Origin: Citricoccus sp. K5
GTDB taxonomy: Bacteria > Actinomycetota > Actinomycetes > Actinomycetales > Micrococcaceae
Assembly (NCBI RefSeq): GCF_902506195.1
Contig: NZ_LR732817.1
Coordinates: 3,005,407 to 3,069,406, forward strand
DNA: 64,000 bases
Reading direction: 5' to 3'
Shown: in pieces, positions 1-64,000 of the stretch
Layout: each line of letters starts with the position of its first letter
Position numbering within the stretch: position 1 is the first letter of the stretch
Notes under the pieces: generated by a model
What the model was told of the DNA's origin: nothing
Seen by the model: the letters and a program-made list of their open reading frames with translations, nothing else
Database searches by the model: none
Made by a program: the position numbers and the translations under genes

Positions 1-787
1 CGAAGATGCCGGTGAGGCTGTAGGAGACCGCGTTGTCATACCGCATGACCTTCATCCACTTGGGCCGGTTCCAGCCCTTCTCGCGGAGCCAGTACCCGTA
101 GGCCGCCAGGGTGATGGTGCCGCCCACGCCGCCGGCCAGGCCGAGCACGTAGAACATGGCACCGTCCTCCTCGGGGATGCGCGGGATGAGGCCGGTGAGG
201 ATGTCCCCGATGTTCGGTGCGGTCAGGAACGCGGACCACAGCACCGTGATGAACATGATGCCGATCAGCACGGTCATCAGCTTCTCGATGAGGTTGTACT
301 TGTTGAGCCAGACCAGGCCCATGCCGATCAGGCCGGAGGCGATGGCGAAGATCTTGGAGTCCACCGCGGGGAAGAGCGTCGCGAGTGGCAGCGCCACCGA
401 ACTCATGGCGGTGGCCCCGTAGACGAAGCCCCAGATGATGATGTAGATGCCGAAGTACCAGCTGGTCCAGACCCCGAGGGTGCGCCAGCCCTGGAAGATC
501 GTCTTGCCAGTGGACAGGTAGTACCGGCCTACGCCCTCCACGAGCACGATCTTGAAGATGACCCCGAGGACCACGGCCCACATCAGGGCGTAACCGTAGC
601 GGGAGCCCGCGGTCAACGTGGCCACCAGGTCCGCCGCGCCCACGCCGGTGGCCGCCGCGACGATGCCGGGACCCAATGAGTTCCACTTGACCTTGACGGG
701 TTTCTCGGTGATCTCGGCGTCGGTGAAACCGACGATGTTCGGATTGTGGACAGGATGCCCCGTGTCCACGTGGTCGCGTCTTGACAT
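1..787 (-). CDS. Nramp-like (SLC11 family) membrane transporter, partial
   Basis: This is the N-terminal 262 codons of a polytopic membrane protein; the rest lies beyond the window edge. ATG at 787-785 is preceded by a GAGGGG ribosome binding site 5 nt away. Hydrophobic segments and the stretches GPGIVAAATG and AGSRYGYALMW align with TM1-TM2 of Nramp metal transporters. The canonical DPGN metal motif of TM1 reads GAAD here, and the TM6 MPH region reads TLA within GGTITLAAYGYW. Nramp proteins are proton-coupled Mn2+/Fe2+ importers. Loss of both metal motifs makes the substrate uncertain: it could be an Nramp-related protein with another cargo. It is divergent from pta, with 56 bp between start codons. 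Confidence 0.8.
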   Translation of the reverse strand, partial: MSRRDHVDTGHPVHNPNIVGFTDAEITEKPVKVKWNSLGPGIVAAATGVGAADLVATLTAGSRYGYALMWAVVLGVIFKIVLVEGVGRYYLSTGKTIFQGWRTLGVWTSWYFGIYIIIWGFVYGATAMSSVALPLATLFPAVDSKIFAIASGLIGMGLVWLNKYNLIEKLMTVLIGIMFITVLWSAFLTAPNIGDILTGLIPRIPEEDGAMFYVLGLAGGVGGTITLAAYGYWLREKGWNRPKWMKVMRYDNAVSYSLTGIF

Positions 788-829
788 CTGTGCCCCTCGT
801 TACTACTCCGTGCGTTGTGCACCACAGAC

Positions 830-835
830 TAGTGT
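830..835 (+). promoter_or_regulatory. -10 element TAGTGT, leaderless pta
   Basis: TAGTGT ends 8 nt before the GTG start of pta and no ribosome binding site is visible, which suggests a leaderless transcript. No clear -35 is seen. Confidence 0.4.
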
Positions 836-843
836 GGTTTGCC

Positions 844-2937
844 GTGAGTCAAGGAATCTTCGTCACCACCACCACCAACGGCGCCGGCAAATCACTCGTC
901 ACCCTCGGGATCGCCGACTCCCTCTACAAGAGGTCCGGCAGCATCGGCTACCTCCGCCCGGTCGTACCCGGGGACTCCGTGGAGACAGACCCCATGGTCC
1001 AGTTGATGCGGGAGGACTACGGGCTCGACGCCGGCCTGGCCCGGGGCGGCGTGACCGCCGCCGAAGCGCGGCGCATGGTGGCCGAGGGCCGCACCGACGA
1101 GCTCTACGAGCGCTGCGTGGCCCTGTTCGAGAAGATGGCCGGAGCCTGCGGCATCGTGGTGGTGGAGGGCAGTGACCTGACAGGCGCTGATCCCGCCGTC
1201 GAGCTTGATCTCAACGCCGAGCTGGCCCGCCACCTGAGTCTTCCCGTGGTGGGCGTGGTGTCCGCCGCCGGGTTGGACGGCACCGCTGCGGCCGACGCGG
1301 TGGACTTGGCCCGGCGCACCCTGGACGAGTCCGGCGTGGACCTGTTGTCCATGATCGTCAACCGGGCCGATCCGGCCCGCCTCGAGGAGATCGAGACCGC
1401 CATCCGGCCCGGCCGCCATGAGTGGCCCGTGTACGTGCTGCCGGAGTTGCCGGAACTGTCCCTGCCGTCCGTCTCCGAGGTCGCCACCGCGCTCGGGCTG
1501 ACCCAGGTGGCCGGGAACCTGAACCTGGACCGCGACGTCTCCGAGGTCAAGGCCGTCTCCATGGAAGGCGGCAACTTCCTGCAGATCCTCCGTGAGGGCG
1601 CCCTGGTGCTGGTCTCCGGCGACCGCTCGGACGCCGTCCTGGCCACCGTGGCCTCGTCACTGGCCCCGGAGTTCCCCGTGGCCTCCGGGATGATCCTGAC
1701 CAACGGGATCGAGCCCAACGAGCAGATCCGGCGCCTGTACGCCGAGGCCCCGTTCCCCATCTTCACCACGTTCGCGGACACCTTCAGCACGGCGCGGGCC
1801 GTGTCCGCCGTGCGCAGTGAGCTCTCCAGCGCCCAGCCCCGCAAGACGGCCGCTGCCCTGGGAGCCTGGCACCAGCGCGTGGACGGCACGGAGCTGCTGC
1901 AGCGCATCGACCTGCCGCGCGCCGCGCGCACCACGCCCCTGCGTTTCCTGCACGGGCTGATCGAACGGGCCCGGTCCGAGCGGAAGACGATCGTGCTCCC
2001 GGAAGGTGAGGACACCCGCATCCTCCGCGCGGCCGAGATCCTGCGCCGGCGAGACGTCTGTGACCTGGTGGTGCTCGGCCACGAGGCCACCATCCGGGAC
2101 CTCGCCGCCAAGGAGGGGGTGGACCTGGCCGGGCTGACCCTGGTGGACCCCTCCACCTCCGAGGCCCGCGAGCGCTACGCCGAGGAGTACTCCCGGCTCC
2201 GCGCCCACAAGGGGATCGACCTGGAACGCGCCCGGGACATCATGACCGAGGGCGCCTACTTCGGCACGATGATGGTCCAGCTGGGAGACGTGGACGGCAT
2301 GGTCTCCGGCGCCGCACACACCACCGCGAACACGATCCGCCCGGCACTGGAGTTCGTCAAGACACGGCCCGGCGTCTCGATCGTCTCCTCCGTGTTCTTC
2401 ATGCTGCTGCCGGACCGCGCCCTCGTCTACGGGGATTGCGCCGTGAATCCGGATCCGAACGCCGAGCAGCTGGCGGACATCGCCTACGCCTCCTCGCTGA
2501 CGGCGCAGCAGTTCGGGGTGCAGCCGCGCGTGGCCATGCTGTCCTACTCCACCGGGGGTTCGGGGACCGGGGACGCCGTGGACAAGGTCCGCACGGCCAC
2601 CGAACTCGTGCGGGACGAGCACCCGCAGCTCAAGGTGGACGGCCCCCTGCAGTACGACGCGGCCGTCAACGCCTCGGTGGCCGCCTCGAAGATGCCGGAT
2701 TCGGAGGTGGCCGGCCAGGCCACCGTGTTCGTCTTCCCGGACCTGAACACCGGCAACAACACGTACAAGGCAGTCCAGCAGTCCTCCGGGGCCGTCGCCG
2801 TCGGGCCGGTCCTGCAAGGGCTGAACAAGCCGGTCAACGACCTCTCGCGGGGCTGCACCGTGGACGACATCGTCAACACGGTGGCCATCACCGCCATCCA
2901 AGCCCAGTCCGGCCAGTCCGGCCGACCGGGAGAGTGA
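844..2937 (+). CDS. pta: Phosphate acetyltransferase (Pta), long form
   Basis: Interconverts acetyl-CoA and acetyl phosphate; with AckA it forms the acetate overflow and activation pathway in the cytoplasm. The 697-residue length matches the long three-domain form (E. coli Pta is 714). The N-terminus is a P-loop, BioD-like domain (TTTTNGAGKSLVTLGIAD, near residues 7-24), a DRTGG-type middle domain follows, and the C-terminal half is the catalytic PTA_PTB domain (IVLPEGEDTRILRAAEIL, then GMVSGAAHTTANTIRPAL). GTG at 844 is chosen because it begins directly before the conserved P-loop domain; an in-frame TTG at 781 would overlap the divergent transporter start. ackA follows after 4 nt, so the two are one operon. 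Confidence 0.96.
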   Translation: MSQGIFVTTTTNGAGKSLVTLGIADSLYKRSGSIGYLRPVVPGDSVETDPMVQLMREDYGLDAGLARGGVTAAEARRMVAEGRTDELYERCVALFEKMAGACGIVVVEGSDLTGADPAVELDLNAELARHLSLPVVGVVSAAGLDGTAAADAVDLARRTLDESGVDLLSMIVNRADPARLEEIETAIRPGRHEWPVYVLPELPELSLPSVSEVATALGLTQVAGNLNLDRDVSEVKAVSMEGGNFLQILREGALVLVSGDRSDAVLATVASSLAPEFPVASGMILTNGIEPNEQIRRLYAEAPFPIFTTFADTFSTARAVSAVRSELSSAQPRKTAAALGAWHQRVDGTELLQRIDLPRAARTTPLRFLHGLIERARSERKTIVLPEGEDTRILRAAEILRRRDVCDLVVLGHEATIRDLAAKEGVDLAGLTLVDPSTSEARERYAEEYSRLRAHKGIDLERARDIMTEGAYFGTMMVQLGDVDGMVSGAAHTTANTIRPALEFVKTRPGVSIVSSVFFMLLPDRALVYGDCAVNPDPNAEQLADIAYASSLTAQQFGVQPRVAMLSYSTGGSGTGDAVDKVRTATELVRDEHPQLKVDGPLQYDAAVNASVAASKMPDSEVAGQATVFVFPDLNTGNNTYKAVQQSSGAVAVGPVLQGLNKPVNDLSRGCTVDDIVNTVAITAIQAQSGQSGRPGE

Positions 2938-2941
2938 ACCC

Positions 2942-4111
2942 ATGCTGATCCTCGTCATCAACTCCGGCTCCTCGTCGCTGAAGTACCAGTTGCGCGAGGT
3001 CGCCGCGGACGGCACGGAGCCTGCGGAGCCCGTGGTCGCCCAGGGCCTGGTGGAACGCATCGGCGTGCCCGGCTCCGGGGTGGACAACCACGCCGAGGCC
3101 CTCGAGCAGATCGATGCGGAGCTGGAGCAGGTGCTCCAGGGCCGTAGCATCGACGCCGCCGGTCACCGTGTGGTCCACGGCGGGGAGCGCTTCAAGGCCC
3201 CGACCCTGGTCACCATGGAAGTCATCCGTGCCATCGAGCGCCTGGCACCACTGGCCCCGCTGCACAACCCCGCCGCGGCGCAGGGTCTGCGCGCCATTGC
3301 CGAGAAGTGGCCGGACATGCCGCAGGCCGTGGTCTTCGACACCTCGTTCCACCAGTCGATGCCCGAGGAGGCCTGGCGGTATGCCCTCCCGGACTCCCTC
3401 TACACGGAGAACGGCATCCGTCGGTACGGTTTCCACGGCACCAGCCACGATCTCGTCACGGGGATCGCCGCGGAGACGCTGGGCATCCCGCGCGCCGAGT
3501 TCAACGCGGTGATCCTGCACCTGGGCAACGGCGCCTCCGCCACGGCCATCCGCGGTGGGGCGTCGGTGGACACGTCCATGGGCTACACGCCGCTGGCGGG
3601 GCTCGTGATGGGCACCCGGTCCGGGGACGTCGACCCCTCGATCATCACGCACCTCATCCGCAACGGCGCGTACGACGCGGAGCAGATGGACCGGTTACTC
3701 AACAAGGAGTCCGGGCTGCTCGGCATGACCGGCAACGCCGACATGCGCCAGGTCATCGACTCCGCCCACGCCGGCCACCGGCGGTCCCGGACCGCGCTGA
3801 AAGTGGCGTCCTACCGCCTCGCGAAGTACGTGGGCGGCTACCACGTGGCTGTCGGCGGCGCCCAGGCCGTGGTCTTCACGGCCGGCATCGGGGAGAACTC
3901 GGCGCCGTTCCGCTCGGCCGTGCTGGACCGCCTGGAACCCCTGGGCATCGCCTACGACGCCGAGGCGAACCTTGAGCGGTCCGACGCAGCCCGCGTGATC
4001 TCCACCGAGGAATCGGCCATTCCCGTCCTGGTGGTGCCCACGAACGAGGAGCTGGCGATCGCCCAGCTCACCCTCGCGGTGGCGCAGGAGCACGGCGCAC
4101 TGGGGCGCTAG
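2942..4111 (+). CDS. ackA: Acetate kinase
   Basis: Converts acetyl phosphate plus ADP to acetate plus ATP, and the reverse. Its 389 residues fit the family. The ASKHA-fold signatures are visible: the N-terminal VINSGSSSLKYQL, the central VFDTSFHQSMP, RRYGFHGTSHD, and the adenosine-site region VFTAGIGENSA. ATG at 2942 lies 4 nt after the pta stop, with a GGGAGAG ribosome binding site in the end of pta, so translation is probably coupled. The stop codon overlaps the stop of the convergent gamma-glutamyltransferase gene by 4 nt. Confidence 0.97.
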   Translation: MLILVINSGSSSLKYQLREVAADGTEPAEPVVAQGLVERIGVPGSGVDNHAEALEQIDAELEQVLQGRSIDAAGHRVVHGGERFKAPTLVTMEVIRAIERLAPLAPLHNPAAAQGLRAIAEKWPDMPQAVVFDTSFHQSMPEEAWRYALPDSLYTENGIRRYGFHGTSHDLVTGIAAETLGIPRAEFNAVILHLGNGASATAIRGGASVDTSMGYTPLAGLVMGTRSGDVDPSIITHLIRNGAYDAEQMDRLLNKESGLLGMTGNADMRQVIDSAHAGHRRSRTALKVASYRLAKYVGGYHVAVGGAQAVVFTAGIGENSAPFRSAVLDRLEPLGIAYDAEANLERSDAARVISTEESAIPVLVVPTNEELAIAQLTLAVAQEHGALGR

Positions 4112-5856
4112 TCCGCCGGGACCACCGCCACGTCACCCTCCCGCCGGGAGTCCTGGGCCCCGGTGATGGTGCCGGTCTCGTAGTCGATCTCCAGCGCCTG
4201 CACCGAGCCGAAGACGGCGTCGGCCCGCTCGGTCACGCGCGGCTGCCACCCACGCTGGCGGATCAGGGCGGCCACGTCCTGCGCCGGCTGCTCCTCCAGG
4301 GAGAGCACACCGTCCTGGAGATAGTGGCGCGGTGAGTCGACCGCCTCCTGCAGCGGCGCCTCCTGGAGGGCCCAGGGCACCATGACGGTGGCGAGGATCG
4401 AGGGGATGACCTGCCCGCCCGGCGATCCCAGGCCCATGACCACGCGGCCCTCGGAGTCCAGGACCAGGCTGGGCGCCGACCAGCTGACGGACTTGCGCCC
4501 CGGCTCCGGCTGGTTGGCGGGGGTGTCCAAGGACTCGAACCGGGACAGCTGGTTGTTGAGGAAGAACCCTCCCACGGTGCTGCTCTCCGCACCGCCCCAG
4601 AAGCTGGTGATCGTGTTCGTCATGGACACGGTCAGTCCCTCGTCGTCCACCACGGTCAGGTGGGTGGTGTTCCCCGCCTCAGCGGGCTCAGCGGGCTCAG
4701 CGGGCTCAGCGGCTGAGGAGAGCGCCGGCGCCACCTCGGTCCGGGCCAGCTCGGCGTTGGCCTCCGGATCCGTGAGCCGGTCCACGGGGACGTCCACGAA
4801 CGCCGGGTCCCCGAAGGACTCCGTCACGCTGGCATCGGCCACCCGCCAGGCCGCGGCCATGGCGTCCACATACTCCGCGGACCCGGGCTCGGCCTCCGCC
4901 ACCCCGAGCGCCTCGGCGACCTGCAGGAATTGCACGACGGCGGCACCGGGCAGCGGCGGTGCGGCCGAGACGTACTCGTAGTCGCCGACCGGGCCGCTGA
5001 CCGGTTCGGTGGTGTCCGTCTCATAGGCGGCGAGGGACTCGGCATCGAGTCCGTCCACGGCGGTGAGGTCCTCCGCCAGGCTTCCGGTGTAGAGGGCGTC
5101 CGGGCCCTCCTCGGCCAGCGTCTCCATGGTGGCCGCCAACTCTGCCTGGACCAGGGTCTCTCCCTCCCCCAGCGGAGCGGCGCCTCCCGAGCCCTCCGCG
5201 CCCTCACCGGCTGACCCGGAGTGGAACGCGGCGATCCCCTCGATGGCGCCGGGCCCGTAGTCGGAGCGCATCCGCTGGGCCAGCAGGGGCGAGACCGGAA
5301 ACCCCTCCTCGGCCAGCTCGATGGCGGGGGCCAGCAACTCGGACCACTCCAGGGAGCCGTGTTCGGCGTGCAGGGTGGCCATGCCGTCCACGAAGCCCGG
5401 GACACCGGTGCCGGAGGCCGGGATGTCCCCGTCCTGGGCCACGGTCTCGCGGTAGTCATAGGCCAGCGGGTCCCCGTCTCCGCGGGCGACCAGGGCCGAG
5501 CCACCTCCCCCGATGCCCGAGGCGAAGGGTTCCACCACGGCCACGGCGAAGGCGGTGGCGACGGCGGCATCGGCGGCGTTGCCGCCCCGTTCCAGAATCT
5601 CGGTCCCGACGTCCACCGCCGCCGGGTGTCCGGCGGCGACCGCCTGCTCCTGGAGCGCTGATGCGGAGGCGGACGGGGCCGGCGTCGTTGCGGGGGTGCC
5701 GTTCGAGGGACCGGAGACTGAGGAGGACGGAGAGCCGGAGGCCGGGTCCGATGGTTCCTCCGGGGCCGGGGAGGCGCATCCGGTCAGGGCCAGCAGCACG
5801 GCCGAGAGGACGGCCACGCAGGACAGGGCGGGGACGGAGGTGCGGGTCCGCTGCAT
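4108..5856 (-). CDS. ggt: Gamma-glutamyltransferase, secreted lipoprotein
   Basis: Ntn-hydrolase that cleaves or transfers the gamma-glutamyl group of glutathione and related peptides outside the membrane. It is a 582-residue proenzyme. The N-terminus is a lipoprotein signal ending in the lipobox LALTGC, followed by a Ser/Pro/Thr-rich linker. The large subunit contains GGNAADAAVA and the substrate-binding DYRETVA. Autocleavage is expected before the Thr of NTTHLTVVD, which starts the small subunit; GSPGGQVIPS follows. The pair of oxyanion-hole serines seen in E. coli GGT (SSMSP) reads SWSAP here. A short (EPA)n repeat lies just before the cleavage site. ATG 5856 has a GAGGAA site 7 nt upstream. 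Confidence 0.92.
   Translation of the reverse strand: MQRTRTSVPALSCVAVLSAVLLALTGCASPAPEEPSDPASGSPSSSVSGPSNGTPATTPAPSASASALQEQAVAAGHPAAVDVGTEILERGGNAADAAVATAFAVAVVEPFASGIGGGGSALVARGDGDPLAYDYRETVAQDGDIPASGTGVPGFVDGMATLHAEHGSLEWSELLAPAIELAEEGFPVSPLLAQRMRSDYGPGAIEGIAAFHSGSAGEGAEGSGGAAPLGEGETLVQAELAATMETLAEEGPDALYTGSLAEDLTAVDGLDAESLAAYETDTTEPVSGPVGDYEYVSAAPPLPGAAVVQFLQVAEALGVAEAEPGSAEYVDAMAAAWRVADASVTESFGDPAFVDVPVDRLTDPEANAELARTEVAPALSSAAEPAEPAEPAEAGNTTHLTVVDDEGLTVSMTNTITSFWGGAESSTVGGFFLNNQLSRFESLDTPANQPEPGRKSVSWSAPSLVLDSEGRVVMGLGSPGGQVIPSILATVMVPWALQEAPLQEAVDSPRHYLQDGVLSLEEQPAQDVAALIRQRGWQPRVTERADAVFGSVQALEIDYETGTITGAQDSRREGDVAVVPAD
4681..4707. repeat. 9-bp tandem repeat inside ggt
   Basis: Three perfect copies of AGCGGGCTC, encoding Glu-Pro-Ala on the minus strand, immediately before the autoprocessing site of the gamma-glutamyltransferase. 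Probably a slippage-prone linker. Confidence 0.8.
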
Positions 5857-5895
5857 CAGGGTTCCTCGGGTGCTCGAGTACGGCGGGCCCGAGCG

Positions 5896-5901
5896 ATACT
5901 A
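5896..5901 (-). promoter_or_regulatory. -10 element TAGTAT for ggt
   Basis: TAGTAT on the minus strand, about 40 nt before the ggt start. Unlike many neighbours, this gene has a leader and a ribosome binding site. Confidence 0.3.
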
Positions 5902-6006
5902 ACGGTTCCGTCTGTGCACGGTCTGGGCGGCGGCTGGGCGCGTCATCCAGTCGCCGTCCCTACACTGCCCACGACCTCCCCCGCCACCACCACCGCACAG
6001 GACAGA

Positions 6007-7104
6007 ATGGCTTCCATGACCCCAGCCAACGTGCCGGCCGCCTCGGGTTCCCCCGCTGCGTCTCCGCCCTCCGGCGTGCGCCTGACAGGCCTCGACGCGG
6101 CCCGGGCTCTGGCCATCATCGGCATGATCGCGGTGAATGTGGGCCCCCGGGGTGAACCGGGGATCGCGGGATTCATGTACGACCTGCCGGTGGGGCGGGC
6201 CTCCATCCTGTTCGTGGTGCTGGCCGGCGTGGGAATGTCCTTCCTGACCGGATCCGCCCGCCGGCCCGGTGGGCGGCTGCCGTGGAGGACGGTCCTGTGG
6301 CGCTCCGCACTGCTGTTCGCCGGTGGGCTGGCCCTACAGGAACTGGGGCACGACGTCAGTGTCATCCTGGCCGTGTACGGGGTGCTGTTCCTGCTGTCCC
6401 TGCCGCTGCTGAAGGCTCCGACCCCGGTCATCGCGGCCCTGGCGGGGGCCCTGCTGGCGGTGGGGCCCGTGGTCTGGATCGGGGCGCAGCTGGCCTCCGG
6501 GACCGCCTTCCAGTTCGCTGACCCGGACCTGAGCAACGACGCTCCCCACCTGCTCCACCGGATCTTCCTCTCCGGCTCCTACCCGGTGCTGGTGTGGTGC
6601 GTCCCCTTCCTGGTGGGGCTCATCCTGGGACGGGCACCCCTCACCGACCGCAGGCTGCAGAAGCGGCTGGTGGTGTGGGGCGGGGTCGCGGCCATCGGCG
6701 CCTATGCACTCTCGCAGGTCCTGGTCCGCATGCTGGGCCAGCCGGGGAACGAGATCGGCTGGGACCGGCTCCTGTCCGCCGTCGGGCACTCGCAGATGCC
6801 GTTGTGGCTGGTCTCCAGCATCGGCACGGCACTCGTGGCCCTCGGCGGGTTCCTCTGGGCCGGGGACCTCGTGGACCGCCGCCTGGGCATGCTGGTCTCG
6901 GCCGGACGGCTCTCCCTCACGATCTACGTGGCGCACCTGTTCGTCCTCGCGGCCATCATCCGGCCGGAGCCGCACACCCTGCTCCGGGGCTACCTCATCA
7001 CGATCGTGTTGTCCGCGGTGCTGGTCCTGCTGGCCCACCTGTGGGTGAAATGGCGGCCGATCGGGCCGTTGGAGCAGCTCATGCGCCTGCCCCGGCGACT
7101 CTGA
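6007..7104 (+). CDS. DUF418/DUF1624-like multi-pass membrane protein
   Basis: A 365-residue integral membrane protein with about nine or ten hydrophobic segments. It begins with RLTGLDAARALAIIGMIAVN, characteristic of the DUF1624/acyltransferase-like superfamily, and ends in GPLEQLMR, the typical DUF418 C-terminal signature. The reaction and substrate are unknown; related proteins are thought to handle acyl groups or to act in envelope processes. ATG 6007 has AGGACAG upstream; ATG 6016 is an alternative. The next gene is convergent, with 3 nt between stops. Confidence 0.75.
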   Translation: MASMTPANVPAASGSPAASPPSGVRLTGLDAARALAIIGMIAVNVGPRGEPGIAGFMYDLPVGRASILFVVLAGVGMSFLTGSARRPGGRLPWRTVLWRSALLFAGGLALQELGHDVSVILAVYGVLFLLSLPLLKAPTPVIAALAGALLAVGPVVWIGAQLASGTAFQFADPDLSNDAPHLLHRIFLSGSYPVLVWCVPFLVGLILGRAPLTDRRLQKRLVVWGGVAAIGAYALSQVLVRMLGQPGNEIGWDRLLSAVGHSQMPLWLVSSIGTALVALGGFLWAGDLVDRRLGMLVSAGRLSLTIYVAHLFVLAAIIRPEPHTLLRGYLITIVLSAVLVLLAHLWVKWRPIGPLEQLMRLPRRL

Positions 7105-7107
7105 GGT

Positions 7108-8061
7108 TCAGGCCCCGGTACCGACCAGCACGCGCTCACGGCGGCGGACCCGCTCCAATACGCGGGCCGGCAGGTTCGTGGTGATCTGCTGCACCCCGGC
7201 CCTCAGCAGCAGGTCCACGTCCTCATCCCGGTCCGCCGTCCACACCCGCAGGGTGCGTCCCGCCGCGAGCCACGCCTTCACGTCCGCCAGGTTCTCCCGC
7301 ACATAGGCCAGCCCCGGCCCGGCGATGCCCGCGCGGCCCTCCCAGATCAGCCGTTCCGCATCCGCCACGGCCTGCCGCAGCGTGGCCCGCACGGCAGCGC
7401 GGCTGAGCGGACCCAGGTTGAAGCGGCTCGGCACCGGCGCGTCCGGGACCACGGAGAGCAGCTGACACAGGTGCTCGGAGCCCACCGACGGCGCGAGGTA
7501 CTGCAGGGAACCGGCGTAGAAGCTCATGAAGGTCACCTCGACCGCCCCGATCCTCGAGGTCTCCGGATCCCAGCCGGCGCCCAGCAGCCAGGACAGGGCG
7601 CGTTCCTCAAGCTCATGGCCGAAGGGGCTCGGATGCTTGAGTTCCAGGGCCAGCCGCACGGGACGGCCGGCGGCGGCGAGCAGCTCGACCAGGTCCGGCA
7701 ATGTCAGCAGCTGGGCCGAGGCCGGGCCGTACTCAGCCGGAATCCGCGCCCCCTTCCATCGGTGGAAGTCGAGCCGGCGCAGCTGGGCCAGCGTGTGGTC
7801 GGCCACCGGTCCGGACCCGTCGGAGGTGCGCTCCAGGGTCGGATCGTGCAGGCAGACCAGGTGCCGGTCCCGGGTCAGGTGGACGTCCACCTCCACGCCG
7901 TCCGCGCCCTCGGCGAGCGCGTGCAGGAACGCCGCGCGGGTGTTCTCGGCGTAGGCTCCGGAGGACCCCCGATGGGCGATCACCAGCGGTCGTCGCAGCG
8001 GCCGGTGCCGGTCAGCGTCGGTAGGGTTCGGGGTGGTGCCGGGGCTCGGGGTGTCGGACAC
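7108..8061 (-). CDS. Glycerophosphodiester phosphodiesterase family protein
   Basis: Predicted hydrolase of glycerophosphodiesters, yielding glycerol-3-phosphate and an alcohol. Its 317 residues contain the GDPD TIM-barrel signatures: IAHRGSSGAYAENT (catalytic His-Arg), GVEVDVHLTRD (metal-binding Glu/Asp), VCLHDPTLERTSDG, and VWTADRDEDVDLLL near the end. No signal peptide is visible, so it is probably cytoplasmic. GTG 8061 is preceded by a TAACCT hexamer 6 nt away. A second GDPD gene lies near the end of the window. Confidence 0.9.
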   Translation of the reverse strand: MSDTPSPGTTPNPTDADRHRPLRRPLVIAHRGSSGAYAENTRAAFLHALAEGADGVEVDVHLTRDRHLVCLHDPTLERTSDGSGPVADHTLAQLRRLDFHRWKGARIPAEYGPASAQLLTLPDLVELLAAAGRPVRLALELKHPSPFGHELEERALSWLLGAGWDPETSRIGAVEVTFMSFYAGSLQYLAPSVGSEHLCQLLSVVPDAPVPSRFNLGPLSRAAVRATLRQAVADAERLIWEGRAGIAGPGLAYVRENLADVKAWLAAGRTLRVWTADRDEDVDLLLRAGVQQITTNLPARVLERVRRRERVLVGTGA

Positions 8062-8067
8062 GCCCTC

Positions 8068-8073
8068 AGGTTA
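8068..8073 (-). promoter_or_regulatory. -10 element TAACCT, leaderless GDPD gene
   Basis: TAACCT ends 6 nt before the GTG start at 8061 and no ribosome binding site is seen. Confidence 0.4.
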
Positions 8074-8157
8074 CGGGGCCCGTCCCGAGAGAACCGCCGG
8101 CGAGAGGCGACAGGCTGGTTAACTTGTGCTGACACTTTGATCCCCGCCGGAGGACCC

Positions 8158-9426
8158 ATGGATAACCAGATGCCCGACGCCGGCCCCTCCGAGGCCCAGC
8201 GCGCCTCCGCCCTGCGCCGGATGAAGGGGGTGGCCACGGGCGTCCTGGTGCTGCTGGCGGTGGTCTTCGTGGTCTCCTTCGCCCTGCAGGACGACTACCC
8301 CTGGCTGCGGTATGTCCGGGCGGCAGCGGAGGGCGGCATGGTGGGCGCCCTCGCCGACTGGTTCGCGGTCACCGCCCTGTTCCGGCACCCGATGGGCCTG
8401 AAGATCCCGCACACGGCGATCATCCCGCGGAAGAAGGACACCATCGGGGAGTCCCTGGGAGCCTTCGTGCAGGAGAATTTCCTGGACGGGGAGGTGGCCC
8501 GGGAGAAGCTCGCCGGACTGAAGCTCGCCGGCCGCGCCGGGGCCTGGCTGCGCCAACGCCCGCATGCGGAGCGGGTGGCGGCGGAGGTGTCCGCCTCGGC
8601 CGAGCGGATCCTGGACGCCATGGACGATGTCCTGGTGCGGGACCTGGTGGCCAACCTGGCCCAGAAGCACATGATCGAGCCCGATTGGGCGCCCACCCTG
8701 TCCGAGGTCCTGGGCAAGGTGACCGCCGAGCGTCACCATGACCAGGTGGTGGACCTGGTGGTGTCCCGGACGGGGGACTGGGTCACCCGGCACCCCGAGT
8801 TCTTCCTGAACAGCGTGCGGCAACGCTCCCCGCAGTGGGTGCCGGGCGTCGTCGACCAATTGCTGGCCGAGCGGATCCATGCCGAGGCCCTGAAGTACCT
8901 CGCCGCCGTGCGGGAGGACCCGGACCACGAGCTGCGCCGCTCCGTGGACGACTGGCTCGCGGATCTGGTGACCGACCTGCACCGGGATCCGGCGACCAGG
9001 GCGAAGGTGGAGCAGGCCAAGAGGGAGCTGTTCAACGATCCGCGCATGCGGGAGTGGGCCGAGCGGGCCTGGGCCACGACCAAGTCCGCACTGCTGACCC
9101 AGTTGCGGGACCCCGGCTCAGACCTGCACCTGGCACTGGTGGCTGCCCTGCAGGACCTCGGCGTCCGGCTCGAGGAGGACCCGGCCCTGGCGGACCGGGT
9201 GGACGGCTGGGCCTCCGACGGCGCCCAGCACCTGGCCCGCCGCTACGGACCGGAGCTGGTAGGGATCTTCGGGGAGACCATCCAACGCTGGGACGGCCGG
9301 CAGGCCTCCCGCACCATCGAGCTCTACCTCGGCCGGGACCTGCAGTTCATCCGTATCAACGGCTCCATCGTCGGCGCCCTGGCCGGCCTGGCGATCTACA
9401 CGGTCGCCACCCTGGCCTTCGGTTAG
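8158..9426 (+). CDS. DUF445 family membrane protein (YjiN-like)
   Basis: A 422-residue protein of the DUF445 family, function unknown. After a short cytoplasmic start there is a hydrophobic helix (VATGVLVLLAVVFVVSFAL), then the conserved GGMVGALADWFAVTALFRHP block, a long charged and probably helical middle region, and a C-terminal membrane helix ending NGSIVGALAGLAIYTVA. This hairpin-plus-stalk layout is typical of the family. ATG 8158 is chosen because CCGGAGGAC lies just upstream; the reading frame extends further upstream without coding character. It is convergent with the EcsC gene. Confidence 0.85.
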   Translation: MDNQMPDAGPSEAQRASALRRMKGVATGVLVLLAVVFVVSFALQDDYPWLRYVRAAAEGGMVGALADWFAVTALFRHPMGLKIPHTAIIPRKKDTIGESLGAFVQENFLDGEVAREKLAGLKLAGRAGAWLRQRPHAERVAAEVSASAERILDAMDDVLVRDLVANLAQKHMIEPDWAPTLSEVLGKVTAERHHDQVVDLVVSRTGDWVTRHPEFFLNSVRQRSPQWVPGVVDQLLAERIHAEALKYLAAVREDPDHELRRSVDDWLADLVTDLHRDPATRAKVEQAKRELFNDPRMREWAERAWATTKSALLTQLRDPGSDLHLALVAALQDLGVRLEEDPALADRVDGWASDGAQHLARRYGPELVGIFGETIQRWDGRQASRTIELYLGRDLQFIRINGSIVGALAGLAIYTVATLAFG

Positions 9427-9445
9427 CTGCACCGACCGGGGCGGC

Positions 9446-10486
9446 TCATCGGCCGCGCGTGCGATTCCGGCGGTGCTCGGCGCGGGCAGCCTCGACGTCG
9501 GCCGCGAACCCGGCCGGGTCCTCCGCCTTCAGGGCGTCGAGGGTCCCGTCCGCCCGCAGTGCCTCGATGTCCGCGCGCACGCCCTCCTCGAGCAGGTCCG
9601 CCAGGTCCGGATCCGTCCCGGCGTGCTCCGAATCCGCATCCACATCCGCTCCGGCCGTCACACGCCCCGCTCCCCGGGAGCCGCCGGCGGAGCCCTTGGG
9701 CTTCTTGCCGGCCGGCAGGGCCTGGAGGTCCGTCACCAACCGCCCGGGCAGTGATTCCGGCAGCGGCCCGAAGATGTTCTGGGCGGCCTTGATGACGCTC
9801 TTGCCCATGGCCCGGTTGCCGACGCCGCCGATCACGGCGCCCACCCCGAACGGCACCAGTCGGCCGAGCATGCCGGCACCCTGACGGACGATGAACTTCT
9901 TCATGAACATGCGCTTCATCTGCTGGAACAGCACATCGGAGATGCCGGATGCCCCGGAGATCGCGGCCACGGCGCCGCCCAGGGGGCCGGATCCGGAGCC
10001 GTTCGCCTGGGTGGTGAAGTCCCGCAGGAGCTTGCGGCCGTCGTCACCGAGCATCACGGCCATGACGAGGGTCTGCGCGCGCTGCGGGTCATCGGTGGTC
10101 ACCCCCATCAGTTCGGCCACGGACTGGGCGTACAGGGCCGTGGTCTCGAGGAAACCGATGGTGGCCGCGGCGGAGAGGCCCAGGGCGGCGGCCGTGCCGA
10201 CCCCCGGCACCACGGCGGTGCCCCCGACGGCGGCCCCGCCCCCGGTGACCGCGGTCAGGTACTGCTTGCCCAGGCGTTCGGCGAGCTGTGCAGGCGTCTC
10301 GTCCGGGTGCGAACGGCGCAGGCGGTTGAGGTTGCGCAGCACCAGCGGGCGCTGGACCTCCACGGCCCGGAGCACGATCTTATGGAACGCCGGCGTCGGG
10401 TTCCCATGCGGATCCACGGCCCGGTTCAGGGCGAAATCGGTCGCCTTCTGCCCGGCGACGGTCGAGATGATCGATTTCTTTGCCAT
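9446..10486 (-). CDS. EcsC family protein
   Basis: A 346-residue protein of the EcsC family, named after a Bacillus subtilis gene next to the EcsAB transporter; the molecular function is unknown. The centre has glycine/alanine-rich hydrophobic stretches (AVTGGGAAVGGTAVVPGVG and GLSAAATIGFLETTALYAQS) that could associate with membranes, then RLVPFGVGAVIGGVGNRAMG. The C-terminus is acidic and then basic (HRRNRTRGR). ATG 10486 has a strong AGGAGG site 9 nt upstream. It lies 40 nt downstream of the esterase gene on the same strand and may share its transcript. Confidence 0.8.
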   Translation of the reverse strand: MAKKSIISTVAGQKATDFALNRAVDPHGNPTPAFHKIVLRAVEVQRPLVLRNLNRLRRSHPDETPAQLAERLGKQYLTAVTGGGAAVGGTAVVPGVGTAAALGLSAAATIGFLETTALYAQSVAELMGVTTDDPQRAQTLVMAVMLGDDGRKLLRDFTTQANGSGSGPLGGAVAAISGASGISDVLFQQMKRMFMKKFIVRQGAGMLGRLVPFGVGAVIGGVGNRAMGKSVIKAAQNIFGPLPESLPGRLVTDLQALPAGKKPKGSAGGSRGAGRVTAGADVDADSEHAGTDPDLADLLEEGVRADIEALRADGTLDALKAEDPAGFAADVEAARAEHRRNRTRGR

Positions 10487-10526
10487 GGTGGTGGCCTCCT
10501 GGAGCTGGTGGATCCTGCCGACGACG

Positions 10527-11246
10527 CTACCGGAGCGCGTGCTTCAGGAAGATCCGGACATCCCGGGCCTCCTCGGCGCTCATCCCGTGCCCCATCCCCT
10601 CATAGGTGCGAGCCGTGAGCCGGGTGTTGTCCTCAAGCCAGTCCGCCGTGTACGCGATGGCGTCCGGGTTGATGACGAGGTCCTCCACGTCCCGGCCCCA
10701 GAAGAAGGGCCTGGGTCCCGGGCCCTCGGGGGGTGAGTCCAGGGTCTCCAGCAGCGGGTTGGAGAGCACGAAGCCGCTGAGGCCCACCACGCAGGTGAAG
10801 GCCTCCGGGCGGAGCCGGTACACCGTGGACGCCATGGCCATCCCCTGGGAATGGCCCAGCACCGAGACCGTCCGGAATCCGCTCCGGGTGACCTCCTCGG
10901 CGTCCAACAGGTCGAAGACGCGATGGGCGGCCGCCACCACCTCGGCGAAGTCGTTCGTCAGGAAGTAGTCCAGCAGGAACCAGCCCCAGGCGCCCGGATC
11001 GGGCCCCGGACCGGACCCGGCACCGTCCGTGCCCTCCATGACCGGTGCGGCGCCGGCGTCGATCTCGAACCCACCGCGCACGGCCAGGCCCGTGGCGTTC
11101 TCGGGAAGCATCCCGAAGTAGGCCTGGGCGGCCCGGACCTCATTGGCCCCGTAGCCGTGGACGACCAGCACCAGGTCCGTGCCGTGGCGCTGGGACTCAG
11201 GCCGGGACCAGACCACGTGGTGGCCGGTGGACAGTGTCTCTCTCAC
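10527..11246 (-). CDS. Alpha/beta hydrolase (phospholipase/carboxylesterase type)
   Basis: Predicted serine esterase of the phospholipase/carboxylesterase group. The segment LVLVVHGYGANE forms the oxyanion region, VLGHSQGMAMAS carries the nucleophile elbow GHSQG, and the acid and His are probably in RDVEDLVIN and GMGHGMS. No signal peptide is seen. GTG 11246 gives 239 residues and starts 8 nt after the stop of the upstream gene; an ATG at 11342 would add 32 low-quality residues and overlap that gene by 89 nt. Alanine acetyl-xylan or lysophospholipid substrates are equally possible; specificity cannot be read from the sequence. Confidence 0.82.
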   Translation of the reverse strand: MRETLSTGHHVVWSRPESQRHGTDLVLVVHGYGANEVRAAQAYFGMLPENATGLAVRGGFEIDAGAAPVMEGTDGAGSGPGPDPGAWGWFLLDYFLTNDFAEVVAAAHRVFDLLDAEEVTRSGFRTVSVLGHSQGMAMASTVYRLRPEAFTCVVGLSGFVLSNPLLETLDSPPEGPGPRPFFWGRDVEDLVINPDAIAYTADWLEDNTRLTARTYEGMGHGMSAEEARDVRIFLKHALR

Positions 11247-11253
11247 TCGGCCG

Positions 11254-12636
11254 TCAGCCGCTTCCGGAGCCGAGGTCGAGGTCGGTCCAGACCAGGCGGT
11301 GCTCGCTCGGGGTCGAGTCGTTGGGCTCACCCGGTTCGCCACCCGGCGCGTTGGCGCGAGTCAGGTGCGAGCCCAGTTGGCCGGACTGGGGCCAGAAGAC
11401 ACCGGACGCCGCGGTGGTCAGGGACGAGGACGGCAGCAGGTAGTCCGACCGAGCCACCGTCCAGTCACCGCCCTCACGGCCCACCACCTCGGTGGCCATC
11501 GGGTGCTCATCCTCGGTGATCACCGCGGCGCCGCGCGAGGTGGGTTCGGGGTCCTGGACGGCCTCCGACTCCAGCAGGCCAGCGATGACGGAGGGATGCT
11601 CCTCCTCGTCCAGGTCGGTTCCGGTCAACGGCCCGAACTCTCCGGCCAGAATGAACGGTTCGCCCTCGCTGAGCCCACCGGACTGACCCTCGTCGTCCAC
11701 GATGTAGCCGGACTCTGCCGGGTCGCCGGAGACGTAGTCCGCCCACAGCCGCATCTCGTCGTGGTGGCGTTCCGCTCCGGCAAGGCCGTCTCCGCCATCT
11801 CCCGGCCGGGCCGCCAGCACGTGCACGGTCTGATCGCCGACCTGGACGGGGATATCCCAGTGTGAACTGGACGAGAGCCGCAGGACGGACCGCTCGAGAT
11901 CTGAGAAGGTGTCCTCCGGGATGGCATTGCCCGGCATGGAGTCCCACGGCAGTTCCTGGAAGGTGCGGATGCCCTCCGTGTCCAGGGGATGTTTCGAGTA
12001 CAAGACCATGCCGTGCTGGCCGGCGAACTCTCCCGGGCCGAAGGTGTCTCCGGGTCCGCCGATGACGCCGTCGTTGTCCAGGTCCGCCCCGGTGTCCACT
12101 CCGTTGTTGACCTCGGCCACGTACATGTAGGGGTAGTCGATACCCTGCTGACCACCGGTCCCGACGGCCAGGTAGTTCGTCCGGAAGGACTGGGCGAGTT
12201 CCTCGCCCCCGTCCACGTCCACGTCGGTCAGCAGCACGAGATCCGGCGCGGCCCGCTGGACGGTCTCGGCCACCTGCTGCCCCTGCTCATCTCCGGGAGT
12301 GGAGAGATCCTCGGTCAGCTCTCCGGGGGCGGAGCGGCTCAGCCCGGCCGAGAAGGTGGCCACGCGCAGGTTCTCCGGGGCGGCAGACGGCACCTTCCCC
12401 TCCTTGATCCACAGCATCTGCCGCAGCAGGTCGGGATTCTCGGGAAGGGCGTCGTTGAAGTCGAAGGAGGCCAAGCGCTGTGCCGGCGAGACCGAGGCGT
12501 GCACTGCGGGAGCCTGCAGGATGGCCGGTGCGGCCGTCGCCGCGGGTGCACCAAGCAACGCCGCCACGGCGGCTGCAGGCACAAGGGCACCGCCAAGCAC
12601 CATGGGCCGGCGGAGCACCCGGGGGAAAGCACTCAT
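11254..12636 (-). CDS. Secreted endonuclease/exonuclease/phosphatase (EEP) superfamily protein
   Basis: A 460-residue exported protein of the EEP fold, whose members are Mg2+-dependent nucleases or phosphodiesterases. A signal peptide covers about residues 1-35 (RRPMVLGGALVPAAAVAALL, then APAATAAPA). LRVATFSAGLSR, then APDLVLLTDVD, match the first EEP blocks; HVLAARPGDGG replaces the usual family HF/HP block; ILAGEFGPL replaces the GDFN-type motif; and SEHRLVWTDLDL is close to the SDH end motif. An acidic DLDNDGVIGGPGD loop resembles a calcium site and is common in this subfamily. Several catalytic positions differ from DNase I, so activity is uncertain. ATG 12636 is preceded by TAGGGT 7 nt away. 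Confidence 0.78.
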   Translation of the reverse strand: MSAFPRVLRRPMVLGGALVPAAAVAALLGAPAATAAPAILQAPAVHASVSPAQRLASFDFNDALPENPDLLRQMLWIKEGKVPSAAPENLRVATFSAGLSRSAPGELTEDLSTPGDEQGQQVAETVQRAAPDLVLLTDVDVDGGEELAQSFRTNYLAVGTGGQQGIDYPYMYVAEVNNGVDTGADLDNDGVIGGPGDTFGPGEFAGQHGMVLYSKHPLDTEGIRTFQELPWDSMPGNAIPEDTFSDLERSVLRLSSSSHWDIPVQVGDQTVHVLAARPGDGGDGLAGAERHHDEMRLWADYVSGDPAESGYIVDDEGQSGGLSEGEPFILAGEFGPLTGTDLDEEEHPSVIAGLLESEAVQDPEPTSRGAAVITEDEHPMATEVVGREGGDWTVARSDYLLPSSSLTTAASGVFWPQSGQLGSHLTRANAPGGEPGEPNDSTPSEHRLVWTDLDLGSGSG

Positions 12637-12994
12637 GCGGACCACCCTAGGCACGGACGTTGCTCCGGGGGTAGGGCCAAACCGGGCCCACATCGCCAGG
12701 TCACGGCACCGGCCGGGCGGTGACCGCCGGCCACGGACCAAGCCGAAAACCGCGAGGACAGCGCGTGTCGCGGCCACTATCTCCAGAGTGGTTCAACAGC
12801 CCCACGCCTCATTCGGACGTCAGAGCCCGTGATTCGGTTATCAAATCTTGATCTCGGCGCAGTCACCGAGACATCCCTGAAACATTCGAGCGAGCGACTG
12901 GCATCCTGAAGGATCGAGATGGCGGGAGATGGCGGGAACTGTCAGCGTTCCGGCCAGGACGAGGAGCGCTCAAACCCTGGCACAGTGCACAGAA
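12637..12994. other. Intergenic region without recognised gene
   Basis: About 360 bp between the EEP gene start and the tRNA terminator. It holds the EEP -10 hexamer at 12644-12649 on the minus strand. The part from about 12780 to 12950 is less GC-rich than its surroundings. No coding frame with credible composition or start was found, nor a recognisable RNA. Confidence 0.5.
12644..12649 (-). promoter_or_regulatory. -10 element TAGGGT, leaderless EEP gene
   Basis: TAGGGT ends 7 nt before ATG 12636. The AGGGTGG within it could also act as a weak ribosome binding site if transcription starts further upstream. Confidence 0.35.
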
Positions 12995-13033
12995 ACGGCC
13001 CCTGACCCGGCATGATGCCGATTCAGGGGCCGT
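12995..13033 (-). terminator. Stem-loop terminator of tRNA-Lys
   Basis: An 11-bp perfect inverted repeat (ACGGCCCCTGA / TCAGGGGCCGT) enclosing a smaller CGGCA/TGCCG hairpin, 8 bp beyond the tRNA 3' end on the minus strand, followed by TTTCT. Confidence 0.7.
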
Positions 13034-13040
13034 TGCGCGG

Positions 13041-13113
13041 TGGGCCCTGCGGGGATCGAACCCGCGACCCGCGGATTAAAAGTCCGATGCTCTGCCAACT
13101 GAGCTAAAGGCCC
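13041..13113 (-). tRNA. tRNA-Lys (anticodon TTT)
   Basis: A 73-nt cloverleaf on the minus strand. The acceptor GGGCCTT pairs with AGGGCCC and leaves discriminator A. The D-arm is AGCTCAGTTGGCAGAGC; the anticodon stem TCGGA/TCCGC-type encloses loop CTTTTAA with anticodon TTT; the T-arm has GGTTCGATCC. CCA is not encoded. It reads AAA and AAG lysine codons. Confidence 0.95.
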
Positions 13114-13328
13114 TGGCCAGCCGGTGGCCGCGTCCCATGCTAGCGGACGGCGGCACCCGAGAGGCGATCGTTCGGCCAGCGTCCGGGGGGCGGGACCGTA
13201 CCGCACCGCCGGCGAAGGCGTACCGTGGAGTGGGTTCCCGGTGGCGCCGCCCGTTGCAGCATTACGCCCGGCGCGGCACTGAGACCCCAAGCAGACACAC
13301 CCCCCATCCCCGGAAAGGTGGCCCTCCC

Positions 13329-14003
13329 GTGACGTCCTCCCGGAATCGTTCCGGCCGGTCCCCGAGCTCGACGGCGGCCGGCACCGTCCGCCATCACCGG
13401 CCTCGGCCGTTCGCCCCGGACCAATTCGCCGCCTTTCAGGGCGGCACCGACCCTGCCGCCACCGCAGAGGGTGCGGCGTTGCTGGCGCGCGCCCTGGTCG
13501 ACGGCGGCCGGTCCACCACAGACCAGGCCGCAGTCCGTCGGCTGGTCGGCCTGGTCGAGGAGGCTGGGATAGACACCGTGGCCCAGTGGTGGGCCGATGC
13601 CCCGGCGATCTCCCTGAGCGGTGTCCTCTGGCGGCTGTACGCGCTCCGCTCAGCGACGGTCCGCAACGGGGCCCAGTGGGCCGCCTGGTACCGTGCCGGC
13701 CACGAGGCACATGTGGCCCGCGCCGTGGCAGGGCCGGTCGAACCGCCCGGTGCCCGAGAACTGCAGCAGCTGACGACCGACATCCTCACCGGGGCGTTCA
13801 CCGGAGACTTCGACGTGGCACTCGAGCGGGCCGCCGCCTATAGCCGGGTCATCTGCCTGGGCCAGGCACACCACTCCGAGGCGCTCGAAGCCGGTCAGCC
13901 GGCCCAGGCCGCCGTCCTGCTGCGCCAGGCCAAACGGCTCCTGGGCACCGCCGAGGAACTCGAGGAGGCGGCGGCCGCCTGGCGCCGCGGCACGCTCGAT
14001 TGA
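13329..14003 (+). CDS. Conserved-looking protein of unknown function
   Basis: A 224-residue soluble protein I do not recognise with confidence. The first 30 residues are Ser/Arg-rich and disordered. After that comes an all-helical, Ala-rich body with good codon-position bias: FAPDQFAAFQGGTDPAATAE, then AVRRLVGLVEEAGIDTVAQW, WADAPAISLSGVLWRLYALR and WYRAGHEAHVARAVAGP. No membrane segment, signal peptide or metal motif is seen. GTG 13329 is chosen because GGAAAGG lies 11 nt upstream and the upstream extension is low-complexity. It sits between tRNA-Lys and the PhoU-like/PiT pair, 178 bp from the latter, so a separate transcript is likely. Confidence 0.7.
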   Translation: MTSSRNRSGRSPSSTAAGTVRHHRPRPFAPDQFAAFQGGTDPAATAEGAALLARALVDGGRSTTDQAAVRRLVGLVEEAGIDTVAQWWADAPAISLSGVLWRLYALRSATVRNGAQWAAWYRAGHEAHVARAVAGPVEPPGARELQQLTTDILTGAFTGDFDVALERAAAYSRVICLGQAHHSEALEAGQPAQAAVLLRQAKRLLGTAEELEEAAAAWRRGTLD

Positions 14004-14167
14004 GCCGATGGCTGACAACATCGGCCCCGGTGGACATCCCCGCCCCCGAACGCGCACACTGGATACCGGTGCCGGGCCGCGGTAACCCCGGGCTCCAATA
14101 TTCTGCCGCTACGAGCGGCCACTCGCCGAGAGGCGTTCCCGGTCCGGCACTGCCCCCTTTTGCGGGA

Positions 14168-14173
14168 TACCCT
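14168..14173 (+). promoter_or_regulatory. -10 element TACCCT before PhoU-like gene
   Basis: TACCCT ends 8 nt before ATG 14182 and there is no ribosome binding site in the CT-rich spacer, so the PhoU-like/PiT transcript may be leaderless. Confidence 0.35.
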
Positions 14174-14181
14174 CTTCTTTG

Positions 14182-14808
14182 ATGAACCTCTCACTGTCCT
14201 CCCTCCTTGCCCCGGACACCGCCAGCCTCGAACACCTCGCGGCCCTGGCGGATGGCCTGGGTGCCGCCGTGCACCAGGTTGCCCAGTTGATGGGCTCCTC
14301 CACGGCCGCCGCTGAGGAGGTCAGCACCCGCCTCTCCGAGATCGACAGCGAGTCCAGCGTCCGCCACATGGCCCTGCTCACCAGCCTGCGGAGTTCCTTC
14401 ATCACCCCCCTGCCGCGCCAGGACCTCTACCTGATGGCGGACGGACTCAACAATGCCGTGGAGAAGGTCTGCAATGCCGGACTGCTCATCGTCTCCACCG
14501 AGCAGTACCGGCTGCCGGCCGAGGCCATGGACATCCTGGAGACCCTGGGCCGGCAGGCCGAGCTGCTCAAGGAGGCCACGGCCCAGTTCCGGACCCTCGA
14601 CGCCCTCGAGGAGACCTGGATCCAGCTCCAGCGCAATTCGAAGCGCGCCGAGCGCGTCATGGTCGAATGGGTCTCCGGGATGACTGGCGACCTGCTGCAG
14701 CGCAGCTACAACCGGCAGCGGGAGGCAGCGCATGCCGTGGATGCCGCCATCGTCGCCGTCCGGCAGATCACCGTCCACGTCGGCAGCGTCCTGGTGCAGG
14801 AGTCCTGA
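14182..14808 (+). CDS. DUF47/PhoU-like protein, partner of PiT transporter
   Basis: A 208-residue helical protein of the DUF47 (PhoU-related) family, whose genes commonly precede PiT phosphate transporters and are thought to regulate them. The family hallmark is clear: LRSSFITPLPRQDLYLMADG followed by LNNAVEKVCNAG, plus acidic helices that may bind metal. It is cytoplasmic or peripheral. The next gene, a PiT transporter, starts 5 nt after the stop, and the AGGAG for that gene lies inside the last codons here, so the two are co-translated. Confidence 0.85.
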   Translation: MNLSLSSLLAPDTASLEHLAALADGLGAAVHQVAQLMGSSTAAAEEVSTRLSEIDSESSVRHMALLTSLRSSFITPLPRQDLYLMADGLNNAVEKVCNAGLLIVSTEQYRLPAEAMDILETLGRQAELLKEATAQFRTLDALEETWIQLQRNSKRAERVMVEWVSGMTGDLLQRSYNRQREAAHAVDAAIVAVRQITVHVGSVLVQES

Positions 14809-14813
14809 CGGAC

Positions 14814-15833
14814 GTGTCCCCCCTCGTTCTGGTCCTGCTGTGCCTGGTCCTCGCCCTCACAGTCGGGTACGGGTTGCTCAACGGCATGCGGGACGCCCCC
14901 AATGCCATCGCCCTACCCGTCCGCAGCCGGGCCCTCACTCCCGGGGTGGCCCTGCTCCTGGCCGCTGTGATGAACCTCGGTGGCGGCATCCTGTCCGGTG
15001 GCCTGCTGACCGCCGTGTGGCAGGAGCTTCCCCCCGCCATCCCCAACGGCGGACCGGGCCTGCTGATGGCCGTCGTCGCCCTGGCCGTGGCGATCGGGTG
15101 GGGGTGGTTCGCCTGGCAGCGCGGCCTGCCCGTGTCCATGACGCATGCGCTCATCGCCGGTCTCATCGGGGCAGGCGTGGCCCTGACCGTGACCGGTGAC
15201 GCATCCTTCGAGGGAATCTGGTCCCCCGCGCTGGTCACCGCGATGCTGGCGGGACTGCTGCTGACCCCGCTGCTGGGGTGCTTCCTGTCCTGGATCCTCG
15301 TCACCCCGGCCACCTGGGTGGCCCGCGATGCCGCACCGGGCACGGTCAATCACACCGCCCGCATGGGGCTGGCGATCACCGGTGCCGCCAACGCCCTCGG
15401 CCACGGCGTGCAGTCCGGCCAGCGCATGACCTTCATGGTCGCCATCGCCCTCACCGCCATCGGCCGGCCCGATGCCATGGGCTGGTGGGTTCCGGTGGCA
15501 GCCGGTCTCACCCTGGCCATCGGCACCCTGTTCGGCGGGTGGCGCGTTGCCCACACCCTCACGGAGAAGCTCGTGCACCTGGACCCGCTGCGCTCCGCGG
15601 TGGCCTCGACCGTCAGCGCCGGGCTGCTGTTCGTGGGCTCGTTCGCCCTCCACCTGCCGTTGTCCTCCACCCACGCCGCGGCGGCGACCATCCTGGGCGC
15701 CGGCCAGAACCAGCGTTACACCGCGGTCCGTTGGCAGCAGGTCCAGCGGGTGATCGGCTACTGGTTCGCGACCTTGGTGGCGCCCGCGGCCGTGGCGCTC
15801 ATCCTCGCCGCAGCCGCCAGCCCGCTGTTCTGA
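14814..15833 (+). CDS. PiT family inorganic phosphate transporter, divergent motifs
   Basis: A 339-residue polytopic membrane protein, probably a low-affinity cation-coupled phosphate transporter. The inverted PiT repeats are recognisable: PVSMTHALIAGLIGAG (about 106-121) and PLSSTHAAAATILGAG near the C-terminus. The first signature, usually GxNDxxN, reads GMRDAPNAIA (24-33). The second, usually HGxNDAQK, reads HGVQSGQRM (197-205), so its Asn-Asp pair is missing. GTG 14814 has AGGAG about 10 nt upstream. Convergent with pstB: 36 bp separate the stops, so low- and high-affinity phosphate systems face each other. Altered motifs leave ion coupling or substrate open. Confidence 0.85.
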   Translation: MSPLVLVLLCLVLALTVGYGLLNGMRDAPNAIALPVRSRALTPGVALLLAAVMNLGGGILSGGLLTAVWQELPPAIPNGGPGLLMAVVALAVAIGWGWFAWQRGLPVSMTHALIAGLIGAGVALTVTGDASFEGIWSPALVTAMLAGLLLTPLLGCFLSWILVTPATWVARDAAPGTVNHTARMGLAITGAANALGHGVQSGQRMTFMVAIALTAIGRPDAMGWWVPVAAGLTLAIGTLFGGWRVAHTLTEKLVHLDPLRSAVASTVSAGLLFVGSFALHLPLSSTHAAAATILGAGQNQRYTAVRWQQVQRVIGYWFATLVAPAAVALILAAAASPLF

Positions 15834-15869
15834 GGGGAGCCGGGCCTGGAACGCCCCGGCCGGTGACGA

Positions 15870-16649
15870 TCAGCCGAAGCGGCCGGAGACGTAGTCCTCC
15901 GTCTGCTTGTTGGCCGGGTTGTTGAAGATGACGGACGTCTCGTCGTATTCGATGAGCTTGCCCGGCTTGCCGGTGCCGGCGATGTTGAAGAACGCCGTCT
16001 TGTCCGCCACGCGAGCGGCCTGCTGCATATTGTGCGTCACGATCACCACGGTGAACTCGTTCTTCAGCTCGTTGATCAGGTCCTCGATCGCCAGGGTGGA
16101 GATCGGGTCCAGGGCGGAGCAGGGCTCGTCCATGAGGATCACGTCCGGCTCCACGGCGATGGAGCGGGCGATGCACAGGCGCTGCTGCTGGCCACCGGAC
16201 AGGCCGGAGCCGGGCTTGTCCAGCCGGTCCTTGACCTCGTTCCAGAGGTTGGCGCCGCGCAGGGACTTCTCCACGATCCCGTCCGCCTCCGAGCGGGACA
16301 TCCGGGCGCCGTTCAGCTTGTGGCCGGCCAGGATGTTGTCCCGGATGGACATGGTGGGGAAGGGGTTCGGTCGCTGGAAGACCATGCCCACCTGGGTGCG
16401 GACGGTCACCGGGTCCACGCCCGAGGCGTAGACGTCCTCGCCGTCCAGGAGCAGCCGTCCCTCGGCGCGCGCGCCGGGGAGTACCTCGTGCATGCGGTTG
16501 ATGGTCCGCAGGAAGGTCGTCTTGCCACAGCCCGAGGGGCCGATGAACGCGGTGACGGACCGGGGTTCGATGTTGATGTTGACGCCTTCCACAGCCAGGA
16601 AGTTGCCGTAGTAGACGTTGAGGTCAATGGCTTCGATGCGCTTTGACAT
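15870..16649 (-). CDS. pstB: Phosphate ABC transporter ATP-binding protein PstB
   Basis: ATPase of the high-affinity phosphate importer PstSCAB, bound to the inner face of the membrane. It has 259 residues with Walker [10 protein letters not shown] (37-45), the Q-loop in [10 protein letters not shown], signature [13 protein letters not shown], Walker [14 protein letters not shown] and the H-loop in [11 protein letters not shown]. PstB-specific features include TFLRTINRM and the C-terminal [13 protein letters not shown] 16649 has GAGGAA 6 nt upstream. It is the last gene of the pstSCAB operon, 32 nt after pstA; no phoU follows. Confidence 0.97.
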
Positions 16650-16681
16650 GTGAATTCCTCTGTCTTTCGTCTCTGCTCGGC

Positions 16682-17863
16682 TTAGCGGCCGGTCTTCGGC
16701 GCGAACGCCTTGGCGATGACGCGTGCGGCCAGGTTCAGCAGCATCACGATGACGATCAGGACCAGGGCCGCGGCCCAGGCACGGTCCGCCGAGGGCATGC
16801 CGGCGGCCGGCGCGGTCGGGTTCATCAGCTGGCGGTAGATGAACACCGGCAGGGCCGTCATCCATTCGCCGAACGGGTTCCAGTTGGTCGCCGCCGCATA
16901 GCCCGCGGTCACCAGGATCGGTGCCGTCTCGCCCGTGACGCGGGCGATGGCCAGGGTGATGCCGGAGGCGATACCGGACATGGCCGTGGGGAGCACGACC
17001 TTGAAGATGGTCCGCCACTTGCGCACACCGAGGGCGTAGGACGCCTCCCGGAGCTCGTTCGGGACCACCCGGAGCATCTCCTCGGTGGACCGGACCACCA
17101 CGGGGATCATCAGCACGGACAGGGCGATGGCCGCCGTGAGGCCCATCTTGATCATCTGCACGTGCCGCGGCGACTCCCCGATGAACGTGGTGATGAACAG
17201 TTCCACCACGGCGAACGCGAACAGGCCGGCCACGATCGAGGGGATGCCGGTCATGACGTCCACGAAGAACACGATGGAGCGGGAGAACCAGCCGCCCCGG
17301 CTGTACTCCACCAGGAAGATCGAGGTCAGCAGGCCGATCGGCACCGAGATGATCGTGGCCATCAGCGTGATCATCAGGGTGCCGGCCAGACCGTGCAGGA
17401 AGCCGCCCTGCAGGGAGGCGCCCTCATTCTGTGTCGCGATGTCATCCGCGCCGGTCACGCCTGCCATGTCCGTCCACAGCAGCTGCGGATTGGCCAGCAG
17501 GGTGGGCAGACCGTTGGCGAACACGGTCCAGATCACGGAGATCAGCGGGATGAGGGCCAGGATGAAGGCGGACCACACGAGGTTGCGCCAGATGCCGTCC
17601 GTGGCACGGCGCTTGTTCTCGATGACGTAGGTGGTGACGTACATGCCGACGATGTAGAGGACCGCGGCGAAGATCAGCCAGCCGGTCCAGCTGAAGGACC
17701 CGCCGCCCAGCAGGGCCGTCAGGCCGGCGGCGAGGACCAGCGCACCGATGGCGACGGCGATCCAGGTCCAGCGCGGCATCTGGCCGGCGGTCAGGGAGTT
17801 CTTCCTGGTTCCGCCCGGCTGCGGGCTGGTTCCCCGCTGGGTGGTGTCAGTTGAGGTGGTCAT
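16682..17863 (-). CDS. pstA: Phosphate ABC transporter permease PstA
   Basis: Membrane permease subunit of the phosphate importer; 393 residues. The N-terminus carries about 30 hydrophilic residues and extra membrane segments before the conserved MetI-like domain. The permease core includes [20 protein letters not shown] and the EAA-type loop [20 protein letters not shown] with [10 protein letters not shown]. The start codon overlaps the pstC stop by one base (TGATG), so the permeases are translationally coupled. Confidence 0.95.
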
Positions 17864-18831
17864 CAGTTCGCTCCCGAGAATTCCTTGTGCCGGTTGACGA
17901 TCCAGCGCGCGATCATGTTGACCACGAGGGTGATGATGAACAGCATCAGGCCGGCTGCAATCAGCTCGGACTGGCGCATGCCGAACGCCTCGGGGAAGTT
18001 CAGCGCGATCTCAGACGGGATGGTCGCATTCCGCCCGGAGGTGATGATGCTCCAGGAGAAGATGCCCGGGGAGAGCACCAGGGTGACGGCCATGGTCTCG
18101 CCGAGGGCGCGGCCCAGGCCCAGCATGATCGAGGAGATGATTCCGGCGCGGGCGAACGGGAAGACGGTCATCCTGATCATCTCCCAGCGGGTGGCACCGA
18201 GCGCCAGGGCGGCTTCCTCGTGCAGCTTGGGGGTCTGGATGAAGATCTCGCGGCAGAGGGACGTGATGATCGGCAGGATCATCACGGCCAGCACGATCGC
18301 GGACGTCAACAGGGCCCGGCCGGTGTTGCCGGCATCGCCGCCGAACAGCGGGATCCAGCCCAGGTACTCGTGCAGCCACTTGTAGATGGGCACCACACCG
18401 CCGGCCAGCGTGGTCATTCCCCACGCGCCGAAGACCACGGACGGGATGGCCGCCAGCAGGTCGATGATGTAGCCGACCGGGGTCGCCACCGACCTGGGGG
18501 CGTAGTGCGAGATGTAGAGCGCGATCCCCACCGCCACCGGGGTGGCCAGCAGGATGGCGATGATCGAGGCGATCAGCGTGCCGGCCATGAGCGGCCAGAC
18601 GTACTGCCAGAACGTGTCCGCGCTCTCGATGCTCTCCTCATCGGAGAAGACCTCCGGCCACAGGGCCGGCAGGGATTCGACCACCAGGAAGATCGCGACG
18701 AACGCCAGGACCATCAGGATGACGACGCCGGCCGCGAGGGCCAGGCCGGAGAAGACCTTGTCCCCTGCGGCACCGCCGCTCGACGCCGTGAGCGACGACT
18801 TCTTCGCCGGCTCAGTGGCTGTTTCAGTCAC
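17863..18831 (-). CDS. pstC: Phosphate ABC transporter permease PstC
   Basis: Second permease subunit; 322 residues with six predicted transmembrane helices. Conserved blocks are FGAWGMTTLAGGVVPIYKWL, IMILPIITSLCREIF and the cytoplasmic EEAALALGATRWEMIRMTVF coupling loop that meets PstB. GTG 18831 is preferred because GAGGGGAG stands 5 nt upstream; an upstream in-frame ATG at 18873 lacks such a site. A 14-bp stem-loop separates it from pstS, fitting the usual excess of binding protein over permease. Confidence 0.95.
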   Translation of the reverse strand: MTETATEPAKKSSLTASSGGAAGDKVFSGLALAAGVVILMVLAFVAIFLVVESLPALWPEVFSDEESIESADTFWQYVWPLMAGTLIASIIAILLATPVAVGIALYISHYAPRSVATPVGYIIDLLAAIPSVVFGAWGMTTLAGGVVPIYKWLHEYLGWIPLFGGDAGNTGRALLTSAIVLAVMILPIITSLCREIFIQTPKLHEEAALALGATRWEMIRMTVFPFARAGIISSIMLGLGRALGETMAVTLVLSPGIFSWSIITSGRNATIPSEIALNFPEAFGMRQSELIAAGLMLFIITLVVNMIARWIVNRHKEFSGAN

Positions 18832-18906
18832 GGTGACTCCCCTCGGAGTTCGTGGTGCGGACCCGGAGTCCACATCTCAGGAATGGATAGCGTGTCAAGC
18901 ATGGCA

Positions 18907-18941
18907 CAGCCGCCGACCCTACTTGAGAGGGTCGGCGGCTG
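18907..18941 (-). terminator. pstS-pstC intercistronic stem-loop
   Basis: A perfect 14-bp inverted repeat (CAGCCGCCGACCCT / AGGGTCGGCGGCTG) with a 7-nt loop, 40 nt after the pstS stop. It has no T-run, so it is more likely an attenuator or 3' stabiliser that lets pstS be expressed above pstCAB than a full terminator. Confidence 0.75.
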
Positions 18942-18981
18942 GGCCGAGAGGCCGATCAGCACCGGCCGGAACCGGCGATGA

Positions 18982-20085
18982 TCAACCCTGGACGGAGATG
19001 GCCTGGATGGACTCCAGAGCGGCTTCGCGGGTGGCCTCGGAGATCGGGGCGTTGCCCGCGGAGGACTCGGCAGCGGTCTGACCCTCCTCGGACACCACGT
19101 ACTCGCCGAAGGCCTTGGCCGTGTCAGCGGTCTCCTGGTCCTGGTACTGGTTGCAGAAGATGTGGTACGAGACCAACACGATCGGGTAGACGCCGGCCTC
19201 GGTGGTCGTGCGGTCGAGCTCGACGGCACCGGCCTCGCCCGGCGCAGCCTTCTCGACGGCGGCGGCAGCAGCATCGGCGGAGTACGGCACGTACTCCTCG
19301 CCGACCTGGACGGCCACGGTTCCGAGCTCTCCGATCTGGGAGGCATCGGCGTAGGTGATGGCACCGTCGGTGGACTGGGCCAGGGAGACGACACCGGAGG
19401 TCTGCTGGGCGGACTCGGCGGTGATCTCAGAGGGCCAGGTCTCGACGACGTCGTAGGTCCAGGACTCCGGAGCCGCGGCCGTGAGGTAGTCGGTGAAGTT
19501 CTCGGTGGTGCCGGAGTCATCGGCACGGTGCACCACGGTGATGTCGGTGTCCGGCAGCTCGGCATCCGGGTTCTGGTCGGCGATCGCCGGGTCGTTCCAG
19601 GTGGTGATCTCGCCGGTGAAGACCTGGGCGATGGTCTCGGCGTCCATGTTGACCTGGTCGACACCCTCGAGGTTGAAGGCGACGGCAACCGGGGAAATGT
19701 AGGACGGGACGTGGAAGACACCCTCCGGGCCACAGATCTCCTCGGCGGAGGCCATCTCCTCTTCGTCCATGGCGGCGTCGGAGCCGGCGAAGGAGTACTG
19801 GCCGGCCAGGAAGCCCTCGCGGCCGGAGCCGGAGCCCACCGGGTCGTACTGGACGGTCAGGTCCGGGTGGACCTCGGTGACACCGTTGGTCCAGGCGGTC
19901 ATGGCGGACTCCTGCGAGGAGGCGCCACCACCGATCAGGGTGCCCGAGACCTCGGCCGGGGCACCCGACTCGGAGCCGGCCGGAGCGGAGGACTCGGTGG
20001 AGCCACCGTTGCCGCCGCAGGCGGTCAGGGCCAGGGCGGCGACAGACAGGACGGCGGCGTAGCGCCCGATGCGAAGAGCCTTCAC
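18982..20085 (-). CDS. pstS: Phosphate-binding lipoprotein PstS
   Basis: Extracytoplasmic phosphate receptor of the PstSCAB importer, lipid-anchored. Its 367 residues start with a lipoprotein signal ending LALTACGG, then a Gly/Ser linker. Phosphate-site blocks are GGGASSQESAMTAW, YDPVGSGSGREGFL and VHRADDSGTTENFTDYL. GTG 20085 has AAGAGG about 7 nt upstream; an upstream in-frame ATG would add residues before the signal peptide. First gene of the operon, with a long upstream region carrying a candidate Pho box. Confidence 0.97.
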   Translation of the reverse strand: MKALRIGRYAAVLSVAALALTACGGNGGSTESSAPAGSESGAPAEVSGTLIGGGASSQESAMTAWTNGVTEVHPDLTVQYDPVGSGSGREGFLAGQYSFAGSDAAMDEEEMASAEEICGPEGVFHVPSYISPVAVAFNLEGVDQVNMDAETIAQVFTGEITTWNDPAIADQNPDAELPDTDITVVHRADDSGTTENFTDYLTAAAPESWTYDVVETWPSEITAESAQQTSGVVSLAQSTDGAITYADASQIGELGTVAVQVGEEYVPYSADAAAAAVEKAAPGEAGAVELDRTTTEAGVYPIVLVSYHIFCNQYQDQETADTAKAFGEYVVSEEGQTAAESSAGNAPISEATREAALESIQAISVQG

Positions 20086-20230
20086 GAATATGCCTCTTTC
20101 GAGTTCGATGACAGTGCAGGCGAGGCCGTCACCACTGCTTGTCCGAGTGGCAACTGACGAAGCAGGGCAGGGATGCCGATGGCCTCTATCCACGAGAAAG
20201 CTATGGGGGCAAGGTGACGCGAGGGGCGGT

Positions 20231-20252
20231 GCAAGATTAACGCGAGCTTAAC
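20231..20252 (-). promoter_or_regulatory. Candidate Pho box (11-bp direct repeat)
   Basis: Two adjacent 11-nt units, GCAAGATTAAC and GCGAGCTTAAC, agree at 9 of 11 positions; on the pstS strand they contain GTTAA spaced 11 bp apart. PhoP/RegX3-type regulators of Actinobacteria bind direct repeats with this helical spacing. The site lies about 150 bp upstream of the pstS start. Confidence 0.45.
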
Positions 20253-20348
20253 GAGGCCACGGCATCGAATGCGACACCACCGCCCCGACGCGCGGGAAGG
20301 CCAGTAATGGCGCGGAAGTCGCCGGCGTCTCCGGAGATTTCATTGACG

Positions 20349-20366
20349 GCGTGAGTAATCTCACGC
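20349..20366. repeat. 7-bp inverted repeat, possible operator
   Basis: GCGTGAG and CTCACGC separated by TAAT, about 100 bp upstream of the FUSC gene. Symmetry and position suit a repressor site; no regulator is identified. Confidence 0.35.
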
Positions 20367-20367
20367 T

Positions 20368-20398
20368 GCCCCGAGTGCCGTCAGTGTCCCCTCGGGGC
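20368..20398. repeat. 8-bp inverted repeat with 15-nt loop
   Basis: GCCCCGAG and CTCGGGGC adjacent to the previous palindrome. It could form a hairpin in RNA, but no upstream gene on the plus strand would use it as terminator. Confidence 0.3.
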
Positions 20399-20465
20399 TC
20401 CCCGACGGTCCCGTGGCGACGGGTCCCGGCCCGAACGATCGTCCGCCACCCCGGTCGGTCCCGCC

Positions 20466-20471
20466 TAAGCT
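20466..20471 (+). promoter_or_regulatory. -10 element TAAGCT, leaderless FUSC gene
   Basis: TAAGCT ends 7 nt before ATG 20479; no ribosome binding site is visible. Confidence 0.4.
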
Positions 20472-20478
20472 AGTCGGC

Positions 20479-21651
20479 ATGGAGCAGCAGCCCGCGTCCG
20501 GCTCCTCCTGGACGAGAACGGTGACGAAGGCACGGCAGTGGTGGGCCCGCACGTGGTCCTTCGCCACCCGCCGGGCACGCTCAGGCGCCTCCCGGGTCAC
20601 CTCGGCGCTGGTCCCTGCGGCCGTGACCTCCCTGTGCGCAGTCCTGGCCTACGTCTTCGCCGAGCTCGTCCTGGGTCACCAGGATCCCCTGTTCGCCGCT
20701 ACGGCAGCGCTGATCGCCCTCGGCTTCAACCGGGATCCGAAGGTGCGCAAGGTCCTCGAAGTGGCCATCGGCTGCACCCTGGGCATCCTCATCGGAGACC
20801 TGATGCAGGCCGTTCTGGGCCAGGGCTACTGGCAGGCCGTGCTGGTGGTCTACACCTCCATCCTGGTGGCCCGGTTCATCGACTCCGGGGCCACCTTCAC
20901 GCTGCAGATGAGCTTGCAGTCCGTTCTGGTGGTGCTCCTGCCCGCAGCGGAGGGCGGGCCGTTCACGCGCAGCCAGGACGCCGTCGTCGGCGGCCTCATC
21001 GCCCTCGTGGTGACACTGCTGATGCCGAAGAACCTGCGCAAGGAGGCCGCTACCGGGCTGCGGGATCTCTACGGGACGCTCACGCGCGCCCTACGCGACT
21101 GCTCGGAGGCCCTGCGCTCCCATGAGTCCCGGACCGCGTGGATGGGGCTGGTGGCCTGCCGCGGCACGCAGACGGCCGTGGAGAACCTGCGCAAGGACGT
21201 CAAGAACGCCCGCGAGCTGGCCACCTTCTCCCCCACCAAACGCCGCGCCCGGCCGGAGCTGGACGAGACGGCCCACACCGTGGAGATGTCCGATCTGGCG
21301 GTGCGGAGCATGCGCGTCGTCGCCCGCCGCGTCATCAGCGTGATCGACAACGGCGCCTTGGACGACGAGGGGACCAGATTGCTGGCGGACTGGTTCGATG
21401 AGGCCGCGGACGCCGTCGGAATCCTGGGCCGGTCGCTGGGAGAGCCGGCGGCAGCCGGTCGGCACAAGTCGCTCTCCGTGGCCCGGGACGCCCTCGGTGG
21501 GGCGGCCGCGCGGCTCGAACCAGCCGAGCTGGGCGCCACCACACTGCACGCTGAGGCGCTCGTCATGCTGCTCCGCCCCATGATGGTCGACCTCATCGAG
21601 GCCACCGGCTCCTCCCACGACGAGGCCGTCGGGTACCTGCCGCGCCTCTGA
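20479..21651 (+). CDS. FUSC/ArAE-type membrane protein
   Basis: A 390-residue protein with an N-terminal bundle of about five or six transmembrane segments (LVPAAVTSLCAVLAYVFAEL, FAATAALIALGF, VLEVAIGCTLGILIGDLM, QAVLVVYTSILVARFI, GGLIALVVTLLMP) and a long helical cytoplasmic C-terminal domain. The layout and the repeated AxxAxxAxGxxLG-like helix fit the FUSC/aromatic acid exporter superfamily. Substrate is unknown. ATG 20479 is chosen because of the adjacent -10 hexamer; a 22-residue Pro-rich extension upstream looks non-coding. Confidence 0.8.
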   Translation: MEQQPASGSSWTRTVTKARQWWARTWSFATRRARSGASRVTSALVPAAVTSLCAVLAYVFAELVLGHQDPLFAATAALIALGFNRDPKVRKVLEVAIGCTLGILIGDLMQAVLGQGYWQAVLVVYTSILVARFIDSGATFTLQMSLQSVLVVLLPAAEGGPFTRSQDAVVGGLIALVVTLLMPKNLRKEAATGLRDLYGTLTRALRDCSEALRSHESRTAWMGLVACRGTQTAVENLRKDVKNARELATFSPTKRRARPELDETAHTVEMSDLAVRSMRVVARRVISVIDNGALDDEGTRLLADWFDEAADAVGILGRSLGEPAAAGRHKSLSVARDALGGAAARLEPAELGATTLHAEALVMLLRPMMVDLIEATGSSHDEAVGYLPRL

Positions 21652-21710
21652 TTCCGGCGCTCAGCCGGCCCCAGAACTGGTCCCTGAGCCAGCGTGTCCG
21701 TGCGCGGCAC

Positions 21711-21716
21711 TAGCCT
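21711..21716 (+). promoter_or_regulatory. -10 element TAGCCT, leaderless radA
   Basis: TAGCCT ends 6 nt before ATG 21723; no ribosome binding site is visible. Confidence 0.4.
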
Positions 21717-21722
21717 TGATCC

Positions 21723-23123
21723 ATGGCGACGAAGACCAGCAGACGTGTGAACCCCGGCTACCGCTGCAGCGAGTGCGGGTGGACGACCGCCAAGTGGGTG
21801 GGTCGGTGCGGCGAGTGCCAGGCCTGGGGCACGGTGACCGAGGCCGGCGCGGACGCCTCGTCCGGCCGGACCCCCGCCGCCATGGTCGCGACTCCGGCCG
21901 TGCCGATCGGTGAGGTCGACGCCTCACAGGCCCGCTTCCACACCACCGGGGTGTCCGAACTGGACCGGGTGCTCGGCGGGGGACTGGTTCCGGGCGCGGT
22001 GGTGTTGATGGCCGGCGAGCCCGGCATCGGCAAATCCACCCTGCTGCTGGACGTGGCCGCCAAGGTGGCCCGGCACCGGCGTCCGGAGGGTTCCACGCGG
22101 TCCGTCCTGTACGTGACCGGGGAGGAGTCCGCGGCCCAGGTGCGGCTGCGTGCCGACCGGATCGGCGCCGTCGCCGACACCCTGTTCCTGGCCGCCGAGA
22201 CGGATCTCGGCCGGGCCCTGGGCCAGATCGAGAAGGCCGAGCCGGACCTGCTGATCGTGGACTCCGTCCAGACCCTGCAGTCCCAGTCCGTGGACGGCAC
22301 CGCCGGGGGCGTCACCCAGGTGCGCGAGGTGGCGGCCAGCCTGATCAACGAGGCCAAGAGCCGGAACATGACCACCGTGCTCGTGGGCCACGTGACCAAG
22401 GACGGCTCCATCGCCGGCCCCCGCCTGTTGGAGCACCTGGTGGACGTGGTATGCCAGTTCGAGGGTGAACGGCATTCACGCCTGCGCCTGGTCCGGGCCG
22501 TGAAGAACCGCTATGGGCCGACGGACGAGGTGGGGTGCTTCGACTTGGGGGATGCCGGCATCGTCTCCCTGGAGGACCCCTCGGGACTGTTCCTGTCCGG
22601 GACCCTGAATCCCGTGGAGGGCACCTGCGTGACGGTGACCCTGGAGGGTCGGCGGCCCCTGGTGGCAGAGGTCCAGTCCCTGCTGACACCGTCCGGGCAG
22701 GGCAGCCCCCGCCGGACCGTCAGCGGGCTGGACTCGGCCCGGATCAACATGATCCTGGCCGTCCTGCAGCGCCGTGCGGGCTTCCCCCTGAACCAGGACG
22801 ACTGTTATGTGGCCACCGTGGGCGGGGTGCGGCTGACCGAGCCGGCGTCTGACCTGGCGGCGGCCCTGGCCATCGCGAGCGCCAAGCTCAATGCGGTGGT
22901 GCCCAAGGGTCTGATCGCCTTCGGGGAATTGGGACTGGCCGGAGAGGTCCGCCCCGTGCCCGGCATCGGCCGGCGCATTCGGGAGGCCGCCCGGTTGGGA
23001 TTCCGCCGCGCCGTGGTGCCGAAGTCCCCCGAACCGCTGGGTGAGTTGCCGGACGGCGTGGCGGTGGCCGAGGTCCGCACGCTGACGGAGGCACTGGAGA
23101 CCATGAAGGAGTGGGCCTCCTGA
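21723..23123 (+). CDS. radA: DNA repair protein RadA (Sms)
   Basis: RecA-like ATPase that helps branch migration and recombination intermediates. Its 466 residues carry an N-terminal C4 zinc finger (Cys 15, 18, 29, 32), Walker A GEPGIGKST (98-106), Walker B LLIVDSVQT, the RadA-specific KNRYG motif (KNRYGPTDEVG) and a C-terminal Lon-like domain (GGVRLTEPASDLAAALAIAS, then PVPGIGRRIREA). The Ser-Lys dyad of active Lon proteases is not expected in RadA. It stands alone between convergent neighbours. Confidence 0.97.
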   Translation: MATKTSRRVNPGYRCSECGWTTAKWVGRCGECQAWGTVTEAGADASSGRTPAAMVATPAVPIGEVDASQARFHTTGVSELDRVLGGGLVPGAVVLMAGEPGIGKSTLLLDVAAKVARHRRPEGSTRSVLYVTGEESAAQVRLRADRIGAVADTLFLAAETDLGRALGQIEKAEPDLLIVDSVQTLQSQSVDGTAGGVTQVREVAASLINEAKSRNMTTVLVGHVTKDGSIAGPRLLEHLVDVVCQFEGERHSRLRLVRAVKNRYGPTDEVGCFDLGDAGIVSLEDPSGLFLSGTLNPVEGTCVTVTLEGRRPLVAEVQSLLTPSGQGSPRRTVSGLDSARINMILAVLQRRAGFPLNQDDCYVATVGGVRLTEPASDLAAALAIASAKLNAVVPKGLIAFGELGLAGEVRPVPGIGRRIREAARLGFRRAVVPKSPEPLGELPDGVAVAEVRTLTEALETMKEWAS

Positions 23124-23160
23124 TCCCCCAAGCCCTCTGACCCCAGCCTTCTGAGCCCGG

Positions 23161-23886
23161 TTACTGCAGGTTGAACGTCACCGGCTGGGCCTTGAGCTCT
23201 CCCAGGGACACCTCGAGGCGGTACGTGCCGCTGCGGGGTTCCGTGGCGGTCTCGCCGCAGTCCTCGGCGGAGCGCACGCGCGGCCAGGTAAATCGGGCAC
23301 GCTCCTGCTCATCCGGGGAGATCTCCACCAGGGCGTCCTGGCCGTCCACCTGGCAGTCCTCCGTGGAGAAGATCCGGTCCGAGCCGGAGTACACCGTGAA
23401 CACCTGCTGCGTGGTGCCGAGGTTCGCCTCGCAGGGCTCCTCACCCGTGTTGTCCACGCGCAGCTCCAGCACCGGTTCCTCCCCGTCCCCGTAGGTCGGC
23501 TGGTCCGTCGCGGCGGAGATCACGATGTCCCCGGGCGGACAATTGCCCGCGGCCGCGGCCGCGGCCTCGCCGGAGGCCGAGGGCGAGTCCGACGGGTCAT
23601 CACCGGCCCCGTCGGTGGCGCCGGATTCGGGCGCGGTTCCCGTGGCGGACGCCGATGGCGAGGCCGCGGCCTCTCCGGAGGGGGTGGTGCCCACGCTCGC
23701 GGACGACGTCGGCGCGGGGGCGTCCTCACCGGCGGCCGGCCGGAAGAGCGAGACGAGCCACCAGACTAACCCCACCACGATCGCCAGGACCACCACGAGC
23801 AGCACCACGGCGACCAGCCGGCGACGGCGGTACACCGCGCTCGATTGCGGTCGCAGCAGGTCGTTGTTTCGGGGCTCACCGGGCAT
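23161..23886 (-). CDS. Membrane-anchored protein of unknown function
   Basis: A 241-residue single-pass protein. Residues 1-23 are basic and cytoplasmic (YRRRR), residues 24-47 form a transmembrane helix, and an Ala/Ser/Pro/Thr-rich linker of about 65 residues leads to an extracellular beta-rich domain. The domain starts CPPGDIVISAATDQPTYGDG and has four cysteines that could form two disulfides. It resembles cell-surface Ig-like domains that sense or shield at the wall; no known motif is seen. The linker has repeated glutamate/serine/proline units. Convergent with radA. Confidence 0.7.
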   Translation of the reverse strand: MPGEPRNNDLLRPQSSAVYRRRRLVAVVLLVVVLAIVVGLVWWLVSLFRPAAGEDAPAPTSSASVGTTPSGEAAASPSASATGTAPESGATDGAGDDPSDSPSASGEAAAAAAGNCPPGDIVISAATDQPTYGDGEEPVLELRVDNTGEEPCEANLGTTQQVFTVYSGSDRIFSTEDCQVDGQDALVEISPDEQERARFTWPRVRSAEDCGETATEPRSGTYRLEVSLGELKAQPVTFNLQ

Positions 23887-23951
23887 GCCTCCAGCCTAAG
23901 GACTGCGGTGGCCGGTCCCGGACTGGCCACGCCGAGGATCGGCCGGCGCAC

Positions 23952-23957
23952 TACAGT
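23952..23957 (+). promoter_or_regulatory. -10 element TACAGT, leaderless mutY
   Basis: TACAGT ends 7 nt before ATG 23965; no ribosome binding site is visible. Confidence 0.4.
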
Positions 23958-23964
23958 AGACGGC

Positions 23965-24885
23965 ATGTCTGCGCCGGTGATCACGTCTACCCTCCACCAC
24001 CGGGTCAACGACTGGTTCTCCCTCCACGCCCGGGATCTGCCGTGGCGTCACCCGGAGTGCAGCCCGTGGGGTGTCCTCGTCAGTGAGATCATGCTGCAGC
24101 AGACCCCCGTGGTGCGGGTGCTGCCCGTCTGGACGGCCTGGATGGAACGCTGGCCCACGCCGCGGGACCTGGCCGCAGAGCCACCGGGCGAGGTCATCCG
24201 CGCCTGGGGCCGTCTGGGATATCCACGCCGGGCCCTCCGGCTCCAGGCTGCCGCCGCCGAGATCGCCGGGTCCCACGGGAATCGGGTGCCGGACCGTGTC
24301 GACCAACTCCTCGCCCTGCCCGGCGTCGGTGCCTACACGGCCGCCGCCGTCGCCTGCTTCGCCTTCGATCAGCCTGAGGTGGTCGTGGACACCAACATCC
24401 GCCGGGCACACGCGAGGATGGTCTCCGGCCGGGCGCTACCGGAGGAATCCCTGACCACCGCTGAGATGGCCTTGGCCCGGGACCTCATGCCCGAGGATCC
24501 GGAACAGGCCTGCCGGTGGAATGCCGCGGTGATGGAACTGGGGGCGCTGATCTGCACGGCCCGCTCCCCCCAATGCGAGCTATGCCCGGTGGCGGACCTC
24601 TGCGCCTGGCGAGCGGCCGGCATGCCGGAGCCGCACTACAAGCCCACGGGCCAGGCCTGGGCCGGCACCGACCGCCAAGTGCGGGGCGCCATCATGGCCG
24701 TGCTCCGCGACCGCGGCTCGGTGGCACTGTCCGCACTTCCCGCACTCACGACGTCGGGCGGCACCTTGGGCGTGCATCGTCCCGAGGCCGCCCAGTATGA
24801 GCGGTGCGTGGACAGCCTGGTGTCAGACGGGCTGGCCATCCGGAACGGCAACGGCCCGGAGGCCATGCTCAGCCTGCCTGGCTGA
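23965..24885 (+). CDS. mutY: A/G-specific adenine glycosylase MutY
   Basis: Removes adenine mispaired with 8-oxoguanine. The 306-residue protein has SEIMLQQTPVVRVLP with the catalytic Glu, the helix-hairpin-helix LPGVGAYTAAAV followed by VVDTNIRR with the catalytic Asp, and a [4Fe-4S] cysteine set C-x6-C-x2-C-x5-C in CTARSPQCELCPVADLC. After the cluster only about 80 residues remain, so the NUDIX-like C-terminal domain that recognises 8-oxoG in E. coli MutY is short or absent, as in some other actinobacterial homologues. Confidence 0.95.
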   Translation: MSAPVITSTLHHRVNDWFSLHARDLPWRHPECSPWGVLVSEIMLQQTPVVRVLPVWTAWMERWPTPRDLAAEPPGEVIRAWGRLGYPRRALRLQAAAAEIAGSHGNRVPDRVDQLLALPGVGAYTAAAVACFAFDQPEVVVDTNIRRAHARMVSGRALPEESLTTAEMALARDLMPEDPEQACRWNAAVMELGALICTARSPQCELCPVADLCAWRAAGMPEPHYKPTGQAWAGTDRQVRGAIMAVLRDRGSVALSALPALTTSGGTLGVHRPEAAQYERCVDSLVSDGLAIRNGNGPEAMLSLPG

Positions 24886-24970
24886 GGGCCCCCGGGCCGT
24901 CCGGTGCCAGAGCCCCCCACCTCCGCCTGGATGGCGGCCGGTGACTCCGGCGACTGCGTTGGTCAGTTGA

Positions 24971-25168
24971 TCAGTTGTTCTTGTTTCCGCCGAAGAGGTC
25001 CTTGGCAGCGTCCTTGACGTCCTCGACCTTGTCCTTGATACCGGCCTTGGCCTCATCGGCCCGGCCCTCGTTCTTCAGACGGTCGTTGTCCGTCGCCTCG
25101 CCCAGACCCTGCTTGGCCTGGCCCTTGACCTCATCGGCCTTGTTCTCAAAGCGATCTCCGGTACCCAT
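24971..25168 (-). CDS. CsbD family stress protein
   Basis: A 65-residue, highly charged, helical protein of the CsbD family, general stress proteins of unknown biochemical role. The conserved repeat is visible: ENKADEVKGQAKQGLGEAT, then RADEAKAGIKDKVEDVKDAA. ATG 25168 has GAGGAGGAGA just upstream, a strong ribosome binding site. Confidence 0.93.
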   Translation of the reverse strand: MGTGDRFENKADEVKGQAKQGLGEATDNDRLKNEGRADEAKAGIKDKVEDVKDAAKDLFGGNKNN

Positions 25169-25248
25169 GGTCTCCTCCTCGCGTCGGTGGATGGCCGGCA
25201 CCTGCCGACCCTTGCCCCTGCAGTCAAGCACGGCACCCCGAGCTGTGG

Positions 25249-25761
25249 CTACAGGGAGACGATCATGCGGGTGTTGCCGAGGGTGTTGGGCTTGACGCGG
25301 GCCAGGTCCAGGAACTCGGCCACGCCCTCGTCCTGTGAGCGCAGCAGCTCGGAGTACACCTCCGGGTCGACGACCGACTGGTCTGCCATGACCGTGAATC
25401 CGTGGCGGCTGAAGAAGTCGACCTCGAACGTCAGGCAGAACACCCTGGACACTCCCAGTGCGCGGGCCCGCTCCAGCAGCCGGTCCAGGATGCGATGGCC
25501 CACCCCGTGCCCACGCCATTCGCTAGAGGTGGCCAGCGTGCGCACCTCGGCGATGTCCTCCCAGATCACATGGAGGGCGCCGAATCCCGCCAGGGAGCCG
25601 TCCGGAGCCTCAGCCACCATGAACTCCTGGATGGCCTCGTAATAGGCCACGGCCTCCTTCTGCAGCAGCACGCGTTCACGGGCCAGTGGCTCCACCAGGG
25701 CGCGGATGGCATGGACATCCTGAGTGCGCGCGGGCCGGATGACGAGTTCAGTGGAGTCCAT
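25249..25761 (-). CDS. argA: GNAT acetyltransferase, ArgA-like N-acetylglutamate synthase
   Basis: A 170-residue GNAT protein. Short stand-alone versions of this type in Actinobacteria (Rv2747-like) make N-acetylglutamate, the first step of arginine biosynthesis. Visible are LVIRPARTQDVHAIRALVEP, the acetyl-CoA loop EWRGHGVGHRILDRLLERA and VFCLTFEVDFFSRHGF, which matches the ArgA end motif. The AAK kinase-like domain of E. coli ArgA is absent. ATG 25761 is selected because TACACT lies 6 nt upstream; ATG 25791 would be upstream of that promoter. Confidence 0.8.
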   Translation of the reverse strand: MDSTELVIRPARTQDVHAIRALVEPLARERVLLQKEAVAYYEAIQEFMVAEAPDGSLAGFGALHVIWEDIAEVRTLATSSEWRGHGVGHRILDRLLERARALGVSRVFCLTFEVDFFSRHGFTVMADQSVVDPEVYSELLRSQDEGVAEFLDLARVKPNTLGNTRMIVSL

Positions 25762-25767
25762 CGGTTC

Positions 25768-25773
25768 AGTGTA
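25768..25773 (-). promoter_or_regulatory. -10 element TACACT, leaderless argA-like gene
   Basis: TACACT ends 6 nt before ATG 25761; no ribosome binding site is visible. Confidence 0.4.
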
Positions 25774-25807
25774 GGACTCCGGCCGCGGCATCAGTCCCCT
25801 ATGCGGC

Positions 25808-25838
25808 AGAGGACCCGCCCTCCAGGGGCGGGTCCTCT
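25808..25838 (-). terminator. clpC terminator stem-loop
   Basis: A perfect 13-bp inverted repeat (AGAGGACCCGCCC / GGGCGGGTCCTCT) with a 5-nt loop, about 50 nt after the clpC stop. No T-run follows. Confidence 0.7.
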
Positions 25839-25889
25839 CAATACCAGCTGCCGTGGAGCCCGGGTCCGGACTGACGGCGTGGCCGGCCC

Positions 25890-28427
25890 CTACTGCCCGG
25901 TGGTCGAGGCCTCGATCTCCGGGTGCTCCGGAGCCGCTTCCAGAGCCTCGGGCTGATGGGCGACGGCGAAGGTGAGCTTGGCCGTCTCCGCCTCCCCTTC
26001 CAGATCAACGGTGATGGCAGAACCGGGCGTGATCTCCCCGAAGAGGATCCGCTCGGAGAGCTGGTCCTCCACGAGGTGCTGGATGGTTCGGCGAAGCGGG
26101 CGGGCACCCATGGCCGGATCGTAGCCCCGATTGGCCAGGAACTCCTTGGCCGGGGTGGACACGCTGATGGTGAGATCCTGCTCATCCAGTCGCTTCTGCA
26201 GGCGCGCGATGAACAGGTCCACGATCTGCACGATCTCGCCCTTGGACAGCTGCGGGAAGACGATCACGTCATCCACGCGGTTGAGGAACTCCGGCCGGAA
26301 GTGCTGGCGCAGCTCCTCCTGGACCTTGCCCTTCATCCGGTCGTAGCCGGTCTGGGTGTCCGCGGCGGACTGGAAGCCCGTCATGACGCCCTTGGAGATG
26401 TCCTTGGTGCCGAGGTTCGTGGTCATGATGATCACGGTGTTCTTGAAGTCCACCACTCGACCCTGGGAATCGGTCAGGCGGCCGTCCTCCAGGATCTGCA
26501 ACAGGGAGTTGAACAGGTCCGCGTGGGCCTTCTCCACCTCGTCGAACAGCACCACGGAGAACGGGCGGCGGCGGACCTTCTCCGTCAGCTGGCCGCCTTC
26601 CTCGTAGCCCACATAGCCGGGAGGGGCACCGAAGAGACGGGAGACGGTGTGCTTCTCCTGGAACTCAGACATGTCCAGCGTGATGAGGGCTTCCTCGTCA
26701 CCGAACAGGAACTCGGCCAAGGCCTTCGCCAACTCGGTCTTGCCGACGCCCGTGGGCCCGGCGAAGATGAACGAGCCGGAGGGCCGGTTCGGATCCTTCA
26801 GGCCAGCGCGGGTGCGGCGGATCGCCTGGGACAGCGACTTGATGGCCTCGTTCTGGCCGATGACCCGCTGGTGGAGTTCGGCCTCCATATTGCGCAGGCG
26901 GTCGGTCTCCTCCTCGGTGAGCTTGAAGACCGGGATGCCGGTGGAGGTGGAGAGCACCTCAGCGATGAGATCGTCGTCCACCTCGGCGATGCCCTCGGTG
27001 ACCGAGGTCCGCCATTCCTCTTCCTTCTGATTGCGCTCGTCCGTGAGCTTCTGCTCCTGGTCGCGCAGGTTGGCGGCACCCTCGAAGTCCTGGCCGTCGA
27101 TGGCGGCCTCCTTCTCGGCGCGGACCTCGGCGATCCTGGCCTCGAACTCCTTGATCTCCGGCGGCGTGGTCATCCGCTTGATGCGAAGCCGTGCCCCGGC
27201 CTCGTCGATCAGGTCGATGGCCTTGTCCGGCAGGAACCGGTCCGAGACATACCGGTCAGCCAGGGTGGCGGCCGACTTCAGCGCCTCATCCGTGATCGAG
27301 ACACGGTGGTGTGCCTCGTAGCGATCACGCAGCCCCCGGAGGATCTCAGTGGTCTCCTCGACGGAGGGCTCGTTGACCTGGATCGGCTGGAAACGACGCT
27401 CCAGCGCGGCATCCTTCTCGATGTGCTTGCGGTACTCGTCCAGGGTGGTCGCACCGATGGTCTGCAGTTCGCCGCGGGCCAGCATCGGCTTCAGGATCGA
27501 GGCGGCATCGATGGCACCCTCGGCGGCGCCCGCACCCACGAGGGTGTGGATCTCGTCGATGAACAGGATGATGTCCCCACGGGTGCGGATCTCCTTGAGG
27601 ACCTTCTTCAGGCGCTCCTCGAAGTCACCGCGGTAGCGGGAACCGGCCACCAACGAGCCGAGATCCAGCGTGTACAGCTGCTTGTCCATCAGGGTTTCCG
27701 GGACATCGTTGCGGACGATGGCCTGGGCCAGGCCCTCAACCACGGCGGTCTTGCCGACGCCGGGCTCACCGATGAGCACGGGATTGTTCTTGGTGCGGCG
27801 GGACAGCACCTGCATGACCCGTTCCATCTCCAGGGCACGTCCGATCACCGGGTCCAGCTTGCCCTCGCGGGCGGCGGCGGTCAGGTTGCGGCCGAACTGG
27901 TCCAAGACCACCGAGCCGGCCGGGGCTCCCTCGGACTGGCCGCCGGCGGAGACGCCGGCTCCGGCGGTCTCCTTGCCGCCGGCACCGCCCTGGTAACCGG
28001 ACAGCAGCTGGATGACGGTCTGGCGGACCCGGTTGAGGTCAGCGCCGAGCTTCACCAGCACCTGGGCGGCCACACCCTCGCCCTCGCGGATCAGCCCCAG
28101 CAGGATGTGCTCGGTGCCGATGTAGTTGTGGCCGAGCTGGAGGGCCTCGCGCAGGGAGAGCTCCAGGACCTTCTTCGCCCGCGGCGTGAAAGGGATGTGA
28201 CCGGAGGGGGTCTGCTGACCCTGACCGATAATTTCCTGGACCTGCTCGCGCACGGCGCCCAGGGAGATGTTGAGCGACTCGAGGGCCTTGGCGGCCACTC
28301 CTTCGCCTTCGTGGATCAGACCGAGCAGGATGTGCTCGGTACCGATGTAGCTGTGGTTGAGCATTCGCGCTTCTTCCTGCGCGAGCACCACCACCCGCCG
28401 GGCACGGTCCGTGAATCTCTCAAACAT
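25890..28427 (-). CDS. clpC: ATP-dependent Clp protease ATPase ClpC
   Basis: Hexameric AAA+ unfoldase that feeds ClpP and takes part in protein quality control. Its 845 residues contain two N-terminal Clp_N repeats (each with [11 protein letters not shown]), the first AAA+ module with GEPGVGKT, a UVR/M-domain coiled coil, the second module with [15 protein letters not shown] and the sensor region, and a C-terminal D2-small domain. A ClpP-binding VGF-type loop is expected near [12 protein letters not shown] 28427 starts the conserved [11 protein letters not shown] and has GGAG upstream; in-frame sequence further upstream is the lsr2 region. Confidence 0.97.
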
Positions 28428-28479
28428 TTGGGCACACTCCTTGCTGACTGTGGTGTCGATGCTACGCACCGCAGGACGA

Positions 28480-28521
28480 CTTCGGGCGGCTGTTCGCCAC
28501 TGGGAGAACAGCCGCCCGAAG
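28480..28521 (-). terminator. lsr2 terminator stem-loop
   Basis: A perfect 16-bp inverted repeat (CTTCGGGCGGCTGTTC / GAACAGCCGCCCGAAG) with a 10-nt loop between lsr2 and clpC. It separates the two genes transcriptionally, though no T-run follows. Confidence 0.75.
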
Positions 28522-28579
28522 GGGCGTGGGAACAGCGCGAGGGCGAGAGCGGAGCGGTCAGCCCTCCCCGCGCCACGGA

Positions 28580-28879
28580 CTACTTCTTGGCGTTCCGGTA
28601 AGCCTCGACGATGTCCCGGTGCAACCGCCCCCGGCGGGAGACCTCGTAGCCGTTGTCCGCGGCCCATTCGCGGATCTTCGCCGCCTCATTGGCGGGTGCC
28701 GGCGGTGCCACGGCGCGGGCCTTGCGGATGTACCCCTTCAGGGTCGTGCGCAATTCCTTGGCGTGCTCCGCCGACAAGTCGATTTCATAGTGACGCCCGT
28801 CCAAGGAGAACTGAACGGTTTCTTCGGCTGGTGTTCCGTCCAGATCGTCAACCAAGACCACTTCCACTTTCTGTGCCAA
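28580..28879 (-). CDS. lsr2: Lsr2 nucleoid-associated protein
   Basis: H-NS-like xenogeneic silencer that binds AT-rich DNA through its minor-groove hook and bridges DNA. Its 99 residues have the N-terminal dimerisation part ([26 protein letters not shown]) and the C-terminal DNA-binding part with REWA (70-73) and the RGR hook (83-85). The start is a rare TTG at 28879, next to GGGGGAG with only 2 nt spacing. The gene sits against an AT-rich island on its 5' side, suggesting autoregulation. Confidence 0.96.
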
Positions 28880-29284
28880 GACTCCCCCTAGGTGTTCTGC
28901 TTATCCCTCTCCAGCATCCGTTCAATCGGCCGCGATGATTCACGGACAATGCATCGGCATTCTGGAATCTGATCCACTGATCTTGATTCGAATACCGAGT
29001 ATTGCGGAGAAGATAAGAAACGTTCAACTCAGAAGCGCTTGCGCTCAATTATTCCATGCGAACTCACAGGTTCGGAATGCGTGATGTTTCCGAACAGCAA
29101 AGAACCCCATCGGATTCTTTCATCCTGATGAGACAGTGCATTCACGGGTCAATTCACTGATCAAGGAGTGAAGATATTCCTGTGCCATCGGCACCAGAAT
29201 GGCGTTGTTCTCACGGCTCTCCGCTTTCCCAGAATCAGGGAGCCGGGTCCCGGCCACGGCCGTCACCCAGCACGGGCCGGAGGC
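28880..29284. other. AT-rich intergenic island upstream of lsr2
   Basis: About 400 bp without a credible gene between lsr2 and a small membrane-protein gene. Counting 28921-29160 gives 112 G or C of 240 (47 percent), far below the surrounding roughly 70 percent. It must hold the lsr2 promoter. No transposase remnant, tRNA or long inverted repeat was found. Confidence 0.8.
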
Positions 29285-29560
29285 TCAGTCGCGGGGAGGC
29301 TGAGCGCGTCCGTCGAGCCGACCGGAACCGTCGAGCCGATCGACTTCTTCGATCTGATCTGAGCCGTTCTGACGGTCCGCTCCTGAGCCGGGAGCTGCTC
29401 GCTGGCGAGCCCACTCCTGCGCCTCGCGCTCCTCGAGCTGCGCCTTGGCCTGGCGCTCTCCAGTGTCCACTCGGAACACCGAGCGCATGACGAGCCAGAA
29501 GATCAGGGCCAGACCCACGGAGGGGGCCAAGACGGAGAAGTAATCCCAGAAACTTGCCAT
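29285..29560 (-). CDS. Small single-pass membrane protein of unknown function
   Basis: A 91-residue protein with one N-terminal transmembrane helix (residues about 8-27, FSVLAPSVGLALIFWLVMRS) and a charged, coiled-coil-like cytoplasmic tail (ERQAKAQLEEREAQEWARQR) that ends in a degenerate Asp/Gly/Arg-rich region. Start is ATG 29560, with GGAGG upstream, or GTG 29563; either overlaps the lysS stop, so it is translated with lysS. Function is not known. Confidence 0.75.
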   Translation of the reverse strand: MASFWDYFSVLAPSVGLALIFWLVMRSVFRVDTGERQAKAQLEEREAQEWARQRAAPGSGADRQNGSDQIEEVDRLDGSGRLDGRAQPPRD

Positions 29561-31101
29561 CACTGACCGCCTCCGGGGGCCTCTGGCTTGAGCAGGGGGA
29601 ACAGGATGGTCTCCCTGATCCCGGCACCGGTGAAGAGCATGACGAGCCGGTCGATGCCGAGACCGATACCGCCCATGGGCGGGGCCCCGTACTCGAGGGC
29701 CCGCAGGAAGTCCTCGTCGAACTGCATGGCCTCGTCGTCACCGGCGGCTGAGGCCCGGGACTGCTCCACGAGCCGCTCGCGCTGGATGACCGGATCGATC
29801 AGCTCGGAGAACGCGGTGCCGCGCTCCATTCCACCGATGATCAGGTCCCAGGCCTCGATGACGCCCGGCTGGTCCCGGTGCGGGCGGGCCAGCGGCTGTG
29901 CGGCCGGTGGGTAGTTGTAGACGAACGTGGGGTTCACCAGCGTGGGCTCGACGATCTCCCCGAACAGCTCGAGGACCATCTTCTCCGCGTCCCAGAAGGG
30001 GTCGAAGGACACCTGGTGCTCCTCGGCCACGGCTCGCAGCTGTTCCACCGGGGTCTCCGGCGTGATCTCTCGGCCCACAGCCTCGGACAACCCCGGGTAC
30101 ACCTCCACCCAGGCCCACTCGCCGTCCAGGTCCGCCGTGCCGTTCGGCGTCTCGACGGTCCGGCCGGCGCCCACGGCGTCCGCTGCGTTCAGGATCATTT
30201 CCTTCATGCGGTCCGCCATGGCGTACATGTCCGCCCAGGCCTCGTAGGACTCGAGCATGGTGAACTCGGGTGAGTGCGTGGAGTCCACGCCTTCGTTGCG
30301 GAAGACGCGGCCGATCTCGAACACGCGGTCGATCCCACCGACCACGGCCCGCTTGAGGTAGAGCTCCGTGGCGATGCGCAGTGTCATGTCCTGGCCGAAG
30401 GCGTTCAGGTGCGTCTCGAACGGGCGCGCGTGCGCGCCGCCGTGGACGAGCTGCAGGACCGGAGTCTCGACCTCGACGTAGTCGCGCGCTTCCAGGGTGT
30501 TGCGGATCGAGCGGATGATGGCGGCGCGGGTGTGCACCATCTTCCGGGCCTCCGGCCGCACGATCAGGTCCGCATAGCGCTGGCGGACGCGGGTCTCCTC
30601 GTTGAGTTCGGCGTGCAGCACGGGCAATGGCCGCAGGGCCTTGGAGGCCATCTGCCAGGAGTCGGCCATGATGGACAGCTCGCCCCGGCGCGAGGCGATG
30701 ACCTCGCCGCTCACGGCCAGGTGGTCGCCGAGATCCACGAGGTGCTTCCAGTCCGCGAGGGAGTCCTCGCCGACGTTCGCCAGGGAGACCATGACCTGCA
30801 GGCGGACGCCCTCACCGCCGTCGCCGCCTTCCTGCAGGGTGGCGAAGCACAACTTGCCGGTGTTCCGCAGGAACACCACGCGGCCGGCAACACCGACCCT
30901 GTCTCCGGTCTCCGTGCCGGGCTCGAGGTCGGGGTAGGCCTCGCGGACCTGCTGCAGGGAGTGGGTCCGCCCGACAGTGACCGGGTACGCCTCGCGTCCG
31001 GAGGCCAGCATCTCGGCGCGCTTGTCATGGCGCACCTGGCGCTGGTCGGCACTGGAGGCGGGGTTCGTGGGGGGCGGAGTCTTCTCGGTGGTCACGGTCA
31101 T
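29560..31101 (-). CDS. lysS: Lysyl-tRNA synthetase, class II
   Basis: Charges tRNA-Lys with lysine. The 513-residue protein has an N-terminal OB-fold anticodon-binding domain (VGVAGRVVFLRNTGKLCFA) and a class II catalytic core with motif 2 FEIGRVFRNEG and motif 3 GIGLGIDRLVML. ATG 31101 is given; TAGACT at 31104-31109 would place the transcript start near GTG 31095, which is then the likelier start, two codons shorter. A small membrane-protein gene is coupled downstream. No T-box or lysine riboswitch is seen. Confidence 0.96.
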   Translation of the reverse strand: MTVTTEKTPPPTNPASSADQRQVRHDKRAEMLASGREAYPVTVGRTHSLQQVREAYPDLEPGTETGDRVGVAGRVVFLRNTGKLCFATLQEGGDGGEGVRLQVMVSLANVGEDSLADWKHLVDLGDHLAVSGEVIASRRGELSIMADSWQMASKALRPLPVLHAELNEETRVRQRYADLIVRPEARKMVHTRAAIIRSIRNTLEARDYVEVETPVLQLVHGGAHARPFETHLNAFGQDMTLRIATELYLKRAVVGGIDRVFEIGRVFRNEGVDSTHSPEFTMLESYEAWADMYAMADRMKEMILNAADAVGAGRTVETPNGTADLDGEWAWVEVYPGLSEAVGREITPETPVEQLRAVAEEHQVSFDPFWDAEKMVLELFGEIVEPTLVNPTFVYNYPPAAQPLARPHRDQPGVIEAWDLIIGGMERGTAFSELIDPVIQRERLVEQSRASAAGDDEAMQFDEDFLRALEYGAPPMGGIGLGIDRLVMLFTGAGIRETILFPLLKPEAPGGGQ

Positions 31102-31103
31102 CC

Positions 31104-31109
31104 AGTCTA
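31104..31109 (-). promoter_or_regulatory. -10 element TAGACT for lysS
   Basis: TAGACT lies 8 nt before GTG 31095 and 2 nt before ATG 31101; favours a leaderless message starting at the GTG. Confidence 0.4.
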
Positions 31110-31141
31110 CGTGCCCCCGGTAGGACGCCAATTGCCGCGCG

Positions 31142-31169
31142 TGCGCGCCACCACCTGCGCGCCACCACC
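31142..31169. repeat. 14-bp tandem repeat upstream of lysS
   Basis: Two perfect copies of TGCGCGCCACCACC, followed by a partial third, between the lysS promoter and the M13 peptidase stop. Confidence 0.7.
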
Positions 31170-31185
31170 TGCGCGTCACCTGCTG

Positions 31186-33264
31186 TCACCAGATGGTGAC
31201 GCGATCCTCCGGATCCAGCCACATCGCATCACCGGGTTCGGTGCCGTAGGCCTCGTGGAACGCGTCCAGGTTCTTCACCACCTGGTTACAGCGGAACTCG
31301 TTGGGTGAGTGCGGGTCCGAGGTGATGCGCGTGATCGCGGTCTCCGTGCGGGTCAGTTGGCGCCAGCACTCGGCCCAGGAGGCGAAGAACGCCCGGTCCT
31401 GCTCGCGGGAGGCCTCGTCGGCGTCGGCCCGCTCGGCGGGCCCGTCGGTGTTCGGGAGGCCTTCGGAGACGGGCCCGTCACGGTCAGCGTCGGTGCCGCC
31501 CGCCCCGAGGTTCTCCTCGCGCCAGATACCCAACGCCTGGGAGGCGATGCCGAGTCCGCCCAGGTCACCGATGTTCTCGCCGAGCGTGAGCTCGCCGTTG
31601 ACCTGGTGCTCGGGGGCCTCAGCGGGCCTGAGCACCTCATACTGGCCGACGAGCCGGGCGGTGCGTTCCTCGAAGGCCGCACGGTCGGCGTCGGTCCACC
31701 AGTTCTGCAGGGAGCCGTCTCCGGCGTATTGGGAGCCCTGGTCGTCGAAGCCGTGGCCGATCTCATGGCCGATGACCGCGCCGATGGCACCGAAGTTCTC
31801 CGCTGCCAGCCGGTTCGGGTCGAAGAACGGGGGCTGGAGGATGGCGGCGGGGAACACGATCGCGTTCTCCAGCGGGGAGTAATAGGCATTGACCGTCTGC
31901 GGGGTCATGTGCCATTCCTCCGGGTCCGGCCCCGTCTCGATCTTGGCGAGGTCGCGTTCGAACTCGAACGCGTTGGCGGCCCGGACGTTGGCGATGAGGT
32001 TCTCCGGATCCACGGCCAGGGACGAGTAGTCGATCCACTTCACGGGGAACCCCACCATGGGCTTGAACATGGACAACTTCTCCAGGGCCTTCTGGCGGGT
32101 GTCCTCCCCCATCCAGTCAAGGGTGCTGATCGACCGGCGGTAGGCCTCGATGAGTGCGGAGATGAGGCCGTCCATGGCGGCCTGGTGGCCGGCCGGGAAA
32201 TGCTTGGCCACATACAGCCGGCCGACATCCTCGCCCACGGCGCCGTTCACGAAGGCGACGCCGCGCTTCCAACGGGGCCGGACCTCCTCGGTGCCGGCGA
32301 TCTTGCGGCCGTAGAACTCGAAGTTCTCGTTGACGAAGGCCTCGGTCAGGTAGGGCGCGGCGGACCGGAGCAGCTGGAGCTGTAGCCACCGCTTCCACGT
32401 GCCCAGGTCCTCCTCCACGAGCAGCGTCTGCATCGCGGCCAGGAAGTCCGGCTGCCAGACGACGACCTCTGCACTGCGGCCACCCGTGGCGCCGACACCC
32501 TCGAGCCAGCGCTCGGCCAGCGGGAAGGCCTTCAGCAAGGCGGTCTGGTCCAGGAGGTTGTACCGGGCCACGGCGTCACGGACCTTGACGACGTCCCAGT
32601 GGGCGGCGGCGATCTTGGTCTCCAGGTCCACCACCCGGTCCGCGTCCCGCTCGGCCTCGTCCCGGTCCCCGCCAATGCCGGCGAGCATGAACACGTTGTC
32701 CACGTGCTGGCGGTAGTCCGTGACCAGCTCCGCGAACTTCTCCTCGCGATAGTAGGACTCGTCCGGCAGCCCGAGGCCGTCCTGGATCAGGTGCAGCAGC
32801 ATGCGCTCGGGGTTCCCGGCGTCATTCAGGGATCCCGTGCCGATCAGCCCGCTGACCCCGGCACGCTGCAGTTGGCCGGAGAGGTGGATGAGCTCCTCCG
32901 GCGTGGAGACGCCCTCGATCTGGGCGAGGTCGGCGACGATCGGTTCGAGGCCTCGCTCCTCCACTCCGGATTCGTCCATGAAGGAGGCGTAGAGGGCGCC
33001 GATCCGACCACGGGCGCCGTCGTCGTCATGGCCCGCGGCGAAGGGGCCGGACTCACGCCCCGCGCCCGGGCCGGACCAGAAGTGCGCGGCCGCGTCCTCG
33101 GCGATGTGTCGCACGGCCAGTTCCGAGGCGTCCCGCAACTCCATGAACGCCCCGTAGGCACCCTGGTCCGCGGGGATCGAGTTGGACTGCAGCCAGGCAC
33201 CGTTGACGTGCCGGTAGAGGTCCTCGCGGGCGCTGGGCTGCCGGGATGGGGTGGTTTCAGTCAC
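31186..33264 (-). CDS. M13 family metallopeptidase (PepO-like)
   Basis: Zinc endopeptidase of the neprilysin family. It has 692 residues and no signal peptide, so it probably acts in the cytoplasm on peptides. The zinc site HEIGH is at 500-504, the third ligand is in GENIGDLGG, and the substrate-binding NAYYSP (NAFYxP-like) precedes it at 459-464. The N-terminal half is the helical M13_N domain. A hydrophilic insertion (GGTDADRDGPVSEGLPNTDG) is found in the C-terminal region. GTG 33264 has TAGGAGC 6 nt upstream. Confidence 0.95.
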   Translation of the reverse strand: MTETTPSRQPSAREDLYRHVNGAWLQSNSIPADQGAYGAFMELRDASELAVRHIAEDAAAHFWSGPGAGRESGPFAAGHDDDGARGRIGALYASFMDESGVEERGLEPIVADLAQIEGVSTPEELIHLSGQLQRAGVSGLIGTGSLNDAGNPERMLLHLIQDGLGLPDESYYREEKFAELVTDYRQHVDNVFMLAGIGGDRDEAERDADRVVDLETKIAAAHWDVVKVRDAVARYNLLDQTALLKAFPLAERWLEGVGATGGRSAEVVVWQPDFLAAMQTLLVEEDLGTWKRWLQLQLLRSAAPYLTEAFVNENFEFYGRKIAGTEEVRPRWKRGVAFVNGAVGEDVGRLYVAKHFPAGHQAAMDGLISALIEAYRRSISTLDWMGEDTRQKALEKLSMFKPMVGFPVKWIDYSSLAVDPENLIANVRAANAFEFERDLAKIETGPDPEEWHMTPQTVNAYYSPLENAIVFPAAILQPPFFDPNRLAAENFGAIGAVIGHEIGHGFDDQGSQYAGDGSLQNWWTDADRAAFEERTARLVGQYEVLRPAEAPEHQVNGELTLGENIGDLGGLGIASQALGIWREENLGAGGTDADRDGPVSEGLPNTDGPAERADADEASREQDRAFFASWAECWRQLTRTETAITRITSDPHSPNEFRCNQVVKNLDAFHEAYGTEPGDAMWLDPEDRVTIW

Positions 33265-33322
33265 GGATGCTCCTAGGAAGGGCCGGGCATGTCCACCGAT
33301 CCTAGCGGCGAAGGGCCCCGAC

Positions 33323-33799
33323 TCAGACGAGCGACTGAAGACGGCCCAGGGACTGGTCCATCTGGTCGGAGCTGATGGCGGGGAAGATGTTCTTGGCCAG
33401 CAGCTCCTGGTCGGTGACCTGGGACCAGTCGTAGGTCAAGGAGACCTCCGTGGTGTCCTGGTCCACCGGTTCCAGCTGGTACACCCACTGCCAGCCGCCC
33501 GGCTCCCCGCCGACGGGGCCCGGCTTCCAGCCCACGAGCTTGTTCTCGTCATAGGCCACCACGTGGTTCTCACGCTGGTAGTCGCCGCCCTGGGACTCGG
33601 CGTGCATGTTCATGACGAACGTGTCGCCGACCTGCTGGATGCGCTGGGACTTCTCATCTGCACGCACCATGTCGGAGCCGTCGAACTCCCGATGCCGGGC
33701 CGGAAGGGTCAGGATCTGGAAGATGTCCTTGGCCGGGGCCTCGATGGTCCGGGTGACAGTCTGCTTCTTCTCGCCGTGTGCGGTCTCGTTCATCGTCAT
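33323..33799 (-). CDS. SRPBCC family (polyketide cyclase/START-like) protein
   Basis: A 158-residue protein with the SRPBCC hydrophobic-pocket fold: VTRTIEAPAKDIFQILTLPA at the N-terminus, then alternating beta strands (VVAYDENKLVGWKPGP, WVYQLEPVDQDTTEVSLTYD) and a long C-terminal helix. The ligand is unknown. ATG 33799 follows TAGGGT by 5 nt; ATG 33793 is an alternative. Its upstream side contains the 23-bp tandem repeats that follow panC. Confidence 0.82.
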   Translation of the reverse strand: MTMNETAHGEKKQTVTRTIEAPAKDIFQILTLPARHREFDGSDMVRADEKSQRIQQVGDTFVMNMHAESQGGDYQRENHVVAYDENKLVGWKPGPVGGEPGGWQWVYQLEPVDQDTTEVSLTYDWSQVTDQELLAKNIFPAISSDQMDQSLGRLQSLV

Positions 33800-33855
33800 G
33801 CTGCACCCTAAACACGTCCGGCGCCGGACGTGCAAGGGCAGTGGCGCGCCAGTCT

Positions 33856-33945
33856 GTCAGCCGGACCGGTCAGGCGGAGTCAGCCGGACCGGTCAGGCGG
33901 AGTCAGCCGGAGCGGTCAGCCGGAGCCAGCCGGAGCGGTTGCCGG
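33856..33945. repeat. 23-bp tandem repeat, about four copies
   Basis: Copies at 33856-33878 and 33879-33901 are identical; 33902-33924 differs at two bases; 33925-33945 is a degraded fourth. Each unit starts GTCAGCCGGA and includes CGGTCA. There are no spacers, so it is not a CRISPR. It lies just downstream of panC and upstream of the SRPBCC gene on the minus strand. Confidence 0.9.
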
Positions 33946-33956
33946 CCCGCCCCGAC

Positions 33957-34970
33957 CTACCGCCGAGTGGCCGGCAGGATCATGTTGTCGATGAGCCGGA
34001 CCGATTCGACGGTGGCGGCCACCAGGGCGAGCGCCTCATGTTCCAGCGGGGCGGCGAGCTGCTCGGAGCTCAGGGGCTCCAGGGTCGAGTGGTCCACGAT
34101 CTCCAGATAGTCCAGGCCCGCCAGGGGCTCGGCCCGGACCAGCGCGCGGGCCGCCTCCAGATCGAGGGGGCGGCCGGCGTCGGCGGCCAGGCGCAGGGAT
34201 TCCAGGGCGCGGTGCAGCACGAGGGCAGCCTCCAGCCCCGCGGGGGACAGCCGGGTGTTCCGGCTGGAGAGCGCGAGGCCCTCCGGCGAGCGGACCAGCG
34301 GGACCGGGCGGATCTCGAGGTCGAAGTCCAGGTCCACCTGCATCCGTCGCAGAACGGCCAGCTGCTGGGCGTCCTTCTGCCCGAAGTAGCTGCGCAGCTG
34401 CGCCGGGGCGGGTGGCATCGCCGCGTGCCAGAGCTTCGCGACGACGGTGCAGACGCCGTCGAAGTGCCCCGGGCGGGCGGCCCCCTCGAGGACCTCGCCC
34501 ATGTGGCCCGCGGTGACGGTGACCATGGGCGCGTCCGGGTAGCCGGGATACATCTCCCCCAGGTCCGGGGCGAAGACCAGCTCGCAGCCCTCGGCACCCA
34601 GGATCGCCCGGTCCGCCTCGAGGGTGCGCGGATAGTTCTCCAGGTCGGACGGATCACCGAACTGCAGCGGGTTGACGAACACCGAGGCGATGACGATCTC
34701 GTTCTCCTCGCGGGCCTGCCGGACCAGGGCCGCATGGCCGCCGTGCAGCGCGCCCATGGTCGGGATCAGCCCCACGGTGGGCTCTGGGATCCCGGCGGCG
34801 ACGGCGGCCCGCACCCTCTCCGCGAGCGCGGCCTTGAATGCCGCCCGGGTGGTGTGCACGGCGGGCAGGTCACCGGCCCCCGTGGGCGGCTGGCGAGCCG
34901 TGTCCTCCAGGGTCAGGCCGGTGCCGGCGGGGACGGGGGTGCGGTCGGGAACACGGTCGAGCGGGGTCAC
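33957..34970 (-). CDS. panC: Pantothenate synthetase
   Basis: Condenses pantoate and beta-alanine with ATP to make pantothenate. The core has [17 protein letters not shown] (the HIGH-like ATP site), [10 protein letters not shown], the hinge [15 protein letters not shown] and SSRNTRLSP. The 337-residue length includes an N-terminal extension of about 40 residues. GTG 34970 is chosen because TAGACT sits 7 nt upstream and the longer frame enters the preceding gene. The gene ends a folate/pantothenate run on the minus strand. Confidence 0.96.
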
Positions 34971-34977
34971 GCAGGTG

Positions 34978-34983
34978 AGTCTA
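34978..34983 (-). promoter_or_regulatory. -10 element TAGACT, leaderless panC
   Basis: TAGACT ends 7 nt before GTG 34970. It gives panC its own promoter downstream of the DUF2520 gene. Confidence 0.45.
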
Positions 34984-35022
34984 GGGCGGTTCAGGCGGGG
35001 CGCTGCCCGTGACCCGCGAGGC

Positions 35023-35931
35023 TCACTGCTCCAACAGGTCCAGGAGTTCTGCCACGCTCGCCTCGGACAGCGCGCCCCGGGCCAGGGCGCGCTGTGCGGT
35101 CGCCGTGGCCATGGCCCGGTAGGCCTGCCCGACGTCAGCCGGGATCCCCTCGGCGGCAAGCACCTGCAGGTGCCGGCGCACCGTGCCCACGTCACCGCGG
35201 GCCACTGGCCCGGTGAGGGCCCCGTCCCCGTTGGCGAGGGCGTTCTCGAGGGAGGCGTTCAGCAGCGGGGAGAGCATCCGGTCGGTCTGCTCCACCCCGA
35301 TCGAGGCCAGGACCTGCGTGGCCTGCGCGGTCAGGGTGACGAGGTGGTTCGAGGCGTGCGCCAGGGCCGCGTGGTAGGTCCCGCGGTCTGCCTCGGCGAT
35401 GACGGCCGGCTCCCCGCCCATCTCCACCACGAGCGCCTGTGCCACCGGCAGCACGATCGGGTCGGCGGTGACGCCGAACATGCAGTCCTGCAGCCGGGCC
35501 AGGTCCAGGGTCAGTCCCGTGAAGGACATGGCGGGATGGATCGCCAGCGGGATCGCCCCGGAGGCCCTCACCGGGTCCAGCACGGACACTCCGTGGGCCC
35601 CGGAAGTGTGGACCACGAGGTGGCCGGTCTGGAAGTGACCGGCCTCGGCGAGTCCGGAGACCAACGCCGGCAGCACATCGTCGGGAACGGCGAGCAGGAC
35701 CATCTCGGAGCGGCGCAGGATCTCGGGGATCTCGAGCACCGGCACCTCGGGCAGCAGGGACTCCGCCCGGCTGCGGGAGGCCTCGGAGACGGCATGCACG
35801 CCCGTGACTGCGTGGCCGGCGTTGCGCAGGGCGGCCCCGAGCACGGCACCGACCTTGCCGGCTCCGATGACGCCGACGCCCAGCCGGCCCGGCCGGTTCT
35901 GCGGCTCGGCGGCCCAGGGCTGGGTGCTCAC
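35023..35931 (-). CDS. Rossmann-fold protein with DUF2520 (oxidoreductase-like)
   Basis: A 302-residue NAD(P)-binding protein. [20 protein letters not shown] is a GxGxxG dinucleotide site; [13 protein letters not shown] and IHPAMSFTG follow, the usual marks of the Rossmann-like plus DUF2520 pair. The gene is regularly next to panC in Actinobacteria, so a role in pantoate or related metabolism is plausible but unproven. GTG 35931 overlaps the stop of the preceding PH-domain gene by 4 nt (GTGA). Confidence 0.85.
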
Positions 35932-37541
35932 TGCTCGATCACCTGCTGCGTGCGCTGCTCGAAGCGGTCCAGTTCATCCTGGCGCATCCACTGGTTGCGG
36001 TCCCGCATGCGGCGGGAGACGGCGGCGATGTCTGCCTCCTCGTTGAACAGTCGGACGGCAACGTCCACATCAGCATGCGGCAGCACCGGCACCACCGGGC
36101 CAGCGGTGGAGTGGAACCGCAGGGTGGCCACGCGCAGGCGGCGCTCGAGGGGACCCTGGTGCAGGCCGATGGACTGGATCCGCTCGTGCGGCATGAGCAC
36201 CAGGTAACGCTCGAGCCTGCCCGAGCGCAGCAGGACCATGGTGTCCGTGGACCGGTACGCGTTGCGCTTCCAGGTCAGCGGGTCCAGCCACCACACGCGC
36301 CTCGGGGAGTGCGTGAAGCCCTGCCCGTCGCCGCTGCCGGTGATGCCTTCACGGATGACCTCCGGCGCGTCCTCCACGCCCGGGTCCGGCGCCACCACGG
36401 AGAGCACGCGCATGACGTCCTCGATGGTCCCGACGGGCAGCACCGTCGACTTGTCGGCGCCGCTGCCCTCCGTCACGGCCCCATAACCTGCCACGTTGAC
36501 GCTCATCTTGTACCAGCCGAAGGCCCGCCACAGCAGGCCCTGGCTGATGCGCACCGCCTGGACACGGCCTGGCGGCACGGTCTGCTGCGAGGTCTCGAGC
36601 AGGCCGTACCGCAGGCGCAGCCCGTCCGGAGACGTGGCGACCGTGAAGTTGTAGCCCTTGTTGAAACCGCCCCACGCGACGCCGATCAGGGAGAACACGA
36701 AGGGCAGCAGGACGAACAGCAGGATCAGCCACCAGCTGTCCTCGCCGTCCTGTGGGATGGTCATGTCCAGGATCCAGGCACCCAGGACCAGGAGGACGAT
36801 GATCGAGACCATCACGATCATCGCCGTGGACAACAGCACCGAACCGATCATCCGGCCAGCGGGGACCTTGAGCATGACGTGCTCGGGCGCCTCCGGAAGG
36901 GACGACGTCGGGGCTGCGGCCGGGCGCGGGCCCTCGCTCAACTCCTCGCCCGATTCCGCAGTGGCCGCCACGGCACCCTGCCGCGCGACCTCCTCGGGGG
37001 CCGCCCCGGCACGGATGCCCGCGGCACGGCCCATGATCTCGGCGCGGAGGATGCGGGCCTCGCCTTCCTTGATGAAGGCCAGCTGCATGGCCGTACTGCC
37101 GCCGTCCGCGGCCTCGAACTTCAGTTCCGCGAGCCCGAAGATGCGCGCCACCAGCGGCTGGCGGATGTCCACGGCCTGGACGCGGTCATAGCGCACACGC
37201 CGGTGCTGACGGAAGATCACGCCGGTGTCCAGCAGGACCTGTTCCTCGGCGAGCTGGTACTTCGTGAAACGCCAGGAGAAGTAGTAGATGATCACCATGA
37301 CCACGAACACCCCGCCGTAGATCGCCAGGGTGATCCACAGGCCCTCGGCGGCCTGGAACTCGCCCTGGCCGACCAGCGCCCGGACCATGTCCTCGCCGAA
37401 CGACTGGGTGGCGAAGAACAGCATGGCGACGAGGATCACCCAGCCACGCACCCACGGGCTGATGGGATGCACGCGGTGCCATTCGCCGTCGGCGGCTTCC
37501 GGACGGCCCGCGCCGGGGGGCTGCTCCTGCGGCGCCGTCAC
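35928..37541 (-). CDS. Bacterial PH-domain membrane protein (YdbT-like)
   Basis: A 537-residue membrane protein with two transmembrane pairs (AMLFFATQSFG and YGGVFVVMVIIYYFS first; IVLLVLGAWILDM and LILLFVLLPFVFSLIGVAW later) and repeated bPH2/DUF304 domains (FTKYQLAEEQVLLDTGVIFR; RLRYGLLETSQQTVPPGRVQ; VLLRSGRLERYLVLMPHERI). The repeated pattern is typical of YdbT. The function is unknown; related B. subtilis YdbST protect against external toxic peptides. GTG 37541 overlaps the small PH partner gene by 4 nt. Confidence 0.85.
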   Translation of the reverse strand: MTAPQEQPPGAGRPEAADGEWHRVHPISPWVRGWVILVAMLFFATQSFGEDMVRALVGQGEFQAAEGLWITLAIYGGVFVVMVIIYYFSWRFTKYQLAEEQVLLDTGVIFRQHRRVRYDRVQAVDIRQPLVARIFGLAELKFEAADGGSTAMQLAFIKEGEARILRAEIMGRAAGIRAGAAPEEVARQGAVAATAESGEELSEGPRPAAAPTSSLPEAPEHVMLKVPAGRMIGSVLLSTAMIVMVSIIVLLVLGAWILDMTIPQDGEDSWWLILLFVLLPFVFSLIGVAWGGFNKGYNFTVATSPDGLRLRYGLLETSQQTVPPGRVQAVRISQGLLWRAFGWYKMSVNVAGYGAVTEGSGADKSTVLPVGTIEDVMRVLSVVAPDPGVEDAPEVIREGITGSGDGQGFTHSPRRVWWLDPLTWKRNAYRSTDTMVLLRSGRLERYLVLMPHERIQSIGLHQGPLERRLRVATLRFHSTAGPVVPVLPHADVDVAVRLFNEEADIAAVSRRMRDRNQWMRQDELDRFEQRTQQVIEQ

Positions 37542-38062
37542 AGTCCGGCCAGTCGTGCCTGTCCGCGAGCCATGAGCTGGTCGCGGAGCCGTTCACTGTC
37601 CTCGGCCGGGATGCCCTCGATGGTGGCGTTGGTGGCCGCGGACGCGGTCTGCAGTTCCAGGGAGCGGATGCCGAAACGCCGCTGCACGGGCCCCTCCTTG
37701 ATGTCGAGGTACTGGAGGCGGCCATAGGGGACGGCCAGCACGCGGCGGAACCAGAGCCCGGATTTGAACACGAAGTCGTCCTCACGCTCGGCGTAGCCCA
37801 TGGCACGCACACGGCGTGGGACGAGGACCAGGTCCACGAGGCCCCACACCAGCACGATTCCCGGCAGCCCCCAGGCCAGCCAGGCCGGATAGGCGGGCCA
37901 GACGTCCACCAGCATGAGGACCAGCGGGACGGCCAGGACCGCCGTGATGATCAGCGTGGTGAGGCCAGTGGAGATGAGATGGGCCGGGACCAGCTTCGGG
38001 GACACCGGGGTCCACTCCACCTGCTCCAGGCCGGCCACATCATGATTTGTTCGTCCGGGCAT
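37538..38062 (-). CDS. Small bacterial PH-domain membrane protein (YdbS-like)
   Basis: A 174-residue protein with two transmembrane helices (TLIITAVLAVPLVLMLVDV and PAWLAWGLPGIVLVWGLVDL) and one bPH2 domain (FVFKSGLWFRRVLAVPYGRL, then GPVQRRFGIRSLELQTASA). It is paired with the larger PH protein as in YdbS/YdbT. Its start lies inside the end of the DUF3180 gene (23-nt overlap). Confidence 0.86.
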   Translation of the reverse strand: MPGRTNHDVAGLEQVEWTPVSPKLVPAHLISTGLTTLIITAVLAVPLVLMLVDVWPAYPAWLAWGLPGIVLVWGLVDLVLVPRRVRAMGYAEREDDFVFKSGLWFRRVLAVPYGRLQYLDIKEGPVQRRFGIRSLELQTASAATNATIEGIPAEDSERLRDQLMARGQARLAGL

Positions 38063-38591
38063 ATCCGCCTTCCCCCTCCGCGCCGTAGGCGGGCCCGGTC
38101 TGTCCCCGGTGCCCCTCGCCGTTGCGGCCGTTCGCGTCTGTGGTGCCGTCCGCCCCGTCTTCAGGGGGTATCCGGCAGAATTGCTCCACGATGTACCCCA
38201 CGATAACCAGAACCAGCCCCCCGACCACCATCAACAGCGCATCGTTCACGGTGGGGGTGCCGAAGCCGGTGGCCGAGGTCAGGTGGACAAGGACTCCCCC
38301 GTGCCAGCCGGCGATGAGCGATCCGGCGTAGGCGCCGGCCTGTGCCAGGGCCAGGGTCCGAGTGGCCACGAGCGGGTTCATCCGGGCTGCGGGCGGGCGC
38401 TTCTTGTCCCGCTGGACGCGGATACCGAGCACCAGCACCAGCAAGGCGACGGATCCGAGGGTGATCGTGGAGGAGCGCACCAGCACCGGCGCGACCACGC
38501 CCGCCTCGGCCGTCAGCAGTGCGGCCACCCAGCCCAGACCGCCGGAGACGAGCAGGATCAGCAGCAGCCACAGGGGGCGGATGCCGCTCAT
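38040..38591 (-). CDS. DUF3180 family membrane protein
   Basis: A 183-residue protein with four hydrophobic segments (LWLLLILLVSGGLGWVAALL; TLGSVALLVLVLGIRVQ; TLALAQAGAYAGSLIAGWHG; LLMVVGGLVLVIVGYIV) and a hydrophilic C-terminal tail. DUF3180 genes sit directly after folK in many Actinobacteria; the function is unknown. ATG 38591 overlaps the folK stop by 4 nt (ATGA), so translation is coupled. Confidence 0.85.
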   Translation of the reverse strand: MSGIRPLWLLLILLVSGGLGWVAALLTAEAGVVAPVLVRSSTITLGSVALLVLVLGIRVQRDKKRPPAARMNPLVATRTLALAQAGAYAGSLIAGWHGGVLVHLTSATGFGTPTVNDALLMVVGGLVLVIVGYIVEQFCRIPPEDGADGTTDANGRNGEGHRGQTGPAYGAEGEGGYARTNKS

Positions 38592-39166
38592 GAGGCAGGC
38601 CTTCCGGTGTCGATGGGCAGCCGCCGCACCGAGCCGGCGTCGTCCGCCTGTGCGGCCAGGTCCGCGACGCGCGCACCGCCGAGCGTGGCCTCGGGGTCCA
38701 CCCACGACCACGGGGTGAGCACGAACGCGCGGAGGTGGGCGCGCGGGTGGGGAAGGGTGAGCTCCGGATCGTCCGAGGCCAGGTCCGCGTAGGTGATCAC
38801 GTCGATGTCCAGGGTGCGGGGACCCCAGCGCACCTCGCGGGTGCGATGGTGCGTGTGCTCGATCGCCTGGCCGGCCGCGAGCAGGCCGCGCGGGGACAGG
38901 TTCGTCATGAGGGTCAGCACGAGGTTCAGGTAGTCGGGTTGGCCCGGAGGCCCGCCGACCGGCTGGGTCGCCGCGACCGGGGACACCCCGGTCAGCTCGA
39001 TCCCCGGGGTCTCGGCGAGCTGGCGGACCGCGTCCTTGAGGGTCGCGGCGGCCTCTCCCAGGTTCGCCCCGAGTGCCAGCACCGCCGGGACCGGGGCGGA
39101 CGGGACACGGTCGAGGTCCGGCCCGTGATGCCCGGTCTCGTCGGCGGGCGAGGCGGGCGAGGTCAC
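38588..39166 (-). CDS. folK: 6-hydroxymethyl-7,8-dihydropterin pyrophosphokinase (HPPK)
   Basis: Transfers pyrophosphate from ATP to 6-hydroxymethyl-dihydropterin, feeding FolP. The 192-residue protein has ALGANLGEAAATLKDAV, the family block RWGPRTLDIDVITY with its metal-binding Asp pair, and LPHPRAHLRAFVL. GTG 39166 overlaps the folB stop by 4 nt. A Pro/Ala-rich stretch of about 25 residues precedes the fold. Confidence 0.95.
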   Translation of the reverse strand: MTSPASPADETGHHGPDLDRVPSAPVPAVLALGANLGEAAATLKDAVRQLAETPGIELTGVSPVAATQPVGGPPGQPDYLNLVLTLMTNLSPRGLLAAGQAIEHTHHRTREVRWGPRTLDIDVITYADLASDDPELTLPHPRAHLRAFVLTPWSWVDPEATLGGARVADLAAQADDAGSVRRLPIDTGRPAS

Positions 39167-39552
39167 GTCCGGCTCCGGAAGACCGTGACCGCGACGTCGG
39201 CGAAGTCCGCCTCGATGGGGGCGTGCGGTTTGTGCACGGTCACCTCGACCGCGGTGGCCACGGGCTGTCCGGCGAGGAGGGCGCGGGCGATGCGGTCCGC
39301 GACGGTCTCGATGAGGTCGAGGGACTCCCCCGTGACCACGCCGAGCACCGTCTCGGCGACCTGGGCGTAGTTGACGGTGCGGGCCAGGTCGTCGCCGGCG
39401 GCGGCCGGTGCCGCGTCCAGGTGCACCACCACGTCGGTGGTGAAGTCCTGGCCGTCCCTCTTCTCCTCGGCGAAGACACCGTGGAATCCGCGGGCGGTCA
39501 GCCCGGTGAGGGTGATGCGGTCGGCCGGGTGCCCGGCGGTGCTCTCGACCAC
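39163..39552 (-). CDS. folB: Dihydroneopterin aldolase
   Basis: Splits dihydroneopterin to 6-hydroxymethyl-dihydropterin and glycolaldehyde. The 129-residue protein contains ITLTGLTARGFHGVFAEEKR with the conserved catalytic-region Glu, TVNYAQVAETVLGVV and VTVHKPHAPIEADFADVAVT. GTG 39552 lies 3 nt after the folP stop and the gene overlaps folK by 4 nt. Confidence 0.95.
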   Translation of the reverse strand: MVESTAGHPADRITLTGLTARGFHGVFAEEKRDGQDFTTDVVVHLDAAPAAAGDDLARTVNYAQVAETVLGVVTGESLDLIETVADRIARALLAGQPVATAVEVTVHKPHAPIEADFADVAVTVFRSRT

Positions 39553-39555
39553 GGC

Positions 39556-40494
39556 TCAGGCCCTCCGACGGCGGGCGCTGGTGGCCTCCGGGTCCAGCCA
39601 GGCCCGGGCGGCCTTGACCGCGTGGAGGCTGGGCTCGATCTCGTGGACCCGCACTCCCCACACCCGGTGCAGGGCGGACAGGGCGGACACGGCTGCGGTG
39701 GCGTGGTCGCGGTCCGCGGGCGCCGGCTCGGCGCCGGCCTCATTGGCCAGCAGGGTGCCGAGGAAGCGCTTGCGGGAGGCGGCCACGAGGACCGGGAAGC
39801 CGAGGGACTGCAGGCGGTCCAGGCCCTTCAGCAGTTCCCAGTTCTGCGCGCCGGCCTTAGCGAAGCCCAGTCCCGGGTCCAGGATAAGCTGCTCGGGCTG
39901 CACCCCGGCCGCCAGGAACGCGTCCTTCAGCCCGGTCAGCTCCCGGGCGACGTCCTCGACCACGTCCCCGTAGTCCGCGAGGGAGTCCATGGTCTTGGAG
40001 TCACCGCGGTTGTGCATGAGGATGTACGTCGCCCCCGTGCGGGCGATCAGCTCGGGCATCTCGGGTTCGTAGTTCAGCCCGGAGACGTCGTTGATGATGA
40101 CGTCACCGATCTTGAGGGCGGCCTCCGCGGTGACGGCGTGCATGGTGTCCACGGAGACCACAGCGCCGGCCTTCACGAGGGCCTCGATGACGGGCAGGAT
40201 GCGGTTCTGTTCCGTGACCGGGTCGATTGCCTCCGCCCCGGGACGAGTGGACTCCCCGCCCACGTCGATGATGTCCGCACCGGCGTAGTGCAGTCGCAGC
40301 CCCTGCTCGATGGCGGCATCCGCGGCGAGGTACTGCCCGCCGTCCGAGAAGGAGTTGTGGGTGACGTTCACGACGCCCATGATCAGCGTGCGGTCCGTGG
40401 GCAGGTCGCGGAGAGTGCGGCGGCGAACCTTGCGGACCACCGAGAGGGGGCCCGTGTTGGGCCCGGTTCCGGTCTGTGCTGCCATCGAGTCCAT
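39556..40494 (-). CDS. folP: Dihydropteroate synthase
   Basis: Joins p-aminobenzoate and the pterin pyrophosphate to make dihydropteroate; the sulfonamide target. Family blocks are LIMGVVNVTHNSFSDGG, DIIDVGGESTRPGAE, SVDTMHA, VIINDVSGLN, ILDPGLGFAKAG and LVAASRKRFLG. ATG 40494 is favoured because AAAGGACC lies 7 nt before it; ATG 40509 and 40485 are alternatives. It follows folE by about 85 nt. Confidence 0.96.
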   Translation of the reverse strand: MDSMAAQTGTGPNTGPLSVVRKVRRRTLRDLPTDRTLIMGVVNVTHNSFSDGGQYLAADAAIEQGLRLHYAGADIIDVGGESTRPGAEAIDPVTEQNRILPVIEALVKAGAVVSVDTMHAVTAEAALKIGDVIINDVSGLNYEPEMPELIARTGATYILMHNRGDSKTMDSLADYGDVVEDVARELTGLKDAFLAAGVQPEQLILDPGLGFAKAGAQNWELLKGLDRLQSLGFPVLVAASRKRFLGTLLANEAGAEPAPADRDHATAAVSALSALHRVWGVRVHEIEPSLHAVKAARAWLDPEATSARRRRA

Positions 40495-40579
40495 CGGTGG
40501 TCCTTTCATCGCGGTGGCCGGTGGCGCCGGTGGCGCGCGGCAGGTCAGAGATGCAGGCGGTGGCGCGGTGGCGCCGCGC

Positions 40580-41221
40580 TCAGCCGTGCAGGATCAGGCT
40601 CATCGCCTCGGAACGGGTGGAGGAGTCGCGAAGCTGGCCCCGGACGGCCGAGGTCACGGTCTTGGCGCCGGGCTTGCGGACCCCGCGCATGGACATGCAC
40701 ATGTGCTCGGCCTCGATCACCACGATGGCTCCGCGGGGACTCAGGTGTGTCATGAGAGCCTCCACGATCTGCGTGGTCAGCCGCTCCTGCACCTGGGGAC
40801 GCCGGGCGAAGACCTCCACCAGCCGGGCCAGCTTGCTCAGCCCGGTGACCAGCCCCTCCGGGGAGGGGATGTAGCCGATGTGGGCTGTGCCGTGGAAGGG
40901 CACTAGGTGGTGTTCGCACGTGGAGTAGAACGGGATGTCCTTCACCAGCACGAGTTCCTCATGCGCGATGTCGAAGGTGGTGCCCAGGATCTCACCGGGG
41001 TCCTGCTTCAGGCCGGCGAAGAACTCGTCGTACGCCTTGGCCACGCGCTTCGGGGTGTCCTGGAGACCCTCCCGGTCCGGATCCTCGCCGATTGCCTCGA
41101 GGATCTCGCGCACGGCGGCCTCGATGCGCGGACGGTCCACACCGGCTGGGGCCAGCTCAGCCTCGTCGTCCACGTCCACGTCCACGTCCACGTCCCTCAG
41201 GGTGTTCTGTGTCTGCTCCAC
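40580..41221 (-). CDS. folE: GTP cyclohydrolase I
   Basis: Converts GTP to dihydroneopterin triphosphate, the first step of folate synthesis. The 213-residue protein has the zinc-site Cys-His-His in [20 protein letters not shown] and the C-terminal [15 protein letters not shown]. The N-terminal 25 residues are a low-complexity Asp-Val repeat encoded by GTCCAC tandem copies, outside the fold. GTG 41221 follows TAGGAT by 7 nt, suggesting a leaderless message that opens the folate operon. Confidence 0.96.
41168..41191. repeat. 6-bp tandem repeat in folE N-terminus
   Basis: Four perfect copies of GTCCAC plus a partial one, encoding alternating Asp and Val on the minus strand. Confidence 0.85.
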
Positions 41222-41228
41222 GATTCCG

Positions 41229-41234
41229 ATCCTA
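41229..41234 (-). promoter_or_regulatory. -10 element TAGGAT, leaderless folE
   Basis: TAGGAT ends 7 nt before GTG 41221. ftsH ends only about 60 nt away on the same strand, so folE may also be reached by read-through. Confidence 0.45.
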
Positions 41235-41292
41235 TCGGTGGGTGAACCGGCGCGGTGGCCGTGCCACCGGGCGGTGGCAGGTGGCGGACCGG

Positions 41293-43458
41293 TCAGGTCT
41301 GGTCGGCACGCGGCAGGTCCGTGGGACCGGCGGGTCCCCCGGGCCGGCCGGTCCCTCCGTCGGGCTCCCCGGGCAATTGACTGCCGGGGGTGGGATCCAC
41401 CGTGGGGTTCAGCGAATCCGAGGAGGATTCGGGGTCCACGGGAGGCTCCTGCTCCGGATCGGAGTGACCGCCATGGCCGTCGGAATCCCCGCGGCCGGCG
41501 TCGCGCCCCTGGCCGTTCGACGCGGCCTTCTCCTCCAGGGCACGGCGCTCGGCGGGGGACAGGATGGGCGGCTGGTCGGAGACCGGCCGGTCCTCACTGG
41601 AGAGCCATACGGTGCGGGGCTCGCGCTGGCGGATCTCAGAGAAGATCTCGGCGATCTGGGCCTGGTTGAGGGTCTCCTTGGCCAGCAGCTCATAGGCGAG
41701 CCGGTCCAGGATCTCCCGGTTCTCGTTGATGATCCAGTACGCCTCGTCATGGGCCTGGTCCAAGAGCTGACGCACCTCGGCGTCCACCATGCCGGCGACC
41801 TGCTCGGAGTACTCACGGCCGCTGCTCATGTCCCGGCCCATGAAGGGCTCGCCGCTGGCGGAACCGAGCTTCACGGCACCCACGCGCTCACTCATGCCGT
41901 ACTCGAGGACCATCTTGCGGGCCGTGTCCGTGGCCTTGGAGATGTCGTTCGAGGCTCCGGTGGACGGATCGTGGAAGATGATCTCCTCGGCCACGCGGCC
42001 GCCCATGGCGTAGGCGAGCTGGTCGAGGAGCTCGTTGCGGGTGACGGAGTACTTGTCCTCCTCCGGGACCACCATCGTGTAACCGAGGGCGCGTCCGCGC
42101 GGCAGGATCGTGATCTTGGTGACGGGCGCTGAGTTGCGCAGACCGGCCGCCACCAGTGCGTGGCCACCCTCGTGATAGGCGGTGACCTTGCGCTCGTGCT
42201 CCTTCATCAGGCGCGAGCGCTTCTGTGGTCCGGCCATGACCCGGTCGACGGCCTCGTCCAGGGCGCGGTCGTCAATCAGCTGCGCGTTGGAGCGGGCGGT
42301 GAGCAGGGCGGCCTCGTTGAGCACGTTGGCCAGGTCTGCACCGGTGAAGCCGGGGGTGCGCTTGGCCAGCGAACGCAGGTCCGTGCCGGGGGCCATGGGC
42401 TTTCCCTGTGCATGCACGGAGAGGATCTGGTGGCGGCCCTCCATGTCCGGGGCCTCCACGGGGATCTGCCGGTCGAAGCGGCCAGGGCGCAACAGGGCGG
42501 GGTCCAGGACATCGGGCCGGTTGGTGGCCGCAATCAGGATGACGTTGGTGGTGGCGTCGAAGCCGTCCATCTCCACGAGCAGCTGGTTCAGGGTCTGTTC
42601 GCGTTCGTCGTTGCCGCCACCCACGCCGGCACCGCGGTGGCGGCCGACGGCGTCGATCTCGTCCACGAAGATGATGGCCGGGGAGTTGTTCTTGGCCTGC
42701 TCGAACAGGTCACGCACGCGGGAGGCGCCGACGCCGACGAACATCTCCACGAAGTCGGAGCCCGAGATCGAGTAGAACGGCACGCCGGCCTCGCCAGCCA
42801 CGGCCTTGGCGAGCAGGGTCTTGCCGGTACCGGGAGGGCCGTACAGCAGCACGCCCTTGGGGATCTTGGCGCCGACGGCCTGGAACTTGGCAGGCTCGGC
42901 GAGGAATTCCTTGATCTCGTGGAGTTCCTCCACGGCCTCCTCGGCGCCGGCCACGTCCACGAAGGTCACCTGCGGCATGTCCTTGGAGATCAGCTTCGCC
43001 TTCGACTTGCCGAACTGCATGACCTTGCCGCCGCCGCCCTGCATGCGGGACATCAAGAACCAGAAGACCAGGCCGATGAGCAGGAAGGGGATGATGAAGC
43101 CCAGCATGGACAGCAGCCAGTTGTTCTGCACCGGCTCATCCGTGAAGCCGTCCAGACCGGAGGCGTCAATGGCCTCGACCACGTTGTCCGCGCGGGCCGT
43201 CGAGTAGTAGAAGTAGACATCTGTGCCGAGGTCACGGCCGTCCTGGGAATAGGACTCGCGCAGGGTCAGGTCGACGCGCTGCTCACCGTCCTGGATCTTG
43301 GCCTGGGCGGCCTTGTCCTCCTCGAGCAGGACCAGTCCCACGTTGGTGTCCACCCGGGCGGAGGACCCCTGCGTCAGCGCGGGGATGATCAGCATCAGGA
43401 ACACGGCGGCCAAAACGATCCAGATGATCGGGCCCTTGAAGACCTTCTTGGCTTTCAA
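41293..43458 (-). CDS. ftsH: ATP-dependent zinc metalloprotease FtsH
   Basis: Membrane-anchored AAA+ protease for quality control of membrane and short-lived proteins. The 721-residue protein has transmembrane helices near 12-30 and 115-138 flanking an extracytoplasmic domain, Walker A GPPGTGKT (about 207-214), the SRH region [19 protein letters not shown] and the zinc motif HEGGH (about 429-433). A Ser/Gly/Pro-rich tail of about 80 residues ends the protein. Two adjacent TTG codons (43461 and 43458) compete; the second gives [10 protein letters not shown] and better spacing (6 nt) from AGGAG. No ATG is available. Confidence 0.96.
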
Positions 43459-43591
43459 CAACTCTCCTGACCTTGACCTACTTCGATGAGCACGGCGCGC
43501 CCATCAGGTACGGCTACGTGCCGTCAGCCCCGTTGCGGAGCGGGGTCACTGGCACAGGGCACAGCCGTACCCGTCCACGGTACCGGGGGTT

Positions 43592-43597
43592 AGTCTA
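43592..43597 (-). promoter_or_regulatory. -10 element TAGACT, candidate ftsH promoter
   Basis: TAGACT about 130 nt before the ftsH start, in the gap after hpt. No -35 is clear. Confidence 0.25.
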
Positions 43598-43665
43598 CGG
43601 CCGGGGTCTGGGAGTCCGCCGTTCGCGGGCGGTGGAATGGCTGCCGGCGCCCGCGGCGGACGGCG

Positions 43666-44217
43666 TCAGGAGTAGACGTGCGGGGCGAGGGTCCCGATGA
43701 AGTCCAGGTTGCGGTACTTCTCGTCGAAGTCCAGGCCGTAGCCGACCACGAACTCGTTGGGGATGTCCTGGCCGACGTACTTGACGTCGATCTCGACCTT
43801 CATGGCGTCCGGCTTGCGCAGGAAGGCGCAGATCTCGACCGAGGCGGGGCCGCGGGACTCGAGGTTGGTCTTGAGCCAGGACAGGGTCAGGCCGGAGTCG
43901 ATGATGTCCTCGACGATGAGCACGTGGCGACCCATGAGGTCGGCGTCCAGGTCCTTGAGGATCCGCACCACGCCGGAGGACTGGGTCCCCGAGCCGTAGG
44001 AGGAGACGGCCATGAAGTCGAGGGTGACGTGCGAGTGCAGTGCGCGGGAGAGGTCGGCCATGACCATCACCGCCCCCTTGAGCACCGCCACCAGGAGGAC
44101 GTCCTTGCCCTCGTAGTCGCGGTCGATCTGGGCTGCCAGATCCTTGATGGTGTCCTGGATCTGCTCTGTGGTCATGAGCACATGATCCAGGTCGCCGTGC
44201 ACGTCCTGTGCTTCCAT
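43666..44217 (-). CDS. hpt: Hypoxanthine phosphoribosyltransferase
   Basis: Salvages hypoxanthine and guanine to IMP and GMP using PRPP. The 183-residue protein has [16 protein letters not shown], the PRPP-binding loop [18 protein letters not shown], and the purine-site [17 protein letters not shown] 44217. It lies between tilS and ftsH on the same strand, an order conserved in Actinobacteria and many Firmicutes. Confidence 0.97.
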
Positions 44218-44253
44218 GCGGGCTGCTCCTGCTGCGGGTTTCTGTGGTTTGCG

Positions 44254-45492
44254 CTACCGGGAAGGCGCCGGGGGATCTGGGGAATCTGGGGGGTCCGCGG
44301 ACTCCAGGACCTCGCCGGCGTCGAAGTCCAGTGTTGCATACCCGCCGGTACGACGACGGCGGGAGACCACGCCGCCCGGCAACTGGACCGGCCCGGCCGA
44401 GGTCCCCCCGCCGGCCCGGCCGGCGATCAGCCGGTCCACGGCCAGCACGCGTTCGCGGCTGGGCCGCTCACCGCCCGCCGCGACGACGGCGGTGCCGATG
44501 ACCCGGTACCGGATCGCGTCCGTCAGCGCCGCCAGTTCCTCCAGCGGCAGGAACACGTGCGCGCCCCGGTCGGCCGTGATGTCGGGACGGCTGCCGGTGC
44601 CGGAGGTGTGCTCGCCGGACCTGTGCCCCACGAGTCGGCTGTACTCACGGGAGGCCCACTGCTCGAGTGCATCGGCGTCCTCGGCCGCGATGTCCGCACT
44701 GCGCGCCAGGGCCGCGGACAGGCCGGGGCCCAGACCCTCGTCCGGATCCTCGAGCGCGGGCAGCACACGGGTGCGGAGCCGCGAGCGCAGATAGGCCGGG
44801 TCCGCGTTGGCCGGGTCCTGCCACCAGCGCACACCGGCCCAGCGGCAGATGGCCTCCGTCTCCTGCCGCGTCAGGTCCAGCAGCGGACGCAGGATCAGCC
44901 CCCGACGACGGCGGATCCCCGCGAGCGACCGTGTCCCGGATCCGCGGGCGAGACCCAACAGGACCTGTTCGGCCTGGTCATCGCGGGTGTGCGCCAGCAG
45001 CACGGCGCCGGAGTCCAGGCGCTGGGCAGCGGCCTCGAGCGCCGTGTAACGGGCCCGGCGGGCCTCGGCCTCGGGTCCGTCACCGGTGGTGGTGACCTGG
45101 ACGCGCTCGACCACCACCGGATCGAGTCCCAGTCTCCGTGCGATGGCGGCGGCGCGGTCTGCCACGGCGGCGGAGTCCTCGTGGAGACCGTGATCCACGA
45201 CCACGGCACCGGCACCACCGGCCAGCGCCGGGTTGGCCCGGGTGCGGACCGCCTCCGCGGTGGCCACGGCGAGCGCGAGGGAGTCCGCGCCGCCGGAGAG
45301 GCCGACCAGCGGCATCCGGCGGCCCGGGGTGGCCGCGGCGACCGCGTGCACGGCGCGGTGGAGGACCTCCGGCCAGCGGGAGGCGGGTGGCCAGGCCTCA
45401 GGACCGGCCGGCGTCGTGCGGGGGTCCGGGCCGGCTGATGCCGGACCGTCCGGTACCGGGCTCAGCCCGTCTCCCGGATGCGCTGGATCCAC
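44254..45492 (-). CDS. tilS: tRNA(Ile)-lysidine synthase
   Basis: Modifies C34 of tRNA-Ile(CAU) to lysidine so that it reads AUA. The 412-residue protein has the PP-loop LVGLSGGADSLALAVATA, VVDHGLHEDSA, and LAHTRDDQAEQVLLGLARGSG followed by LIRPLLDLTR-like ILRPLLDLTRQETEAIC. The start is uncertain: GTG 45492 overlaps the upstream gene by 31 nt and gives an N-terminal Pro/Gly-rich extension; a GTG about 100 nt further in is possible. Confidence 0.93.
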   Translation of the reverse strand: MDPAHPGDGLSPVPDGPASAGPDPRTTPAGPEAWPPASRWPEVLHRAVHAVAAATPGRRMPLVGLSGGADSLALAVATAEAVRTRANPALAGGAGAVVVDHGLHEDSAAVADRAAAIARRLGLDPVVVERVQVTTTGDGPEAEARRARYTALEAAAQRLDSGAVLLAHTRDDQAEQVLLGLARGSGTRSLAGIRRRRGLILRPLLDLTRQETEAICRWAGVRWWQDPANADPAYLRSRLRTRVLPALEDPDEGLGPGLSAALARSADIAAEDADALEQWASREYSRLVGHRSGEHTSGTGSRPDITADRGAHVFLPLEELAALTDAIRYRVIGTAVVAAGGERPSRERVLAVDRLIAGRAGGGTSAGPVQLPGGVVSRRRRTGGYATLDFDAGEVLESADPPDSPDPPAPSR

Positions 45493-46634
45493 TGTTCCGG
45501 GTGCTGGATCTCCTGCTCGCCGGGCAGGTTCTCGGCCGCCTCCCACACCACGTTGAAGCCGTCCATGCCGAGCTCCCGGACCACGTGCTTCACGAAGCGC
45601 TGGCCCTCCCGGTACTGGCGCATCTTGGCGTCCATGCCCATGAAGCGGCGGATCCAGCGGTCCAGGGAGGAGCGGGTGGCGCCGCGGTGGTCGAAGCGCT
45701 GGCGGATGGTCTTGACGGTGGGGACCACCGAGGAGTCGATGGCATCCATCACCACGTTGGCGTGCCCCTCCAGGAGGGACATCACGGCGTTGAGGTGGGC
45801 GAGCCGTTTCTTGTCCTCGGGGTCCTGGATCAGCTCGAGGAGACCCATGGAGGCGGGGTGCTCGTCCGTGCCGAGCTCGGCAGAGCCCTGGCCCCGCTCC
45901 ACCGAGGCCGGGTCAGCCTCGGGTCCCTGCAGCAGGGCGCGGACACGGGCGGAGAGGCGTTCAGGCAGGGTGTCGGCCTTCTCGAACATGCCGGAGACCA
46001 GGGCCGTGATGTGGGACTGCAGGTATTCACGCAGCCACGGGGCGGCGGCGAACTGCACGCGGTGGGTCTGCTCATGCAGGCAGACCCAGAGCCGGAAGTC
46101 CTCCGGGTCCACGTTGAGCTCCACCCTGACCTCGGCGATGTTGGGTGCCACCAGCAGCAGGCGGCCGCCCTCGGGCCCGGCGGAGGTCCCGCCCGGCCCC
46201 GGCAGGGCACAGAACGGCTCGTACTGGCCGAGGACCTTCGAGGAGAGGAACGCCAGGACGGCGCCGGCCTCCATGGCGGTGGCGACGGTGCCGAGTCCGG
46301 CGGTGGCGCGGGCATACTCGTCCGGGCGGATCGACTGGACGTGCTCGAAGGCCGGCCCCAGCAGGGTGGAGAAGGCCTGGACATTGGCCTGCGTCCAGGT
46401 GGGACGGTCCACCACGAGCACCTCGGAATCGCGCAGGTCCTTAGCGGCGTCCAGCCGGGTGATCCGGTGGACGTGGTCCACGGACACCTCGGCGGCCTGG
46501 CGCAGGCCGTTGGCCTCACGCTCTGCCTGGTGACGGGTGAACCGCGGCCCGGCGGCACACAGGCGGGCCGCGGTGGCGGCCGCCAGGTCCCAATTCACCG
46601 GGGACGGGATGGTCTGACTGGAGACGGATTCCAT
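45462..46634 (-). CDS. Zinc-dependent metalloprotease (DUF2342 family)
   Basis: A 390-residue protein of an actinobacterial family with a gluzincin-like site: VCLHEQTHRVQFAAAPWLRE carries HEQTH. Family members are annotated either as zinc metalloproteases or as coenzyme F420 biosynthesis-associated proteins; the true substrate is unknown. The N-terminus (VNWDLAAATAARLC) and DHVHRITRLDAA are typical. It sits between dacB/HTH genes and tilS, a conserved placement. ATG 46634. Confidence 0.87.
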   Translation of the reverse strand: MESVSSQTIPSPVNWDLAAATAARLCAAGPRFTRHQAEREANGLRQAAEVSVDHVHRITRLDAAKDLRDSEVLVVDRPTWTQANVQAFSTLLGPAFEHVQSIRPDEYARATAGLGTVATAMEAGAVLAFLSSKVLGQYEPFCALPGPGGTSAGPEGGRLLLVAPNIAEVRVELNVDPEDFRLWVCLHEQTHRVQFAAAPWLREYLQSHITALVSGMFEKADTLPERLSARVRALLQGPEADPASVERGQGSAELGTDEHPASMGLLELIQDPEDKKRLAHLNAVMSLLEGHANVVMDAIDSSVVPTVKTIRQRFDHRGATRSSLDRWIRRFMGMDAKMRQYREGQRFVKHVVRELGMDGFNVVWEAAENLPGEQEIQHPEQWIQRIRETG

Positions 46635-46657
46635 GGACCCATCCCATCACATGGCGG

Positions 46658-47152
46658 TCAGCCGCGCAGGGCGGCCGCCCGATCGAGGACGTCGGCGAGG
46701 GCGGCGGCACCGGTGGCACGGGCGGCCTGTGCCGTGGCACGGAGCTGCTCGCCGGTGGCCAGCCCGCCCAGGGGGACGGCGAGATCGGCATCCGAGAGGG
46801 CGCCGGCGTCGGGCGTCAGGAGGCGGGCCTGCCGGGCCCGGGAGGCGTGGGTGCTGAGCACCGGCTCCGAGGCCTCCACCTCGGACAGCACCCGGGTCAG
46901 GTCAGTCTCGTCCTGGCGCTCCTCCAGCATGACCAGGCGTTCATAGACGGCTGGATTGCCGATCTTGATGCGCTGCGCGTTGATCAGCTGGGACAGCATG
47001 GGTGCGGAGAGTCCCAGGACGCGGGCCAGGGAGCGCTGGCTGAGTCCGTAGGCGGCCATGATGACGCCGAAGCGCTCGGACAGGGAGATCCCGTAGATGG
47101 CCTGCTGCTGGGCGAGACGCTGATCGGTGTCCGGCGAGGGCATGGGATTCAT
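46658..47152 (-). CDS. Helix-turn-helix DNA-binding protein
   Basis: A 164-residue protein with an XRE/Cro-like helix-turn-helix near residues 28-62 (YGLSQRSLARVLGLSAPMLS, then INAQRIKIGNP) followed by an Ala-rich helical region of unknown role. Probably a cytoplasmic regulator. ATG 47152 is listed; ATG 47143 is possible. The metalloprotease gene follows after 23 nt on the same strand, so the two may be co-transcribed. Confidence 0.82.
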   Translation of the reverse strand: MNPMPSPDTDQRLAQQQAIYGISLSERFGVIMAAYGLSQRSLARVLGLSAPMLSQLINAQRIKIGNPAVYERLVMLEERQDETDLTRVLSEVEASEPVLSTHASRARQARLLTPDAGALSDADLAVPLGGLATGEQLRATAQAARATGAAALADVLDRAAALRG

Positions 47153-47228
47153 CCTAGCCGATCGTTTGCGAAGGCAAAGGTGCTGGCGGGATCCCGGAGG
47201 AACTCCCCAGTGAAACGGCGCACCGACC

Positions 47229-48899
47229 CTAGCGGCAGCCGCACCCGGCCAGCGCGACGGCCCCGCGGTCCACGGCGAAACGGGCGTTGGTCAGCACGCC
47301 CGGCTGATTGTTGGCGACGAAGCTGAACAACAGCGTCCGGCCGTCCTCGGTCTGGACCGTGCCGGTCAGTGAGGCGACGGAGCTGAGCGTGCCCGTCTTC
47401 GCCTGCACGTTGCCCGCGGCATCGGTCCCGACCATGCGCTGCTCCAGCGTGCCCTGCTCCCCGGCCACGGGCAGGCCGGTGACGGCCGCCTCCAGGTCCG
47501 GGGCCGTCGTCGCGACCTGCATGGCGGCGGTCAGTTGGGCGGCGGACACCAGGTTCTTGCCGGACAGGCCGGACGCATCCACCAGGGCCATCCCCGTGGT
47601 GTCCACCTCGAGATCCGCGAGGGTCTCCTTGATGGTCTGCGCGGCGCCGGCGAAACTGCCCGGGGCGCCGGCGGCGAGCGCCAGGTTGCGCCCGGTGGCC
47701 TCGGCGACCTGATTGTCCGAGGTCTGGAGCATGTAGGCCATCTGCTCGGCCAGCGGCGCGGACTGTACGCTCGCCAGTTCGATGCCCGGTGAAGCCGGCG
47801 CCGGTGACGTCAAACCCGGTGAGATCGGTTCCGCCGATGCCGACTCGGTCGACGTCGGCTCAGCCGCGGCCGTTTCGGCCGGAACCCGGCTCGTCTCCGC
47901 GGCGAGGGTGATGTCCAGTCCGAGGGTCTGCGCGTGCGCGGCCAGCTGGTCCCGGAACACCTCGGCGGCATACAGCGCCGGGTCGTGGAGGCGATCGGTG
48001 TCCCTACTGGGCACGGCCCGGCCGCCGTAGGTGGCCATCGGCTGCACCGCGGAGGCGTTGCCGGAGGACACGATGTCGCTGCTCCAGTCCGGCGAGGCCG
48101 AGGGGCCCTCATAGCCGGAGTCATCGAGCTGGACCGACACCGTGCCCGTGGTGCCCTGCGCCTGGAGCGCCTCGGCCGTCCGGAGGGCCAGCGTTCCGAG
48201 TCCGGCCCGGCCGTTCGCCTCGTCGGCGTTCGCCCCGGTCCCCAGCATTACGTCTCCCCCGGCCTCCAGCACGACGGCGGTGCCCTCCGGTCCCGCGGGC
48301 ATGCCGACGGCCGCGGTGGTGTAGCGGTGCTCCGGTCCGAGGACCTCCAAGGCGGCCACCGCGGTCAGGATCTTGACGGCCGAGGCCGGCACCACGGCGG
48401 TGTCCGCCCCCTGGTCGTACAGCAGTTCCCCGGTCAGTCCGTCCCGGACCGCGGCGGAGACGGAGCCGTCCTGCACCGTCAGCGCCTCGTCCAGCACCGG
48501 TTCCAAGACCTCCGGGTCCGGGCTCGGAACCAACAGCGGCGTCAGGTCCGGGAAGTCCAGGAACTCGGTCAGGGTGGCTGCGGCGGACGCCGCCGCCAGT
48601 GGTTCGGCGGTGCTGGAAGGCTCCGCGGCAGTGGGAGACGGGGCTGCGCTGGAAGGTTGGCCGGGCTGGGAGGAGCCGGCCTGCGTCGTGCTGGTGGCGG
48701 TGGTGACGCTGGTTCCGCTGCTGGAGGACGCACCGGTTGCCGTGCCGGAGGACGCCGGGACCGGGATCACAGTACAACCGGCCAGCAGCGTGGCCGCCGC
48801 AACCCCCAGCGCTGCTCGCGCCGCTGCGGCCGTCCGCGCCGTCAAGGAGGCCGGTCTGCCCGCGCGGGCAGGCCGTCGCGGGGCGGGGCGTTCGGTCAC
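47229..48899 (-). CDS. dacB: D-alanyl-D-alanine carboxypeptidase/endopeptidase (PBP4-type)
   Basis: Penicillin-binding protein of class C/S13 acting on peptidoglycan cross-links outside the membrane. The 556-residue protein has a lipoprotein signal with lipobox TLLAGC, then a Ser/Thr/Pro-rich linker of about 60 residues. Active-site motifs are SxxK in [10 protein letters not shown], SxN in [10 protein letters not shown], and KTG in QAKTGTLSS. An inserted domain between the first two motifs is expected in PBP4; part of it is a low-complexity Ala/Glu/Pro/Ser stretch. GTG 48899 has AGGAAAG 7 nt upstream. Confidence 0.93.
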
Positions 48900-48935
48900 G
48901 GTGGGGCTTTCCTGGTGGGGCGCGGGATACCCTTG

Positions 48936-48941
48936 ATTCTA
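48936..48941 (-). promoter_or_regulatory. -10 element TAGAAT for dacB
   Basis: TAGAAT about 37 nt before the dacB start, in the divergent dacB/ppa region. Transcript has a leader with a ribosome binding site. Confidence 0.4.
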
Positions 48942-49019
48942 GACGCCGCGCCTGGCAGCGCCATCCGGCGCGGTGACCACCGAAGCCCACCGAAGAAGCA
49001 GCGCCAAGGAGCACCGTCC

Positions 49020-49601
49020 ATGAGCCATGACGTCACCATCGAGATCCCGGCCGGATCCCGCGTCAAGTACGAGTTCGATCACGAGTCCGGTCGCCTGCGC
49101 CTGGACCGCATCCTCTTCACGTCCATGCAGTACCCCACGCACTACGGGTACTTCGAGGACACGCTGGGAGAAGACGGCGACCCGCTGGACGCCATGGTGT
49201 TCCTGCCCGGCTTCGACCTGGTCCCCGGCGTGATCGTGGGGGCCCGCCCCATCGGCGTGTTCAACATGACCGACGACGGCGGGGGCGACGCCAAGCTGCT
49301 GTGCGTTCCGGAGGACAAGCGCTTCGACCACATCCAGGAGCTCGAGGACATCGACGAGTGGCTGAAGAAGGAGATCGAGCACTTCTTCACCCGCTACAAG
49401 GACCTGGAGCCCGGCAAGTGGGTCAAGGCCGAGGGCTGGCAGGGTCGCGAGGCCGCCGAGGCTGAACTCGCCGCCTCGGTCAAGCGCTTCGCCGCCCATG
49501 GCGAGGAGACCCCGGAGGACGAGCCGCAGGGCCGCGACGTCGAGACCGCGGAAGAGGATCCCGTCGTCTCGGCGAACGCCCCTCAGGGCCGCGAGTCCTG
49601 A
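49020..49601 (+). CDS. ppa: Inorganic pyrophosphatase
   Basis: Family I soluble pyrophosphatase that hydrolyses PPi. The core has [36 protein letters not shown] with the metal-binding Asp residues of the DGDPLD signature, and [15 protein letters not shown]. The 193 residues exceed the usual 160-170 because of an acidic C-terminal tail of about 30 residues. ATG 49020 has AAGGAG 9 nt upstream. Confidence 0.97.
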
Positions 49602-49625
49602 TCACCTCACTGTCCTGACTCACGT

Positions 49626-49659
49626 CGAGGGCCATTCCCATCGGTGGGAGTGGCCCTCG
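49626..49659 (+). terminator. ppa terminator stem-loop
   Basis: A 15-bp stem (CGAGGGCCATTCCCA / TGGGAGTGGCCCTCG, one G-U pair) with a TCGG tetraloop, 24 nt after the ppa stop. No T-run follows. Confidence 0.75.
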
Positions 49660-49726
49660 GCGTGGTTAACAGGCTCGAGGTGGTCAAGACGGATGTGGCG
49701 TTGCCGGCCGCGGCGCAGGTTGCTGG

Positions 49727-49732
49727 CAGAAT
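49727..49732 (+). promoter_or_regulatory. -10-like CAGAAT before SatD-like gene
   Basis: CAGAAT ends 7 nt before ATG 49740; no ribosome binding site of normal spacing is clear. Confidence 0.3.
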
Positions 49733-49739
49733 CGGGGCC

Positions 49740-50381
49740 ATGTCTCACTACGTCCTGACGATCAACCAGCGTGATTCGCGGGAGGTCGGGGACATGGTCG
49801 GCGACCTGTTGCGATCGCTGCGGCCCGTGGGCACGGTGGTGCCCTTCCAGCGCTCCTTCGGCGACGAGGCCATCGGCATCGTGCCGGACGCCCGGTCCGC
49901 CGTCGATGCGGCGATGCGGGCCCTTCGCCAGCGGCGCTGGAACGTGGGCATCGGCGTCGGTTCGGTGGGACCGGCCGACCCGGAGCGCGGCGGTTCCCTG
50001 CCGGACACCCAGGTGATCCACGACGTCGGCGGGCCGGGCCTGGTCTATGCGCGGCGGGCGGTGGAGGAGGCTGCCAGGACCGGGGTCCGCGTTCCGGTGG
50101 CCGTGGACGGGCCCGATGCGGACGTGGCCGAGGAGACGCAGGCCGTGCTGCGGCTCATCGGACAGTTGGTGCTGACCCGTACGGACGCGGAGTGGGCGGT
50201 ACTCGACCTGCTGGTCCCGGGGGTCAGGGGGCAGCAGAAGCCCGTGGCCGCCGAGCTCGGGATCACGGTGCAGGCCGTCTCCAAGGCGGTGCAGCGCTCC
50301 TTCTGGAACGAGGAACATGCCTGCCGCCCCGCGGCCGAACGACTGCTGTCCCTCGTGGATGCGGTCGGACTCCCCCGCTGA
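49740..50381 (+). CDS. SatD-like helix-turn-helix protein
   Basis: A 213-residue protein resembling the SatD family: RSFGDEAIGIVPDARSAVDA and RRWNVGIGVGSVG match its nucleotide-cyclase-like first half, and LLVPGVRGQQKPVAAELGIT followed by VQAVSKAVQR is a helix-turn-helix. SatD members are linked to stress and acid-tolerance operons, but their activity is not established. It stands alone, convergent with the HAD gene 3 nt away. Confidence 0.7.
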   Translation: MSHYVLTINQRDSREVGDMVGDLLRSLRPVGTVVPFQRSFGDEAIGIVPDARSAVDAAMRALRQRRWNVGIGVGSVGPADPERGGSLPDTQVIHDVGGPGLVYARRAVEEAARTGVRVPVAVDGPDADVAEETQAVLRLIGQLVLTRTDAEWAVLDLLVPGVRGQQKPVAAELGITVQAVSKAVQRSFWNEEHACRPAAERLLSLVDAVGLPR

Positions 50382-50384
50382 GGA

Positions 50385-51212
50385 TCAGTCCAGCAGCGAG
50401 CGCAGGACGGCGGCGGCACCGTTCTCGTTGACGTTTCCGGTGACCTCATCGGCGACCTTGACGACCTCCGGCGGCGCCTGTCCCATGGCCACGCCGCGGC
50501 CGGCCCACGCCAGCATCTCGATGTCATTGCGGCCGTCACCGACGGCCACCGTGTCGTCGATGTGCACGCCCAGATGGTCGCGCAGCGCCTCCAGTCCAGA
50601 CGCCTTGGTGACGCCGGCAGCGGCGATGTCCAGCCATGCGGACCAGCCCACGGAGTACGTGACACCCTGCAGGCCGATCGACTCGACCGCCTCGCCGAAC
50701 TCCTCGGCCGAGGAATCCGTGGAGAACACGACGAGGCGCACCGCGGTGGCCTCCATCAACTCCTCGAAGGTCACGCCCTCGGCCTGCACGCCGAAGCTCA
50801 TGTCCTGGAAGCGTTCCGTGGACAGGAAGCGTCCACGGTCATCCTCAATGGCGTACTTTGCACTCGGCAGGCGGTGGCGCAGGGACCGGAGGGCCGGTGC
50901 CGGGTCGAAGGTCCGGCGGTCGATGACCTCGAAGCCCTCCTCGAGAGCGGTGGACAGCCTCAGGGTGACGCCGCCGTTGCTGCAGACGCTGTGCCCCTGT
51001 TCCAGGCCGATGGTCTGGATGATGGGCAGGGTTGCCGCAAGCGAGCGACCGGTGGCGATGAGCACGTGGTGGCCGGCCTCGACGACGGCACGTGCGGCAT
51101 CCCGCACCTCGTCGTCCATATGGCCGTCATGGTCCACGAGCGTGCCGTCCACGTCCAGGCACACCATCTTGCGGGTGCCATTTCCATTCGGTTGATGCCC
51201 TGACGAGGTCAT
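50385..51212 (-). CDS. HAD-superfamily phosphatase (Cof type)
   Basis: A 275-residue haloacid-dehalogenase phosphatase with motif I VCLDVDGTLVDHDG, motif II VLIATGR, motif III around GVTKASGLEAL and motif IV VAVGDGRNDIEML, plus a Cof-type C2 cap. Such enzymes dephosphorylate sugar phosphates or cofactors. ATG 51212 is given; an in-frame ATG at 51308 would add 32 residues of polar sequence. It is followed on the other strand by the SatD-like gene. Confidence 0.88.
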   Translation of the reverse strand: MTSSGHQPNGNGTRKMVCLDVDGTLVDHDGHMDDEVRDAARAVVEAGHHVLIATGRSLAATLPIIQTIGLEQGHSVCSNGGVTLRLSTALEEGFEVIDRRTFDPAPALRSLRHRLPSAKYAIEDDRGRFLSTERFQDMSFGVQAEGVTFEELMEATAVRLVVFSTDSSAEEFGEAVESIGLQGVTYSVGWSAWLDIAAAGVTKASGLEALRDHLGVHIDDTVAVGDGRNDIEMLAWAGRGVAMGQAPPEVVKVADEVTGNVNENGAAAVLRSLLD

Positions 51213-51441
51213 GTCCGAGGTGGGACGGTAGGTGGTCTGGAGGGAACCGGTGATCGGGTTCCGTTCTTCGTGCCGGTCTTCGGTGCCAGCGTTCCTTGAA
51301 TTGAGCATGCCTCTAGTCAAGCAGACCGCGCGGACACGCAGTAGTCCGTTCCCTGCCGGCGGATGACGGGACGGTAAACACTCACAGGTTGTCCCCACTG
51401 TGGACATCTTGGGCTCAGAGTGGACCTCCGCCCCCGGAGGC

Positions 51442-52746
51442 CTACTTCGAGAGGACCGGCAGGACCTCGAGGCCACCCAGGTAGGGCTGCAGGGCCGCCG
51501 GAACATTGACGGAGCCGTCCGGGTTCTGGTGGTTCTCCAGGATGGCCACGAGCCACCGGGTGGTGGCCAAGGTGCCGTTGAGGGTGGCGACCATGCGCGT
51601 GCCGCCCTTGGAGCCGATCTTGCCGCCTCCCTCGGCGGCCACGCGCTCACGGATGTTCAGGCGGCGGGCCTGGAACGTGGAGCAGTTCGAGGTGGAGGTC
51701 AGCTCCCGGTAGGTCTCCTGGGTGGGGACCCAGGCCTCGCAGTCGAACTTGCGGGCGGCACTCATGCCGAGATCGCCGGCGGCCGTGTCGATCACGCGGT
51801 AGGGCAGCTCGACCATGGCGAGCATCTGCTCCTCCCAGTCCAGCAGCCGGGCGTGTTCCTCGGCGGCGTTCTCCGACGAGGTGTAGATGAACATCTCCAG
51901 CTTGTTGAACTGGTGCACACGGATGATGCCGCGGGTGTCCTTGCCTGCCGAACCGGCCTCGCGGCGGTAACAGGTGGACCAACCGGCGTAGCGGATCGGC
52001 TCTTCCCCCAGCTCGAGGATCTCGTCCGCGTGATAGCCGGCCAGCGCCACCTCGGAGGTGCCGACCAGGTACAGGTCGTCCCGCTCGAGCTTGTAGATCT
52101 CGTCGTCGTGCTCCACGTCGAAGCCCGTGCCCTGCATGGTCTCGGGACGCACCAGGGTGGGGGTCATCATGGGGATGAAGCCGTTCTTCAGGGCCAGGTC
52201 CAACCCCATCTGCATCAGCGCCAGCTCCAGGCGGGCACCCACTCCCTTGAGGAAGTAGAACCGGGAGCCGGAGACCTTGGCGCCGCGCTCCATGTCGATC
52301 GCGCCGATCAGCTCGCCGATCTCCAGGTGGTCCCGCGCGGTGAAGCCGTCGGCGGAGAAGTCCCGGATGGTGCCCACGGTCTTGATGGTGTTGAAGTCGT
52401 CCTCACCGCCGGCGGGCACGCCATCCTCGATGAGGTTCGGGAACCGGCGCTGCAGGCCGTCAAGCCTGCTCTTCGCCTCATCAGAGGCAGCCTCGGCTGC
52501 CTTGACGTTGGCGGAGAGCTCCTTGACCTCGGCCAGCAGCTGCTGCTTCTCCTCACCCTTGGCGGCGGCGACCCGCTCGCCGAAGACCTTCTGCTCGGCG
52601 CGGAGCTCCTCGAAAGCCGTGATCGACGAACGGCGCTCCGCGTCGGCGGACACGATCTGTTCGACGAGTGACTCGTCGGCGCCGCGGGCGCGCTGGGAGG
52701 CCACATAGAGGTCCGGGTTTTCGATGAGGTGCTTGACGTCGATCAC
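51442..52746 (-). CDS. serS: Seryl-tRNA synthetase
   Basis: Charges tRNA-Ser and tRNA-Sec-type substrates with serine. The 434-residue protein has the N-terminal coiled-coil arm ([20 protein letters not shown] to [12 protein letters not shown]), motif 1 near [10 protein letters not shown], motif 2 [20 protein letters not shown] and motif 3 [19 protein letters not shown] 52746 starts the normal VIDVKHL; TAGGCT lies 7 nt upstream. Confidence 0.97.
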
Positions 52747-52753
52747 GGGGTCA

Positions 52754-52759
52754 AGCCTA
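52754..52759 (-). promoter_or_regulatory. -10 element TAGGCT, leaderless serS
   Basis: TAGGCT ends 7 nt before GTG 52746; no ribosome binding site is visible. Confidence 0.4.
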
Positions 52760-52869
52760 GTCGGCCCACCCGCCACCACCGCGAGTCGTCACTTGATGTC
52801 GCGGTTGCGCAGCCAAGCGCGACATCATCCGACCACCCACGCCGGCGCGGGAGCCGGGGCACGCCCCCG

Positions 52870-52875
52870 TAGACT
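52870..52875 (+). promoter_or_regulatory. -10 element TAGACT, leaderless lipid-kinase gene
   Basis: TAGACT ends 7 nt before ATG 52883; serS and this gene therefore have divergent leaderless promoters about 110 bp apart. Confidence 0.45.
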
Positions 52876-52882
52876 GCTGCAC

Positions 52883-54115
52883 ATGCCCGTTGAACTGGTC
52901 CTGGTCATCATCGCCCTTGCCCTCGTGGTGGCCGCGCTGGCCTTCGTCACGGGGCTCTGGACTGGACATCGGCGCCTGCGCAGTCGCATGGACCGCCTCG
53001 ACGGCCAGGTCACCTCGCTGCACGGCAACGTCCAGACCCTTCCAGGTCGGATGGACGACCTGAACGGCAGGGTCCAGGTCCTCGACGGGCAGGTCAGCGA
53101 GATCGCTGACGCACCACTGGTGGCCCGAGCCATGGACCATCCCCAGCGCGTCGCCCTGGTGCTCAATCCCTCCAAGAACGGTGCTGACAGCATCCGTACG
53201 AAGGCCACCGCCGCCGTCGCCGAGGCCGGACTGCCCGAGCTGAAGGTCTACGAGACCACCGTGGAGGACCCGGGCCAGCAGATGGCGCGGGATGCCATCC
53301 GGGACGGCGCCGACGTCGTGATCGCCGCCGGTGGCGATGGGACGGTGCGGTTCGTGGCAGAGGAACTGGCCGGGACCGACGTCGCGCTGGCGCTGGTGCC
53401 GATGGGAACCGGCAACCTGCTGGCGCGGAACCTCAAGCTGCCACTGGACGACCACCAGGCCTGCATCAACACGGCCATCCACGGGTCCACGCGCGAGATC
53501 GACTCCGTCAGCATCAAGCTTGAGGGCACCGACGGCGAGGTCAAGAAGAACACCTTCCTGGTGATCGCCGGCGCGGGCATCGACGCGGAGGTCATGGGCG
53601 ACACGCGTGACGACCTCAAGGCCAAGGCCGGCTGGCTGGCCTACGGCGAGGCGGGTATGCGCCACCTGGCCGGCAAGCGCAAGGAGATCTCCGTCTCGCT
53701 CGACGGCGGCGCCCCCCAGCGGCGCAAGGTCCGGTCCGTGATGGTCGCCAACTGCGGCGAGCTCACCGCGGGCATGGACTTCATCCCGGACGCCCGGTTC
53801 GACGACGGCCTGCTGGACGTGGTCATGCTCTCCCCGCGCCATGTGGGCGACTGGGTCCGCATCGCCGCCAAGACGCTGACCAAGTCCACCACCGAGATCC
53901 CCGTGATGGAGACCCACCAGGCCACCCGGTGCCGCGTGGTGCTGCACGAGCCGATGACCGCCCAGCTCGACGGTGACGCGATCATGGAGGTCAAGGTCAT
54001 CGACGCGCGGGTCAAGCCGGATTCCCTCCGGGTGCAGATGCCGGCCACGGACGTGCCGGACTCGGCCGCCGCCCCGCTCATGCAGCCGGAGGCTGTTCCA
54101 CCGGCAGAGGACTGA
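52883..54115 (+). CDS. Diacylglycerol/sphingosine kinase family protein
   Basis: A 410-residue lipid-kinase-like protein. It has an N-terminal transmembrane helix (VLVIIALALVVAALAFVTGL), a coiled linker, and a DAGK catalytic domain beginning VALVLNPSKNGA with the nucleotide motif VVIAAGGDGTVR and VPMGTGNLLARNL. The C-terminal part (VVMLSPRHVGDWVRIA, then CRVVLHEPMTAQLDGD) is also typical. Its substrate in the membrane cannot be told from the sequence. Convergent with pheA, 3 nt apart. Confidence 0.9.
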   Translation: MPVELVLVIIALALVVAALAFVTGLWTGHRRLRSRMDRLDGQVTSLHGNVQTLPGRMDDLNGRVQVLDGQVSEIADAPLVARAMDHPQRVALVLNPSKNGADSIRTKATAAVAEAGLPELKVYETTVEDPGQQMARDAIRDGADVVIAAGGDGTVRFVAEELAGTDVALALVPMGTGNLLARNLKLPLDDHQACINTAIHGSTREIDSVSIKLEGTDGEVKKNTFLVIAGAGIDAEVMGDTRDDLKAKAGWLAYGEAGMRHLAGKRKEISVSLDGGAPQRRKVRSVMVANCGELTAGMDFIPDARFDDGLLDVVMLSPRHVGDWVRIAAKTLTKSTTEIPVMETHQATRCRVVLHEPMTAQLDGDAIMEVKVIDARVKPDSLRVQMPATDVPDSAAAPLMQPEAVPPAED

Positions 54116-54118
54116 GCC

Positions 54119-55126
54119 CTACCGCTCCATGATCGCCGCGACCCACTCCTGCCCGGCCCGGTAGGCCGCATCCCGGGTGTGCGCCGGGATCGAGTACTTC
54201 AGCTTGTCAGCACGGGGGTAGGACCCGAGGAACCGGATGCCCGGGATCATCCGGTACAGGGCGGCGAGCGCGGCCTTCACCCGCTCCTCGGCCACGTGGC
54301 CCTCGAAGTCGATCGAGAAGAAGTAGCTGCCCAACCCAGCCCCGGTGGGACGGGACTCGATCCGCGAGAGGTTGATCCCGCGCGTCGAGAACTGGTCCAG
54401 GATGTCCATCAGCGCACCCGGGTGGTCCTCCGGCAGGGGCACGACGACGGTCGTCTTGTCCGAGCCCGTCGGCGCCGGCACGGTGCCCGGGCGGGAGACG
54501 AGGACGAACCGGGTCACGGCGCCGGCGGTGTCCTCGATGGCCGAGGCCAGCACGGGCAGGCCGGTCTGCTCCGCCACCAGCGGCGCGCAGACGGCGGCAT
54601 CGTAGGTCGTGGAGTCATCGAGCAGGCCCCGGGCCGCGCCGGCGGTCGAGTTGCCGGGGACGAACTCCGCCTGGGGGATATGGGCCGCGGCCCAGTTGCG
54701 CACCTGCGCCCAACCGTGGGTGTGGGTGGAGACCGTCCGGATCTCGTTCAACTCCAGCTGACGCCGGCCGACCAGCACGAAGCTGATCGGCACGAGGATC
54801 TCGCGCCGGATCTGCAGGTTGTCGTCCGCCGCGATGTCATCCAGGGTGGCGGTGACGCCGCCCTCCACGGAGTTCTCGATCGGCACCACGGCATAGTCGG
54901 CGGTGCCGTTGCGAACCTCGGCGAGCGCCGTGATCACCGAGCCGACGGGGTCGCACTGGGCCTGCTCCGTGCCCGGGACCTGGCGCAGGGCGGCCTCGGT
55001 GAACGTTCCCTCAGGGCCGAGGAAGACGTACCGGGCGCGCCCGGCACCCATCACGCCGCCCGTCGCGCCCGAGGTGGCCGGGCCGGCGTCGTGCGCAGTG
55101 CCGGAAGGCGCAACGGCAGCGCTCAC
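54119..55126 (-). CDS. pheA: Prephenate dehydratase
   Basis: Makes phenylpyruvate from prephenate in phenylalanine synthesis. The 335-residue monofunctional enzyme has YVFLGPEGTFTEAALRQV, VVPIENSVEGGVTATLDD, the catalytic region around STAGAARGL and TRFVLVSRPG, then an ACT domain (DHPGALMDILDQFSTRGINL followed by SRIESRPTG) that binds phenylalanine for feedback control. GTG 55126 overlaps the rhodanese gene stop by 4 nt. Confidence 0.96.
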   Translation of the reverse strand: MSAAVAPSGTAHDAGPATSGATGGVMGAGRARYVFLGPEGTFTEAALRQVPGTEQAQCDPVGSVITALAEVRNGTADYAVVPIENSVEGGVTATLDDIAADDNLQIRREILVPISFVLVGRRQLELNEIRTVSTHTHGWAQVRNWAAAHIPQAEFVPGNSTAGAARGLLDDSTTYDAAVCAPLVAEQTGLPVLASAIEDTAGAVTRFVLVSRPGTVPAPTGSDKTTVVVPLPEDHPGALMDILDQFSTRGINLSRIESRPTGAGLGSYFFSIDFEGHVAEERVKAALAALYRMIPGIRFLGSYPRADKLKYSIPAHTRDAAYRAGQEWVAAIMER

Positions 55127-55449
55127 TTGACGGTCGGTTCGGCGCCGCCGTCCGCCTCCATGGGCCGTTCGGACTCGAGCCAGGCACCGGATCCGCCGGC
55201 GATGTTGATGGCGGAGTAACCGCGGTCCACCATGAATCCGGCCGCGCGCATGGAGCGGCCGCCGGTCCGGCAGATCACGTAGTAGTCGGTGTCCGGATCC
55301 AGCTCATCGAGCCGCTCGGGCAGCTCGCCGAGGGGGATGTGCAGGGCGCCGGCAGCGCGGCCCAGGACCCATTCGCCATCCTCCCGGACATCGAGGATGG
55401 TGGCGTTCTCCGGGACATCGCCGACAGGGACGGTTTCGAACATGCTCAT
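55123..55449 (-). CDS. Rhodanese-like domain protein
   Basis: A 108-residue single rhodanese domain with ILDVREDGEWVLGRAAGALH and the active-site loop CRTGGRS, in which Cys is retained. Substrate is unknown, probably persulfide or thiosulfate sulfur transfer. ATG 55449 follows TAGGCT by 7 nt. Overlaps pheA by 4 nt, so both are one transcript. Confidence 0.92.
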   Translation of the reverse strand: MSMFETVPVGDVPENATILDVREDGEWVLGRAAGALHIPLGELPERLDELDPDTDYYVICRTGGRSMRAAGFMVDRGYSAINIAGGSGAWLESERPMEADGGAEPTVK

Positions 55450-55456
55450 GGTTCCC

Positions 55457-55462
55457 AGCCTA
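55457..55462 (-). promoter_or_regulatory. -10 element TAGGCT, leaderless rhodanese-pheA
   Basis: TAGGCT ends 7 nt before ATG 55449; TATAGG overlapping it is an alternative hexamer. Confidence 0.4.
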
Positions 55463-55518
55463 TAGAGCAAGGCGGACGGCTGGAACCATGCGTCCCGGCT
55501 TCCCCGGTGGACGCTCGT

Positions 55519-55524
55519 TACAGT
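55519..55524 (+). promoter_or_regulatory. -10 element TACAGT before amidase gene
   Basis: TACAGT ends 6 nt before ATG 55531. A G-rich spacer (GGGGGG) could also serve as a weak ribosome binding site. Confidence 0.4.
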
Positions 55525-55530
55525 GGGGGG

Positions 55531-56949
55531 ATGAATCAACGGGATACCCCTGCCGGCGTGGCCGACCCGACCGGCCCCGGCCTGGATGGCCTCACCGCCC
55601 TGCAACTCCGCGACGCCCTCGCCGCGGGACAGGTCTCCGCCGTGGACGTCACGCGGCATTTCCTGGCCGTGGCCGAGCGGCGCAACCCCGAGCTGGGGGC
55701 ATTCATCACCCTTGCCCCGGAAGCAGCCCTCCAGCGGGCCGAGGAGTTGGACCGGCGCTTCGCCGACGACGGTGCCACCGGTTCCCTGCACGGGATGCCG
55801 TTGGCGTTCAAGGACCTGGTGGACGTGGCCGGGATGCGCACCACGTTCGGCTCCCGCGTGATGGCGCAGGCCCCCGCGACCACGGAGGACGATCCGCTGG
55901 CGGCCGCCCTGCACGCCGCCGGCGCCCTCTCCACCGGGAAGACCACCGTTCCGGAGTTCGGCCTGCCCTGCCACTCGGAGAACCTCATCTCCGCCCCCGC
56001 CCGCAACCCGCTCGACCCCGAGCGCACCCCGGGCGGCTCCACGGGCGGCGGTGCCGCGGCGGTGGCGGCTGGCATGCTGCCTTTCGCCCCCGGCAACGAC
56101 GGCGGCGGGTCCGTCCGCATCCCGGCGGCGGCCTGCGGGCTGGTGGGCCTGAAACCCGGACGGGGGACCGTTCCCACCGATCAGCAGGACGACTCGGTGC
56201 GCAATCTCTCTGTTTCGGGGCCCATCGCGCGCAACGCCGCGGACGCCGCCCTGTTGTACGACGCCATGCTGGGTGGCCCCGGCGGGGAGGGTCGGAGCCT
56301 GCCGCGGGCCCTCGAAGCCGCTCCGGGACAACTGCGCGTCGGGTACTCCACCGCCTCCCCGTTCTCCCCGGACCTGGACATCACGCTGGCCCGGCCGGCC
56401 GTGGACGCCCTCACCGCCGCCGCCGCGGCGCTGGGCCGGGACGGGCACGAGGTGGTGGAGGCCGATCTCTCCTACGCGCCCGGATACCACCGGGACTTCC
56501 GCACCGTCTGGACCTCGGCCCTGACCAGAGTGCCCCTGCCGGATGGCGCCGAGCCACTCCTCGGGCCCCTGTCCGCCTACTTCCTGGAGTTGGCCCGCGG
56601 CTACTCCGAGGACCACCTCGCCACCTCGGTGGGACGCCTGACCGAGTGGGCGGCCGATGCCCGCCGCCAGCTGTCTGCGCACGATGTGGTGCTGACGCCG
56701 GTCCTGGCCTTCGCCCCGCCGGCCGTCGGCACGTTCACCGCCCTGCCCCCGGCCGAGGACTACGAGCTGCAGTGCCGGTTCACTCCGTACACGTCCATGG
56801 TCAACGTCATGGGGCTGCCGGCCGTCTCCGTCCCCGTACTCCGGGACGCGGACGGGTTCAGTTGGTCCGTCCAGGCCATCGGCCGGCCCGGGACGGAGGG
56901 CACCCTGTTGGCCCTCGCCGCCCGGATAGAGCAGTTGCTGGCCGGTTAG
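55531..56949 (+). CDS. Amidase signature family hydrolase
   Basis: A 472-residue amidase. The Ser-cisSer-Lys triad is visible: Lys in MPLAFKDLVDVAG, the Gly/Ser-rich signature TPGGSTGGGAAAVAAG (the cis-Ser position) and the nucleophile Ser in GNDGGGSVRIPAAACG. The C-terminal part (QCRFTPYTSMVNVMGLPAVS) is typical. No amidotransferase partner (GatB/C) is adjacent, so a free amide or peptide amide substrate is likelier than tRNA amidation. Confidence 0.93.
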   Translation: MNQRDTPAGVADPTGPGLDGLTALQLRDALAAGQVSAVDVTRHFLAVAERRNPELGAFITLAPEAALQRAEELDRRFADDGATGSLHGMPLAFKDLVDVAGMRTTFGSRVMAQAPATTEDDPLAAALHAAGALSTGKTTVPEFGLPCHSENLISAPARNPLDPERTPGGSTGGGAAAVAAGMLPFAPGNDGGGSVRIPAAACGLVGLKPGRGTVPTDQQDDSVRNLSVSGPIARNAADAALLYDAMLGGPGGEGRSLPRALEAAPGQLRVGYSTASPFSPDLDITLARPAVDALTAAAAALGRDGHEVVEADLSYAPGYHRDFRTVWTSALTRVPLPDGAEPLLGPLSAYFLELARGYSEDHLATSVGRLTEWAADARRQLSAHDVVLTPVLAFAPPAVGTFTALPPAEDYELQCRFTPYTSMVNVMGLPAVSVPVLRDADGFSWSVQAIGRPGTEGTLLALAARIEQLLAG

Positions 56950-56955
56950 TCCCGG

Positions 56956-57591
56956 TTAGACGAAGAGCAACGCCATGAATCCGAGGACGCCGAGGAGCGT
57001 GAGCCCGGTCATCAGGTAGCCCATGACGAGTCCGGCGATCGCGAAACCCCGGCCCTGACGGTCCCGGTTCAGGCTGATGTGACCGAGGATGACCGCCAGG
57101 ATCTGGGGCACGAAGAGGAACCCGCCGGTCACCACGCCGACGATTCCCAGCACCATGGATGCCACAGCCAGGCCGCTGGGCTGAGCCGGATGGTCGGCCG
57201 TGGGGAACGGGCTGCCCGCCTGGCGACCGGACGCGTCCCACGGTCCGGTCTGGCCCGGGCGTGGGCCGTAGGGATTGCCGGCAGCGGCCTGGCCGTAGGA
57301 CCCGTTCGGCCCAGGCGGAGTGCCCTGGCCTGGCTGATTGGCAATGACGGGATATTCACCGTGGATCGGGTACTGGCCCTGGCCGTTGCCGTAGGGACCG
57401 GCCAGGGGCTGATCGGCATAGGGATTGCGTGCGGCGGCCTGCTGTCCGGGCGACTGTTGCGGAGCGGCGGGCGCGGCCGGCGCGGAGGGGTCCGAGTACC
57501 AGGAGGGGTGATGCGGGTCGTTGAACGGCCGGTCGCCGCCCGACGACTCGGACGACTGGCCACCGTGCTGGCGTGGTTCCCGATCGGACAT
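56956..57591 (-). CDS. DUF4190 membrane protein with Pro/Gly/Gln-rich N-terminus
   Basis: A 211-residue protein whose first 130 residues are disordered and rich in Pro, Gly, Gln and Tyr (NPYADQPLAGPYGNGQGQYP), followed by two transmembrane helices in LAVASMVLGIVGVVTGGFLF and LVMGYLMTGLTLLGVLGF, with ILGHISLNRDRQGRG between: the DUF4190 arrangement. Function unknown. ATG 57591 has AAGGGGAG 5 nt upstream. Convergent with the amidase gene, 6 nt between stops. Confidence 0.85.
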   Translation of the reverse strand: MSDREPRQHGGQSSESSGGDRPFNDPHHPSWYSDPSAPAAPAAPQQSPGQQAAARNPYADQPLAGPYGNGQGQYPIHGEYPVIANQPGQGTPPGPNGSYGQAAAGNPYGPRPGQTGPWDASGRQAGSPFPTADHPAQPSGLAVASMVLGIVGVVTGGFLFVPQILAVILGHISLNRDRQGRGFAIAGLVMGYLMTGLTLLGVLGFMALLFV

Positions 57592-57800
57592 GGCTCCCCT
57601 TGACTCTTCGGCTGCTGCGGGCCGGACCGGAAACTGGACGAGCCAGTCGCCGGCAGGCGGAATGTTGAGCCCCAGTCTACGGAACAGATCCGGCACCGTC
57701 CCGGCCGAGGCCGATCCCTATCGTGTCCCCGGTCGCATGCAGGATGATCGAGACCGCAGGGGCCGGACCGTCCGACACTGGCGGCAACGGGAGGAATCTG

Positions 57801-58877
57801 ATGACGATGTTCACGGCGACCACGCCTCGCGATATCGACGCTGCGCGAGGGTATCGACGCCACTGCGCCGTGCCCCCGTATCTGCTGGAGCACTTGTCCC
57901 GGCACCAGCCGCCGGCCGCCGTCGCGAGAACCCTGGAACTGGATGAACAGGTCCGCGAGCGGCGCCACCATGGGGCACTGCCGGAGCGCGCCCTGGTGGC
58001 CCCGGCGGGCACCCTGGATCGCACGATCTCCGATGCGGAGAACACCGAGGAGCTCCCCGGCAGGACCGTGCGGGAGGAGGGACAGCCACCGGTGGAGGAC
58101 GTGTCCGTCAACGAGGCCTATGACGGGATCGGCTCCGTGCACGCGTTCCTCGAGGAGGTCTATCGGCGGTCCTCCCTGGACGGGACCGGACTGGGACTGC
58201 TCGCGACCGTCCACTACGGCCAGCGCTATGACAACGCGTTCTGGGACGGAACCCAGATGGTGTTCGGGGACGGCGACGGTGAAATCTTCACGGGGTTCAC
58301 GCCCTCGGTGTCCGTGATCGCCCACGAGCTCGCGCACGGGCTGATGCAGTATTCCACGGACCTGCTCTACGAAGGCCAGTCCGGTGCCCTGAACGAGTCC
58401 TTCTCCGACGTGCTCGGCGCCCTGGTGGACCAGTACGCGCAGGGCCAGACGGCCGAGCAGGCCAGTTGGCTGATCGGTTCGGAGATCTTCGGCGAGGGCG
58501 TCCAGGCTGACGGGCTGCGGTCCATGGCCGCGCCGGGGACCGCCTATGACGACCCGCGGATGGGGCGGGATCCGCAGCCGGCACACATGGACGACTACGT
58601 GGAGACCCAGGCGGACTACGGCGGGGTGCACCTGAACTCCGGCATCCCCAACAAGGCCTTCCACCTCGCGGCGATGGCCCTCGGCGGGCACGCCTGGGAG
58701 CGGGCAGGGCAGGCCTGGTTCGACGTCATCACGGGCGAGTCACTGCCGCGTGATGCCGACTTCGCCGGTTTCGCGGAGGCCACCGAGCTGGCGGCCCAAG
58801 AACGATTCGACGAGGCCGTGGCCACGACGATCCGGGACGCCTGGGAGCAGGTCGGGGTTCTGGCCGCCCGATCCTGA
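57801..58877 (+). CDS. Protealysin-type M4 metalloprotease
   Basis: A thermolysin-family zinc protease without signal peptide: 358 residues, starting at ATG 57801 with GGGAGGAA upstream. A short propeptide carries the PPYLL motif (residues 25-29) found in protealysins. The zinc site HELAH is at 175-179 with the third ligand Glu 199 in ALNESFSD, and the catalytic His is expected in GGVHLNSGIPNKA. Lack of a secretion signal suggests a cytoplasmic role. The next gene is an emfourin-like inhibitor, 44 nt downstream. Confidence 0.93.
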   Translation: MTMFTATTPRDIDAARGYRRHCAVPPYLLEHLSRHQPPAAVARTLELDEQVRERRHHGALPERALVAPAGTLDRTISDAENTEELPGRTVREEGQPPVEDVSVNEAYDGIGSVHAFLEEVYRRSSLDGTGLGLLATVHYGQRYDNAFWDGTQMVFGDGDGEIFTGFTPSVSVIAHELAHGLMQYSTDLLYEGQSGALNESFSDVLGALVDQYAQGQTAEQASWLIGSEIFGEGVQADGLRSMAAPGTAYDDPRMGRDPQPAHMDDYVETQADYGGVHLNSGIPNKAFHLAAMALGGHAWERAGQAWFDVITGESLPRDADFAGFAEATELAAQERFDEAVATTIRDAWEQVGVLAARS

Positions 58878-58909
58878 CTCGGAACAACCGGCACCGAACA
58901 CCCCCTGCG

Positions 58910-58915
58910 TAGGCT
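58910..58915 (+). promoter_or_regulatory. -10 element TAGGCT before emfourin-like gene
   Basis: TAGGCT ends 6 nt before ATG 58922, so the inhibitor may have its own leaderless promoter in addition to read-through from the protease gene. Confidence 0.4.
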
Positions 58916-58921
58916 TGCACC

Positions 58922-59317
58922 ATGGATGGCACTGCTGATCGCCCCGCGGGGCCACTGGGCCCTCCCGGAGAACCTGGAGCACCTGGAGCACCTGGAGCAC
59001 CTCAGCAAGGTTCGGACACCGCACTGTTCGAGGTCACGGTGGAGCGCTCCGGCGGGATCGCCGGGATGGTGCGCCGGTGGTCCGCCCCGGTTCCCGACGA
59101 CGGCGGCCCGGCCGCGCGTGCGGCGCACCGGATCGCGGACCTGACCACAGCAGAGTGCAGCACACAGAGGCCGGGCACAGACGGTCCGGGCCGGGTGCGG
59201 GACGGCTTCGTCTGGGCCGTGACCTGTGGGGAAGGCTCTTTGCAGTGCGACGAGGAGGGCCGGCGTCGTGATCCCGAGGTGGATGCCCTCATCTCCGTGG
59301 TGACCGCGCCAGAGTAG
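58922..59317 (+). CDS. Emfourin-like protealysin inhibitor with collagen-like N-terminus
   Basis: A 131-residue protein. Residues about 33-130 match emfourin-type inhibitors (FEVTVERSGGIAGMVRRWSA), which block protealysins and are encoded beside them. Residues 10-27 are six Gly-X-Y triplets (GPLGPPGEPGAPGAPGAP) encoded partly by perfect 9-bp repeats with unusual GGA, GCA, CCT codons. The N-terminal extension is absent from the founding inhibitor as I recall it. Expected to bind the M4 enzyme encoded upstream in the cytoplasm. Confidence 0.8.
   Translation: MDGTADRPAGPLGPPGEPGAPGAPGAPQQGSDTALFEVTVERSGGIAGMVRRWSAPVPDDGGPAARAAHRIADLTTAECSTQRPGTDGPGRVRDGFVWAVTCGEGSLQCDEEGRRRDPEVDALISVVTAPE
58976..59002 (+). 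repeat. 9-bp tandem repeat (Gly-Ala-Pro) in emfourin-like gene
   Basis: Three perfect copies of GGAGCACCT, preceded by one near-copy GGAGAACCT. All third positions are A or T, against the GC-rich codon use of the region. Confidence 0.9.
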
Positions 59318-59413
59318 TCCGGCGCCCCAGGAGTCCGGCTTGGACAGGAATGCTGAGAAGAACCGAGTGGTGTCACGGTAGGCACTTCTCTACCCGCCCC
59401 GGGCCGGGCGTGC

Positions 59414-59419
59414 CACAGT
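59414..59419 (+). promoter_or_regulatory. -10-like CACAGT before pgm
   Basis: CACAGT ends 6 nt before ATG 59426; no clear ribosome binding site. Confidence 0.3.
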
Positions 59420-59425
59420 GGTGAC

Positions 59426-61180
59426 ATGAGCTCTGAGAACGCCTCACCCGATGCCGCCGCCACCCAGGTGAGGCCCGCCGCCGAACGAGCCGGGACACGC
59501 GCCCTCGCGCAGGACCTGGTGGACGTGCCGGCGTTGCTCGCCGCCTACTCCGAGCAGCATCCCGATCCCGCCAACCCGGCCCAGCAGGTCTCCTTCGGGA
59601 CCTCAGGCCACCGTGGCTCCTCGCTCAAGGCCTCCTTCAACGAAGATCACATCGCCGCCATCACCCAGGCGATCATCGAGTACCGTGCCGCCCAGGGCGT
59701 GACTGGCCCCCTCCTGATGGGTCGGGACACCCACGCCCTCTCGGGCCCCGCACAGGACACCGCGCTCGAGGTGCTCATGGGCAACGGCGTGCACACCCTG
59801 ATCGACTCCCGGGACGGGTTCACCCCCACCCCCGCCGTCTCCCACGCCATCCTGGCGCTGAACGCGGAGGTGCCAGCCGGCGACGGGCCCTCTGAGGCCG
59901 GACAGACGGGGCAGGCCGACGGCATCGTCATCACTCCGTCCCACAACCCGCCCACCGACGGCGGCATCAAGTACAACCCTCCGCACGGCGGCCCCGCGGA
60001 CACGGACGCCACAAACTGGATCGCTGACCGCGCCAACGCCCTGCTCGCCGGCGGCCTCACGGACGTCCAGCGCATCCCGCTGGCCGAGGCCCGGCGGCAC
60101 GAGGCCCTCGGGACCTACGACTTCCTGGATCGCTACGTCTCCGACCTGCCCAAGGTCATCGACCTGGATGCCATCCGCCAGGCCAGGGTACGCATCGGAG
60201 CGGACCCCATGGGCGGCGCTTCCGTGGGGTACTGGGGAGAGATCGGAGCCCGGCACGGCCTGGACCTGACCGTGGTGAACCCGGAGGTCGACCCGCAGTG
60301 GGGGTTCATGACCCTGGACTGGGACGGGAAGATCCGCATGGACTGCTCCTCCCCCAACGCGATGGCCTCGCTGATCGAGCGGATGCGGGCCGAGGGGACC
60401 GGTGAGAACGAGTCGGCCGGCGCTGCCCCGTTCGACATCGCCACGGGCAACGACGCCGACGCCGACCGCCATGGGATCGTCACTCCGGACGGCGGGCTGA
60501 TGAATCCGAACCACTTCCTGTCCGTCGCCATTGACTACCTCTACCGGCACCGGCACGGCTGGCCGGCCGGCGCCGGCGTCGGGAAGACCTTGGTCTCCTC
60601 CTCGATGATCGACCGGGTGGCCGCGGGACTCGGACGACCGCTCGTGGAGGTGCCGGTCGGCTTCAAGTGGTTCGTGCCCGGACTGTTGGACGGCACCGGG
60701 GTGTTCGGCGGCGAGGAGTCCGCCGGCGCCTCCTTCGTGCGCTTCGACGGCGGCGCCTGGTCCACGGACAAGGACGGATTGCTGCTGTGCCTGCTCGCCG
60801 CTGAGATCCGTGCGGTGACGGGCAAGTCGCCCTCGGCGTACTACGCGGAGCTGGTGGAGCAGTACGGCGATCCCGTGTACGCCCGCATCGATGCGCCGGC
60901 CACCGCCGAGCAGAAGGCGAAGCTGAAGAAGATGTCCCCGTCCGACGTCACCGCGGACACCCTGGCCGGCGAACCGATCACCGCCAAGATGACTGAGGCC
61001 CCCGGCAACGGCGCGGCCATCGGCGGCCTCAAGGTCACCACCGAGAACGCCTGGTTCGCGGCCCGGCCCTCCGGCACCGAGGACGTGTACAAGATCTATG
61101 CCGAGTCGTTCGTCTCCGCCGAGCACCTGGCGCGGGTGCAGGCGGAGGCCAAGGCGATCGTGGACGCCGTCATCGCCTGA
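59426..61180 (+). CDS. pgm: Phosphoglucomutase (alpha-D-glucose phosphate-specific)
   Basis: Interconverts glucose-1-phosphate and glucose-6-phosphate. The 584-residue protein has [20 protein letters not shown], the active-site phosphoserine loop [11 protein letters not shown], the metal-binding loop [12 protein letters not shown], the sugar-binding [11 protein letters not shown] and the C-terminal phosphate-binding [12 protein letters not shown]. Supplies precursors for glycogen, trehalose and wall sugars. Confidence 0.97.
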
Positions 61181-61182
61181 CC

Positions 61183-61199
61183 GTAGGCACGCCGCCTAC
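61183..61199. terminator. Small convergent hairpin pgm / aldehyde dehydrogenase
   Basis: GTAGGC and GCCTAC with a 5-nt loop spanning the 15-bp gap; a weak bidirectional terminator at best. Confidence 0.35.
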
Positions 61200-62788
61200 A
61201 GCAGGCGCTTGAGGGCCTGGCGCTTGGTCCAGGTGTAAGGCGGGTAGACCATCCTCAGGGTGTCCACCTGATCGGTCTTCGTCAGGGCCGGGCGCAGCTG
61301 GGAGAACGTCTCGAATCCGGCCCGTCCGTGATAGGCACCCAGGCCGGATGCACCCACCCCACCGAAGGGCAGCGTGGGCAGGCCCACCTGCAGCAGAGCC
61401 ACGTCGAAGGCAATGCCGCCGGCCGTGACGCGCTCCTCGAAGGCCCGGTGGTAGCGGTGCTTGTCCGTGAACAGGTAGGCGGCCAGGGGGTGCGGCCGGG
61501 CTGTGATGAACTCCACGGCCTCCTCGAAGGTGTCGACGCGCACAATCGGCAACACGGGCCCGAAGATCTCCTCCGCCATCAGGGCGCTGTCCGGTGACAC
61601 GTCCGCCACCACGGTCGGCTCCAGGAACCGGTCGGCGACGTCGGCCCGGCCGCCATGCACGAGCCGCGCGGGTGGGCGGCCCTCGCCTCCGGCCCGAGCG
61701 CCGGCACCGCCTTCAGCACCCGCACTGGCACTGGCACCCGACAGGGAGTCTTCCAGCAACGCCACCGTCCGTTCCAGGTGCTCGGCGCTGACCATACGGC
61801 CGTAATCCGGCGATTTCTGCGCGTCCTTGCCGTAGAACTCCTCGATGGCCTTCGGCAGGTGCTTCTCGAGCTGCCGCTGGGACTCCTCGCCCACGGCCAG
61901 CACGTAGTCCGGGGCCACGCAGGTCTGCCCCGCGTTGGTGAACTTGCCGAAGGCGATCCGGCGGGCGATCGCGGGCCAGTTGCGTCCGTCCGCCACCACG
62001 CACGGGGACTTGCCGCCCAGCTCGAGGGTCACCGGCGTGAGCTGCTTCGCGGCGGCCTCGTAGACGATCCGCCCCACGCGCTCCCCTCCGGTGTAGAAGA
62101 TGTGGTCGAACTTCTCCGCCAGCAGGGCCTGCACGGCCTCGGCCCCGCCCTGCACCACGGCGACCGCACGCGGGTCCAGGTACTGCGGGATGAGCCGGCC
62201 GATGAGTTCGGACGTGGCGGGGGCCTTCTCGCTGGGCTTGAGCACCACGGCGTTGCCAGCCGCCACGGCCGCCACCAGCGGGCCGAGCAGGGTCTGGACC
62301 GGGTAGTTCCACGGGCCGATGATCAGCACGGTCCCCAGAGGCCGGGCCTCGACCTTGGCGCTGGCGGGGCGGAAGGCCAGCGGCACCTTCACCGATTCCG
62401 GTTCCATCCAGTCGGTCAGGTACAGCAGGGCGTGGTCCACCTCGGATCGGGTGGGCTGGACCTCGGTCAGCATCGCCTCGACGGTGGGTTTGCCGAGGTC
62501 GGCCGCCAAGGCCGCGCAGATCGCGTCAGCCTGTTCCTCCAGCATCCGCCGGATGCCCTTGAGCTGACCGGCACGGAAGCGCCGCGGGTGCGCCAACCTC
62601 AGCGCGGCGGCCTGGCGCATCCTCGCGACGGCGACCCCCGGCTCCTCGTTCCCGCTCGCCACGTCCGGTCCGGCCGGGACGTGCAGCATCGACGCCGGGT
62701 CGAGGGCGGTGTCATCCTGCCCCGGTCCCTCGCGGTGCTGGCCGGGGTTCAGGGTCTGGTCCGCGATGAAGTCCGGAATCTGAGGCAT
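61196..62788 (-). CDS. Aldehyde dehydrogenase family protein
   Basis: NAD(P)-dependent aldehyde dehydrogenase of 530 residues, of the type acting on fatty or aromatic aldehydes. Visible: IIGPWNYPVQTLLGPLVAAV, the catalytic Glu in VTLELGGKSP, the catalytic Cys in FTNAGQTCVAPDY and IFGPVLPIVRV. A low-complexity Ala/Gly insertion (SGASASAGAEGGAGARAGGE) interrupts the C-terminal half. ATG 62788 follows TACCGT by 6 nt. Confidence 0.93.
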   Translation of the reverse strand: MPQIPDFIADQTLNPGQHREGPGQDDTALDPASMLHVPAGPDVASGNEEPGVAVARMRQAAALRLAHPRRFRAGQLKGIRRMLEEQADAICAALAADLGKPTVEAMLTEVQPTRSEVDHALLYLTDWMEPESVKVPLAFRPASAKVEARPLGTVLIIGPWNYPVQTLLGPLVAAVAAGNAVVLKPSEKAPATSELIGRLIPQYLDPRAVAVVQGGAEAVQALLAEKFDHIFYTGGERVGRIVYEAAAKQLTPVTLELGGKSPCVVADGRNWPAIARRIAFGKFTNAGQTCVAPDYVLAVGEESQRQLEKHLPKAIEEFYGKDAQKSPDYGRMVSAEHLERTVALLEDSLSGASASAGAEGGAGARAGGEGRPPARLVHGGRADVADRFLEPTVVADVSPDSALMAEEIFGPVLPIVRVDTFEEAVEFITARPHPLAAYLFTDKHRYHRAFEERVTAGGIAFDVALLQVGLPTLPFGGVGASGLGAYHGRAGFETFSQLRPALTKTDQVDTLRMVYPPYTWTKRQALKRLL

Positions 62789-62794
62789 GACCCC

Positions 62795-62800
62795 ACGGTA
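62795..62800 (-). promoter_or_regulatory. -10 element TACCGT, leaderless aldehyde dehydrogenase
   Basis: TACCGT ends 6 nt before ATG 62788; no ribosome binding site apart from GGGG in the spacer. Confidence 0.4.
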
Positions 62801-62847
62801 ATGGCAAGGGCCCGATACCGCGCAGCCGCTCTGGTCACAGCGGGGGT

Positions 62848-63759
62848 TCAGCGCTGCGGCCAGTACCCGCGTGCCTCCATCACGGAGGCCAGGGCCTCGG
62901 CGTCGTCCGTCATCAGCCCGTCCACGCCGAGGGCCAGCAGGTGCTCCATCTCCGCGGGCTCGTCCACCACCCACACGTGGACCTGCAGGCCGGCGGCCTG
63001 GCACCGGGACACGAAGGTACGGGTCACCACGGGAACGGGGCCCTGCTTCACGGGGACCTGGACGCAGTCGACGTGGACCAGCCGGCGCGCCACGAATCGG
63101 GTCAGTCCCAAGGGAGCCGCCAGCACGAGGGCGGCGATGGCCCATCCGCCGCCGGACATCGCGATCCGGCGGCCGGCCGTCCGAGTGAAGCGCCGGCGTC
63201 GGGAATCATGGAAGGAGGCGATCAGCACCCGGTCCCAGGCATCATGGCGGGCCAGCAGGGGCACCATGGCCTCACCCGCGGCATCGTCCTTGAGGTCCAC
63301 GTTGAGGTGCACGTCAGGCCACTCGGTCAGCAGGTCCTCAAAGCGCAGCAGGTGCTCACCCTCGAGCAGGTCGCTCCCGGCGAACCCCACCTCGGGGTCC
63401 AGCGCCTCACCGCCACCGGAGGCCACCCGCTCCCGCACCGGCCCGCGGTCGGACCCCTGCCCGGTGGCCGGATCCAGTACCCGGAGCGTGCTGAGCTCCT
63501 CCCAGGTGTGGTCGGAGATCCTCCCCGAGCCGGTGGTGACGCGGTCCAGGACCTCGTCGTGGAAGACCATGAGCACCCCGTCCTTCGAGGTGCGTACGTC
63601 CAACTCGAGGTAACCGTAGCCACGGTCCACGGCGCTGTGGAATGCGGTCAGCGTGTTCTCCCGGGTGGTGTCCGCCCCGCGGTGGGCGAAGGCCAGCGGC
63701 CAGCCTCGGCGGGCGGGGAGGGAGTCCGTCAGGTAGGGAGGCAGGAGGGGGCGTTTCAC
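62848..63759 (-). CDS. Glycerophosphodiester phosphodiesterase family protein
   Basis: Second GDPD of the window; 303 residues, with AFAHRGADTTRENTLTAFHS (catalytic His-Arg-Gly), LELDVRTSKDGVLMVFHDEV and VHLNVDLKDD, VHVWVVDEPAEM near the end. A hydrophobic stretch (WAIAALVLAAPLGLTRFVA) lies in the middle. No signal peptide; GTG 63759 follows TAGGGT by 6 nt. Aldehyde dehydrogenase follows after about 60 nt. Confidence 0.91.
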   Translation of the reverse strand: MKRPLLPPYLTDSLPARRGWPLAFAHRGADTTRENTLTAFHSAVDRGYGYLELDVRTSKDGVLMVFHDEVLDRVTTGSGRISDHTWEELSTLRVLDPATGQGSDRGPVRERVASGGGEALDPEVGFAGSDLLEGEHLLRFEDLLTEWPDVHLNVDLKDDAAGEAMVPLLARHDAWDRVLIASFHDSRRRRFTRTAGRRIAMSGGGWAIAALVLAAPLGLTRFVARRLVHVDCVQVPVKQGPVPVVTRTFVSRCQAAGLQVHVWVVDEPAEMEHLLALGVDGLMTDDAEALASVMEARGYWPQR

Positions 63760-63765
63760 GCGTCC

Positions 63766-63771
63766 ACCCTA
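63766..63771 (-). promoter_or_regulatory. -10 element TAGGGT, leaderless GDPD gene
   Basis: TAGGGT ends 6 nt before GTG 63759, in the 16-bp gap after the HAD gene. Confidence 0.4.
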
Positions 63772-63775
63772 ACCG

Positions 63776-64000
63776 TCAGTCGAGGGTGAGCAGATGTTCG
63801 ATGGCCTGGGCCACCCCATCGTCATCGCAGGCTCCGGTGGTCGCGTCCGCAGCGGCGAGCAGGGCAGGGTGCCCCGAGGCCACGGCGTACCCGGTGCCGG
63901 CCCAGTGGATCATCTCCAGGTCGTTAGGCATGTCCCCGAACGCCACCACCTCGCTGGCGGAGATGCCATGCTCGGCGGCGAAGCCGGCCAGGGTCGTGGC
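63776..64000 (-). CDS. HAD-superfamily phosphatase (Cof type), C-terminal part
   Basis: The last 74 codons of a gene whose start lies outside the window. VVAFGDMPNDLEMIHWAG is HAD motif IV, followed by GYAVASGHPALLAAADATT, matching the C-terminus of Cof-type sugar-phosphate phosphatases. The stop is 16 bp upstream of the GDPD gene. Confidence 0.88.
   Translation of the reverse strand, partial: ATTLAGFAAEHGISASEVVAFGDMPNDLEMIHWAGTGYAVASGHPALLAAADATTGACDDDGVAQAIEHLLTLD

Follow-up and report, generated by a model that had tools for sequence, protein, structure and literature searches.

The system closest to the gene pair described here is the pln-m4in operon of Serratia proteamaculans (represented by the structures 2vqx and 6zyg), in which the gene for a protealysin-type precursor with a PPL propeptide motif is followed, on the same strand, by the gene for the small protein emfourin, and in which the two genes have been reported to constitute one operon (PMC9505478). 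Work in Serratia established that the inhibitor binds the protease in a 1:1 ratio at its active site and that loss of the inhibitor gene harms the cell (PMC9505478), and further that the protease precursor stays within the cell and is activated after lysis (PMC6778150). The same two genes, in the same order, occur in Arthrobacter, Cryobacterium, Rhodococcus, Streptomyces and other actinobacteria; in addition, genera of the Intrasporangiaceae and a few other hosts encode the same protease and inhibitor domains within a single chain, so that a 1:1 stoichiometry is built in.

A pair of this kind was examined in Citricoccus sp. K5, within a stretch of 64,000 nucleotides of contig NZ_LR732817.1 (the ‘window’, whose positions are used throughout; all features lie on the forward strand). 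Its gene order and PPL-motif precursor correspond to those of Serratia, whereas the sequence of its inhibitor is far from that of Serratia emfourin, carries an N-terminal extension of approximately 34 residues, and is preceded by a probable promoter of its own. With the other actinobacterial pairs the Citricoccus inhibitor shares a conserved R-[ST]-G-G hairpin and a ...D.F.W/Y... block; most of those proteins, however, have the core itself (M-K-V-x-V-x-R-S-G-G) at their N-terminus and no such extension, and their C-terminal helix is unlike that of the Citricoccus inhibitor. Unlike the Citricoccus pair, the natural fusions consist of one polypeptide with a Gly/Pro/Ala-rich linker.

The first gene (57801-58877) encodes a protealysin-like M4 metalloprotease precursor of 358 residues, and is preceded by a Shine-Dalgarno sequence, GGGAGGA (57789-57795), with the ATG located 5 nt downstream. 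The motifs described in the original prediction were all recovered: the propeptide motif PPYLL at 57873-57887, HELAH (the HExxH motif) at 58323-58337, and NESFSD (the NExxSD motif bearing the third ligand) at 58392-58409, to which may be added the catalytic histidine block GGVH at 58620-58631. Both the M4 and M4_C models of Pfam match the protein far above their cut-offs, and a search of solved structures returned the protealysin precursor 2vqx (E 6.4e-110, residues 22-353) as a far better match than any other M4 structure, in an alignment that spans the propeptide and places PPYLL opposite the IPPYML of 2vqx. The PLN_propep model of Pfam gave no match to the protease at E values up to 1. By reading of its N-terminus, MTMFTATTPRDIDAARGYRRHCAVPPYLL, which is without a hydrophobic stretch, no export signal is seen, in agreement with the earlier claim that a signal peptide is absent, and the protease would on that reading be an intracellular enzyme. 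Its gene displays a third-codon-position GC content of 0.88 and, in the near Citricoccus clade, evidence of purifying selection (dN/dS 0.15-0.23).

The second gene (58922-59317) begins 44 nt after the first on the same strand, as had been noted, and encodes a protein of 131 residues with the block SGGIAGMVRRW at 59048-59080. The Pfam Emfourin model (PF20242) matches this protein across model positions 1-87 of 91 with an E value of 3.8e-4, at a score (21.2 bits) that lies under the curated cut-off of 27, and an independent profile was therefore built from 47 small proteins adjoining related actinobacterial M4 genes, with Citricoccus left out. That profile scored the inhibitor at 40.3 bits (E 1.7e-10), as compared to 7.0 for the best of 1000 shuffled cores. 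Since proteins of the same set clear the Pfam cut-off easily (the emfourin domain of a Knoellia fusion, L084, scores 63.3 bits), the link between the Citricoccus protein and the curated family is well founded, and the comparison of sequences assigns the second protein to the emfourin family, as originally proposed. The gene is also under purifying selection in the near Citricoccus clade (dN/dS 0.39-0.53), with a third-position GC content of 0.85 in its core.

The AlphaFold2 model of that core (residues 35-128; 59024-59305) predicts the order strand-strand-helix-strand-strand-helix, with pLDDT values of approximately 82-93 in the core blocks except for a loop at residues 78-92, and with 52 residues at 90 or above. 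Superposition of the model on emfourin 6zyg gave a Z score of 4.4 (rmsd 4.0 over 60 aligned residues), a value compatible with the emfourin fold but equalled by unrelated chains. A Foldseek search of the PDB returned no match at E values up to 0.001, with 6zyg at rank 31; direct searches of solved structures with the inhibitor sequence, and likewise with profile A1, returned none. A profile comparison with a 6zyg fragment was very weak (13 aligned columns, 5% probability) and scored above all 60 shuffles. Kinship with SSI-type inhibitors (Z 3.5-3.7 in the fold list) was also considered and set aside, the resemblance being taken as a common arrangement only. By analogy, the neighbouring emfourin probably inhibits the protease, and tight inhibition in Citricoccus is proposed because of the published work in Serratia.

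The association of the two genes extends well beyond the window. Among eight Citricoccus genomes compared, of which the nearest named loci are those of Citricoccus sp. WCRC_4 and CH26A, the M4 and emfourin genes are adjacent in six species, separated by 44-49 or by 9 nt. Both genes are absent from a seventh genome (G003), and the eighth (G006) is without the protease and keeps only the C-terminal half of an emfourin (L008:1371-1695), with the same pgm gene approximately 1.2 kb away, a remnant consistent with loss of the protease and later decay of the orphaned inhibitor. Across 80 related protease loci the actinobacterial profile detects an emfourin at 76, at a median of 64 nt after the M4 match; a 77th, from Pantoea, has an emfourin of the Serratia type, which escaped the profile and was identified by visual comparison with the 6zyg sequence. 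A count based on motif expressions (48 of 80) is an undercount that misses fusions and motif variants. From the opposite direction, when the top 30 Pfam Emfourin matches of the family were inspected, 29 adjoined an M4 gene. The pairing is thus near-strict from both sides, and far beyond chance.

At 13 of the 80 loci (L028, L030, L036, L038, L040, L043, L046, L050, L052, L064, L075, L084 and L089) the two proteins are encoded by a single reading frame, with an emfourin domain at the C-terminus, intact catalytic residues, and both domains above their Pfam cut-offs; the hosts are Janibacter, Pedococcus, Humibacillus, Terrabacter, Intrasporangium, Phycicoccus, Knoellia, a Micrococcales MAG and Microbacterium barkeri. 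An order-wide sample contained fusions at 14 of 30 loci (L138, L140-L143, L148-L152, L154-L156 and L158), 12 of them in one family, and fusion is apparently the rule in the genera of the Intrasporangiaceae. At six loci (L129-L134), all from one family of the order, with genomes of 8-9 Mb, the gene order is inverted, such that emfourin comes first and the protease start lies inside or beside the end of the emfourin gene. The fusions constitute independent support for a physical partnership, and together with the inverted order they point to a direct one. A single-chain model of the Knoellia fusion, computed with 13 sequences, was poor in its protease half. A partial search of the literature found no description of such fusions; given that scope, and because the combination of domains is evident from Pfam, they are not claimed as a discovery. 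More tentatively, and with somewhat less than even odds, the actinobacterial loci may form a graded series, from separately promoted inhibitors through inverted gene order to one-chain proteases with a C-terminal inhibitor, in which the fused enzymes would be latent or self-inhibited and perhaps freed by cleavage of the linker.

The original prediction had also raised the possibility that the inhibitor gene possesses its own promoter, and that suggestion is now well supported by comparison of the upstream regions. The sequence TAGGCT (58910-58915), a probable -10 box, is found exactly 6 nt upstream of the inhibitor start codon in every one of the six Citricoccus species that have an intact pair; in three of these the intergenic distance is reduced to 9 nt, and the protease reading frame ends on the TAG of the box. 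A TANNNT box is the signature of leaderless actinobacterial genes, in which its first T lies approximately 12 nt upstream of the start codon (PMC3160421); the arrangement TAGGCT-N6-ATG conforms to that rule, and no Shine-Dalgarno sequence precedes the inhibitor gene, unlike the protease gene. Across the genome, the distance from TAGGCT to a following ATG is 6 nt in 37 of 75 instances and 7 nt in 12, as compared to approximately 2.4 at each other spacing. A standard consensus scan, which misses promoters without a -35 box, detected no sigma-70-type promoter for the inhibitor gene. Beyond Citricoccus, 17 emfourin genes carry a TANNNT box 6-7 nt upstream of their ATG, close to the proportion expected were one in five actinobacterial genes leaderless. 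The promoter is probably a leaderless one, through which the cell can probably produce inhibitor without relying on expression of the protease.

The alternative, in which the inhibitor is produced from the protease transcript only and TAGGCT is coincidental or inherited by descent, is favoured by the shared strand and the short gaps, and by the stop codon embedded in the box in three species, which accounts in part for its conservation there. Such an explanation is nevertheless considered unlikely: neither the box nor its spacing varies across two clades that have diverged by approximately 0.7 synonymous changes per site in the protease gene, whereas the sequence of the 6-nt spacer does differ; the genome-wide excess at 6 nt and the missing Shine-Dalgarno sequence also argue against it. 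Furthermore, co-transcription and an internal promoter can coexist.

A second alternative concerns the purpose of the pair rather than its expression. A toxin-immunity function, in which the protease would be delivered to or released onto competitors and emfourin would protect the producer and its kin, has been proposed for Serratia on the grounds that protealysin cleaves FtsZ and RecA and that the inhibitor is encoded in the same operon (PMC9505478), and a separately promoted inhibitor would suit such a role. In Citricoccus, however, the protease is without an export signal, inspection of the sequence shows housekeeping genes (serS, pheA, an amidase gene and pgm) as its neighbours, with no secretion system among them, and the fusion of inhibitor to protease observed in related organisms makes little sense against an incoming enzyme. 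This function is accordingly judged quite improbable for the Citricoccus pair, and a latent internal protease held by its neighbour is the preferred reading.

The collagen-like tail attributed to the inhibitor in the original prediction fared less well. Six Gly-X-Y triplets are present as described (GPL GPP GEP GAP GAP GAP, 58949-59002), and since they occupy residues 10-27 the ‘tail’ is in fact an N-terminal extension. They are partly encoded by a tandem array of four 9-bp copies (58967-59002), consisting of one GGAGAACCT followed by three perfect GGAGCACCT, and their AT-ending codons are reflected in a third-position GC content of 0.22, versus 0.85-0.88 around them. That low value may be a side effect of the repeat expansion, or may have been selected to keep the 5' end of a leaderless transcript open. 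Chance rates were taken from the window and from related loci: an equally good four-copy 9-bp array lies at 4678-4712, and runs of at least six Gly-X-Y triplets occur twice in the six frames of the window and six times among 715,000 residues of six-frame translation from the related loci. By itself, the run is thus within what chance would produce. A separate tandem array, the strongest in the window, lies at 33856-33939 (period 23, 3.7 copies, 95% matches).

Comparison between species, with one genome for each, separates the variable length of the extension from its triplet pattern. The extension reads MDGTADRPAGPLGPPGEPGAPGAPGAPQQGSDTAL in the window, MDGTADRPPGPLRAPGEPGVPAAPQQGSGTAL in G007 and MDGRADRPPESPGAPGEPQRGSDTAR in G001, the latter two being the closest Citricoccus species, and comprises 35, 32 and 26 residues, respectively. 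Proline at every third residue is kept in both relatives and glycine is not; in G002, G004 and G005 a 16-residue extension lacks the Gly-X-Y pattern altogether, such that every other Citricoccus either interrupts the repeat or lacks it. The length differences of exactly 9 and 27 bp fit the gain or loss of the 9-bp unit, and the proposal of a repeat-variable length thus held between species, in the absence of any conservation of the pattern itself. AlphaFold2 predicts no secondary structure for the extension, for which the best reading is a flexible spacer prone to slippage and resembling the Gly/Pro/Ala-rich linkers of the fusions; the triplet run is, by this comparison, a species-specific DNA-repeat expansion and no conserved part of the inhibitor. 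That the run acts as a working collagen-like segment, rendering the inhibitor trimeric or tethering it, is highly implausible, since the uninterrupted, proline-rich triplets in its favour are outweighed by their interruption or loss in related species, their predicted lack of structure and the chance occurrence of such runs in window DNA. Six triplets are in any case short for a triple helix. A second low-complexity extension among emfourins, unrelated to that of Citricoccus, is found in Herbiconiux daphne (L062:3560-3930), where more than 100 N-terminal residues are rich in Gly, Ser and Asp.

The reading that best accommodates these observations, to which a probability of roughly 0.8 is assigned, is that of a latent internal protease and a neighbouring emfourin with its own, probably leaderless, promoter, together forming an actinobacterial protealysin/emfourin pair. 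The protease would be synthesised inside the cell in precursor form, bearing a PPL-type propeptide, and emfourin would probably bind the active-site region and keep any matured enzyme off for as long as the cell is intact; proteolysis would begin once the inhibitor is outrun, for example upon cell lysis or release. The separate promoter, close to the protease gene's end and in some species overlapping it, would allow inhibitor to be made without protease as a standing safeguard, and the Gly-X-Y extension would serve as a flexible spacer whose length shifts by 9-bp slippage. For inhibition, promoter use and release on lysis in Citricoccus, we infer the course of events from the genes and from Serratia.

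The Citricoccus pair is a widespread actinobacterial version of the known protealysin/emfourin system, such that a lock worked out in one Serratia species proves to be widespread in Actinobacteria. The collagen-like tail is removed as a tempting false lead, and the fused and separately promoted forms of the pair offer a means of deciding between emfourin as a safety lock, as an immunity protein, or as both.
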